Source of the DNA: Anaerostipes butyraticus
GTDB lineage: Bacteria; Bacillota; Clostridia; Lachnospirales; Lachnospiraceae
NCBI RefSeq assembly: GCF_016586355.1
Contig: NZ_BLYI01000042.1
Coordinates: forward strand, 1-43,167
Length of the DNA stretch: 43,167 bases
Direction: 5' to 3'
Both the position numbers and the translations under genes were made by a program. The notes beneath the pieces are model-generated. The model was not told where the DNA came from. It did no database searches and saw only the letters and a list, made by a program, of their open reading frames with translations. Positions 1 through 43,167 of this stretch are shown here, one piece after another (within the stretch, counting starts at the first letter, position 1; every line of letters begins with the position of its first letter).

Positions 1-6
1 CATATC

Positions 7-129
7 TCAAAAAGTTAAAAGCGCTTGGCTGGGAAGCTCCTGTCGTTGCCTCATAAGATTTCCAGTTAAGTTTAAAAAGACATTAAAATTTATCAGGGAG
101 TAGTCTGCGCTTTTTTGGCTACCTGAAAG
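7..129 (-). pseudogene. possible 3' remnant of an unidentified gene
   Basis: Forty open codons on the minus strand run from just after a stop at 130-132 to a TGA at 7-9. The translation ends in MRQRQELPSQALLTF, which reads like a protein C-terminus rather than random sequence. There is no start codon with a ribosome binding site that would make a sensible gene, so if real it is the tail of a broken gene (a transposase is possible). A 40-codon open stretch can occur by chance, so this is weak. Confidence 0.2.
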
Positions 130-150
130 TTAATGTTTCACAGTAATAAA

Positions 151-178
151 AAAGAGGTATGATTTCTCATACCTCTTT
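151..178 (-). terminator. rho-independent terminator of the ybaK-like gene
   Basis: A perfect 12-bp stem (151-162 with 167-178, loop of four bases) is followed on the minus strand by a T-rich run. The ascending arm contains the last three sense codons and the stop codon of the upstream gene, so stem and coding sequence overlap. Confidence 0.85.
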
Positions 179-634
179 ACACACATCAATCCATTTCTCT
201 GCTTTTGAACATTGTTCCAGTTCTTTCATATTCATTTCAATAGCGCTGTTCCCGCTTCCTGCTGCCGGGAAAACTGTCTTAAAACGCTTCAGAGACTGAT
301 CAAGATATACCTTAACTCCCCGGTTTACAGCAAACGGACATACACCGCCCGGAGCATGGCCGATAACCTTTTCCACATCCTGAAATGAAATCATCTTTGC
401 CTTTGTTCCAAATTCCTGTTTATATTTCTTATTATCAATTTTCACATCACCTGCCGCTACGATCAAAATTGGCTGCGGTCCGACATAAAATGACAATGTT
501 TTCGCAATTCTTGCCGGCTCGCATCCCACCGCTTTTGCTGCCAGTTCCACTGTAGCGCTGGACTGATCCAGAATCTGAATCTTATGTTCAATATGGAACT
601 GTTTTAAATATTCTTCTACTTTCTTTACTGACAT
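167..634 (-). CDS. YbaK/EbsC-family aminoacyl-tRNA deacylase
   Basis: A 155-residue single-domain protein of the YbaK/ProX (aminoacyl-tRNA synthetase-associated editing) family, which hydrolyses mischarged aminoacyl-tRNAs, classically Cys-tRNA(Pro) or Ala-tRNA(Pro), in the cytosol. Family features visible: VELAAKAVGCEPARIAKTL near residues 22-40, the DVKIDNKKYKQEFG segment, the glycine-rich HAPGGVCPFA loop near residue 100, and AAGSGNSAIEM near the C-terminus. The start was set at ATG 632-634, where GAAGGG lies six bases upstream; an in-frame ATG eight codons earlier has no good ribosome binding site. It appears monocistronic. Substrate specificity among YbaK, ProX and other subtypes cannot be decided here. 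Confidence 0.85.
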   Translation of the reverse strand: MSVKKVEEYLKQFHIEHKIQILDQSSATVELAAKAVGCEPARIAKTLSFYVGPQPILIVAAGDVKIDNKKYKQEFGTKAKMISFQDVEKVIGHAPGGVCPFAVNRGVKVYLDQSLKRFKTVFPAAGSGNSAIEMNMKELEQCSKAEKWIDVCKEV

Positions 635-721
635 ATCGTTCCCTTCTTCCTTCTGCATTTATAAAATGCTGTCATCTTCTTTTATTGTATATAATCCTGC
701 GCAAAAAGAAAAGGGTTCTTT

Positions 722-1360
722 TTATGACACAATTCTCCTGGCAATCTGATTCCAGCTTTCCTTTGTCAGAAAGCTTCCTTCTGCTTCTTCTTCCATCTCC
801 AGGAACCGGTGCCACGGAATACTGAATGACAAAATATCCTTGTCTATACACTTTCTGGCTGATGGATCTGTCAGACCGATATAACAGCAGTCTCCATTTT
901 TCTCTTCTTCCGCCATTGGATAACGAATGGCCTGGACACATCCTGCCCCAAACAGAACTTTAACATGATCCTGCGTCTTTTTATCATAGTTTGCCAGAGT
1001 CGCCAGCCCAGAAATCTGATCTGCATTTGCCAAAAATACAACCGCATCCGGATGCTGATCCGCCAGCAGTTCATTGAGTGGCACAAAGACCACATATTCC
1101 TTTGAAGTCGGTTCTGGTATCTCTGACATATAGTTTCTGGCAAGCTGGGGACTTTTTTTATAAAATTCTCCGGCTTTTGGTCCTTTTTCTCCGGTTGATA
1201 AAAAGTATTCCTTAGTTCCCTTTTCCAGCGTCTGAAATCCAAGCCCTGCTTTTCCGCCACGGCAGACTACGGTTTTATCACAAAATGCGGCCTTGCGTCC
1301 TTTTGATGCGGCATTCAGCATTGCCACTACACAGCCCCATTTTCCTTCCGGAAACTGCAT
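722..1360 (-). pseudogene. DUF169 family protein, 5'-truncated
   Basis: The translation matches the DUF169 (COG2043) family of uncharacterised proteins: KWGCVVAMLNAASKGRKAAF followed by CRGGKAGLGF and a downstream FGAGC segment. The first in-frame ATG (1358-1360) lies inside the conserved core. The same frame continues upstream as EIPSFPEGA and then meets a stop near 1407. Family members normally have a further N-terminal stretch with a PVAVK-like motif, which I cannot find in any frame directly upstream. The AAGGAG near the ATG sits only two bases away. I infer a gene that lost its 5' end; a short functional form is not excluded. Confidence 0.6.
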
Positions 1361-1565
1361 GGCTCCTTCTGGAAAACTTGGAATTTCCCTGCTTCCAGAA
1401 CGTTTTTACACGCTGTGCGCACAGACTCCCGGTCTGAAACTGCTTCCCATCACCGATCTGCCAAAACGCAGTATTTATCTTATTATCAATGATAATTCCA
1501 AGAACTGCGTTTTGCTGAAACAGTTTATAAGCTTCACTGCAGATTTTTTCAAAGAATATTAAATC
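1361..1565 (-). other. decayed or unassigned open stretch upstream of the DUF169 fragment
   Basis: On the minus strand a different frame from the DUF169 core is open for over 60 codons from a stop at 1566-1568. It reads FEKICSEAYKLFQQ, then NAVLGIIIDNKINTAFWQIG. It has no ATG, GTG or TTG start near its beginning and I do not recognise the family. It may be part of the original gene displaced by a frameshift, or the tail of another gene fused by a deletion. From 1566 to the terminator at 1633 I see no feature. Confidence 0.35.
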
Positions 1566-1632
1566 TTAGAGGTTTCATTATTATTATCTTTTTGTATTAC
1601 CCCAAAATTGAAAGGGAATCAGGATAGAAAAA

Positions 1633-1660
1633 GTGGTGCCGGCGGTAATGCCGGCACCAC
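1633..1660 (-). terminator. terminator of the sorbose-like PTS operon
   Basis: GTGGTGCCGGC (1633-1643) pairs perfectly with GCCGGCACCAC (1650-1660) around a six-base loop. A run of T follows on the minus strand, and an A/T-rich flank on the other side could make it work both ways. It lies about 40 bp after the kinase stop. Confidence 0.9.
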
Positions 1661-1701
1661 CTTTTCTCTAGAGACTGATGGTACTTTTTAATTATTACAT
1701 C

Positions 1702-2304
1702 TTATATTTTATTTTCCAGCCATTGAAGTATTTCTGGATAATTAATCTTATCATAATCACTGACATCTACTTCTATAGTATCTCCGAGCGTAAATTCTCC
1801 ATATCCTCTTTGCGTACACCTTTTATAGAATTCTTTATAATCTAAAAGATTGTCAGCCCTTTTACGATCTATTTTTATATCTGATTTATGATAACTTGTC
1901 AGAATATGCCCCCAATGTCTAGAATCATTCAAGTCCCGTTGTTTTTGTCTCTCAAATAGAATATCAATTTTACCAACAAGCCGAATCGTACATATCTGAT
2001 ATTCATATTTTTGTGCTAATTTCTCAATCGAAGATTTTTGTTTTACACTGAAAGGATAGTCAGAGATCAGACTTTCTTTTTGTAAAAACGCTTCTTCCAT
2101 TCTTTCATAATATGCTTTCCAAGCTTTTAAGATCAATTCTTCTTTTTCCTCTAAAGTATCAAATCCATACTTATCCCAGAATTCTTCTTTTATATCATCT
2201 GGTGAAAGCAATCTTAGTTTTGGAAATTTCTTTATAATGATGTCTGCCATATAACTTTTGCCAGTTCCAGGATATCCAGCTAAAAGAATTAACACTTTCT
2301 TCAT
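1702..2304 (-). CDS. P-loop kinase-like ATPase of the PTS operon
   Basis: A 200-residue protein with a clear Walker A motif, GYPGTGKS, near residues 10-17, and the general layout of small P-loop kinases (AAA_33/zeta-like). The DRKRADNLLDYKEFYKR region may supply the basic residues of a phosphotransfer lid. The chosen start, ATG 2302-2304, shares one base with the stop of the upstream dehydrogenase (TGATG), which implies translational coupling. Four extra in-frame codons upstream would lie inside the preceding gene. As last gene of the operon it probably acts on a sugar or polyol intermediate, but the substrate is unknown. Such a kinase is not part of the classical sorbose operon. Confidence 0.7.
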   Translation of the reverse strand: MKKVLILLAGYPGTGKSYMADIIIKKFPKLRLLSPDDIKEEFWDKYGFDTLEEKEELILKAWKAYYERMEEAFLQKESLISDYPFSVKQKSSIEKLAQKYEYQICTIRLVGKIDILFERQKQRDLNDSRHWGHILTSYHKSDIKIDRKRADNLLDYKEFYKRCTQRGYGEFTLGDTIEVDVSDYDKINYPEILQWLENKI

Positions 2305-3089
2305 CAATCCATCCACTCTCCACCAACTAAATTAATAGACTGACCAGTTAAATAAGAAGAACAATCTGTCAATAAGAAAATTGCTGCCTGAATTACATCC
2401 TGAAGATCTACTAATCTATGCATTGGAATATTCTTCTCAAAATATGGTAACACTTCTTCTGGATCTAAATCTCGTTTTTTGGCATATTCATACTTTAATC
2501 GATCCCACATTTCAGTATGCACAATCCCAGGGCAAATGGAATTCACACGAATATTTTTATCTGCAAACTCTTTTGCTATAGATTGTGTCAGTCCTTGTAC
2601 CCCAAATTTGCTTGCACAATACACTGTCTGCCATGAACTTGGTTTTTTCCCAGACAAAGAAGACATATTAAGAATTGATCCGCCACCATTTTTCAGCATT
2701 TTATCAATTGCCACCTGACAGCATAAAAATGTTCCTTTTAAATTAACATTCATCGTAAGATCCCAAAGTTCTTCATCACAATCCAAAAATGGAAGCATCT
2801 TTGATACTCCTGCCGAATTTACCCAAGATGTGATTGCCCCAAATTTTTCTTCTACATCAGAAGCTGCTGATTCAATCTGAGTTTTATTTGTAATATCAAC
2901 CTTATAAAATGCAACAATTCCTCCTGCATCCTGTATTTCCTTTACGACTTGCTGCGCTTTTTTTTCATCCATATCAAAAATTGCTATTTTTGCTTCTCTG
3001 GCTGAAAAGTCTTTTGCCATCGCAGCCCCCATTCCACTTGCTGCTCCTGTAATAACAATTACTTTCCCCGTTAGTTTTTCTGTATTCAT
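2304..3089 (-). CDS. SDR-family oxidoreductase, SorD-like (probable polyol-phosphate dehydrogenase)
   Basis: A 261-residue classical short-chain dehydrogenase/reductase. Visible are the cofactor glycine motif TGAASGMG (residues 15-22), an NSAG motif near 91-94, the catalytic serine in NMSSLSGKK, and the YCASK Tyr-Lys pair near 157-161, followed by CPGIVHTEMWD. An acidic residue after the second strand (FDMDE) suggests NAD rather than NADP. The PTS, SorE-like dehydrogenase and aldolase neighbours fit a ketohexose/hexitol-6-phosphate step, as SorD (glucitol-6-phosphate dehydrogenase) performs in Klebsiella. That function is inferred from gene content. It lies 11 bp after the EIIB gene in the same operon. 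Confidence 0.8.
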   Translation of the reverse strand: MNTEKLTGKVIVITGAASGMGAAMAKDFSAREAKIAIFDMDEKKAQQVVKEIQDAGGIVAFYKVDITNKTQIESAASDVEEKFGAITSWVNSAGVSKMLPFLDCDEELWDLTMNVNLKGTFLCCQVAIDKMLKNGGGSILNMSSLSGKKPSSWQTVYCASKFGVQGLTQSIAKEFADKNIRVNSICPGIVHTEMWDRLKYEYAKKRDLDPEEVLPYFEKNIPMHRLVDLQDVIQAAIFLLTDCSSYLTGQSINLVGGEWMD

Positions 3090-3100
3090 ATGAGCACTCC

Positions 3101-3574
3101 TTATTTCAAATAACTGCTAATATCTACTGGTTTATTGTTCGGCATTACCTGAATAAAAACATTTACATTTTTATCTAATAATGCCTTAAACTGATCATTT
3201 TCTTCTGGACTGGTAGAAATATTTTTGTATAATACACTCCTTCCATTTCCTGCTCCCATTCCGCCGACATCAACTTCTTCAATATTGATTCCGTGATCTA
3301 CCAGATAATTTAATACTTCCGGCCCTTTTACAAGAAGGATTGTTGGCTCATCAAGTCCCTGTGAAAAAAACGTGACCCCATCTTCTCTATTGAAAATCCC
3401 GATAGCAATTTCCTCTGGAATTGCCATCTCCAATACTTCAATCATATAATCATCTTCCGCTACCAGATCATCTACGATCACCACTTGTGTTGCTTTTTTA
3501 TTTTTTATCCACGCTGTCATAACCTGTCCATGAATCAGCCGATCATCAATCCTTGTTAATACTAAGTTTTCCAC
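3101..3574 (-). CDS. PTS mannose/sorbose-family EIIB component
   Basis: A 157-residue EIIB of the mannose-fructose-sorbose family, which passes phosphate from EIIA to the incoming sugar on the cytosolic face of EIIC/EIID. The phosphorylation site is the histidine in RIDDRLIHGQVMTAW near the N-terminus; AIPEEIAIGIF and the VGGMGAGNGR loop are also typical. I chose GTG 3572-3574, because family members begin just before the LTRIDDRLIHGQ segment and AAGGAG lies 12 bases upstream. A longer reading frame exists but would sit inside the EIIA gene. The start overlaps the end of the EIIA gene by 29 bp, so the two are probably coupled. Confidence 0.85.
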   Translation of the reverse strand: MENLVLTRIDDRLIHGQVMTAWIKNKKATQVVIVDDLVAEDDYMIEVLEMAIPEEIAIGIFNREDGVTFFSQGLDEPTILLVKGPEVLNYLVDHGINIEEVDVGGMGAGNGRSVLYKNISTSPEENDQFKALLDKNVNVFIQVMPNNKPVDISSYLK

Positions 3575-3983
3575 GACGTCTTGTTTCTCCTTCCTCAAAT
3601 AAAGTTCCTTTAATTCCATAGTAATCAGAATTTGTTGCAACCGCAACGAGATCCTTTAATGTGCTGCTTTCATTTCTTTCGGAGGCAACCGCCACTAACA
3701 TTGGCATATTCATTCCTGATACCAGACCAATTTTATGTGTTTTCGACATATACGCCGCACTTTGAAATGGTGTTCCAAAAACGATATCTGCCAAAATCAA
3801 TGTTCCATCTGCATTTTCATTTTCAGAAATGGTCTGATTCAGTTTTTCTCTATAAGTATCTGCTGTCATTCCCGGATATAATGCTACAGTTTTAATCCCA
3901 TAATCATCTCCGGTTACCATGATCAGCGATTTTAACAGCCCTTCGCAAAACTCTCCGTGACTGATCAAAATTATGTTTACCAT
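3546..3983 (-). CDS. PTS mannose/sorbose-family EIIA component
   Basis: A 145-residue EIIA of the mannose family. The phosphorylatable histidine is His9 in LISHGEFCEG. Typical later motifs are LILADIVFGTPFQSA near 63-77 and the GMNMPML loop near 90-96. It accepts phosphate from HPr and passes it to EIIB. The ATG is preceded by AGGAGG with a nine-base spacer. Its C-terminal tail (GETRRRGKLSINKD) is basic and overlaps the EIIB start in another frame. It lies 47 bp downstream of the EIIC-EIID fusion gene. Confidence 0.9.
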   Translation of the reverse strand: MVNIILISHGEFCEGLLKSLIMVTGDDYGIKTVALYPGMTADTYREKLNQTISENENADGTLILADIVFGTPFQSAAYMSKTHKIGLVSGMNMPMLVAVASERNESSTLKDLVAVATNSDYYGIKGTLFEEGETRRRGKLSINKD

Positions 3984-4030
3984 ATTTTTCTGCCTCCTGT
4001 ATTTGTTTTATATTTTTTATTGTTTGTTAA

Positions 4031-5701
4031 TTATCCTGCATATCCTAAGATTCCTGTATAGTATCCGATAATACCAACAATAAAAATTGCTACAATAATC
4101 CAAAGTGTATTTACTTTCTTTCGGAGCATCTGCCATACAAGCATTGTAATTCCAAGAGGAATTAACCCTGGTGCCAAAGAATCTAAAACTTTCTGAATTT
4201 CTGTAACACCCTCACCCACAGTAATTGCTAACGGTGTATTTACTGCCACACGTGTTGCCGCCATAGACCCTACTACCATAAGTCCAACAATACTAAATGA
4301 ATTAATAATCTTGTCAACCGTTCCATCTTTCAGGATTTTCAGCAATGAGGTTTTTCCTTGTTTATATCCTGTCATAAACATAAAGTATCCGCATGTAAAA
4401 ATTAAAACCTCAAATACTACTGTCGCAAAAATTGGCCCAAGATAACTGCCATCTAATGCCATAGAACATCCAATTCCAAATAGAATAGGGAAAAGAATTC
4501 CTTGCATTACAGTATCTCCAATACCGGCTACCGGTCCCATTAATCCTGTCCTTACAGAGTTTATATCTTTAGCTGTTACATTTTCTCCGTTTGCTCTTGC
4601 TTCTTCCATAGAACATGTAATACCATTGATGATCGGCCCAATTGTAAATACTTCTGAATTATAAAATACAAGATATTTCTTTAATTCGACTACCTGATCT
4701 TCTATTTTATCATATAATGCTCTAATTGGCGTGATCATTAAATTTGCGATTCCAAGTGCCTGTAATCTTTCATAATTGTAGCATGCTTCTGTACTCGTGG
4801 TTAGCAGCCATGTCTTAATTAACGTTTTCTTCGATAATTTCTTTTTCACTTCATTTGTTGTTTTTGCTGTTTCTTTTACTTCTTCCGTATTTTCTCCTAT
4901 TTCTTTTACTTCTACTTTCTTGTTCACAGATAAACGTCTGACTTTTTTCTTCTCTCTATGCTCTGACGTTGTTTCCTTACCCTGATTGAAATATAAAATA
5001 ATTGCTATAACCGCTGCAAAAATCGAAACTGCTGTTAAATCCAGTTTACTATACTCTGTTAAGAAAAATCCTGCAAAAAACCATGGCATTAAAGTCTTTT
5101 TTCCAAGATAATTTAGTAACATTGCGATACCTAATGCAGGCATGATTCCTCCAACAACTTCCAATGCATTGATAATACTCTCTGGTACTGCATTTAGCAT
5201 TGACTGTGCCCAGCTGCTTCCAAACATAATCATTGCAAAAGCCGGCACCCCATATAACAGCAGTGCCATACAAAATGATGGCAGATAATTCATAAGCCTT
5301 ACACCCTTAATGTTTCCTTTTTCAAGCAGCTTATCTGCCTGATGAATCCATGCTGCATTTACTGTCATATAAACCTGATTTAGCAACAATCCCAGCATGC
5401 TGAAAGGAATCGCAAATGTTACCGCCATTTTGGGATCAGCTCCAGACATTATCGTAAGTGCTGTACCAAAAATTCCTGCTACGATTGTATTACTTGGCAT
5501 GGTGCCTCCGGCTGAAATCCATCCAAGATAAATTAACTGAATTGTCGCTCCTGCGATCATACCGGTCATTGGTTCCCCCATGAATACTCCAACGAGCGTA
5601 CCGGTTGTTAATGGATAAACCAAACATTTTGTAATTGGTCCAAAGAACCACCATTGTCCACATGTTGCTAATAAAGCTACTAAAATTGCAGATATAACCA
5701 T
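4031..5701 (-). CDS. PTS mannose/sorbose-family EIIC-EIID fusion permease
   Basis: A 556-residue polytopic membrane protein. Residues 1 to about 245 are an EIIC domain with many hydrophobic segments and the IQLIYLGWISAGGTMPSN signature. Residues of about 246-295 form a highly charged linker (Lys/Glu rich, for example KKVEVKEIGENTEEVKE). Residues 296-556 are an EIID domain with STEACYNYERLQALG, GLMGPVAGIGDT and a hydrophobic C-terminus. EIIC and EIID are separate proteins in the classical man, lev and sor systems; here one chain carries both. AAGGAGG lies seven bases before the ATG. It follows the dehydrogenase gene by 12 bp in the same operon. The sugar is unknown; gene content suggests a ketose or polyol. 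Confidence 0.88.
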   Translation of the reverse strand: MVISAILVALLATCGQWWFFGPITKCLVYPLTTGTLVGVFMGEPMTGMIAGATIQLIYLGWISAGGTMPSNTIVAGIFGTALTIMSGADPKMAVTFAIPFSMLGLLLNQVYMTVNAAWIHQADKLLEKGNIKGVRLMNYLPSFCMALLLYGVPAFAMIMFGSSWAQSMLNAVPESIINALEVVGGIMPALGIAMLLNYLGKKTLMPWFFAGFFLTEYSKLDLTAVSIFAAVIAIILYFNQGKETTSEHREKKKVRRLSVNKKVEVKEIGENTEEVKETAKTTNEVKKKLSKKTLIKTWLLTTSTEACYNYERLQALGIANLMITPIRALYDKIEDQVVELKKYLVFYNSEVFTIGPIINGITCSMEEARANGENVTAKDINSVRTGLMGPVAGIGDTVMQGILFPILFGIGCSMALDGSYLGPIFATVVFEVLIFTCGYFMFMTGYKQGKTSLLKILKDGTVDKIINSFSIVGLMVVGSMAATRVAVNTPLAITVGEGVTEIQKVLDSLAPGLIPLGITMLVWQMLRKKVNTLWIIVAIFIVGIIGYYTGILGYAG

Positions 5702-5713
5702 ATATTATCCTCC

Positions 5714-6718
5714 TTAATGTTTCCCGCTAAGAGAAACCATTACTTTTCCTTTCCGTGAATATTTTTTCGTTTTAAGTTCTTCCCCCATCTCCTCTAATGT
5801 CAATCTCTTACTAATGATTTTTTTTGTATCAATCACTCCACTCTCAAGCAGCGAAATCGCTCTCCTGCTCGTATGTGGATTTAGATAAGAAGTGTATATA
5901 CTCAATTCCTTTGTATACGCCTCAAATTGATTGAATGCTACCGGTTTTTCCGGATCACCTAATCCAAACAACAATACTTTTGCTTGTTTTCCCGCAATAT
6001 GAATTGCCTGTTCCATCGTGCTTTTTAATCCGATGCATTCTATAACATAATCAATATTTAATTCTCCAGCAATTTCTTCTATCTGCTGATCTGTACATGC
6101 TATAGTTGCCCCTAATTCCATTGCTAATTCCTGCTTATTCTTTTCCCGCTCAACAACGATCAAATTTTTTGGAGCAGACAATTTTATGACTTGCAACATT
6201 AAACTTCCAATAGAACCCATACCGTACATAACAATATTCGAACCATTTTCTATATGCAGCAAATCTGCACCATGTAATACACAAGATAATGGCTCTGTAA
6301 ATGCCGCATCCTCTAAATCCAGGGAATCATCAATTTTATATACATTTTCTTCTGGAGGATAAACGTATTCTGCAAATCCCTTTGCTACACCATGCCTGTG
6401 AATACAGAAATTGGGATATCCTTTCTTACACCATTCACACTTTCCACACCCCCAGCTTGGATCACATGCCACACGGTCCCCCGGTTTAAAGTACTCACAA
6501 TTTTCTCCTACTTCTGTAACAATTCCTGAACACTCGTGGCCCAAAATAATAGGTGGTACGACAACACTTGCTCCATTTTTCCCTTCAAACTTATGAATAT
6601 CTGTTCCACAAAGTCCACACCATGCAACTTCAATCTTAACTTCATGATCTATTGGTTTACGATCTGGAACTTCCTTCACTTCATAAGTATGGTTTCCTAA
6701 ATAAAATCCAGCTCTCAT
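5714..6718 (-). CDS. zinc-dependent medium-chain dehydrogenase, SorE/galactitol-1-P dehydrogenase-like
   Basis: A 334-residue zinc alcohol dehydrogenase. Catalytic zinc ligands are visible in CGLCGTD (near 35-41), GHE (near 61-63) and the later FTEPLSC region. Structural zinc cysteines are in CGKCEWCKKGYPNFC near 92-106. The Rossmann motif is GMGSIG near 167-172, with an acidic VVERE after the second strand, suggesting NAD(H). In the sorbose operon the equivalent enzyme SorE reduces sorbose-1-phosphate; galactitol-1-phosphate dehydrogenase (GatD) is another close functional parallel. A G-rich Shine-Dalgarno (GAGGGGGG) precedes the ATG. It lies 17 bp after the aldolase gene. Confidence 0.85.
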   Translation of the reverse strand: MRAGFYLGNHTYEVKEVPDRKPIDHEVKIEVAWCGLCGTDIHKFEGKNGASVVVPPIILGHECSGIVTEVGENCEYFKPGDRVACDPSWGCGKCEWCKKGYPNFCIHRHGVAKGFAEYVYPPEENVYKIDDSLDLEDAAFTEPLSCVLHGADLLHIENGSNIVMYGMGSIGSLMLQVIKLSAPKNLIVVEREKNKQELAMELGATIACTDQQIEEIAGELNIDYVIECIGLKSTMEQAIHIAGKQAKVLLFGLGDPEKPVAFNQFEAYTKELSIYTSYLNPHTSRRAISLLESGVIDTKKIISKRLTLEEMGEELKTKKYSRKGKVMVSLSGKH

Positions 6719-6735
6719 TTATGCTGCCCCCCTCA

Positions 6736-7581
6736 TTATTGTATATTCTTAAATAAACTGATCTTTCTTTCAACAATTTCATCAATTGTATTTAAGCATG
6801 GTACGACATTTTCTCTGTTTGAAATGTTTTCTTTGTTTTTATCATAGCATTCTTTTGCCTGTCTGTTCCATCCAACCAGGAGTTCCGTTCCTACATTAAA
6901 TTTACGAATTCCAAGATTGATAACCTTCTTGACATCCTCTTCTTTTACTCCCGTACCTCCATGAATGACAAGCGGAATATCAACGACCTCTTTAATTTCC
7001 CTTAATCTTTCAAAATTAATATTGGTTTTTGATTTATACTGCCCGTGATTTGTACCAATTGCTACTGCCAATGCATCAATTCCTGTCTGTTTAACGAATT
7101 CTACAGCATCTTCCGGGTTTGTATAACATACATCTTTTTGTTCTACCACGACTCCATCTTCTGTTCCGCCAACAGTTCCCAATTCAGCTTCTACGCTGAC
7201 TCCATTTTTCTTTGCGTATTCAACAACCCTTTTTGTCCCAAGGATGTTATCTTTTAATGGCAAAGATGATCCATCAAACATAACAGAACTATATCCGGCA
7301 TCAATTGCCTTTCTGATCTCATCATAATCTTTTGCATGGTCCAAATGAAGAACTACGTCTATCCCATACTGTTCTGCCATAGATTTACAAACACTGACCA
7401 GATTTTTATGTCCGATATAATTTGCTGTTCCGCAGCTCGTCTGAATGATCACCGGTGTTCTCTGATTAACTGCCGCTTTAATAATTGATGGCAACATTTC
7501 CAAATTGTGCGTATTAAATGCTCCAATAGCCATATTAAGATCTTCCGCTTCTTTTAGTACTTCCTTTAATGTTGTATACAT
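6736..7581 (-). CDS. class II fructose-bisphosphate/tagatose-bisphosphate-type aldolase
   Basis: A 281-residue class II, zinc-dependent aldolase and first gene of the PTS operon. Family signatures: AIGAFNTHN near the N-terminus, LHLDHAKDYDEI with the metal-binding His and catalytic Asp (around residues 76-87), EAELGTVGGTEDG (around 130-142), and the later ligand motifs VAIGTNHGQYK and VIHGGTGV. It resembles the GatY/KbaY/FbaA group, which cleaves ketose-1,6-bisphosphates or ketose-1-phosphates to triose phosphates. GAAGGAGG four bases before ATG 7579-7581 fixes the start; an ATG six codons upstream precedes that site and is less likely. Confidence 0.88.
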   Translation of the reverse strand: MYTTLKEVLKEAEDLNMAIGAFNTHNLEMLPSIIKAAVNQRTPVIIQTSCGTANYIGHKNLVSVCKSMAEQYGIDVVLHLDHAKDYDEIRKAIDAGYSSVMFDGSSLPLKDNILGTKRVVEYAKKNGVSVEAELGTVGGTEDGVVVEQKDVCYTNPEDAVEFVKQTGIDALAVAIGTNHGQYKSKTNINFERLREIKEVVDIPLVIHGGTGVKEEDVKKVINLGIRKFNVGTELLVGWNRQAKECYDKNKENISNRENVVPCLNTIDEIVERKISLFKNIQ

Positions 7582-7721
7582 ACTTCCTCCTTCTTTCATG
7601 TTAAATCTTATTTCCTATCATGTTGTCACATTAAGTCATTCATGGCCATTGAATTTCTTATTTGTTTTATCTGTTGTAATTATTCTAATTAATTTTAAAC
7701 TCAAAATAAATAGACTTTGAC

Positions 7722-7735
7722 CGAAAACCCTTTCA
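7722..7735. promoter_or_regulatory. cre-like site (possible CcpA operator)
   Basis: CGAAAACCCTTTCA differs from the TGAAAACGCTTTCA form of the catabolite-responsive element at two positions. It lies between the divergent aldolase and RpiR genes, where catabolite repression of a PTS operon would be expected. The match is imperfect and based only on the motif. Confidence 0.35.
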
Positions 7736-7759
7736 CACTTAGTCCAGGTTGAAATCAAA

Positions 7760-7777
7760 TATGAAACAATTTTCATA
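7760..7777. promoter_or_regulatory. palindromic operator candidate for the RpiR-family regulator
   Basis: TATGAAA-CAAT-TTTCATA is a perfect 7-4-7 inverted repeat in the divergent intergenic region, seven bases upstream of the rpiR -35 box. TGAAA/TTTCA half sites of this kind are common for RpiR-type regulators. Its position suits control of both directions. Confidence 0.6.
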
Positions 7778-7783
7778 CCATCA

Positions 7784-7813
7784 TTGGTACTGCTTCCATT
7801 TATATGTTACAAT
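7784..7813 (+). promoter_or_regulatory. promoter of the rpiR-family gene
   Basis: TTGGTA (7784-7789) and TACAAT (7808-7813) are separated by 18 bp and lie 35 bp before the RpiR start codon. For the opposite direction I see no strong sigma-A match; the best is a TAGAAT-like -10 in very A/T-rich DNA. Confidence 0.5.
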
Positions 7814-7847
7814 TATTATAAATTTCATCATTTGTGGAGGCACCACC

Positions 7848-8609
7848 ATGATTTTTCAAATTGACAAAACCATATATGAACAATTATCAGAGACCGAGCG
7901 ATACATTGTTGATTTTATTATTCAAAACGAAAATAAAATTTCTTATCTTTCCATAACAAATATTGCTGATAAAACATTTTCATCCCCAGCGACTGTATCA
8001 AGAACTATCCAAAAATGTGGTTTTAAGGGGATCGCAGAATTACGTTATCTGATTTCAAAAGAAGATAAAGATAAGAGTAAAAATGTATCCCCATATGCCA
8101 TCAATAAATTACTGGATAAAGTCTATCAAGAATCTACGCAAACTATTGAAAATATTCCAATTCCTGCAATTTTAAAGGCAATTGATCATATCAATAATGC
8201 TGAAAAAATTTTCATCTATGCTCGTGGCTTTACTGCCATGTTTGCTGAACATTTTCAAATGTATCTACAGTTAATGGGATATCATGCTATTGTTGTAAAA
8301 GATGTAAAATGGATGGAACAAACCAAAAATCTGGTTACATCCGCAGATACCGTATTTGTTCTCTCCGTAAGAAATAGCACTCCAGAACTTGCACAATCTC
8401 TTCGTGTTGCCCGCCATATCGGTGCAAGAACTGTTGTGTGTTGTTGTAAAGCCATGACAGAATTAGAAAGATATGCAGACGTTGTTTTAATCGGACATTC
8501 GGATGTCATTATGGAAGAAAAAGGCCTCACTGTATACTCTCATCTTCCTTTACTAATTATTACCGAAACCATTATTAACTATCTTAGTACCGATGCGGAA
8601 TCTTTATAA
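7848..8609 (+). CDS. RpiR/MurR-family transcriptional regulator with SIS domain
   Basis: A 253-residue regulator. Residues 1 to about 75 form the RpiR helix-turn-helix domain (LSETERYIVDFIIQNEN, then SPATVSRTIQKCGFKG). Residues of about 100-250 form a SIS sugar-isomerase-fold domain that typically binds a phosphosugar (AEKIFIYARGFTAMFAEHF, VLSVRNSTPELAQ). ATG 7848-7850 was chosen because GGAGG lies seven bases upstream; a longer in-frame extension from 7749 would run through the operator and promoter. It is divergent from the PTS operon and probably its regulator, responding to a phosphorylated intermediate. Whether it activates or represses cannot be told. Confidence 0.88.
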   Translation: MIFQIDKTIYEQLSETERYIVDFIIQNENKISYLSITNIADKTFSSPATVSRTIQKCGFKGIAELRYLISKEDKDKSKNVSPYAINKLLDKVYQESTQTIENIPIPAILKAIDHINNAEKIFIYARGFTAMFAEHFQMYLQLMGYHAIVVKDVKWMEQTKNLVTSADTVFVLSVRNSTPELAQSLRVARHIGARTVVCCCKAMTELERYADVVLIGHSDVIMEEKGLTVYSHLPLLIITETIINYLSTDAESL

Positions 8610-8639
8610 GATTTCAAGGAAATATTTTATAGTAATCAA

Positions 8640-9355
8640 AACCACCGACTTAGCCGGTGGTTTGCTCACGCCCTATAAGGGCTCATTACCGGTACTGTAG
8701 TCTAAAGACTCATCGAATTGGTCTGCCAGCCACAGCATCATTTACTCACTGAGTCCTTTCAGACTCTTTCTATTTGTTTGTTTTTACTGGCTCTCCCGTA
8801 AAACGGATCTATATACTCCTTGGGAGTCATTTGGTCATATTCCCAGTCTTCCTGCAATTGATTTTGGATATACTCTTGTATCTTTTTCGCATTTTTCCCT
8901 ACCGTATCTACATAATATCCTCTGCACCAGAAATGTCGGTTCCCAAATCTATACTTCAGATTTGCGTGCCTTTCAAATATCATGAGCGTACTTTTCCCTT
9001 TTAGATACCCTACAGAACTTGACACACTATGCTTGGCGGTATCTCTACCAGCATATGAACGTGATCTCTGCACATTTCTGCTTCTACAATTTTTACTCCT
9101 TTTCTCCTGCATAGCATACTGAGAATCTTTGCTATATCTGCTTTTAACTTTCCATATATGATCTTTCTTCTAAATTTCGGCGCAAATACCAGATGGTACT
9201 TACAATTCCATTTCGCATGTGCTATACCCTGCACATCCATATGGATAATCTCCTTTGATCCTTAATGTGGCTGGCAAACCAACATTATTGTATTACTGGA
9301 GGTTTTTTACTGTAAGCTAAAGCGGTGCTGACTTACCTACATAGCAGGTAGTTTA
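8640..9355 (-). mobile_element. IS200/IS605-type insertion sequence (inactivated)
   Basis: A Y1 (HUH) transposase gene on the minus strand lies between subterminal imperfect palindromes, not terminal inverted repeats, as in IS200/IS605 elements. One hairpin is CCACCG/CGGTGG (8642-8660); the other is TACCT/AGGTA (9334-9350). No accessory TnpB/IscB gene is present, so it is the IS200 subtype. Ends are approximate, set by the hairpins. Its tnpA carries a frameshift, so it cannot move on its own. Confidence 0.8.
8759..9240 (-). pseudogene. tnpA: IS200-type transposase TnpA, frameshifted
   Basis: The first frame (from ATG 9238-9240) reads through KYHLVFAPKFRRK and the HUH motif in CRDHVHMLVEIPPSI, then stops at about 9010. 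The rest of the protein continues in another frame: SSVGYLKGKSTLMIF, RHFWCRGYYVDT and the catalytic-tyrosine segment KKIQEYIQNQ. Loss of one A near 9026 (ATAGTG where ATAAGTG would keep the frame) explains the break, and the total of 482 bp is one short of 161 codons. All catalytic residues survive, so the damage is probably recent. Programmed frameshifting is unlikely because this family does not normally use it. Confidence 0.85.
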
Positions 9356-9383
9356 TTTGTTCTTCAAAGTTTAAAGCCTAACA

Positions 9384-9447
9384 ATAAAAAAACCCCGCTT
9401 TCGCGGGGTTCAAAAAAGAGAGGATTAAAAAATATATGAAAAAGTAT
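9384..9447 (-). ncRNA. candidate small RNA with CCUCUC tract and terminator (copy 1)
   Basis: On the minus strand a promoter-like pair (9454-9481) is followed by about 37 nt of A/U-rich sequence containing AATCCTCTCTT. Then comes a GC-rich hairpin (9391-9410, AACCCCGC/GCGGGGTT) with a T run. No minus-strand reading frame fits. A near-identical leader followed by a different hairpin occurs at 43086-43167. The CCUCUC stretch is complementary to purine-rich Shine-Dalgarno sequences such as GAGAGG, so translational control is conceivable. The existence of the RNA is inferred. Confidence 0.45.
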
Positions 9448-9459
9448 GTCTTTATTATA
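9411..9459. repeat. conserved ~49-bp element, copy 1
   Basis: This segment matches 43119-43167 at roughly nine positions in ten (one 2-bp and one 1-bp length difference, three substitutions). Read on the plus strand it holds GAGAGG and then ATG AAA AAG, which could start a 19-codon peptide at 9436-9495. The copy differences include amino-acid-changing substitutions and an indel before the ATG, which favours an RNA or DNA element over a peptide. Confidence 0.65.
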
Positions 9460-9481
9460 GCAGAATTCCACACTTCATCAA
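9454..9481 (-). promoter_or_regulatory. promoter of the candidate small RNA
   Basis: On the minus strand TTGATG (9476-9481) and TATAAT (9454-9459) are 16 bp apart, placing a start near 9447. From here to the ybjQ promoter at 9684 I see no gene or clear signal. Confidence 0.5.
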
Positions 9482-9683
9482 TATTCTCCTTATAAACATT
9501 TCTAAAAGGATTCTAAACAAATGTAAGGAAATTCTTATTTTCCTTAAGTTTCTTTTTCTCCATCTTATTCGGCTCTGGCAGTAATTTGCTTTTTATCACA
9601 AAGTAATCTCTGAAATGCCGCAAATGTTGATTTTTAAAGGAAGAAAAAAGTCGTAATGAATTTACAAAAGAAACTGCATCTCA

Positions 9684-9711
9684 TTGTCAATTGGATAAGA
9701 TATGGTATACT
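9684..9711 (+). promoter_or_regulatory. promoter of the YbjQ-family gene
   Basis: TTGTCA (9684-9689) and TATACT (9706-9711) with a 16-bp spacer lie about 40 bp before the start codon. Confidence 0.65.
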
Positions 9712-9751
9712 TTTATTGTGATATATTTAATAGAGAAAGGAGAGAATTGTT

Positions 9752-10072
9752 ATGATTACTACAACGACACCTTCCGTAGAAGGAAAAAGAATTATCGAAT
9801 ATAAAGGGATTGTCTTCGGAGAAGTAATTTCCGGTGTCAATTTTGTAAAAGATATCGCAGCTTCCTTTACCAACTTCTTTGGAGGCCGTTCAGAAAGCTA
9901 TGAAAAAGAACTGATCCAGGCAAGAGAAGATGCAATTAAGGAAATGGAAAGCAGAGCAGAATCCATTGGAGCCAACGCCGTCGTCGGAGTAGATATTGAT
10001 TATGAGGTTCTCGGCGCTGATAATGGTATGCTGATGGTAACTGCAAGTGGAACCGCTGTTGTTGTTGAATAA
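9752..10072 (+). CDS. YbjQ/UPF0145-family protein
   Basis: A 106-residue member of the YbjQ (UPF0145, 'heavy-metal-binding domain') family, of uncertain function, thought to form pentameric rings. Family hallmarks: a T-rich N-terminus before the [14 protein letters not shown] strand, [20 protein letters not shown] near residues 29-48, [16 protein letters not shown] near 68-83 and a C-terminal GTAVVVE. AAGGAG lies nine bases before the ATG. Own promoter and own terminator make it monocistronic. It faces the tuf gene tail to tail. Confidence 0.88.
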
Positions 10073-10090
10073 AGGATTGTCAAAATCTGG

Positions 10091-10126
10091 GCCCTAATAG
10101 TGAAAGAAACTATTGGGGCTTTTTTA
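10091..10126 (+). terminator. terminator of the YbjQ-family gene
   Basis: GCCCTAATAGT pairs with ACTATTGGGGC (one G-T pair) and is followed by a run of seven T on the plus strand. Confidence 0.85.
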
Positions 10127-10137
10127 TGATAACAGAA

Positions 10138-10163
10138 AACCCCGGAAACCGAAGTTTCCAGGG
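10138..10163 (-). terminator. terminator of tuf
   Basis: On the minus strand CCCTGGAAAC, a TTCG tetraloop and GTTTCCGGGG are followed by TTTTCT. It lies about 40 bp after the tuf stop. Confidence 0.85.
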
Positions 10164-10198
10164 CTGTATTTACATCAATATTCTGTTATCAGATATAA

Positions 10199-11392
10199 TT
10201 ACTCGATGATCTGAGCAACACGTCCTGATCCTACAGTACGTCCACCTTCACGGATAGCGAAAGATAATCCCTGAGCCATAGCGATTGGATGGATCAGTTC
10301 GATTGTCATTTCTACGTTATCACCAGGCATGCACATTTCTGTTCCTTCTGGTAATTCGATAACACCTGTTACGTCTGTTGTTCTGAAGTAGAACTGTGGA
10401 CGATAGTTGTTGAAGAATGGAGTATGACGTCCACCTTCATCTTTTGTTAATACGTAAACCTGAGCTGTGAATTTTGTATGGCATGTGATAGATCCTGGCT
10501 GGCAGAGAACCTGTCCTCTTTCGATTTCGTCTCTCTGAACACCACGAAGTAATGCACCAATGTTATCACCAGCCTGAGCTTCGTCTAACAGTTTACGGAA
10601 CATTTCTACACCAGTTACAACAACTTTTCTTGTTTCTTCTTTGATACCAACGATTTCAACTTCGTCAGATACGTGAAGAACACCGCTCTCTACTCTACCT
10701 GTAGCAACAGTACCACGTCCTGTGATAGAGAATACGTCCTCTACTGGCATAAGGAATGGTTTGTCTGTGTCACGCTGTGGATCTGGAATGTAGCTGTCAA
10801 CAGCATCCATAAGTTCCATGATCTTGTCTCCCCATTCTCCGCTTGGATCTTCAAGAGCTTTTAAAGCAGATCCCTGGATTACAGGAATATCATCACCTGG
10901 GAATTCGTATTCATTTAATAATTCACGAATTTCCATTTCTACTAATTCTAATAATTCTTCATCGTCTACCATGTCACATTTGTTCATGAATACAACGATA
11001 TAAGGAACACCTACCTGACGAGAAAGCAGGATGTGCTCTTTAGTCTGAGCCATAACACCATCAGTTGCAGCAACAACAAGGATAGCACCGTCCATCTGAG
11101 CAGCACCAGTGATCATGTTCTTTACATAGTCAGCATGACCTGGGCAGTCAACGTGAGCGTAATGACGTTTTTCTGTTTCATACTCAACGTGAGCTGTAGA
11201 GATTGTGATACCACGTTCTCTTTCTTCTGGAGCTTTATCGATATCTTCGAAGTTCTCAGCTTTGTTTCCTTCTACTCTTTCAGCCAGAACTTTTGTGATA
11301 GCTGCTGTTAAAGTTGTTTTACCATGGTCAACGTGTCCGATGGTACCAATGTTACAATGAGGTTTGGTTCTCTCAAACTTTTCTTTAGCCAT
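10199..11392 (-). CDS. tuf: elongation factor Tu
   Basis: A 397-residue EF-Tu, the GTPase that delivers aminoacyl-tRNA to the ribosome. Visible are the G1 loop GHVDHGKT (near 18-25), the effector region [13 protein letters not shown] (near 59-71), the G3 motif DCPGHADY (near 81-88), the G4 motif NKCD (near 136-139), and the usual C-terminus ending in [13 protein letters not shown] 11390-11392 was chosen because AAGGAGG lies nine bases upstream and the protein then begins [12 protein letters not shown] as in relatives. It follows fusA as in the str operon but has its own promoter and a structured leader. Confidence 0.98.
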
Positions 11393-11410
11393 TTTAAATG
11401 TCCTCCTTAT

Positions 11411-11475
11411 TCGCCCTACGGGCAATTACAAATAATAAAATTTACTACTTCTATATAGCCGCCCGTATAAGGGCT
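11411..11475 (-). other. structured leader of tuf
   Basis: Between the tuf promoter and its ribosome binding site, the minus strand has two GC-rich hairpins in otherwise A/T-rich DNA: GCCCTTATACGGGC and, directly before the Shine-Dalgarno, GCCCGTAGGGC. The arms of the two share GCCC/GGGC sequences and could pair alternatively. No known riboswitch class is recognised. Confidence 0.4.
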
Positions 11476-11487
11476 GTCCTAAATTTG

Positions 11488-11516
11488 ATTATATTTCATT
11501 TACATAAATATTTCAA
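11488..11516 (-). promoter_or_regulatory. tuf promoter
   Basis: On the minus strand TTGAAA (11511-11516) and TATAAT (11488-11493) are separated by 17 bp, inside the fusA-tuf gap. Confidence 0.8.
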
Positions 11517-11545
11517 GCCTATTTTCCTGAAAAAAGCGTGTTTTC

Positions 11546-13657
11546 TTACTTATCTGCAAGTACTTTTTCCTGTACATTCTTCGGCACTGGCTCATAGCTG
11601 CTGAAGAACATTGAATAGTTACCACGTCCCTGTGTTCTAGAACGCAGGTCTGTAGAATATCCAAACATTTCTGCAAGTGGAACGAATGCACGAACCATCT
11701 TACCGCCAGCAATGTCATCCATACCTTCGATACGTCCGCGGCGTGCATTGATATCACCAATTACATCACCCATGTATTCTTCCGGCATTGTAACCTCAAC
11801 CCTCATGATTGGCTCAAGAAGGATTGGATCTGCTTTCTGCATTGCTTCTTTAAATGCCATAGATCCGGCAATGTGGAATGCCATCTCACTAGAGTCGACA
11901 TCATGGTAAGATCCATCATATACTGTAGCTTTTACACCAAGTACTGGGAATCCACCTAAGACACCAGACTGAGCTGCTTCTTCGATACCTTCTCCAACTG
12001 CTGGGATGTATTCTTTTGGAATCGCACCACCGACAACAGTAGATTCGAACTTGAACAGTTCTTCTCCGTTGGCATCCATTGGCTCAAAGTGTACTTTACA
12101 GTGTCCATACTGTCCACGTCCACCAGACTGTTTTGCATATTTGCTGTCAACATCGACTGCTTTTGTAAATGTTTCTTTGTATGCTACCTGAGGAGCACCT
12201 ACGTTTGCTTCTACTTTGAACTCGCGAAGCAGACGGTCAACGATAATTTCAAGATGAAGTTCTCCCATTCCGGAAATGATCGTCTGTCCTGTCTCCTGAT
12301 CTGTATGAGCTCTGAATGTAGGATCTTCTTCTGCCAGTTTAGCAAGTGCTTCTGCCATCTTGCCCTGGTCTCCCTTAGTTTTAGGCTCGATCGCTACGTC
12401 GATAACCGGCTCTGGGAATTCCATGGATTCCAGAATAACTGGATACTTCTCATCACAGATTGTATCACCTGTTGTTGTTGTCTTAAATCCAACAGCAGCA
12501 GCGATATCTCCTGAGTATACAGTATCTAATTCTTCACGCTTGTTGGCATGCATCTGAAGGATACGTCCAACACGCTCTTTTTTGTTCTTTGTAGCATTTA
12601 ATACATAAGATCCAGATTTGCATGTTCCGGAATATACACGGAAGAATGCAAGTTTTCCAACGAATGGGTCTGTCATGATCTTAAATGCAAGTGCTGAGAA
12701 TGGCTCTTCATCAGAGGCATGTCTCTCGACTTCATTTCCATCTTCATCTACACCTTTGATAGATGGGATGTCTGTTGGAGCCGGCATATAGTCAAGGATT
12801 GCATCCAGTAATTTCTGAACACCCTTGTTTCTGTAAGCAGATCCGCAGCAGATTGGAACAGCTGTACATTCACATGTTCCTTTTCTTAAGGCTGCTTTTA
12901 ATGATTCAACAGATGGCTCATCTCCTTCTAAGTATTCCATCATAAGATCATCATCTAACTCACAGATCTTTTCGATCAGCTCTGTATGGTAAAGTTCTGC
13001 ATCTTCCTGCATATCTTCAGGAATATCAACAATAGAGATGTCCTCACCTTTTTCATCATTGTAGATGTAGGCTTTCATCTCGAACAGGTCGATGATTCCC
13101 TGGAAGTCATCTTCTTTACCAATCGGCAGCTGCAGTACAACCGCATTAGCGCCCAGACGTTCTTTGATCTGGTCTACAGCTCCGTAGAAGTTTGCACCTA
13201 AGATATCCATCTTATTGATAAATGCCATTCTTGGTACATTGTATGTGTCAGCCTGACGCCATACGTTCTCAGACTGAGGTTCTACTCCGCCTTTTGCACA
13301 GAACACACCAACTGCACCGTCAAGTACACGCAGGGAACGCTCTACTTCTACTGTGAAGTCTACGTGGCCTGGTGTATCAATGATGTTGATACGATGCTCC
13401 AGCGCACCTGGCTCTGGTTTGTTTTCTTTCTGGTGAGTCCAGTGGCATGTCGTAGCAGCGGAAGTAATTGTGATACCTCTTTCCTGCTCCTGCTCCATCC
13501 AGTCCATGGTAGCAGTACCATCATGAGTATCACCAATTTTATAGTTAACACCAGTATAATAAAGGATACGCTCTGTTAATGTTGTTTTACCAGCATCGAT
13601 ATGAGCCATAATACCAATATTTCTGGTTCTCTCTAATGGATATTCTCTTCCAGCCAA
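11546..13657 (-). CDS. fusA: elongation factor G
   Basis: A 703-residue EF-G, the translocation GTPase. Seen: the G1 loop AHIDAGKTT near 18-26, [11 protein letters not shown] near 60-70, DTPGHVDF near 91-98, NKMD near 145-148, the domain [12 protein letters not shown] region, the domain IV motif GGRGQYGH and the C-terminal [11 protein letters not shown]. The start codon is TTG (13655-13657), with AGGAGG eight bases upstream and the protein beginning [19 protein letters not shown]; no in-frame ATG fits better. A TTG start for such a highly expressed gene is unusual. It lies 59 bp after rpsG, without a visible promoter of its own. Confidence 0.97.
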
Positions 13658-13716
13658 GGTTTTTTCCTCCTATTGTTTTTAAGTAAAACATCCGCAGAAT
13701 AAATCTTTTGATAAGA

Positions 13717-14187
13717 TTAGAATCTGTAATGTGCGAACGCTTTGTTTGCTTCTGCCATTTTGTGCATATCTTCTTTTTTCTTTACAGATGCACCTGTATT
13801 GTTGGATGCATCAAGAATTTCTTTTGCAAGACGCTCTTCCATTGTTCTCTCTCCTCTTTTTCTGGAGAAAGTTGTCAGCCAGCGAAGTGCTAATGCCTGT
13901 CTTCTGTCCGGTCTTACGTCGATTGGCACCTGATAAGTAGCACCACCGATACGTCTGGCCTTTACTTCAAGAACTGGCATGATATTGTTCATAGCTTCTT
14001 CGAAGACCTCAAGAGCTGGTTTTCCAGCTTCCTGTTCTACACGGGCAAATGCTCCGTATACGATTTTCTGAGCAATTCCTTTTTTACCATCCAACATGAT
14101 GTTGTTGATTAACTTTGTCACAACCTTATTGTTGTAAATAGGATCTGCCAATACGTCTCTTTTCGCAACATGTCCTTTACGCGGCAC
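13717..14187 (-). CDS. rpsG: 30S ribosomal protein S7
   Basis: A 156-residue S7, which binds the 3' domain of 16S rRNA and nucleates assembly of the small-subunit head. Typical motifs: [33 protein letters not shown] and the C-terminal RRLAKEI-like segment, ending in FAHYRF. The start is GTG 14185-14187 (then [10 protein letters not shown]), with AAGGAGGG about seven bases upstream; this gives exactly the family length. A longer in-frame extension reaches into the rpsL-rpsG gap and is not credible. The 180-bp gap to rpsL is long for this operon and could hold the S7 autoregulatory structure, but I could not assign one. Confidence 0.97.
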
Positions 14188-14367
14188 GGTTCTTCCCTCC
14201 TTAATAATAATTAATTCATCGGTACTCATACTTTTAATTCTGTATGTTCGTGCAGGACCTATATATCTCCTGTAACCTTTTGTAGGAAACAATAAAGTTC
14301 CGGCACAACTATACAAGGTAGCGAAAGATCAAATCTTTACGCTGCTTTGTACCAATTTAGTTTTACT

Positions 14368-14784
14368 CTATTTTTTCTTCGGTCTCTTTGCTCCATATTT
14401 AGAACGAGCCTGCATTCTGTTAGCTACACCAGCTGTATCCAGTGTACCTCTAACGATATGGTAACGAGTACCTGGTAAGTCTTTTACACGACCACCACGA
14501 ATCAGAACAACGCTATGTTCCTGTAAGTTATGTCCTTCACCTGGGATATAGCTTGTTACTTCGATTCCGTTAGAAAGACGAACTCTGGCAATCTTACGAA
14601 GAGCTGAGTTAGGCTTTTTAGGAGTTGCAGTTTTAACAGCTGTACAAACACCTCTCTTCTGCGGAGAGCTTGTATTTGTAGCTTTCTTCTTTAAGGAGTT
14701 ATATCCTCTCTGAAGAGCTGGTGCTGTAGACTTCTTTACAGATGTCTTTCTCCCTTTTCTAACTAATTGGTTAAAAGTTGGCAT
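14368..14784 (-). CDS. rpsL: 30S ribosomal protein S12
   Basis: A 138-residue S12, the decoding-centre protein, with [15 protein letters not shown] and [13 protein letters not shown]. The lysines at the two classical streptomycin-resistance positions are the wild-type residues. ATG 14782-14784 is preceded by GGAGG with an eight-base spacer; an in-frame ATG five codons upstream overlaps the ribosome binding site itself. First gene of rpsL-rpsG-fusA. Confidence 0.97.
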
Positions 14785-14862
14785 TGATTTCACCTCCATA
14801 CATGTTTTCTACTTTTGGTTACTTCATTTCACCTAGTGACTCACGTGTTTTTTTGCACCCAA

Positions 14863-14902
14863 AAAGACACGCTAGATTAGTATATAACTCCAGCGTGTCT
14901 TT
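14863..14902. promoter_or_regulatory. 11-bp inverted repeat overlapping the str promoter
   Basis: AAAGACACGCT (14863-14873) and AGCGTGTCTTT (14892-14902) are perfect inverted copies 18 bp apart. One arm fills most of the -35/-10 spacer; the other covers the expected transcription start. Because one arm is not transcribed, this is more likely a DNA-level operator than an RNA hairpin. Confidence 0.55.
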
Positions 14903-14907
14903 GTCAA
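14879..14907 (-). promoter_or_regulatory. promoter of rpsL-rpsG-fusA
   Basis: On the minus strand TTGACA (14902-14907) and TATACT (14879-14884) with a 17-bp spacer lie about 95 bp before the rpsL start. Confidence 0.88.
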
Positions 14908-14925
14908 TACCTTTCTCCTGAATTA

Positions 14926-15051
14926 TTATAAATCTTTTACAGTACTTTTATGGATATCGGGAAAATCACCGCCATCTTTCCAGCTGCCGGAATCATGCTT
15001 TCTCGTCACATCATTCCTTCTTTCGTCCTGCAGCAGCTTTTTCGTTCTCAT
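14926..15051 (-). CDS. possible small hypothetical protein, 41 aa
   Basis: ATG 15049-15051 is preceded by GGAG with a six-base spacer and opens a 41-codon frame rich in charged residues (MRTKKLLQDERRND at the start, KSTVKDL at the end). It sits just upstream of the str promoter and downstream of the candidate long RNA. I recognise no family; length and composition do not exclude chance. Confidence 0.3.
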   Translation of the reverse strand: MRTKKLLQDERRNDVTRKHDSGSWKDGGDFPDIHKSTVKDL

Positions 15052-15088
15052 GGCTATCTCCGTCTTCTCATCTCCTACTGCTTCTCTT

Positions 15089-15766
15089 TAAAAAAATGAT
15101 TTCTTTACATCATCTTTTCGATTTATAACATATTCTGGAGAATTGATTAATGAGTTCCTTTTATCAAAACGCCCCACCGGTCAGTCGGTGTATCTTTTAA
15201 AATTTCCTCCTTTCGGAAATTATCGTTTTAAGAGTTCTTCAAAGTCTTTTTCTATCCTTTAAACTTTCTGCGGAATCTCTTTTGAGTTCCTGTCTGAAAT
15301 CCTTTTCGAATTTCCTTTCTCTTTAAAGAATTAAGACTCCTTTTGAAATCTCTTTGAAGTTTCTTTCTGAAACTCCTTTTAAAAGTCTTTTCCTGATTTT
15401 CTGAATCCCAAGAATTCTTTGAACCTTCTTTTCTCTTTGGAATCCATGCGGACATCTGAATCTTCCTTTTCCTTCCCAGGATGTTGTTATGATCCAGCTG
15501 TTGATTCTTATGATTTGTTCCGGTACTGAAAATCTTTGACTTCTTAAATTACTTCCTTTGTATCTTTTTTGATGAGGTTGACTCCTTTACCGTTCTTTCC
15601 GTTCAAAGACTTGCTGTATTCCGTCCGGGAATCGCAATATCTTGTTAAGTCAGTCTCATTCTTCCAATTAATACATCCACCGACTGCCGGTTTAGAAAGT
15701 TCTTTTCGAACTTTCGGGAGCATTTTAAGCTATTTCTTTCTTTATTAAGTTGTCTTTCTTTTGATG
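15089..15766 (-). ncRNA. candidate long structured non-coding RNA between rpoC and rpsL
   Basis: A consensus promoter (15772-15800) faces about 675 bp without a convincing gene. The predicted transcript is strongly purine-rich, with many AAGGAG- and AAAGAGATT-like words. It contains hairpins at 15695-15715 (8-bp stem), 15359-15373 (5 bp) and 15201-15221 (7 bp). Segments at 15677-15690 and 15177-15190, nearly 490 nt apart, are complementary over 13 bp with a single bulge and could close a large domain. A weak hairpin plus seven T lies at 15089-15113. A basic 67-codon frame at 15252-15455 lies inside and is probably a by-product of the purine bias. It matches no large RNA (rnpB, tmRNA, OLE) that I can recognise. 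Confidence 0.4.
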
Positions 15767-15771
15767 GTTTT

Positions 15772-15800
15772 ATTATATCAATTTCTGATTTATTTGTCAA
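15772..15800 (-). promoter_or_regulatory. consensus sigma-A promoter without a coding gene
   Basis: On the minus strand TTGACA (15795-15800), a 17-bp spacer and TATAAT (15772-15777): a perfect match to both boxes, among the best in the window, about 110 bp after the rpoC terminator. Confidence 0.8.
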
Positions 15801-15911
15801 GTTAAAAGTATTTTCTGATTTCTTAAGATATTCTATCGTAATATACTGAATACAGTACACATAATTTTCTTTTGCTTTGTTCGCTAAAAACTTTTCGTTG
15901 TTTTCCAAAAA

Positions 15912-15943
15912 GAAAAAAGCCAGGACATATCCCGGCTTTCCCC
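15912..15943 (-). terminator. terminator of rpoB-rpoC
   Basis: On the minus strand AAAGCCGGGA and TCCTGGCTTT form a stem around a short loop, followed by a T run, about 20 bp after the rpoC stop. Confidence 0.85.
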
Positions 15944-15961
15944 TTCATTTCATTTTATGAA

Positions 15962-18900
15962 TTATTTTTGAAGATCTGATTCTTCAAAATCAATTTCATC
16001 TTCGAAGTCAATTTCATCACCGATTGTAAAGTCTTCTACATCTGTGCTGATCTTGACATCGCGGTAACGTTTCATTCCGGTACCTGCCGGAATCAGTTTA
16101 CCAAGGATTACATTTTCCTTTAATCCTACCAATGGATCTACTTTTCCTTTGATTGCTGCGTCTGTCAGTACCTTTGTTGTCTCCTGGAATGATGCTGCAG
16201 ACAAGAAAGAATCTGTTGCCAGAGATGCCTTGGTAATACCAAGCATAATCTGTTCAGCCTGCGCAGGCTGAAGTCCTTTCTCTTCCATCTCTTTGTTCGT
16301 CTTTTCATATTCCAGAACATCAACCATAGCACCCGGAAGATAACTTGTATCTCCACCGTCTTCAATGCGGACTTTCTTCAGCATCTGGCGAACGATCACC
16401 TCTACGTGCTTATCGTTGATATCTACACCCTGGAGACGGTATACTCTCTGGACTTCACGGATCATATAATCCTGAACTGCACGGATTCCTTTGATGCGGA
16501 GCAGATCATGAGGGTTGATGGAACCTTCTGTCAGCTCGTCTCCGGCTTCCAGGATCTGTCCATCCTGCACTTTCAATCTGGATCCATAAGGAATCAGATA
16601 TGTCTTAACATCTCCAGTCTCGCGGTTGCTGATGATAACTTCACGTTTCTTCTTCGTATCCTTGATCTGGACTTCTCCGCCAAATTCTGCGATGATTGCC
16701 AGTCCTTTCGGCTTACGGGCTTCAAACAGCTCTTCGACACGAGGAAGACCCTGGGTGATATCATCACCGGCAACTCCGCCGGCATGGAACGTACGCATGG
16801 TAAGCTGTGTACCAGGTTCACCGATAGACTGAGCCGCGATGATTCCGACAGCCTCTCCTACCTGTACTGCCTGACCTGTTGCCATGTTGGATCCATAACA
16901 TTTTGCACATGCGCCCATTGGGGATTTACATGTAAGCATAGTACGAATCTTCACTCTTGTATATCCTGCGTCAACGATTGCTTTCGCGCGTTTTGGCGTG
17001 ATCATATGGTTTGCTTTTACGATAATTTCTCCTGTATTCGGATCTTTTACTTCCTCTGCGGCATATCTTCCGCTGATACGTTCTTCCAGACTTTCAATGA
17101 CTTCCTGTCCGTCCATAAACGCTTCCACATACATTCCCGGAATTTCTCCATCTTTTGCGCAGTCCTGTTCACGAACGATCAGATCCTGTGATACGTCAAC
17201 CAGACGACGGGTCAGGTATCCGGAATCGGCTGTACGCAGGGCTGTATCAGACAGACCTTTACGAGCTCCATGAGCAGAAATAAAGTACTCCAGAACGTCA
17301 AGACCTTCACGGAAATTTGACTTGATCGGCAGTTCGATCGTACGTCCTGATGTATCCGCCATCAATCCACGCATACCAGCCAGCTGTTTGATCTGCTGAT
17401 TAGAACCACGGGCTCCGGAATCGGCCATCATAAAGATGTTATTCAAACGATCCAGTCCATTGATCAGCTTATCTGTCAGCTCCTCATCGGCATCAAACCA
17501 TGTTTTTACAACAGCCTTATAACGTTCTTCTTCTGTCATAAGACCTCTCTTATACTGTTCTGAAATAAACTCTGCCTGTTTCTGGGCATCTTCCAGAATC
17601 TGAGGTTTCTCAGGCGGCACTGTCATATCGGAAATAGATACTGTCAGTGCTCCCTTTGTAGAATATTTATATCCGATTGCTTTGATGTCATCCAGGACTT
17701 CCGCAGATTTTGTCGCTCCATGAATATTGATGCAGCGGTCAAGAATCTGTTTTAACTGTTTCTTTCCTACATGGAAGTCAATCTCAAGCGCCAGAGCATT
17801 TTCCGGTTTGCTTCTGTCAACAAATCCAAGATCCTGAAGAATGATTTCATTAAACAGGATACGTCCCAGTGTACATTCTACGATCTGAGAAATCGGATTT
17901 CCATCTTTGTCGACTCCGGTACGTCTTACTTTGATACGGGCATGAAGTGTAATAACCCCATTTTCATAAGCAAGGTAAGCTTCGTTTTCGGATTTGAAGT
18001 ATTTTCCTTCTCCTTTGTCTCCTTCTTTTTCCAGTGTCAGATAGTAAATACCAAGTACCATATCCTGAGAAGGAACGGCTACCGGACCACCATCAGACGG
18101 TTTCAGCAGGTTGTTTGGAGATAACAGAAGGAAACGGCATTCTGCCTGTGCTTCTACTGTCAACGGAAGATGCACGGCCATCTGGTCTCCATCGAAGTCG
18201 GCATTGTACGCTGTACATACCAGAGGATGAAGCTTGATTGCTTTACCTTCTACAAGGATCGGCTCAAATGCCTGGATACCAAGTCTGTGCAGTGTCGGTG
18301 CACGGTTCAGCATAACCGGATGCTCTTTGATAACATCTTCCAGCACATCCCATACTTCCGGCTGCAGTTTTTCTACCATCTTCTTAGCTGACTTTATGTT
18401 ATGAGAAAGTTTTCTTTCTACCAGTTCTTTCATTACGAACGGCTTAAACAGCTCAATCGCCATTTCTTTTGGCAGACCGCACTGATAAATCTTCAGTTCC
18501 GGTCCTACGACGATTACAGAACGTCCGGAATAGTCAACACGTTTTCCAAGAAGGTTCTGACGGAAACGCCCCTGCTTACCTTTCAGCATATCAGAAAGAG
18601 ATTTTAATGCACGATTTCCCGGACCGGTGACCGGACGGCCTCTTCGTCCGTTATCGATCAGGGCGTCTACTGCTTCCTGAAGCATTCTCTTTTCATTGCG
18701 CACGATAATATCCGGTGCTCCAAGTTCAAGAAGCCGTTTCAAACGATTGTTTCGGTTGATGATTCTTCTGTACAGGTCATTTAAGTCTGATGTTGCAAAT
18801 CTTCCTCCGTCCAACTGTACCATCGGACGAATATCCGGCGGGATGACCGGGATTGCATCCAGGATCATCCACTCCGGTTTATTATCAGAGTTGCAGAAAG

Positions 18901-19567
18901 CTTCCACAACTTCAAGTCTCTTGATGATTCTTGCTCTCTTCTGCCCTGTCGCAGTCTTGAATTCGTCTTTCAGCTGTTTTGCTTCTGCTTCCAGATCGAT
19001 TGCCTGAAGCAGTTCTTTGACCGCCTCAGCTCCCATGCCAACACGGAAAGTATCTCCGTATTTTTCATATGCTTCTCTGTATTCTTTCTCTGTCAGAACC
19101 TGTTTATATGCAAGATCTGTGTCTCCCTGATCCAGCACGATATAGCAGGCAAAATACAGGACTTTTTCCAGGGTCCTAGGTGAAATGTCAAGCATTAATC
19201 CCATACGGCTTGGAATTCCTTTGAAATACCAGATATGAGAAACCGGTGCTGCCAATTCGATATGACCCATTCTTTCACGGCGGACATTAGATTTTGTTAC
19301 CTCAACTCCGCATCGGTCACAGACAACGCCTTTATAACGTACTTTTTTATACTTTCCGCAATGACATTCCCAGTCCTTGGTAGGTCCGAAAATCTTTTCG
19401 CAGAAAAGTCCGTCTTTTTCAGGCTTTAATGTTCGATAGTTGATCGTCTCAGGCTTTTTTACTTCTCCTCTTGACCACTCTCGGATCTTTTCCGGAGAAG
19501 CCAACCCGATTTTAATTGCATCAAATGAAATTTTGCTGCTTGAATATTCGTTGCTTGATTCTATCAT
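15962..19567 (-). CDS. rpoC: DNA-directed RNA polymerase subunit beta'
   Basis: A 1201-residue beta' subunit. Seen in order: N-terminal zinc finger cysteines in CHCGKY...CDRC (near 68-88), the [17 protein letters not shown] region (near 335), the absolutely conserved catalytic NADFDGDQM motif (near 455), trigger-loop and bridge-helix segments, the second zinc site [13 protein letters not shown], and an acidic C-terminal tail ([17 protein letters not shown]). AAGGAG precedes the ATG. It lies 39 bp after rpoB with no terminator between, so the two are co-transcribed. Confidence 0.98.
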
Positions 19568-19606
19568 TAAGGCTGCTCCTTCCTACTATCTATTGCTTAT
19601 CCATTT

Positions 19607-22600
19607 CTATAAGATTGTATTGTCTTCGCCTTCTGAGAGTTCTCCCTGTTTATATCCCAGGGCACCCAGCGCGGACTCACTTTCTTCATAATTATTGAAG
19701 ACGCCGTCGCCCTCAATCATCGGCGCAAGATCCTGATTTACATCTCCGCCGTCTACATTTTCTTTAATTTCAACTTCTGAAGCATTTTCATCCAGTACTT
19801 TAACATCCAGAGCCAGAGACTGGAACTCTTTCAGCAGTACTTTGAAGGATTCCGGTACACCCGGTTCAGGGATATTGTCGCCCTTGATAATAGCTTCATA
19901 AGTCTTCACTCTTCCTACAACATCATCGGATTTTACTGTCAGGATTTCCTGCAGTGTATAAGCTGCGCCATAAGCTTCCAGAGCCCATACCTCCATCTCT
20001 CCAAAACGCTGTCCGCCGAACTGAGCTTTTCCACCCAGCGGCTGCTGTGTTACGAGAGAGTATGGACCTGTAGAACGTGCATGGATCTTATCGTCTACCA
20101 AATGATGCAGTTTCAGATAATGCATGAATCCAATGGTTACAGGGCTGTCAAATTCTTCTCCTGTACGTCCGTCACGCAGCCTTACTTTTCCTGTTGTATC
20201 AATCGGAACGCCTTCCCATTCTTTTCTATGATCTCTGTTGTCATAGAGATACTTCATTACATCATCATTGACTTTATCTTTCCATTTTGCTTCAAATTCT
20301 TCCCATGTTGTATTGGCGTAGTCATTTGCCATCTGCAGAGTATCTGCGATATCATTCTCGTCCGCTCCGTTGAATACCGGTGTCGCAACGTTGAATCCCA
20401 GAACTTTTGCAGCCAGGGAAAGATGGATTTCCAGTACCTGTCCGATGTTCATTCGAGATGGCACACCCAGCGGATTCAGTACGATATCCAGCGGACGTCC
20501 ATTCGGCAGATACGGCATATCTTCAACCGGAAGAATACGGGAAATTACACCCTTGTTACCATGTCGTCCGGCCATCTTATCACCTACAGAGATTTTTCTC
20601 TTCTGAGCAATATAGACACGAACACTCTTGTTAACTCCCGGCGGAAGTTCATCTCCATTGTCCCTTGTAAACACTTTGGTATCCATTACAACACCATAAG
20701 CGCCGTGAGGAACCCTCAGAGAAGTATCCCTTACTTCCCTTGCTTTTTCACCAAAGATAGCACGCAGCAGTCTTTCTTCTGCTGTCAGTTCTGTCTCTCC
20801 TTTCGGAGTTACTTTACCGACCAGAATATCACCGGCACGCACTTCTGCACCAATACGGATGATTCCATTTTCATCCAGATCTTTCAGCGCGTCTTCGCTT
20901 AATCCTGCCAGATCTCTTGTAATTTCTTCCTGTCCTAATTTTGTATCCCGGGCTTCTGCCTCATATTCTTCAATATGAACAGATGTATATACGTCTTCCT
21001 GAACGAGACGCTCACTTAACAGTACCGCGTCCTCGTAGTTATAACCTTCCCATGTCATGAATCCAATCAGAGGATTTTTACCAAGAGCCATTTCTCCGTT
21101 GCAGGTAGAAGCTCCGTCTGCAAGGATATCTCCTTTTTCCACACGGTCTCCCACAAATACGATCGGTCTCTGGTTCATACAGTTGCCCTGGTTGCTTCGG
21201 GCAAATTTGATGACATTATATTCGTCTCTTCCGCCGTCATCATTCTTTACGACAATCTTTGTGCTGGTAGATCTTTCTACCACACCGCTGTTTTTCGCCG
21301 TAATGCAGACACCGGAATCATAAGCAGCCTTTGCTTCCATACCTGTTCCGACAACCGGCGCTTCTGTAGAAAGAAGCGGCACTGCCTGACGCTGCATGTT
21401 AGATCCCATCAGGGCACGGTTCGCATCGTCATTCTCCAGGAACGGAATCATAGATGTAGCAACAGAGAATACCATCTTTGGAGAAACGTCCATCAGATCG
21501 AGTCTCGCCTTGTCGAACTCGGATGTTTCTTCTCTGAATCGTCCGGATACATGAGCATGAACGAAATGTCCTTCTTCATCCAGCGGTTCGTTCGCCTGAG
21601 CTACAACGTAATTGTCTTCTTCATCTGCTGTCAGATATACAACTTTATTGGTTACGACCGGATCTTCCGGATCAGTTTTATCCAGAACACGGTATGGCGC
21701 CTCGATAAATCCATATTCGTTAATACGGGCATAAGTTGCCAGTGAGTTGATCAGACCGATGTTCGGACCTTCCGGCGTCTCGATCGGACACATTCTTCCA
21801 TAATGAGAATAATGAACGTCTCGTACTTCGAATCCGGCACGGTCACGGGACAGACCTCCCGGTCCCAGTGCAGACAGACGTCTCTTATGTGTCAGTTCAG
21901 ACAGCGGGTTGTTATGATCCATGAACTGTGACAGCTGGGAACTTCCGAAGAATTCCTTTACAGACGCTGTAACAGGCTTGATATTGATCAGGGACTGCGG
22001 TGTGATGGACTCAATGTCCTGTGTTGTCATTCTCTCACGTACCACTCTCTCCAGTCTGGAAAGGCCGATACGGTACTGATTCTGAAGCAGTTCTCCTACC
22101 GCACGGATTCTACGGTTTCCAAGGTGGTCAATATCATCATCGTTTCCAACTCCGTATTCCAGATGAATGTTATAGTTGATGGAAGCCAGGATATCTTCTT
22201 TTGTAATATGTTTTGGAATTAACTCATGTACATTCTTTTTCAGTACCTGTTTTAATTCTTCTCCTTCATATCCTTCTTCCAGAATCTTTTCAAGCACCGG
22301 ATAGAATACATTTTCATGTACTCCAATTTCTTCCGGATTAAAATCTACATATTCCGCAAGATTTACGGTCATATTAGATAATACTTTTGTATTTCCAGTC
22401 TCTGTCTGGATTACAACGCTCTGAACAGCTGCATTCTGAATCTTATCTGCCAGTTCCTTATCTACAACTGTTCCTGCCTCTGCCAGGATCTCTCCAGTTG
22501 ATGTATCAATAACATCTTCTGCCAGAGCAAATCCTGCGATACGGTTTTTAAGCGCTAATTTTTTATTAAATTTATAACGGCCGACCTTCGCGAGATCATA

Positions 22601-23404
22601 TCTGCGCGGATCGAAGAACATGCTGTTTACAAGGCTCTGTGCGCTGTCAACAGACAATGGTTCTCCCGGACGGATCTTCTTATACAGTTCCAGAAGACCG
22701 TCTTCATAATTGTCAGAAGGATCCTTTTCAATACTTGCGAGGATCTTTGGCTCTTCTCCAAATAATTCTTTAATTTCTGCATTGGTTCCGATGCCCAGAG
22801 CACGGATCAGCACAGTGATCGGAACTTTTCTTGTACGGTCCACACGTACGTTAAATACGTCATTGGAATCCGTCTCGTACTCCAGCCATGCTCCTCTGTT
22901 CGGAATCACAGTTGCTGAGTACAGTTTCTTTCCAATCTTATCATGAGCAATTCCATAATAGATTCCAGGGGAACGCACTAACTGGCTGACGATAACACGC
23001 TCTGCCCCGTTGATAATAAATGTTCCAGTTTCAGTCATCAAAGGAAGGTCGCCCATAAAAATATCATGCTGTTTGATTTCTTCTGTTTCCTTATTGTAAA
23101 GCCTTACCTTCACCTTCAAAGGTGCCGCATATGTCGCATCCCTCTCCTTGCACTCTTCGATTGAGTACTTGATATCATCCCTGCACAGCTGGTAGTCAAC
23201 AAATTCCAAGCTCAACTGATCGCTGTAGTCTTCAATCGGAGAAATGTCTTCAAAGACTTCCGCTAATCCTTCCTCTAGAAACCAATTATAAGAATCTTTC
23301 TGGATTTCGATCAGATTCGGCACTTCAAGGACATCATCCTGCCTGGCATAGCTGATACGCATTCCGGTACCTGATTTTATTGGCTGTATTCTGTTCTTTT
23401 CCAT
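19607..23404 (-). CDS. rpoB: DNA-directed RNA polymerase subunit beta
   Basis: A 1265-residue beta subunit. The rifampicin-binding region [20 protein letters not shown] and [13 protein letters not shown] carries the usual sensitive residues at the three main resistance positions (Asp, His, Ser). Other hallmarks: [33 protein letters not shown], and the C-terminal [20 protein letters not shown]. The C-terminus extends into an acidic tail ending [18 protein letters not shown] lies 11 bases before the ATG. It starts its own transcript, far from rplL. Confidence 0.98.
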
Positions 23405-23549
23405 GGACGTTTTTTCACCTCTTGATCTAAACCTGGTTTATATACTACACATTGCAGAAAATCCCCTTGTTTTCGATGGATTTTCTGACATTCAAAGCTT
23501 ATTTTTTCTTAGACTATGGGCACACAAACCCACATTAAAGCATTTTCCT

Positions 23550-23578
23550 ATATTATCATACAGGTTTATGAATGTCAA
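23550..23578 (-). promoter_or_regulatory. promoter of rpoB-rpoC
   Basis: On the minus strand TTGACA (23573-23578) and TAATAT (23550-23555) with a 17-bp spacer, starting only nine bases after the esterase stop. The roughly 140-nt leader contains a GAAAATCC/GGATTTTC hairpin without a T run. Confidence 0.8.
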
Positions 23579-23586
23579 CAAGTTTT

Positions 23587-24609
23587 TTACATTTCCTTCA
23601 CACGCCGGGCAATTTCTTCAATACAGTCGGCTGTCTGCGGCAATCTGCCCAGCCGGTCAAAAAATCCATGATCCAATCCTTCGTACAGTATGACTTCCAC
23701 ATCTTTCCCCTCCTGTATCATTTTCTCCACAAATACCTCATTGGATAGTCTGTAATAGTCAAATTCTGCTTCGATCATGACTGTTTTCGGCATATTTGTA
23801 ACGTCCTTTGCATACACAGGAGAAATATTCCCATCCCCTGGATCAAAACCTTCCGGAACATACAATTTTTCCATATACTTAGACAGCTTTTTAAAACGAT
23901 ATAATCGATTCATAATATAGTCTTTCTGACTCTCATCCATCTCATATTTAGAATAATCCCAATGATACGCCGTCTGTTCCGCTGGAAGAACATCCAGCGC
24001 TCCGTATATGACTGCTGCCAGTTTAATACGTTTCTTTGTATCCAAAAGGCAGCAATTCACTGCCAATGTTCCACCGGCACTTTCACCCGAAACCGCTATT
24101 CTTTTCCGATCCATACCAAGTTCATCCGCATGATCCGTCATCCAGTCCAGTGTACCAAGTACATCTTCGATGGCTCCCGGGTATGGCGTCTCCGGTGACA
24201 GACGATATTCCGGCGATACAACAACTGCATCGGACTGTTCCGCAAGATAACGGCACTGATTTCCCTTGGCTTCTACAGCTCCTCCAAAAAATCCACCGCC
24301 ATGAATAAATAAAATTCCCGGTCTTTGAATATCTTCTCCTTCCTTTTTGTATACAGTTACCTGAATCATGTGTTTTCCAACCCGAATCAGCTTTTTGAAT
24401 TCTTCCATCGGTGTCGATGTAATATCTTCTCCTCCTTTGGTCATATCAGTACGAAGGGTCTCCAGATCCAGGTCTTCAATTGGTGCCGGATCTTCCTTAT
24501 AAAACCATTTCACCATAGGCTCCCCTTTTGCCATCTCTCTCTGCAGGACTTTTTTATCAAATGCGTGCGGTCTGTCCTCTTCCAATTTTTTCTTAATCGT
24601 AATATTCAT
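23587..24609 (-). CDS. alpha/beta hydrolase, HSL/acetyl-esterase type
   Basis: A 340-residue alpha/beta hydrolase of the hormone-sensitive-lipase (alpha/beta hydrolase fold-3) family. Visible are the oxyanion-hole motif HGGGFFGG near 104-111, the nucleophile elbow GESAGG near 177-182, the acidic residue in EAEFDYYR near 283-290 and the catalytic histidine in GLDHGFFDR near 311-319. No signal peptide is seen, so a cytosolic carboxyl- or acetyl-esterase is likely. AAGAAGGG lies seven bases before the ATG. It follows the SorC gene, separated by a terminator. No terminator is seen before the rpoB promoter, so read-through into rpoB is possible. Role in the neighbouring sugar pathway (for example deacetylation of an imported sugar) is only a guess. 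Confidence 0.85.
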   Translation of the reverse strand: MNITIKKKLEEDRPHAFDKKVLQREMAKGEPMVKWFYKEDPAPIEDLDLETLRTDMTKGGEDITSTPMEEFKKLIRVGKHMIQVTVYKKEGEDIQRPGILFIHGGGFFGGAVEAKGNQCRYLAEQSDAVVVSPEYRLSPETPYPGAIEDVLGTLDWMTDHADELGMDRKRIAVSGESAGGTLAVNCCLLDTKKRIKLAAVIYGALDVLPAEQTAYHWDYSKYEMDESQKDYIMNRLYRFKKLSKYMEKLYVPEGFDPGDGNISPVYAKDVTNMPKTVMIEAEFDYYRLSNEVFVEKMIQEGKDVEVILYEGLDHGFFDRLGRLPQTADCIEEIARRVKEM

Positions 24610-24650
24610 AATTTCACCCTTCTTTCTGCAGAATCTGCGTTTTTAAGCAT

Positions 24651-24687
24651 AAAAAATCCCAAAGAATTAAATTCTCTGGGATTTTTT
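24651..24687. terminator. terminator between the SorC-family gene and the esterase gene
   Basis: AAAAAATCCCA pairs with TGGGATTTTTT, with a further AGAAT/ATTCT pairing inside the loop. T runs on both sides make it potentially bidirectional. It begins two bases after the SorC stop. Confidence 0.85.
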
Positions 24688-24688
24688 C

Positions 24689-25663
24689 TTATTTCTCATT
24701 TTCTTCTATTAGATATCTTGCTACCTTCTCATCTGTAATCAACACATTAACATAGCCTCCCCGCAGTGCCGATAGAATCGCGTCTTTCTTGTCCATTCCA
24801 TAAGTGACCCCAACCCGAACTGGTATCTTCTTGAAATCTTCCAAATCCAGACTAAGCAAATGCTGTTCAAACTGATCGCGTATTACATTTCCATCTTTAT
24901 CGACTACATGCGATAAGATTTCTCCAGTACCACCTTTTTTCTGCAGCCGTTGAAACTCTTCTATAGGAATCAATTCTGCATTGATCAAAGCTGAATTGTG
25001 ATCCAAGGTACCAATACCCACAACTGCGATATCCGCATTTTTTGCAAGATCAAATACCTCTTTAATACTTTTTTCATTCATAAATACTTCTTTCGATTCC
25101 GGCGAAGTTACATACTGCGGTGCCAGCATCTGATAACTATTTCCATTTAATATCCGCGCGACTTCCTCAATCAAATAATTAGAGTAAGCCATACGGTAGC
25201 TTTTCGGTGCAGATATTGAAATATTTGTTGCCGCCAGTAATGGCACTACATTTACATCATCGGTTTTTAAAAATTTCAGGCGGATATCTTTTCCAAGATA
25301 TTCTACCATATTCTGTAAAGTTACCCCTCTGGTCAGAGCAAGGGTAACATGATTTTTCAGCGTTCTCAATAGATAATCTGAGGCATAAAAAGCAACTTCT
25401 TCTTTTAATTCTTTTTCATTCTGTGCACTTGCAATCACAACTTCTTTTAATTGGAATTTTTCTTCTAACATCCCCTCCAGATTAATCGCAGAACCTTCCG
25501 GATAATTGATCTTAATCTGCACATATCCTTCCCGTCTTGCCTGTGCAAGCGTTCGTGAAATAGTTGTCCTCGATACATTCAGCTTCTTTCCTATTTCCTG
25601 TTGTGACAGTCCCTGCTTGTAGTGCATTTCTACCACTTTAATAATAAATCGCTCTTCCCTCAA
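24689..25663 (-). CDS. SorC/DeoR-type sugar-binding transcriptional regulator
   Basis: A 324-residue SorC-family regulator. The helix-turn-helix is near residues 19-45 (LSQQEIGKKLNVSRTTISRT), and the C-terminal sugar-binding effector domain (about 60-320) shows TLALTRGVTLQNMVEYL, NADIAVVGIGTLDHNS and the closing VRVGVTYGMDKKDAILSALR. These proteins bind phosphosugars and control PTS or pentitol operons. The start codon is TTG (25661-25663), with AAAGGCGG upstream; the first in-frame ATG is 12 codons further in and would clip the DNA-binding domain. It is the last gene of the second PTS operon and its probable regulator. Confidence 0.85.
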   Translation of the reverse strand: MREERFIIKVVEMHYKQGLSQQEIGKKLNVSRTTISRTLAQARREGYVQIKINYPEGSAINLEGMLEEKFQLKEVVIASAQNEKELKEEVAFYASDYLLRTLKNHVTLALTRGVTLQNMVEYLGKDIRLKFLKTDDVNVVPLLAATNISISAPKSYRMAYSNYLIEEVARILNGNSYQMLAPQYVTSPESKEVFMNEKSIKEVFDLAKNADIAVVGIGTLDHNSALINAELIPIEEFQRLQKKGGTGEILSHVVDKDGNVIRDQFEQHLLSLDLEDFKKIPVRVGVTYGMDKKDAILSALRGGYVNVLITDEKVARYLIEENEK

Positions 25664-25760
25664 TCGTTTTATCCGCCTTTCTTCTAAAAATTCTTTTTCT
25701 ATAATATAGTATAAAAATTCTGGAAGAGTCCGTCAATCACAAGTGCCAGAATTCCTAATT

Positions 25761-27407
25761 TTAACCGGCAATCACTCCCAGGCATCCCAAAACCAGAGAG
25801 AGAATCGTAAGTCCGAGAGTTGCTACAAAATAATTGCGTTTTACCTTTGCCAGATATCCCCATACAAGGAGAACAACTGCCAGAGGAAGCAGTCCAGGAG
25901 CTATAGAATCCAGGATGGACTGCAGTGTTGTTGTGTAAGCACTGGTTGCAAATTTAAGTGGAGTTGAAACTGTAACATATGTAGAAGCCAGCCCTCCCAT
26001 CATAAACAATCCAAGTATACTTGCACCTGCGATAATCATATTAACCAATCCGGATTTCAGCATATTTTCTGCAAAAGAATAACCAAAAGTATAACATTTT
26101 GTTGTCAGGAACCCTCCGATTCCAAAGCAGATAATTGTCAACAGTACAATCGGCCCAATTCCTCCAAGCGGATTTCCGTTCTGTGCCAAAGGCAGGAACA
26201 ATCCAATCAGCAAATACATCAAGGTAGACCATGAAATCGTATCTCCAATTCCTGCCAGAGGTCCCATAAGACCTGTTTTCAGGTTCATGATCATTTCTCC
26301 AGGAATCGCTTCATAATTTCTGGATTTCTTTTCTTCCATCGCCAGAGTCAATCCAAGGCAGGGACCTCCGCCCCAGTGAGCCTCTGTATTAAAGAATGTC
26401 ATATTTCTTTTCAAAGCTTCGATATATTTTGGTTTATCTTCCTGATTCGGATAAAACTTTTTAAGAGCCGGAACCAAAGCTGCGCAGAAAGCCGGCGCCT
26501 GCATTCTTTCAAAACTATGACATATCTCTCCTGTCACCCAGTAAATCAGATAAGCCTTTAGAACATCTTTTTTAGTCAGAATCTTCTCTCCTGATTCCGC
26601 TTTCTCATCTTCGTCTTCATCCTCATCCTCGTCTTCATCCTCATCATAATCGGCATTTCCTGCATATTCATTTTTTGTAAATGTAATATAAAGGAATGTG
26701 ATAAATGCTCCAATCATCAGCAACGGAATTGTTCCAATCTTCGTATACTGAATCAGAAAAAATCCAGCAAAGAAGAATGGTACATATTTCGGTTTTGAAA
26801 TCAGATTTGCAATAATTGCAAATCCTACTGCCGGCAGACAAGCCCCCATTGCCGCAAGTCCATTAGTTACAAATCCCGGAATATCATCCAGTACTCCCTG
26901 CAGTGCACTGCTTCCAAAATATAGCGCAATCGAAATTAATGCGCCAAAGCAAAGCAGACGGAGAAGTCCCACTGTAACAATAGACCAGCGTATCATTCCG
27001 GCTGCATTTCCTTTTTCTACACACGCATCACCTTTTTGCGCAAAGAATCCTGCTGCCAGATACAAAATATTAGTAATCTGAACCCCGAGCAGACCAACCG
27101 GAACTGCAAGAGCTACTGCGGCGTTAGTATCGAGTCCAGAAGCCATTGCTACAGGGATTGCCACATAAGCTGCAAGACATGGATCTGTCGGCTGATTACC
27201 TCCTGCCGCAATTACCCCCAAATAAATCAACTGTAAAGACGCTCCTATAATCATTGCCTGACTCATATCCCCAAGAACCGCTCCAATTACAACTGCATTA
27301 AAAATAACAGTATTAAACATAAAAGCTCCTGGCGTATATGGGATACAGCATTTTGCAATTCCACCCAACAGTCCAAGTAAAATTGCCTGTGTCAATGTAA
27401 TTGTCAT
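25761..27407 (-). CDS. PTS mannose-family EIIC-EIID fusion permease with acidic linker
   Basis: A 548-residue fused permease. Residues 1 to about 245 are EIIC (GASLQLIYLGVIAAGGNQPTD signature, many membrane segments). A strongly acidic stretch of alternating Glu and Asp follows near 255-268. The EIID domain then begins around 275 (KKDVLKAYLIYWVTGEICHS, FERMQAPAF, then GLMGPLAGIGDTISW). AAGGAGG lies seven bases before the ATG. This is the second independent EIIC-EIID fusion in the window; the first has a basic/mixed linker, so the linkers are not conserved in sequence. Sugar specificity is unknown. Confidence 0.88.
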   Translation of the reverse strand: MTITLTQAILLGLLGGIAKCCIPYTPGAFMFNTVIFNAVVIGAVLGDMSQAMIIGASLQLIYLGVIAAGGNQPTDPCLAAYVAIPVAMASGLDTNAAVALAVPVGLLGVQITNILYLAAGFFAQKGDACVEKGNAAGMIRWSIVTVGLLRLLCFGALISIALYFGSSALQGVLDDIPGFVTNGLAAMGACLPAVGFAIIANLISKPKYVPFFFAGFFLIQYTKIGTIPLLMIGAFITFLYITFTKNEYAGNADYDEDEDEDEDEDEDEKAESGEKILTKKDVLKAYLIYWVTGEICHSFERMQAPAFCAALVPALKKFYPNQEDKPKYIEALKRNMTFFNTEAHWGGGPCLGLTLAMEEKKSRNYEAIPGEMIMNLKTGLMGPLAGIGDTISWSTLMYLLIGLFLPLAQNGNPLGGIGPIVLLTIICFGIGGFLTTKCYTFGYSFAENMLKSGLVNMIIAGASILGLFMMGGLASTYVTVSTPLKFATSAYTTTLQSILDSIAPGLLPLAVVLLVWGYLAKVKRNYFVATLGLTILSLVLGCLGVIAG

Positions 27408-27439
27408 ATTTTTATCCTCCTTAGTTTTTTATTATCTGC

Positions 27440-27940
27440 TCATGCATCGAGATTTGGAAATACCTTCGTCATAATATCCAAAGACTCCTTGCGATCAGTC
27501 GGCTGGGTCTGAAAATATATCTTCACTCCATCTTTCTGAAGATCAAATAAAGCCTGAGCTTCCTCTTCTGTAAAGCCTGTAGATTTATAAATTAGTTTTC
27601 TATCTCCCACAACAGACATGTTTCCAATTGTTATTTCATTAAATTTCAAGCCTTTTTCTTCCAGTTCTTTAATTTGCTTTACGTCTTTAAACAGAACGAA
27701 AACATTCATGTTGCCAAACTGATTTTTATTCCATACTTCCACTGCTTTATCTACAGAAAAAATGCTAACTTTCATCTCAGGCGGAGCAGCAAATTTCAAA
27801 ATATTTTTCTGCATCTTATCTTTCGCCACATTGTTATCGATTACAACTATCTTCTGTGCCTTAAATACTTTGACCCACTGTGTCACAACCTGTCCATGAA
27901 TCAGCCGGTCGTCAACTCTGACTGCTAACTGTTTTGCCAT
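27440..27940 (-). CDS. PTS mannose-family EIIB component
   Basis: A 166-residue EIIB with the active-site histidine in RVDDRLIHGQVVTQW near residue 15 and typical FAAPPEMKVSIFSV and ITIGNMSVVGDRK segments. ATG 27938-27940 was chosen because AAGGAG lies nine bases upstream and the protein then begins MAKQLAVRVDD; an upstream TTG would include the ribosome binding site in the coding region. It lies 29 bp after the EIIA gene and 32 bp before the permease gene. Confidence 0.9.
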   Translation of the reverse strand: MAKQLAVRVDDRLIHGQVVTQWVKVFKAQKIVVIDNNVAKDKMQKNILKFAAPPEMKVSIFSVDKAVEVWNKNQFGNMNVFVLFKDVKQIKELEEKGLKFNEITIGNMSVVGDRKLIYKSTGFTEEEAQALFDLQKDGVKIYFQTQPTDRKESLDIMTKVFPNLDA

Positions 27941-27969
27941 ATACACTATCTCCTTCCGCAAACGTCTTC

Positions 27970-28431
27970 TTATTCATCTTCATCCTCGTCATCACTCTGA
28001 AGAAATCTTTCTACATCAACCCGGAAAATTCCGTTTTTCCCATTTTCCACAGTATCCAGACTGAATTCCTTTCCGTTCTTTTTTTCTCTGGCAATTACTG
28101 CATTTAGAAGCATCGGCAGATTCATTCCACCGACAACTTCCAGCGGTCGTTCCCTTTCCTGTACATACCGCATAACCTGGTTACATGGCGTTCCGCCAAA
28201 CAAATCTACCAGAATCAGGGTTCCTTCAGGAAAAGCATCGATGGTTTCCTCAAAAGTTTCCCGATATTGATCTGCATCATCCCCTTCTTCAAAAGAAAAA
28301 GCCGCCAGATTCTCAGCATCTCCAAAAAGCATTCTTGCCGTATCCAGAAGCGATACCGCAAACGGGCCGTGACTCAGCAATATGATCCCCGGCAGATTTT
28401 CATTCACTGTTTCTGGTTTGTAATACTTCAC
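27970..28431 (-). CDS. PTS mannose-family EIIA component
   Basis: A 153-residue EIIA. The phosphorylatable histidine is His21 in LLSHGPFAVSLLDTA; LILVDLFGGTPCNQ and VGGMNLPMLLNAV follow as in the family. About 12 residues precede the usual N-terminus. The C-terminus is an acidic run (SDDEDEDE), echoing the acidic linker of the partner permease. The start appears to be GTG (28429-28431), with AGAGG four bases upstream. It is the first gene of the operon. Confidence 0.87.
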   Translation of the reverse strand: MKYYKPETVNENLPGIILLSHGPFAVSLLDTARMLFGDAENLAAFSFEEGDDADQYRETFEETIDAFPEGTLILVDLFGGTPCNQVMRYVQERERPLEVVGGMNLPMLLNAVIAREKKNGKEFSLDTVENGKNGIFRVDVERFLQSDDEDEDE

Positions 28432-28474
28432 TGTTCCTCTTCCTTTCTTTATTTGCTTTGTTTGTTCATAATTC

Positions 28475-28564
28475 CATTATAGTGTGCGTTTGTTCTTTAT
28501 GGTTTTATTATAGTTTTCCTCTACTAATCTGTCAATAGAAAATGCACACTTTTTCACTATAATG
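28475..28564. promoter_or_regulatory. paired operator candidates around the second PTS promoter
   Basis: CATTATAGTG (28475-28484) and CACTATAATG (28555-28564) are perfect 10-bp inverted copies, 80 bp apart, lying downstream and upstream of the promoter. Both sit beside GTTC/GAAC and GTGTGC/GCACAC words, and GAACAAAC occurs twice in the leader. SorC-family proteins are oligomers that often use two sites, so looping by the neighbouring SorC regulator is plausible. Confidence 0.5.
28507..28535 (-). promoter_or_regulatory. promoter of the second PTS operon
   Basis: On the minus strand TTGACA (28530-28535), a 17-bp spacer and TATAAT (28507-28512): a perfect sigma-A consensus, about 75 bp before the EIIA start. 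Confidence 0.88.
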
Positions 28565-28580
28565 TTCTTTTTTATCTTTT

Positions 28581-28673
28581 TTAATCTAACATTGCTTTTC
28601 CTTCTCCACAGCACTCTTCAAAATCCACCGGTACCATCGGCTCACCGCCAGAAATCATAATCCCTCCGCACAT
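28581..28673 (-). CDS. possible small cysteine-containing peptide, 30 aa
   Basis: A 30-codon frame begins MCGGIMISGGEPMV and ends EECCGEGKAMLD, with three cysteines. GGAGGAGGAG lies 12 bases before the ATG, a strong but rather distant site. It lies upstream of the second PTS promoter and divergent from pgi. I recognise no family. Coding is suggested by the ribosome binding site and composition only. Confidence 0.3.
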   Translation of the reverse strand: MCGGIMISGGEPMVPVDFEECCGEGKAMLD

Positions 28674-28756
28674 ATTTTTTCTGTTCTCCTCCTCCGTATT
28701 TTTGTGAATCTTTTGGCAAATTTATGCTAAATTTCTAGACCCAGGAATGTATTCCA

Positions 28757-28785
28757 TTGAAATGGCACAATTTTTTTAGTATAAT
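28757..28785 (+). promoter_or_regulatory. pgi promoter
   Basis: TTGAAA (28757-28762) and TATAAT (28780-28785), spacer 17 bp, about 80 bp before the pgi start. Confidence 0.8.
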
Positions 28786-28873
28786 TGAGATAAATTAGGT
28801 TTTGCAGAACAACATTTGTATTTGCATGTGTGACATCTAATTAATCAATGCCCATATTAAGGAGGAATTACTT

Positions 28874-30457
28874 ATGGCAACATGGAAGAATCTTGACACT
28901 TTGGCATCCTTTGATAAGCTTGCCGAATTAAAAGGCCGTGTAAACATTGTGGAAGCAATGTCCGGCGAGAACGGTGCCAAACGTGTGGCTGAGTACAACA
29001 CACCAATGGCTGCCGGACTCAATTACAACTACGCTGCAAAAGAAGTGGACGACACTGTTTTAGACGCTCTTGCTGATCTGGCAGAGGAACAGCAGCTGGT
29101 TGAAAAATATGAAGAATTATATAACGGTGCAATCATCAATACAGGAGAAGGCCGCCGTGTTCTTCATCACTTAGCAAGAAGACAGCAGGGCGATCCTGTT
29201 ATCGTTGACGGAGTGGACAAACGTAAATTCTATGTTTCTCAGCAGGAAAAAGCTGCTGAATTTGCAAAGAAAGTTCATGCTGGAGAGATTACAAACGCCG
29301 CTGGAGAAAAATTCACAACCGTTGTACAGATTGGTATCGGCGGAAGTGACTTAGGTCCTCGCGCTCTGTATATCGCTCTTGAGAACTGGGCAAAAGCAAA
29401 TGATACCTTTAAGATGGAAGCAAAATTCATCAGTAATGTCGATCCAGATGATGCTGCTGCCGTTCTTAACTCTATTGATGTATCCCGTTCTCTGTTCATC
29501 GTGGTTTCCAAATCCGGAACTACATTAGAGACACTTACAAACGAAGCCTTCGTAAAAGACGCTTTGGTAAAGGCTGGATTAGATCCAAAGAACCATATGC
29601 TTGCTGCTACAAGTGAGACTTCTCCTCTGGCTCAGGGTGATGACTATCTTGAATCCTTCTTCATGGATGACTTTATCGGAGGACGTTATTCTTCTTCTTC
29701 CGTTGTTGGCGGCGTTGTCCTTTCTCTTGCATTCGGACCGGATGTATACGCACGAATCCTCAACGGTGCTGCTGATGAAGATGAACTTGCCAAGAACAAA
29801 GATATCCGTAAGAACCCTGATATGTTAGATGCCCTGATCGGTGTTTACGAGCGCAACGTACAGGGATATCCTACAACTGCTGTTCTTCCATATTCACAGG
29901 CGCTGAACCGTTTCCCTGCACATTTACAGCAGTGTGACATGGAATCCAATGGTAAGAGCGTCAACCGTGATGGAGAACCTGTTAACTACGTAACAGGACC
30001 TATCATCTTCGGTGAGCCTGGTACAAACGGACAGCATTCTTTCTATCAGTTATTACATCAGGGAACCGACATCGTTCCATTACAGTTTGTTGGATACAGA
30101 AAGAATCAGTTAGGTGTAGACGTAGAAATCCAGGGAACAACAAGCCAGCAGAAACTCTGCGCTAACGTGGCTGCCCAGATCATTGCGTTTGCATGTGGTA
30201 AAGATGATGAGAATCCAAACAAGAGATTTGCAGGAGGACGTCCTTCCAGCATCATCATCGGAGACCAGGTAACACCTGAATCATTAGGTGCACTGCTTGC
30301 TCATTTTGAGAATAAGATCATGTTCCAGGGATTCCTGTGGAACGTAAACAGCTTTGACCAGGAAGGCGTACAGCTTGGTAAAGTCCTTGCAACACGCGTT
30401 CTTGCTCATGACACTGACGGAGCATTAAAAGCCTTCAGTGATCTGCTGGACATCTAA
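28874..30457 (+). CDS. pgi: glucose-6-phosphate isomerase (long form)
   Basis: A 527-residue phosphoglucose isomerase interconverting glucose-6-phosphate and fructose-6-phosphate. Seen: GIGGSDLGPRAL near 153, SKSGTTLETLTNEAF near 213, GRYSSSSVVGG near 269, the signature GEPGTNGQHSFYQLLHQG near 378, and the catalytic-lysine segment SFDQEGVQLGK near 490. At 527 residues it resembles the long E. coli/eukaryote-type enzyme rather than the roughly 450-residue form common in Bacillota. AAGGAGG precedes the ATG. Monocistronic, plus strand, against the prevailing direction. It links the imported sugar phosphates to glycolysis. Confidence 0.95.
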   Translation: MATWKNLDTLASFDKLAELKGRVNIVEAMSGENGAKRVAEYNTPMAAGLNYNYAAKEVDDTVLDALADLAEEQQLVEKYEELYNGAIINTGEGRRVLHHLARRQQGDPVIVDGVDKRKFYVSQQEKAAEFAKKVHAGEITNAAGEKFTTVVQIGIGGSDLGPRALYIALENWAKANDTFKMEAKFISNVDPDDAAAVLNSIDVSRSLFIVVSKSGTTLETLTNEAFVKDALVKAGLDPKNHMLAATSETSPLAQGDDYLESFFMDDFIGGRYSSSSVVGGVVLSLAFGPDVYARILNGAADEDELAKNKDIRKNPDMLDALIGVYERNVQGYPTTAVLPYSQALNRFPAHLQQCDMESNGKSVNRDGEPVNYVTGPIIFGEPGTNGQHSFYQLLHQGTDIVPLQFVGYRKNQLGVDVEIQGTTSQQKLCANVAAQIIAFACGKDDENPNKRFAGGRPSSIIIGDQVTPESLGALLAHFENKIMFQGFLWNVNSFDQEGVQLGKVLATRVLAHDTDGALKAFSDLLDI

Positions 30458-30485
30458 TCTGATATAAAAATAATATCTTATATAT

Positions 30486-30515
30486 AAAAGGCGCTGAATC
30501 CAATCAGCGCCTTTT
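30486..30515 (+). terminator. pgi terminator
   Basis: AAAAGGCGCTGA pairs perfectly with TCAGCGCCTTTT around a six-base loop. Confidence 0.9.
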
Positions 30516-30543
30516 GATATTATCGAAATATTTCTTTGTTGTC

Positions 30544-30572
30544 TTTACAATCATTTCAATTCATAATATAAT
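30544..30572 (+). promoter_or_regulatory. promoter of the small membrane protein gene
   Basis: TTTACA (30544-30549) and TATAAT (30567-30572) with a 17-bp spacer. Confidence 0.6.
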
Positions 30573-30620
30573 TCAAGTATAGTTATTACATATTTATTTT
30601 CTTTATAAGGAGGGGTAGTT

Positions 30621-30980
30621 ATGAAGAAAATCCTGATTCTTATTGGTCCTTTGTTTTCTTACGTCATTTGCCTCGTTACCGGTGGATTTCATCTGATCGT
30701 TCAGTTCAGTTCCACGGTCTCTGTGACTGCTTTCTTTTTTCTTCAATGCATCGGCTTTGTTCTGATCGGCATTATGATCCCCATAGTATCCAAAACCATT
30801 CTCCATGAAAAAAATAATGCTCTTACAAAAATTTTCTGTTGTACTGATATCCTTTTACCGCTGGCAGTCTGGTTCATTTGTCTGAAAACAGGCAATATTT
30901 TTGCTTTTGCCGGTTCCTTTACTCTCATTTATTTTATTTATCTTGGAATCATCGCCTACTCCTGTCTTGCCAGAGAATAA
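30621..30980 (+). CDS. small hypothetical membrane protein
   Basis: A 119-residue protein, very hydrophobic, with about four predicted membrane segments (near residues 4-24, 34-58, 70-88 and 92-114). A short charged loop (HEKNNALTK) lies in the middle, and the tail ends LARE. AAGGAGG lies about eight bases before the ATG. It has its own promoter and shares a terminator with the convergent hydrogenase gene. I do not recognise a family; no catalytic motif is seen. Confidence 0.7.
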   Translation: MKKILILIGPLFSYVICLVTGGFHLIVQFSSTVSVTAFFFLQCIGFVLIGIMIPIVSKTILHEKNNALTKIFCCTDILLPLAVWFICLKTGNIFAFAGSFTLIYFIYLGIIAYSCLARE

Positions 30981-31035
30981 GCTCTTTCCCAGACAAATTC
31001 CCTGCCCTTCATCGGTCCATCACTTACTTTTATAA

Positions 31036-31081
31036 AAAAAGAAAGAGAAGTTCCTTCGCACAAGGAATTTCTCTTTCTTTG
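31036..31081. terminator. bidirectional terminator between membrane protein and hydrogenase genes
   Basis: AAAGAAAGAGAAGTTCCTT pairs with AAGGAATTTCTCTTTCTTT around a five-base loop (one mismatch), with A/T runs on both sides, between two convergent genes. Confidence 0.85.
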
Positions 31082-31125
31082 ATTATTCAAAATAAAAAAT
31101 TTTAATGAATCTTTTATCTTCTGAT

Positions 31126-32574
31126 CTACGATCTGTGCATAGAGAATGCATCCATATCATAGTTCTTTAAGTTCTCGTGAATATCTCGTTTATCGGCCTC
31201 TGCAAGCATTGCGCTGCGGTTCTTTCTTGCAACATTTGGTTTCTGATTGCAGCTTGGTCCGTTCACGCATCCGCCTTCGCATGCCATACCTTCAATGAAG
31301 TCTTCTTTCAGTCTTCCGGCTTTCATAAACAGAAGCGCTTTTTTACATTCAGCAGCTCCATCAGCCCTGCATACGGTTGCGTTGATCTCATCTTCAGATT
31401 CTTTCAGACTTTCAAGAACGGCTGCTGTAACTCCTCCTGAACTTGCAAATTTCTTACCGTAAATGGAAGCTTCCTGGTAATTGTTTTCTTCCGGCTGCAG
31501 CTCAACGCCTTTTGCTTTCATGATTGCTTCGATTTCGCTGTAAGACAGTACAAAATCAGCATTTCCTTCTATACCATGTTCCACAGCCTCAGATTTCTTT
31601 GCGATACATGGCCCGATAAATACAGTGACCGCATCCGGATGCTGGGATTTGATCCATCTTGATACCGCGCACATTGGTGAAACCGTTGTGGAAACATTAT
31701 CCTTTAATTCCGGGAAATGTTTGTCGATCATATTAACGAAGGCCGGACAGCAGGATGTTGTCATCTTCTTTCCTTCCTTGTATGCCTCTGCCCACTCTTC
31801 TGCCTCGTAGGCAGCCGTCATGTCTCCTCCAAGTCCTACTTCGATAAAATCATCAAATCCTACTTCCTTCATGGCTTTCTTCCAGCTGTTCATCGTAATA
31901 TCTTTTCCGAACTGTCCCTCTGTCGCCGGCGCTGCCATTGCATAAACTTCCTTGTCGGATTTCAGCGCTTCAATTACATGAGTAATGAAAGATTTTGTTC
32001 CGATTGCTCCAAACGGGCAGCTGTGAATGCACTGTCCGCACCGGATACATTTATCCGGATCGATCACAGAAATTCCATCTTCATCATATGTAATCGCATC
32101 AACCGGACAGCTGAATTTACATGGTCTCTGCAGATGGGCAATGGCATTATATGGACAGGCCTTTGCACATTGTCCACACTCTTTACATTTTGCCGGATCA
32201 ATGTGAGAACGGTGACGTCCCGCCTCGATCGCACCAAATCTACATGAATTGATACATGCCTTTCCAAGACAGTTCTGACAGTTTTCTGTTACCGTATAGC
32301 TTGAAATCGGACAGTCTGCGCATGCTGAATAGATTACCTGCATGATATTTCCATTATCTTCTGCCTCGACTCCCTTTCCTTCTGCCAGACGTACTCTCTG
32401 ACGGATAATCTCTCGCTCCTTATAAATACAACAGCGGAAATTGGCTCTTGGACCAGGGATCAGCTTTTTTGCTATATCATCCCTCTTTTCCTCCAGCTCT
32501 CCCTCAAAAGCAAGCTTTGCCACTTCATAGAGTACCGCATGCTTTATCCCCAATAAGCTTTCATCTGCGTGCAT
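31126..32574 (-). CDS. [FeFe] hydrogenase-like iron-sulfur protein (group B type)
   Basis: A 482-residue soluble protein. The N-terminal half carries several 4Fe-4S motifs: NCQNCLGKACINSC near 97, KCKECGQCAKACPYN near 128, and KCIRCGQCIHSCPFGAI near 168. The C-terminal half has the H-cluster signatures TSCCPAF (L1), GPCIAKKSE (L2) and MACEGGCVNGP (L3), with the four cysteines that hold the cluster in place. L1 and L3 deviate slightly from the TSCCPxW and GCxxGGGQP consensus, as in group B enzymes. It probably handles H2/ferredoxin redox in fermentation; catalytic activity is inferred. AAGGAGG precedes the ATG. No maturase or partner subunit is adjacent. Confidence 0.85.
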   Translation of the reverse strand: MHADESLLGIKHAVLYEVAKLAFEGELEEKRDDIAKKLIPGPRANFRCCIYKEREIIRQRVRLAEGKGVEAEDNGNIMQVIYSACADCPISSYTVTENCQNCLGKACINSCRFGAIEAGRHRSHIDPAKCKECGQCAKACPYNAIAHLQRPCKFSCPVDAITYDEDGISVIDPDKCIRCGQCIHSCPFGAIGTKSFITHVIEALKSDKEVYAMAAPATEGQFGKDITMNSWKKAMKEVGFDDFIEVGLGGDMTAAYEAEEWAEAYKEGKKMTTSCCPAFVNMIDKHFPELKDNVSTTVSPMCAVSRWIKSQHPDAVTVFIGPCIAKKSEAVEHGIEGNADFVLSYSEIEAIMKAKGVELQPEENNYQEASIYGKKFASSGGVTAAVLESLKESEDEINATVCRADGAAECKKALLFMKAGRLKEDFIEGMACEGGCVNGPSCNQKPNVARKNRSAMLAEADKRDIHENLKNYDMDAFSMHRS

Positions 32575-32622
32575 CGTTTCTTCCTCCTTTTATTTTGTTA
32601 ATTTTTTAACATTATTACCCAC

Positions 32623-32641
32623 AAAAAATCCCTTTCAGGAT
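32623..32641 (-). terminator. weak terminator after the GntR-family gene
   Basis: On the minus strand ATCC, a short loop and GGAT are followed by TTTTTTG. The stem is short, so termination may be partial and some read-through into the hydrogenase gene is possible. Confidence 0.35.
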
Positions 32642-32650
32642 ATTCTGTTC

Positions 32651-33415
32651 TTACAGCATATTGGAATAACTGTCTCCTTCGCTGACATTGGTTCTGTTCT
32701 GCAGTGTCAGTTCAATCGACATGTTATATACATCACTTCTGCTGACAGAATATTCCAAAGGGCTTCCTGCCTCATCGCAGGTCAAAGTTTTTGCAACACA
32801 CACTGGATCTCCTTTTTGCAGTCCTAAATTAAAGGCTTCATATTCATCTGCATGTCTCGCGGTAATATGGCGTCTTGCCTTTGCAGGGATATGTCCGTAA
32901 TTGGACAATGTATTATGTAATGACCTCTCCGTAAAATCGTACTCGATCAATTCCGGACACAGAGAATATGGCACATAAGCATCCGCCAAAGACCACAGCT
33001 GATCATTGATAAAGCGCAGTCTCTCCAGATGAAAGATCTTCTCCCCTTCTTCGATTCCCAAAACACGCGCTGTTTCTTCTCCCGCCAGCTCAATCCGCTG
33101 AGCCAGGACTTTGCTTCGTGTATAATCCCCCCGCAGCTTTACCTGATTATAGAAAGCTATATTTGTGGAAATCTTCTGATTATGCCCCTCCTTATTTCCG
33201 ATATAGAAAGCTCCTTTGCCCGGAAATCTGGCAATACAGCCTTCTTCCTCCAAAACCTCCAGAGCTTTCCGTACCGTTGGTCTGCTTACCTTATAGATAT
33301 CACACAACTCACGCTCCCCAGGCAATGGAGAATAATATGGTTTCTCTTTATAATCATCTAAAATATGCTCCCGAAGGCGCATATACAACAGCTTTCTTTT
33401 CTTTGTCTCCGCCAT
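32651..33415 (-). CDS. GntR-family regulator with UTRA domain
   Basis: A 254-residue HutC/UTRA-type GntR regulator. The winged helix is at residues 1-75 (LPGERELCDIYKVSRPTVRK, ALEVLEEEGCIARFPGKG). The UTRA ligand-binding domain is at about 95-245 (KVLAQRIELAGEETARVLGI, YVPYSLCPELIEYDF, LEYSVSRSDVYNMSIEL). ATG 33413-33415 was chosen because AAAGGCGG lies seven bases upstream; a longer frame begins 15 codons earlier without a site. Last gene of the dehydrogenase-G1PDH-HAD operon, and the likely owner of the three operators at 36726-36805. UTRA domains usually sense sugar phosphates. Confidence 0.88.
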   Translation of the reverse strand: MAETKKRKLLYMRLREHILDDYKEKPYYSPLPGERELCDIYKVSRPTVRKALEVLEEEGCIARFPGKGAFYIGNKEGHNQKISTNIAFYNQVKLRGDYTRSKVLAQRIELAGEETARVLGIEEGEKIFHLERLRFINDQLWSLADAYVPYSLCPELIEYDFTERSLHNTLSNYGHIPAKARRHITARHADEYEAFNLGLQKGDPVCVAKTLTCDEAGSPLEYSVSRSDVYNMSIELTLQNRTNVSEGDSYSNML

Positions 33416-33561
33416 ATTGTTTCCGCCTTTTCTTTCCTTGAAATACGCCGGTATTCTCACTGCAACATGATGAGATATATCAGTTTATGTATTCATAAGG
33501 TAATCATATCATTTCCTTGTTTCTCTTTCAAGGTTTCTCTCCTGGTATTTTGTTCTAAATT

Positions 33562-34338
33562 TTATAATGGAATTTCACTTAAATCCCTGTATATAAAATC
33601 TGGTTTATTCGCACTTTTCTCCACATCCTCCATGGTGCTCTCTCCACTCAGCACCAGGATAGATGTGACGCTGCTTCCTTCCGCCACTGCAATATCTGTA
33701 TAAAGCCGATCTCCTACGACCGCAATCTCTTCCGGCTCACATCCTGTCCTCTCAATCATATATTCCAGTGTATGAACCGACGGTTTTCCAAAAAATTCAG
33801 GAAATCTTCCGGTAGAAGCCTCGATCATCTTGGCCATGGAACCGCAGTCCGGAATAAAATTGCCATTTCGTATTGGACAATTCCAATCCGGGTTCACCCC
33901 GTAATAAATACATCCATTTCTCACATAATGGCACGCTTTAGCCATTTTTTCATAAGTCAAAGTCATATCAAATCCCAGCAGCACAATGTCCGGATTCTCC
34001 TGTACCAGAGTCATTCCTGCCATTTGAAATTCCCGGATCAGTGAAGGCGTTCCTACAATATAAACAGACTGTCCCGGGTGGTATTTCTTCAGGTACTGAA
34101 TTGCCACATGGCTGGAAATCATCATCTGTGATGGCTGTATCTCGATTCCCATACCTTCAAGTTTATCGATATAATCCTGCTGGCTTTTTGAAGAATTATT
34201 GGTGAAAAAATAATATTTTCTTCCTGTTTCCTCTACCCGCTTTAAAAATCCTTTTGTAAAGCTGAATAATTCTCCTTCCAGATAAATAGTTCCGTCCATA
34301 TCCAGGACGAAACATTTGATCTGATCTATCTTCCCCAT
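33562..34338 (-). CDS. HAD-IIA (NagD-like) sugar phosphatase
   Basis: A 258-residue HAD-superfamily hydrolase of subfamily IIA. Motif I DMDGTIYL near the N-terminus supplies the two catalytic aspartates; motif II is TNNSSKS, motif III the lysine in FFGKPS, and motif IV VVGDRLYTDI. A C2 cap lies between II and III. Such enzymes dephosphorylate small sugar or polyol phosphates. ATG 34336-34338 has GGAG eight bases upstream and begins 11 bp after the stop of the upstream gene. With the glycerol-1-phosphate-dehydrogenase-like partner it would release a free polyol; this is inference. Confidence 0.88.
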   Translation of the reverse strand: MGKIDQIKCFVLDMDGTIYLEGELFSFTKGFLKRVEETGRKYYFFTNNSSKSQQDYIDKLEGMGIEIQPSQMMISSHVAIQYLKKYHPGQSVYIVGTPSLIREFQMAGMTLVQENPDIVLLGFDMTLTYEKMAKACHYVRNGCIYYGVNPDWNCPIRNGNFIPDCGSMAKMIEASTGRFPEFFGKPSVHTLEYMIERTGCEPEEIAVVGDRLYTDIAVAEGSSVTSILVLSGESTMEDVEKSANKPDFIYRDLSEIPL

Positions 34339-34349
34339 GAATCTCACTC

Positions 34350-35567
34350 CTATTCCTGATAATACTCATCTGTTATTTTCCTGGCAATACGCTCTATTCG
34401 ATTCTCCTTTACTGCCAGATCCAGAATGCTGAACCGGTCTCTGACGGTATTTCCTTCCAAAATTCCCCGATAGAACAGATCCTTATCCAAGCCTGCTTCC
34501 TGAGGCTTGATTGGAGCTCCCGCTTCTTTCATCAATGTCTTAATCTGATCGGCTGAAGGCGCCATTTCTTTCACAGATTCCGGAAACAGATCCTGCATCT
34601 CATCGAAGACTTCCGCAATCACAGGGGTTGCAATTCCTACTTTGATGCCATGCAGTTCCGGATTTTCACCTCTTGCAATCACTTTCATTTCCCAATAATG
34701 ACTCAGCATATGCTCTGCTCCGGATGCCGGACGGGAATTGCCTGCCAGTCCCATGGCCACGCCGGTCAGAGTTAAAGCCTCAATCAGATACCGAACTGCT
34801 TCTTCCTGTCTCTGCTCCAGTCCTTTTCGATGATCCACTACTTTCTGGATGGCTTTCTGTACCAATTTGACAATAGTTTCACAATAGTATTCTCCGGTTA
34901 ATTCATGAGACAGCCGCCAGTCCGCAAGACAGGTCAGTTTCCCGATAATATCTCCATATCCTGCAAGGATCATACGCATTGGCGCCTCTTTCATGACATC
35001 TGTATCCCCTACAATCGCATAAGCCAGAGTCGCCGTGTAGGAAATTTTACGTCCTCCATTCATCAGCGGAGCTCCGGAAGAAGCATATCCATCCATGGAA
35101 GGCGCTGTACATACAATGGTATATGGAATTTTCGTTCTGGAAGACATATATTTTGCCATATCATTTAATGTACCAGAACCAACCGCCACAATCATTCCCG
35201 TGCCTGCCTCCAGTTCCATGAACATTTTTCCAACTGCTTTTTCATCCGGAATCAAAATCTGATCTCCGGAATCAAGGACGGTACATTTTACCTGAAAATC
35301 TGCATCTTCAAGGACTTCTTTTACCTTCCTTCCTGCCGCCCTGTATGTATTCTGATCATACAGAATATAGATCTTCTCTTTTACATAATCTGATAAAATC
35401 TCCGGCAGACGGCTGATTACGCCCTGTCCCATCACAATTTTATCGATATCCAGAAAATGTTTTCTTCCACAGCTGCATTCAAATTCCACTTTCGCCATAT
35501 CGTTGATCTGCATATTTAATATTTCATCCATATTTATATCTCTGAGATATTCCTGCCAATATCTCAT
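34350..35567 (-). CDS. sn-glycerol-1-phosphate dehydrogenase-like protein (AraM/EgsA family)
   Basis: A 405-residue iron/nickel-type dehydrogenase related to AraM of Bacillus and archaeal G1PDH. Family motifs: VAVGSGTLNDMAKYMSSRT near 125-143 (NAD loop), APSMDGYASSGAPL near 152 (metal Asp) and GNSRPASGAEHMLSHYWE near 270 (metal His). AraM reduces dihydroxyacetone phosphate to glycerol-1-phosphate, but the neighbours suggest another sugar-phosphate ketone here. A cysteine pair near the N-terminus (FECSCGRKH) is an addition of unknown meaning. The start is ambiguous: ATG 35565-35567 sits only two bases after GGAGG, while a TTG eight codons upstream lacks a site. Confidence 0.85.
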   Translation of the reverse strand: MRYWQEYLRDINMDEILNMQINDMAKVEFECSCGRKHFLDIDKIVMGQGVISRLPEILSDYVKEKIYILYDQNTYRAAGRKVKEVLEDADFQVKCTVLDSGDQILIPDEKAVGKMFMELEAGTGMIVAVGSGTLNDMAKYMSSRTKIPYTIVCTAPSMDGYASSGAPLMNGGRKISYTATLAYAIVGDTDVMKEAPMRMILAGYGDIIGKLTCLADWRLSHELTGEYYCETIVKLVQKAIQKVVDHRKGLEQRQEEAVRYLIEALTLTGVAMGLAGNSRPASGAEHMLSHYWEMKVIARGENPELHGIKVGIATPVIAEVFDEMQDLFPESVKEMAPSADQIKTLMKEAGAPIKPQEAGLDKDLFYRGILEGNTVRDRFSILDLAVKENRIERIARKITDEYYQE

Positions 35568-35653
35568 TTCCTCCTTACAAAATTTTTCCAATACAGGATA
35601 TCTGATTTATACATAAAGCAGCAGCCAGCCCAATACGGTCTGACTGCTCGCTT

Positions 35654-36700
35654 TTAAAACTTAATTACAACACGGAATTTATCTCCCTTGATCGCCGATT
35701 CAAAAGCCTGCTTATATTCTTCTAATTCATAAACTTCGCTGACAAATGGTTTCACATCTATAATCCCCTGGGACAGCAGTCTGGTTGCCTTTGTAAAATC
35801 AACCGTATTCGAATTCGCTGTTCCCAGAAGCTTTGCAGCACTCTTATGAAGCCAGTCCGGACTGATAGAAATCGGTGTATCCGGATAAAAGGAGCTATAG
35901 AGCACCAGTCTTCCATTGTTGGCTACCGATTTTACCGCATCCTCCGCAACCGCCGAAATCGGCGTTGTGTCAAATACAACCTGCGCTTTGATACCGCCTG
36001 TGATTTCCTTTACCTTCTCTTCCAAATTCTCTTTTGCAGGATTCACAGCATAGGATGCTCCCAGTTCCAAAGCCAGTTTTGTTCTTTCTTCATTTGTGTC
36101 CGATACGATCACACATGCGCCTCTTCTTATGGACAAAAGTGTATGGAGCAGTCCCATAATGCCGCATCCAATGACAACCACCACATCTCCAAATTCAATC
36201 TGAGCTGTTTCCACACTGTGAAGCACACATGACAAAGGCTCTGTAATCGTTGCTTCTTCCGGCGAAACATTACTGATATGAAACAGATTATCCGGACTTA
36301 CCAGGAGATGAGAACTCATACCGCCCATTCCTTTTTCCGGAAGGCCTTCCTGCTGTTTGCTGTGGTCAAAATGCTCACAGTTCTGTTCATTTCCACTTTT
36401 ACACTGATAACAGTTTTTACATGGGAGAGTCACACCAACCGCAACAAAATCACCTTCGCTCCACTGCCGCCTGTCAACATTTTTCCCCATCTTAATGATC
36501 TTTCCTACCATCTCATGGCCCCCGATAAACGGATATTCCACTTTTTTCACACCTGTATAAACCCTTTGTTCCCATGTGCAGATTGCACATGCGTCTACTT
36601 TGACCAGAACTTTATTATCACTGACTTCTGGAATTGGATATTCTCGTAGTTCTATCTGTCGTTCGCCGGTAAATACCAGAGTTTTTGCCATTTTATCCAT
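35654..36700 (-). CDS. zinc-dependent medium-chain alcohol dehydrogenase
   Basis: A 348-residue zinc dehydrogenase, first gene of the minus-strand operon. Catalytic zinc region: CAICTWEQRVYTG (a divergent form of CGICGTD) and GGHEMVG near 64-70. Structural zinc cysteines: CKNCYQCKSGNEQNC near 99-113. Nucleotide motif: VIGCGIMG near 176-183, followed by VSDTNEERTKLALELGA. The acidic SDTNE favours NAD. It resembles sorbitol/threonine dehydrogenases. ATG 36698-36700 has GGAGG ten bases upstream; another ATG three codons on is possible. Substrate unknown. Confidence 0.85.
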   Translation of the reverse strand: MDKMAKTLVFTGERQIELREYPIPEVSDNKVLVKVDACAICTWEQRVYTGVKKVEYPFIGGHEMVGKIIKMGKNVDRRQWSEGDFVAVGVTLPCKNCYQCKSGNEQNCEHFDHSKQQEGLPEKGMGGMSSHLLVSPDNLFHISNVSPEEATITEPLSCVLHSVETAQIEFGDVVVVIGCGIMGLLHTLLSIRRGACVIVSDTNEERTKLALELGASYAVNPAKENLEEKVKEITGGIKAQVVFDTTPISAVAEDAVKSVANNGRLVLYSSFYPDTPISISPDWLHKSAAKLLGTANSNTVDFTKATRLLSQGIIDVKPFVSEVYELEEYKQAFESAIKGDKFRVVIKF

Positions 36701-36725
36701 AATAAGTTTACCTCCATCCTTTTTA

Positions 36726-36805
36726 ATTACCATTGGTCATTTTAAAAATACCCACTTTCACATCCTTTGTCAATACCAATTGACATATTTATTACCATTG
36801 GTTAT
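36726..36805. promoter_or_regulatory. three operator-like repeats for the GntR/UTRA regulator
   Basis: Three 15-bp sites share the near-palindromic core TACCAnTTGG: ATTACCATTGGTCAT (36726-36740), AATACCAATTGACAT (36772-36786) and ATTACCATTGGTTAT (36791-36805). Site 1 covers the start region of the minus-strand promoter. Site 2 overlaps both -35 boxes. Site 3 lies in the spacer of the plus-strand promoter. TGGT/ACCA half sites are typical of UTRA-type GntR regulators. Confidence 0.75.
36745..36773 (-). promoter_or_regulatory. promoter of the dehydrogenase-G1PDH-HAD-gntR operon
   Basis: On the minus strand TTGACA (36768-36773) and TATTTT (36745-36750) with a 17-bp spacer. Confidence 0.75.
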
Positions 36806-36808
36806 AAT
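36780..36808 (+). promoter_or_regulatory. promoter of the divergent aldolase gene
   Basis: TTGACA (36780-36785), a 17-bp spacer and TATAAT (36803-36808): perfect boxes, back to back with the minus-strand promoter. Confidence 0.88.
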
Positions 36809-36852
36809 TAGATCAGATTTAAAGCAATTCACATTTTATGGAGGTATATAAT

Positions 36853-37734
36853 ATGTTAATGACGATGAAAGAAATACTAAAAGATGCCAAAGATAGAAAG
36901 TATGCGGTTGGCGCTTTTAACGTTCCAAACCTTGAATCCATTCAGGCTGTTATCGCCGCTGCAGAAGAACTGAAAGTTCCTGTCATCCTGCAGCATGCAG
37001 AAGTACATGAAAATCTGATTTCCATGCAGGAAATTGGACCGATCATGCTGGATTACGCCAGAAGAGCTTCCGTTCCTGTCTGCGTTCATCTGGATCATGG
37101 AGCTTCTTTTGATTTATGCATCCAGGCAATTCGTCTCGGTTTTACTTCTATCATGTATGATGCCTCTGCAAAAAGTTATGAAGAAAATTTGGAAGAGACA
37201 AAAGAAATCGTAAAAATCGCTCATGCCGCCGGTGTATCAGTGGAAGCTGAATTAGGGCATATTTTTACTTCTTCCATAGGAGGAGGAGAAGGGCGGGGCG
37301 CTGTTGGAGCTGAAGATTTTAATTCACTTGATGACTGTTATACAGATCCGATTACCGCAAAGAATTTTGTAGAAGCCACTCATGTAGATGCTCTTGCCAT
37401 CTCTTTTGGCACAACCCACGGAGTCTATCTGACAGAACCAAAACTTGATTTGAACCGTATTACAGAAATCAAAAAACAGATTGATATTCCATTTGTCATG
37501 CACGGCGGATCCGGCGTGTCAGATGAAGATTTCAAAACAGCGATCCAAAACGGAATCACCAAGATCAATTATTATACCTATGGAGCCATGGCTGGAGGAA
37601 ATAAAATCCGAGAATATGTAAAGAGTGTTGGAAATAACGAAATATTCCTTCATGACATTATTGCCGCAGGAAAAGAAGGGGTGAAAGAAGATGTAAAATC
37701 TGCAATGAAAGTTTTTGCAGATTCCATTTTGTAG
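36853..37734 (+). CDS. class II fructose-bisphosphate aldolase family protein
   Basis: A 293-residue class II aldolase. Seen: RKYAVGAFNVPNLESIQAV near the N-terminus, CVHLDHGASFDLCIQAI with the zinc His and catalytic Asp (near 80-96), EAELGHIFTSSIGGGEGRG near 134, ISFGTTHGVY with a zinc histidine, and VMHGGSGV near 215. It differs clearly from the aldolase at 6736-7581. GGAGG lies eight bases before ATG 36853-36855; other in-frame ATGs lie close on either side. It is under the same operator set as the divergent operon, so it probably cleaves the phosphorylated product of that pathway. Confidence 0.87.
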   Translation: MLMTMKEILKDAKDRKYAVGAFNVPNLESIQAVIAAAEELKVPVILQHAEVHENLISMQEIGPIMLDYARRASVPVCVHLDHGASFDLCIQAIRLGFTSIMYDASAKSYEENLEETKEIVKIAHAAGVSVEAELGHIFTSSIGGGEGRGAVGAEDFNSLDDCYTDPITAKNFVEATHVDALAISFGTTHGVYLTEPKLDLNRITEIKKQIDIPFVMHGGSGVSDEDFKTAIQNGITKINYYTYGAMAGGNKIREYVKSVGNNEIFLHDIIAAGKEGVKEDVKSAMKVFADSIL

Positions 37735-37754
37735 AATTCCTATATATTTGCACA

Positions 37755-37798
37755 CAAAAAACTGCCATCCTGACATTATCGTCAGTCTGGCAGTTTTC
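37755..37798. terminator. bidirectional terminator between aldolase gene and rplL
   Basis: AAAACTGCCA and TGGCAGTTTT enclose an inner CTGAC/GTCAG pairing, with A/T runs on both sides, between two convergent genes. Confidence 0.88.
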
Positions 37799-37832
37799 AT
37801 TCACATATTCAATAAGAAAGCATTCTCTTAAA

Positions 37833-38195
37833 TTATTTAAGAGTAACTTTAGCTCCCTGCTCTTCAAGTTTTGTTTTGTATTCTTCAGCTTCTGCTTTAG
37901 ATACACCTTCTTTAACAACTTTAGGAGCTCCGTCAACTAATTCTTTTGCTTCTTTTAATCCAAGTCCTGTGATTTCACGAACAGCTTTGATAACTTTAAC
38001 TTTTGCAGATCCAACTTCTGTTAATTCTACATCGAATTCATCTTTTTCTTCTGCTCCGCCTTCAGCTCCGCCTGCTGCTACTACAACACCTGCTGCTGCA
38101 GATACACCGAATTCTTCTTCACAAGCTTTTACTAATTCATTTAATTCTAATACTGATAAACCTTTGATAACTTCAATAATTTCCTGAGTTGTCAT
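37833..38195 (-). CDS. rplL: 50S ribosomal protein L7/L12
   Basis: A 120-residue L7/L12 stalk protein that recruits translation factors. It has an N-terminal dimerisation helix, an Ala/Gly-rich hinge ([18 protein letters not shown]) and the conserved C-terminal domain ([20 protein letters not shown], then [11 protein letters not shown]). AGGAGG precedes the ATG. It follows rplJ by 42 bp and ends at a terminator, so it is not joined to rpoB. Confidence 0.98.
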
Positions 38196-38237
38196 TATGA
38201 TTTTCCTCCTAATTCAAATTTAATATTTTACTTAAAA

Positions 38238-38750
38238 TTATTCTGCAGCTTCTGCTGCTTCCCCTGCTCCGCCTTTTTCAGCGATCTGATTAATAACACG
38301 AGCAAAGTTTGTAATTGGAGACTGGATACTTCCAAGGAATTTTGCAAGCAGTTCGTCTCTTGATGGAATACTTGCGATAACTTTGATTCCATCTTTGTCA
38401 TAGAATGTTCCTTCTACAACTCCAGACTTCATCTCTAAAGACTCTACGTCTTTTGCATATTTTGCAATGATACGTGCAGGAGCTGTCGCGTCTGTCTTAG
38501 AAACAGCAATCGCAGTAGGTCCTGTAAGATCTCCGGATAAAGAATCAAAATCCGTATCTTTCACTGCAAAACGAAGCATTGTATTCTTGTATACTTTATA
38601 GTCAACACCTGCTTCTCTTAATTCCTTACGCATTGCTGTATCTTGTTCAACTGTAATTCCACGATAAGAAACAAGCACTGCTGACTGAGCATCTGCAAGT
38701 AATTCTTTGATTTCGTCTACAATCGGTTGTTTTAACTCAACTTTTGCCAT
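38238..38750 (-). CDS. rplJ: 50S ribosomal protein L10
   Basis: A 170-residue L10, the base of the L7/L12 stalk (AVLVSYRGITVEQDTAMRKE near 25-44, YKVYKNTMLRFAV near 52-64, then an alanine-rich C-terminus). ATG 38748-38750 (MAKVELKQPIVDEIKEL) has AAGGAGGTG upstream. A longer in-frame extension would run through the attenuator and is rejected. Regulated by the L10 leader. Confidence 0.97.
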   Translation of the reverse strand: MAKVELKQPIVDEIKELLADAQSAVLVSYRGITVEQDTAMRKELREAGVDYKVYKNTMLRFAVKDTDFDSLSGDLTGPTAIAVSKTDATAPARIIAKYAKDVESLEMKSGVVEGTFYDKDGIKVIASIPSRDELLAKFLGSIQSPITNFARVINQIAEKGGAGEAAEAAE

Positions 38751-38796
38751 TGAAATGGTGCACCTCCTTGATTTATTTTCGTGTACCGCCGCACCT

Positions 38797-38833
38797 AAAA
38801 AAGAAAAGCCCTCTGTCTCCAAAGACAAAGGGC
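38797..38833 (-). terminator. attenuator in the rplJ leader
   Basis: On the minus strand GCCCTTTGTCT and AGACAGAGGGC (one mismatch) form a hairpin followed by TTTTCTTTTTT, between the L10-binding leader and the rplJ ribosome binding site. Confidence 0.85.
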
Positions 38834-38844
38834 ATAATTAGCTC

Positions 38845-38915
38845 ATACTAATGATTCTCCTCGGTAGGTAGTTCTACGTTACGCCTTACGGCACCTACTG
38901 TCTTCGGCAGTAATA
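38845..38915 (-). ncRNA. ribosomal protein L10 leader
   Basis: The minus-strand leader contains GAAGACAGTAGGTGCCG and, further on, ACCTACCGAGGAGAATC. These match the conserved core of the L10(L12)4-binding leader of Bacillota (TAGGTG pairing with CACCTA-like sequence, then ACCGAGG). Excess L10 complex binding here would favour the attenuator downstream. Confidence 0.8.
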
Positions 38916-38922
38916 CTTTATA

Positions 38923-38951
38923 AAGATATCATACTTTGTTATATCTGTCAA
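38923..38951 (-). promoter_or_regulatory. promoter of rplJ-rplL
   Basis: On the minus strand TTGACA (38946-38951) and TATCTT (38923-38928), spacer 17 bp, just before the L10 leader. The -10 matches four of six bases. Confidence 0.65.
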
Positions 38952-39034
38952 CTATTTTTTTGTTTTTTTCCAAATTCCTATGACTGTGATCCTCCAGGGT
39001 GTTTTCATTTCACAGGAACATCGTTTTCATAAAT

Positions 39035-39070
39035 CAAAAAATCCTCTCTGTGAATCTCACAGAGAGGATT
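39035..39070 (-). terminator. terminator after rplA
   Basis: AATCCTCTCTGTGA pairs perfectly with TCACAGAGAGGATT around a three-base loop, with TTTTTTGA after it on the minus strand. It separates rplA from rplJ-rplL. Confidence 0.88.
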
Positions 39071-39081
39071 ATCGTTAAGAC

Positions 39082-39774
39082 TTAAGCAAATTTTGTTGTA
39101 TCAACTTTCACTCCAGGTCCCATTGTAGAAGAAATTGTTACATTTCTAAAATACTGACCTTTCGCTGCAGCAGGTTTTGCTTTTACAATTGCATCGATTA
39201 ACGTTTGGAAGTTGTCCACTAACTGTTCTTCCGTAAAGGAAGCTTTTCCTACTGGCACATGAATAATATTAGATTTGTCTAATCTATACTCGATCTTACC
39301 TGCTTTGATCTCTTTGATCGCATTTGCAACATCCATAGTTACAGTTCCGGCTTTCGGGTTAGGCATTAAACCTTTTGGTCCAAGATCACGACCTAAACGT
39401 CCTACGATACCCATCATATCTGGTGTTGCTACAACAACATCAAAGTCAAACCAGTTTTCTTTCTGGATTTTTGGTACTAATTCTTCTGCTCCAACATATT
39501 CTGCTCCAGCAGCTTTTGCTTCTTCTGCTTTTGCATCTTTTGCGAATACAAGAACTTTTACTTCTTTTCCTGTTCCGTTTGGCAGTACAACTGCTCCACG
39601 GATCTGCTGATCTGCCTGACGTCCATCGACACCAAGACGGATATGAGCTTCGATCGTCTCGTCAAATTTTGCGTTTGCTAATTTTTTTACTAATGAAACT
39701 GCGTCCTTTGCCTCATAAGTAGTTGTTTTGTCTACTAATTTTGCAAGTTCTGCATATCTCTTACCTTTTTTCAT
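39082..39774 (-). CDS. rplA: 50S ribosomal protein L1
   Basis: A 230-residue L1, which forms the mobile L1 stalk at the E site and represses its own operon. Seen: [40 protein letters not shown] and the C-terminal [18 protein letters not shown] 39772-39774 ([13 protein letters not shown]) has AGGAGG nine bases upstream; an extension 15 codons further upstream lacks a site and exceeds the family length. Confidence 0.97.
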
Positions 39775-39856
39775 TCTAAAATACCTCCTGTGGTAATATC
39801 GGGAAGCCAGCCCTCCCACTTCTTAATTCTTAATTTTAAGGCAGCACATCTGATTT

Positions 39857-40282
39857 CTAGTCTTCTACTGTGATTCCCATACTTCTTGCAGTTCCGGCAA
39901 TCATGCTCATAGCTGCTTCGAGAGAACCTGCATTTAAGTCTGGCATCTTTGTCTCAGCGATCTTCTGGATCTCTTCTTTAGAAATCGTTGCTACTTTCTT
40001 TCTGTTTGGCTCGCCTGATCCAGACTGGATCTTGCATGCTTTCTTTAATAAAACTGCAGCCGGCGGAGTCTTTGTTACGAAGCTGAAGCTTCTGTCCTGA
40101 TATACTGTGATAACAACAGGAATTACAACATCTCCCTGATCTGCTGTTCTTGCGTTAAATTCTTTTGTAAACTGTACAATGTTTACACCATGCTGACCAA
40201 GAGCTGGTCCAACTGGTGGTGCAGGTGTTGCCTTTCCTGCTGGAATCTGAAGTTTGATATAACCTTCTACTTTCTTTGCCAT
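39857..40282 (-). CDS. rplK: 50S ribosomal protein L11
   Basis: A 141-residue L11 of the GTPase-associated centre. The N-terminal domain has [20 protein letters not shown] and [11 protein letters not shown] with the thiopeptide-contact prolines. The C-terminal 23S rRNA-binding domain ends [22 protein letters not shown] site precedes the ATG. It lies about 85 bp after nusG. Confidence 0.98.
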
Positions 40283-40368
40283 AATCGTTAACCTCCTGAT
40301 TATTGTGGTAATTACGGGATAGCCCTCCCACTTTGTCTCAAATAAAGAAGTTCTGTTTCTTTATTTTG

Positions 40369-40917
40369 CTACGCTTTCTTGATATCCAAGAAATTAATCT
40401 CCACAGAAGTAGCTCTTCCAAACATCTCTACTTCAATGGTTACTGTCTGCTTGTGTTCATTAATTGCAGTAATCGCACTTGTTGTTCCTTCCCAAGCACC
40501 AGAAGTTACAACAATCATGTCTCCTACCTCAGCGTCAAACTCGACTTTTTCCTGTTTTGGCGCTTCAGCTTCTGTTCCTCCACCCAGCTGGATTCCTAAC
40601 GGCTTCATTTCAGCAGGAGTAAGGGGAACCGGTTTTGATCCTGGTCCTACAAAGCCTGTGACTCCTCTGGTATTTCTAACAACATACCAGGTATCATCAT
40701 TCATCACCATATGGATCAATACGTATCCCGGAAACATTTTTTTGGAAACTTTCTTTTTTACACCATTCTTAAGTTCAACCACATCTTCAAGGGGTACTTT
40801 AACTTCCAGTATCTCATCCTGAAGCTTGCGGTTTTCAATGGTTTTTTCAAGATTTGCTTTTACCTTATTCTCATAGCCGGAATAAGTGTGAACGACATAC
40901 CAATTTGCTTCTGCCAT
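40369..40917 (-). CDS. nusG: transcription termination/antitermination protein NusG
   Basis: A 182-residue NusG that binds RNA polymerase. The NGN domain begins WYVVHTYSGYENKVKANLE and includes KKMFPGYVLIHMVMND and the NTRGVTGFVG loop. The KOW domain (from about 125) has GDMIVVTSGAWEGTTSAI. AAGGAG lies five bases before the ATG. It lies 15 bp after secE. Confidence 0.98.
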   Translation of the reverse strand: MAEANWYVVHTYSGYENKVKANLEKTIENRKLQDEILEVKVPLEDVVELKNGVKKKVSKKMFPGYVLIHMVMNDDTWYVVRNTRGVTGFVGPGSKPVPLTPAEMKPLGIQLGGGTEAEAPKQEKVEFDAEVGDMIVVTSGAWEGTTSAITAINEHKQTVTIEVEMFGRATSVEINFLDIKKA

Positions 40918-40932
40918 AAATTCTCCTTACCT

Positions 40933-41139
40933 CTATCCTACCAGTGCCTGTATTCCGTACTGAAGTCCCATGTCCAGGACAGCGACTATAATACCAATGA
41001 TCAAGGCACAGATAACTACAACTGCTGTTTCTTTTGCAATTCTTCCTTTGGTCGGCCAGATAATTCTTCCGAATTCAGCTTTCATCTGCTTAAACCAGTT
41101 TGTCTTTTTGGCTTTCTTTTTCTTGTCCTTCTTTTCCAT
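40933..41139 (-). CDS. secE: preprotein translocase subunit SecE
   Basis: A 68-residue SecE. A lysine-rich cytosolic N-terminus (KKDKKKKAKKTNWFKQMK) precedes the amphipathic helix with the family's IIWPTKG motif. A single membrane segment follows (about residues 36-60). It clamps SecY in the translocon. The GGAG-type site lies just before the ATG. It lies between rpmG and nusG, the conserved order. Confidence 0.95.
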   Translation of the reverse strand: MEKKDKKKKAKKTNWFKQMKAEFGRIIWPTKGRIAKETAVVVICALIIGIIVAVLDMGLQYGIQALVG

Positions 41140-41175
41140 ACTCCACTTCCTTAAGCTTGGGCCACGTCGGAAACA

Positions 41176-41325
41176 CTATTTTGTTTCTTTGTGCAGTGTA
41201 TGTTTCTTACAGAATTTGCAGTATTTCTTTGTTTCCATGCGTTCCGGATGAGTTTTCTTATCCTTCGTCATGTTGTAATTACGCTGTTTACATTCTGTAC
41301 ATTCTAATGTTACTCTTGTGCGCAC
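41176..41325 (-). CDS. rpmG: 50S ribosomal protein L33
   Basis: A 49-residue L33 of the zinc-binding type: CTEC near residues 9-12 and CKFC near 36-39 are the four zinc cysteines, with [16 protein letters not shown] between. The start is GTG (41323-41325) with GGAGG eight bases upstream, giving [12 protein letters not shown] (initiator read as Met). First gene of rpmG-secE-nusG-rplK-rplA. Confidence 0.95.
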
Positions 41326-41405
41326 AACTTCCACCTCCATTATGATTCTTAATTAAATTAAAATAAGGCATAAAAAAAAGACCTTCTTCCAACGCTAAAG
41401 TCTAG

Positions 41406-41423
41406 CGTGATAATCATATCACG
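41406..41423. promoter_or_regulatory. palindrome covering the -10 box of the rpmG-secE promoter
   Basis: CGTGATA-ATCA-TATCACG is a perfect 7-4-7 inverted repeat centred on the -10 box. A second, outer pair, GACCTTC (41380-41386) and GAAGGTC (41433-41439), flanks the whole promoter and overlaps the -35 box. Confidence 0.5.
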
Positions 41424-41441
41424 TTCTCTTTCGAAGGTCAA
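41413..41441 (-). promoter_or_regulatory. promoter of rpmG-secE-nusG-rplK-rplA
   Basis: On the minus strand TTGACC (41436-41441) and TATGAT (41413-41418) with a 17-bp spacer, about 90 bp before rpmG. Confidence 0.8.
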
Positions 41442-41488
41442 CCGGTTTTTTTAAAAAATACAATACCACTTCACTTGCAAAAGTGTCA

Positions 41489-41556
41489 AGCACACAGTCT
41501 GCAAGCAGGCTTGCGCTGTGCTTTTTTTGTATTTTCCGATAACGAAACTTTTTGCA
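41489..41556 (+). repeat. hairpin element A flanking the Rpn gene
   Basis: An AGCACA(C)AG/CTGTGCT-type hairpin with an inner GCAAG/CTTGC pairing, then a T7 run on the plus strand and the tail GTATTTTCCGATAACGAAAC. It aligns over its whole length with 43020-43085 in the same orientation. No plus-strand gene ends here, so it is not simply a gene terminator. Confidence 0.6.
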
Positions 41557-41610
41557 AAGCGAAAAACACTGTCAGCATTTAAATTTCTGCCGATAGCGTT
41601 TCCATTAAGA

Positions 41611-42633
41611 TTACTGCAATCCATATTGGTTCAGCAGTTTTTTGCAGTATTGCTCATCTGCACAGACTCGTTCAATATCGTCAGCTCTGCCTTGCTGAAG
41701 CAGTATCCCGATCAATCGTAAAGTCCTGGCCCTCTCTTCTTCTCTTCCTATTCGAATTCCTTCCTGGCGTCCTCTTTCTTCCACCTGATCCAGTATCTTA
41801 TCAGTCCTGGCTCTCTCTTCTTCCCTTCCTATTCGAATTCCTTCCTGGCGTCCTCTTTCTTCCACCTGATCCAGTATCTTATCAGTCCTGGCCCTTTCTT
41901 CTTCCCTTCCTATTCGAATTCCTTCCTGGCGCCCTCTTTCTTCTACCCGATCCAGTATCACACACATATTGACCTCCTCCTTTTCATCCAGTTTTATTTT
42001 TAAAAACCGCTGGTCTTTCGCAAATACCGCCATAAATTTCAGCATCGCATCCACATGACGGATCGGTTTCCGACTGCCTTCATATACTTCTCTTCTCCGT
42101 CTTTTTACAAAATAATCTGCTATGATCCCAAAATCACTTCGAAACATTTGAACCTGTTCATCTGTCAGAAATGCGATCTCAAATACCTGGATCTTATAAT
42201 CGCTGCCCATGATCCCTTCCACTCTGGATATCCGGTCCTGAAGGCTCTTCTGACTCCTCCATGGCTGATCTCCAAAGTAGAGCACCAGAGTCACGACCTG
42301 GTACCTTTTATTTCCGGGAGATTCCAGCAGCTGTTCCCGGTAAGACGCTCCATCATAGCCGATCACCCGCAGAGACATGTCATGATCAATGGCTGTCTGG
42401 TTCTCCAGTCCAAAAAGCACAATCCGGGATCCGCTGATCCACAGCTTCAGATTATCCCTCTCCTGCTCATGGAGTTCACTGTCATCCGCCTTATACTGCG
42501 ATCTTGTCTTTGTCTGGTGTAATTCATCCTCCTTTACCACCGGTTCCCCATGAAATATCAGTACATTGATGATATCCGCAAACACATCCGGATAATCTTC
42601 CAGCATCTTTTCGACAATATCTTTCTGTCCCAT
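41611..42633 (-). CDS. Rpn family PD-(D/E)XK nuclease/putative transposase
   Basis: A 340-residue protein of the Rpn/YhgA recombination-promoting nuclease family, which cuts DNA and promotes RecA-independent recombination. The nuclease core (about 15-190) includes WISGSRIVLFGLENQTAID, with an E-x-Q motif, then SLRVIGYDGASYREQLL and VTLVLYFGDQPW. The C-terminal third is a charged helical region with three copies of VEERGRQEGIRIGREEERAR at 27-residue spacing. ATG 42631-42633 has GGAGG seven bases upstream; a longer frame upstream lacks a site. Related hairpins lie on both sides. Copy number of the repeat may vary between strains. Confidence 0.82.
   Translation of the reverse strand: MGQKDIVEKMLEDYPDVFADIINVLIFHGEPVVKEDELHQTKTRSQYKADDSELHEQERDNLKLWISGSRIVLFGLENQTAIDHDMSLRVIGYDGASYREQLLESPGNKRYQVVTLVLYFGDQPWRSQKSLQDRISRVEGIMGSDYKIQVFEIAFLTDEQVQMFRSDFGIIADYFVKRRRREVYEGSRKPIRHVDAMLKFMAVFAKDQRFLKIKLDEKEEVNMCVILDRVEERGRQEGIRIGREEERARTDKILDQVEERGRQEGIRIGREEERARTDKILDQVEERGRQEGIRIGREEERARTLRLIGILLQQGRADDIERVCADEQYCKKLLNQYGLQ
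41723..41965. repeat. 81-bp tandem repeat, three copies, inside the Rpn gene
   Basis: Copies start at 41723, 41804 and 41885, each beginning GTCCTGGC, with only a few substitutions. The period of 81 bp equals 27 codons, so gain or loss of a unit keeps the frame. Confidence 0.9.
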
Positions 42634-43005
42634 CGTGTTACCTCCTTTGTAATCCTTCCATACAGAATCACCAGGAGTGCAGGTAATTCTGTACTTATCT
42701 GTTACCTTCTTGAAATTCTGGCAGAAACGCCGCATAAATGCATAAGACATGCAAATAGAATAATAGATAAGTATAGTTTACCATACAGTATGATTCAGTG
42801 CAATGCTGTTTTTACTATTTTTACCATATATTTATTATATCATTTCATTTTTATATGTCAACTTATTAATATGAAAAATCCCGTTAATTTCCCTTCTGGC
42901 TTCTTCCCGCTCCGTTCCGTCATCATCCCACAGACCTGGTCTCTTCGATCCCGCCGCCGCTTCCGCAGCTCCCGTCTGTGGCTGATGGGCGTTCCGCCCA
43001 TCACT
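42634..43005. other. intergenic region upstream of the Rpn gene
   Basis: This stretch holds no gene I can support. 42750-42860 is A/T-rich and may contain the Rpn promoter. 42895-43000 is GC-rich on the plus strand and ends in a GATGGGC/GCCCATC hairpin (42984-43002). An open frame across 42858-43121 on the minus strand runs through the hairpins and is probably not coding. Confidence 0.5.
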
Positions 43006-43065
43006 GCAAATACATAAAGAGCACGACTCGCAAGTAAACTTTCGCCGTGCTCTTTATGTATTTGC
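43006..43065 (+). repeat. 20-bp perfect palindrome within element B
   Basis: Bases 43006-43025 are perfectly complementary to 43046-43065 around a 20-base loop, a long stem for an intergenic hairpin. Confidence 0.75.
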
Positions 43066-43085
43066 TGATGACGGAACTTTGCAGC
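43020..43085 (+). repeat. hairpin element B flanking the Rpn gene
   Basis: It aligns with element A (41489-41556): AGCAC start, GCAAG/CTTTCG middle, GTGCT, T-rich run, then GTATTTGCTGATGACGGAAC against GTATTTTCCGATAACGAAAC. Same orientation as A, on the other side of the Rpn gene. Confidence 0.6.
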
Positions 43086-43167
43086 AAAAAAATAGCTTTG
43101 TGCGATCACAAAGCTATTCAAAAAGAGAGGATTAAAAAATATATATGAAAAACTATGTCTTTAGTAT
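43086..43167 (-). ncRNA. candidate small RNA with CCUCUC tract (copy 2, cut by window edge)
   Basis: On the minus strand the conserved leader (43119-43167, matching 9411-9459) is followed by a different 12-bp hairpin (43091-43102 with 43107-43118, loop CGAT) and a T run. Conservation of the leader beside unrelated terminator stems points to the leader as the functional part. The promoter lies at or beyond the window edge. Confidence 0.4.

What the first reader, a model, noticed from the sequence alone, without database searches (positions are those of the whole stretch)
15089..15800. Consensus promoter driving a ~675-nt purine-rich, structured transcript with no convincing gene between rpoC and rpsL
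After the rpoC terminator there is a perfect TTGACA-17-TATAAT promoter, but no credible protein gene follows. The predicted RNA has several hairpins (15695-15715, 15359-15373, 15201-15221). It also has a 13-bp complementarity with one bulge between 15677-15690 and 15177-15190, which would fold nearly 500 nt into one domain. In many Bacillota this interval carries the small L7Ae-like gene (ybxF/rplGB). A long RNA wedged between RNA polymerase and ribosomal operons, unlike rnpB, tmRNA or OLE RNA as far as I can tell, could be a new large RNA class or regulator.
Basis: partly seen in the sequence, partly recalled or inferred. Interest (0 to 1): 0.8.

Follow-up and report, generated by a model that had tools for sequence, protein, structure and literature searches.

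The report
New large structured RNA beside rpsL
Between the RNA-polymerase and ribosomal-protein operons of this bacterium lies what looks like the gene for a long, elaborately folded RNA that makes no protein, was found only in a few close relatives, and matches no catalogued RNA family, so it may be a new class of large bacterial RNA.

Summary
A 12-of-12 consensus promoter (15800-15772, minus) is followed by no credible gene. The T run at 15096-15089 lies inside the fold.

Homologues sit at the same place in 6 of 11 genus genomes: 5 distinct sequences, 705-905 nt. The sixth is identical, most likely through a recombination tract of about 13 kb. A core model found nothing credible outside the genus in overlapping samples of 397 family, 295 order and 391 class genomes. 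Rfam has no match to it.

The five share two long-range domains with compensatory changes: consensus energies 11-12 sd below column shuffles, full-length folds 5.6-9.9 sd below sequence shuffles. No reading frame is favoured.

I conclude: a clade-restricted, stand-alone large structured RNA. RNase P, tmRNA, CsrA sponge and protein gene are excluded or unsupported. Function is inferred: most likely a scaffold with a variable purine-rich linker. Main rival: cis control of rpsL, whose promoter lies within the terminal hairpin. No transcript data were available.

The parts
15772..15800 (-). consensus promoter TTGACA-17-TATAAT of the RNA; 22 of 29 columns from -35 to -10 and 18 of the 27 columns upstream of the -35 are invariant in five species, against 6 of 33 further upstream
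14861..15765 (-). inferred transcript, about 905 nt (start set 7 nt after the -10, end at the T run after the terminator-like hairpin)
   Evidence: start and end inferred, not measured
15164..15728 (-). domain 1, closed by P1 (15728-15717 / 15175-15164) and P3 (15691-15678 / 15190-15176), with hairpin P2 at 15715-15695
15573..15658 (-). 86-nt core, 88% mean column identity over five species; used for covariance model R1
15195..15558 (-). variable purine-rich linker (364 nt here, 130-235 nt in the four relatives), here with a series of short hairpins
14913..15142 (-). domain 2, closed by a long-range helix (15142-15120 / 14934-14913)
14989..15017 (-). apical hairpin of domain 2: covarying stem, invariant loop GACGAGAAA (15007-14999)
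14861..14902 (-). terminator-like hairpin (14902-14889 / 14876-14863) with a run of five T; two pairs changed on both sides in G302
   Evidence: not listed by the scan, which allows loops of 3-8 only
14879..14907 (-). rpsL promoter TTGACA-17-TATACT (11 of 12): -35 at the foot of the 5' arm, -10 in the loop or tip of that hairpin

Best explanation
This is the gene of a stand-alone, probably abundant, large structured noncoding RNA that arose within one clade of one Lachnospiraceae genus. Shown by comparison: a conserved promoter, two long-range closed domains with compensatory changes, a nearly invariant core and an invariant apical loop. Inferred: it is transcribed strongly from its own promoter, stops at the hairpin before rpsL, and acts in trans as a scaffold. 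The rigid domains would bind a protein or other copies of the RNA through the core and the GACGAGAAA loop, while the length-variable purine-rich linker would be a tether or exposed surface. Existence of the structured RNA about 0.95; stand-alone unit about 0.8; trans-acting scaffold about 0.5.
For: Same place in 6 of 11 genus genomes. Consensus fold beats 200 of 200 column shuffles for each domain (z -10.9 and -12.0; 276/305 and 100/115 cells paired; 10 pairs per domain with both sides changed). Sense strand fits better than antisense (z -10.2 against -7.3 for domain 1; -13.1 against -2.8 for domain 2; 100 shuffles each). Five full-length folds at z -5.6 to -9.9. Consensus promoter with a conserved upstream stretch. 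The ten pairs counted in the hairpin before rpsL form in 50 of 50 cells. No competing antiterminator pairing clearly above shuffles, which favours a simple 3' end over an attenuator.
Against: No transcript data. Only five distinct sequences, two of them close (window and G301), and changes on one tree are not independent. The consensus structure was derived from the same sequences. On the core alone RNAalifold's covariation term was slightly unfavourable (0.24) and several cells were broken. Antisense domain 1 also folds well. In 5 of 5 the RNA abuts the rpsL promoter, which also fits a cis role. No partner is known; the scaffold step rests on analogy.
Confidence: 0.55

Rival explanations
1. 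A cis-acting control element of the rpsL-rpsG-fusA-tuf operon: either a very long leader, or a transcription unit whose firing and termination interfere with the rpsL promoter embedded in its terminal hairpin.
For: In 5 of 5 distinct carriers the rpsL -35 lies at the foot of the terminal hairpin and the -10 in its loop or tip. In the two non-carriers with a short rpoC-rpsL gap, G300 and G304, I see a rpsL promoter without this hairpin and T run; by eye other inverted repeats lie around and after their -10 (sequence).
Against: Antiterminator pairing is within about 1.3 sd of shuffles in five of five. The domains are far larger than r-protein leaders known to me (recalled). rpsL has its own near-consensus promoter. 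Shared ancestry alone could explain the shared arrangement.
Confidence: 0.25
2. A decoy RNA: its AAAGGAG-like sequences titrate 30S subunits, or its GGA motifs titrate an RNA-binding regulator such as CsrA.
For: AAAGGAG occurs 4 times in the window RNA (0.6 expected from shuffles) and 1, 2, 2 and 2 times in the others (0.3-0.5 expected); ANGGA is 16 against 10.0 and GGA 31 against 24.2 in the window RNA.
Against: CsrA is in 0 of 11 genomes of the genus. GGA and ANGGA are not enriched in the four relatives. The core AAAGGAG is partly paired in the folds.
Confidence: 0.08
3. A small-protein gene, or several, in the interval.
For: A 41-aa ORF (15051-14926) has a GGAG before its ATG, and G301 has a similar open frame with an earlier ATG. 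Stop-to-stop frames without a start reach 98 aa in the window RNA.
Against: Between-species protein similarities occur in frames of both strands, about as strong on the antisense strand (best E 2e-15) as on the sense strand (best E 7e-15), so they reflect DNA similarity. By eye the 41-aa frame meets a stop right after the conserved block in G243 and G302, and its ATG is ATA in G301 (sequence). No codon-substitution test was run.
Confidence: 0.02
4. Purine-rich intergenic DNA that folds by chance, or the remnant of a mobile element.
For: Purine content 0.63-0.65; a variable linker; other insertions occur at this place in relatives.
Against: Compensatory changes and fold z-scores; one core match per carrier genome; no match in phages and two 44-nt chance matches in plasmids.
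Confidence: 0.03

Closest known systems
OLE, ROOL and GOLLD RNAs (large ornate bacterial RNAs)
   Same: Large size and extensive predicted structure; ROOL has a disordered linker and GOLLD a linker region (passages of PMC12286853 seen).
   Different: No match to these families in Rfam. ROOL and GOLLD are encoded in phages and prophages (same passages); this RNA has no match among 50,697 phage records. Found in one genus only.
raiA motif RNA (ModT)
   Same: Conserved structured RNA of Bacillota (abstract of PMC11706538 seen in the listing).
   Different: ModT is conserved in more than 2,500 species (same abstract); this RNA was found in one genus and has no Rfam match.
RNase P RNA, tmRNA
   Same: Large housekeeping RNAs.
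   Different: RNase P RNA is elsewhere in 11 of 11 genomes; ARAGORN finds no tmRNA in the window (the rest of the genome was not scanned for it).
Ribosomal-protein leaders
   Same: Lies upstream of a ribosomal-protein operon.
   Different: Own promoter and 3' hairpin, about 905 nt, no clear antiterminator. Three passages of a survey of 20 leader candidates (PMC7247131) name none for an rpoC-rpsL interval.

Membership tests
OLE / ROOL / GOLLD | match to the family covariance model | tested here: not met
   no match to these at gathering score in the window, none at E up to 5 in the interval or in five genus loci
OLE / ROOL / GOLLD | homo-oligomeric assembly | not testable with these tools
   needs native gel or cryo-EM
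ROOL / GOLLD | carried by phages or prophages | tested here: not met
   between rpoC and rpsL in the six carriers; no phage match
RNase P RNA | the genome's RNase P RNA | tested here: not met
   found elsewhere in 11 of 11 genomes
tmRNA | ARAGORN match with tag peptide | tested here: not met
   none in the window
CsrB-type sponge | CsrA present in the genome | tested here: not met
   0 of 11
CsrB-type sponge | excess of GGA motifs | tested here: not met
   excess in the window RNA only, not in four relatives
attenuating leader / riboswitch | antiterminator competing with the terminator | tested here: not met
   five of five within about 1.3 sd of mononucleotide shuffles
attenuating leader / riboswitch | downstream gene expression depends on the RNA | not testable with these tools
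   needs reporter assay
stand-alone structured ncRNA | compensatory base changes across species | tested here: met
   five sequences, no R-scape
stand-alone structured ncRNA | discrete transcript | not testable with these tools
   no RNA-seq available

The most novel reading that the evidence does not exclude
A new class of large ornate RNA that arose within one genus and works as an RNA-only oligomer or RNP scaffold, with an invariant core and loop as binding sites and a fast-evolving purine-rich linker, placed so that its termination and rpsL initiation share one piece of DNA.
Probability: 0.35. Interest if true: 0.85.

Novelty: new variant of a known kind. Interest (0 to 1): 0.72.

Why it matters
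Very large structured RNAs of bacteria are few, and several have unknown functions. One confined to a single clade, with carriers and non-carriers in one genus and at a fixed chromosomal place, would allow study of how such an RNA arises and what it does by comparing near relatives. If it is abundant, as the consensus promoter suggests, it should be easy to purify with its partner. The shared promoter-terminator DNA is also a simple layout for linking an RNA to ribosome synthesis.

Tried and rejected
Rfam searches at gathering and relaxed thresholds on the interval and five genus loci gave only chance-level matches to unrelated families; the whole window gave only an L10 leader elsewhere. Phage and plasmid collections: none, and two 44-nt matches in Borrelia. 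Viral contigs: 35 stretches matched a pattern of the 67-aa ORF but none encodes a relative; one core pattern matched one contig, without the rest of the core, and the other matched none. Weak R1 matches were rejected as chance: G304 (E 0.21, beside a 427-aa ORF) and G685 and G517 (E about 0.02, inside ORFs), with only short or 3-mismatch copies of the RNA's other motifs nearby.

I considered that other bacteria might carry an analogue here. Of 108 rpsL loci held outside the genus (Lachnospiraceae and other Bacillota), 56 had no rpoC end in range. Of the other 52, 46 had 650 nt or less between rpoC and rpsL and six had more. Of those six, four have an ORF of at least 90 aa ending within 234 nt of rpsL, and two (L110, L069) have 728 and 584 nt without one. 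Those two were not studied.

CsrA sponge, RNase P and L7Ae-gene readings were tested and dropped. A pseudoknot, a kink-turn and a likeness of the apical loop to the sarcin-ricin loop were considered by eye only and are not claimed. Complementarity to rRNA was not tested. G299 was left out of the covariation counts because its RNA is identical to the window's. In the duplex test the 5' window of G302 was placed by hand, because of an insertion there.

Full report
WHAT IS THERE. On the minus strand, between rpoC (19567-15962; five RNA polymerase Rpb1 domains) and rpsL (S12; PF00164), a 12-of-12 TTGACA-17-TATAAT promoter with a TG before the -10 lies at 15800-15772. The longest minus-strand ORF overlapping the stretch is 87 aa and starts upstream of the promoter; the longest starting inside the RNA is 67 aa. 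The three interval ORFs tested have no Pfam match. The 677-nt stretch folds at -159.5 kcal/mol, z -4.1 against 20 shuffles.

RELATIVES. A DNA search found homologues in 6 of 11 genomes of the genus, the window's own included, and in each the RNA lies between rpoC and rpsL. Of the five others, two have a short rpoC-rpsL gap (G300, G304), one has a 413-aa ORF before rpsL (G303), and two have c-di-GMP-I riboswitches and a stretch of N (G306, G307), so for these two absence is not certain at this place, though R1 found no match in their genomes. G299 is identical to the window over the interval. But in 300-nt bins its identity is 95-100% only from 10.2 to 23.4 kb (95-98% over rpsG-rpsL), against 70-84% from 23.7 to 27.3 kb (one 16-base bin apart) and 83-94% from 9.3 to 10.2 kb. 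The identity therefore most likely reflects a recent recombination tract, and G299 is not counted as separate evidence. Five distinct RNAs remain: window, G301, G305, G243 and G302. On a tree of rpsL and the next 1.5 kb the carriers form one clade with support 0.997, the rest of the genus being poorly resolved; the recombination tract affects the window-G299 branch.

TRUE EXTENT. The predicted RNAs are 905, 778, 712, 705 and 753 nt (window, G301, G305, G243, G302). The start (7 nt after the -10) and the end (U run) are inferred. The T run at 15096-15089 is on the 3' side of an A-U-rich hairpin inside domain 2.

STRUCTURE. Domain 1 is closed by P1 and P3, with hairpin P2 between their 5' arms, an 86-nt core (88% mean column identity) and a variable linker of 130-364 nt. 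Domain 2 is closed by a long helix whose sequence varies between species. Consensus folding of domain 1 without its linker gave 61 pairs, 276 of 305 cells paired, and 10 pairs with both sides changed. Domain 2 gave 23 pairs, 100 of 115 cells, and 10 such pairs; this alignment caught only the first 6 pairs of its closing helix. In both, 0 of 200 column shuffles folded as well. By helix, counted on arms that I chose from the folds: P3 39 of 45 cells with 6 pairs changed on both sides; apical stem 48 of 50 with 6; terminator (10 pairs) 50 of 50 with 2; P2 34 of 35 with 4; first 6 bp of the domain 2 closing helix 30 of 30 with 4. The structure was derived from these same sequences, so the cell counts lean its way; the shuffles address this only in part. 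RNAalifold on the core alone gave a slightly unfavourable covariation term (0.24), 4 of 25 pairs with both sides changed and several broken cells; I think this is partly misalignment of G243 and G302, but it warns against over-reading the core hairpin. Sense folds better than antisense, though antisense domain 1 is still at z -7.3. Each full RNA folds better than 25 of 25 shuffles, z -5.6 to -9.9. Duplex tests of the closing arms gave 0-9 of 1000 shuffles as good over ten tests.

NOT A GENE. Protein-level similarity between species occurs in frames of both strands with similar strength, as expected of conserved DNA rather than of a coding frame.

DISTRIBUTION. Covariance model R1 of the core found 2 of 397 family genomes (both of this genus), 3 of 295 order genomes at E 0.1 (the window's own and two chance matches inside ORFs) and 1 of 391 class genomes at E 0.001 (its own). 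These searches use stricter filters, and the samples overlap. In the genus 7 of 11 had a match at E 1 or less: six carriers at 5.4e-19 or better and one chance match. An earlier DNA search of 299 family genomes gave 27 with a match at E 0.01: the two of this genus and 25 with short matches at E 4e-4 to 9e-3, which I take as chance. No organism names are given.

MECHANISM. The consensus promoter, with 18 of the 27 columns upstream of its -35 invariant, suggests an abundant and perhaps regulated RNA. The 3' hairpin has no antiterminator partner clearly above shuffles, so it reads as a plain 3' end. The rpsL promoter spans that hairpin in 5 of 5, which is the best argument for a cis role. CsrA is absent (0 of 11). 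L7Ae has one copy elsewhere in 11 of 11, and RNase P RNA lies elsewhere in 11 of 11. An invariant loop held by a changing stem suggests a binding site; a conserved frame around a variable linker resembles ROOL and GOLLD in outline (passages of PMC12286853). I therefore favour a trans-acting scaffold, with cis control of rpsL as the main rival.

NOVELTY. Seven searches of the paper library listed no title on an RNA at this place; the long listings were capped at 10-20 titles. Passage searches of PMC8040213, PMC8632094 and PMC7247131 for rpsL, rpoC and Anaerostipes gave nothing relevant. PMC8040213 reports 3161 candidate RNAs from human microbiomes; its supplementary lists could not be read, so a piece of this RNA may be listed there. 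One relevant 2017 survey (PMC5737381) is not held.

Noticed in passing
window 10200-23400: The tuf-to-rpoB stretch is 95-100% identical to G299 (mostly 99-100%; 95-98% over rpsG-rpsL) while flanking sequence is 70-94% identical: probably a recent recombination tract of about 13 kb between two species.
   Followed up: partly
L123 2781-3107 and L126 346-429: Two relatives without the RNA have c-di-GMP-I riboswitches (two in L123) between rpoC and rpsL, next to a stretch that reads N.
   Followed up: partly
L032 853-1112 and 1236-1387: Between rpoC and the RNA promoter G302 has two long inverted repeats (64-nt arms 89% and 32-nt arms 94% complementary), like small palindromic insertion elements.
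   Followed up: partly
L030 1749-1797: G301's linker holds six perfect head-to-tail copies of the 8-nt unit AGAGATCA, a sign of fast length change.
   Followed up: partly
window 38793-38925: An L10 leader (RF00557) well above its gathering score, the only Rfam match in the window.
   Followed up: no
window 15801-15827: Of the 27 columns upstream of the RNA's -35, 18 are invariant in five species; by eye, AATCAGA-like words lie on both sides of the -35: a possible UP element or regulator site.
   Followed up: partly
L110 and L069, upstream of rpsL: Two loci outside the genus have 728 and 584 nt before rpsL without an ORF of 90 aa.
   Followed up: no
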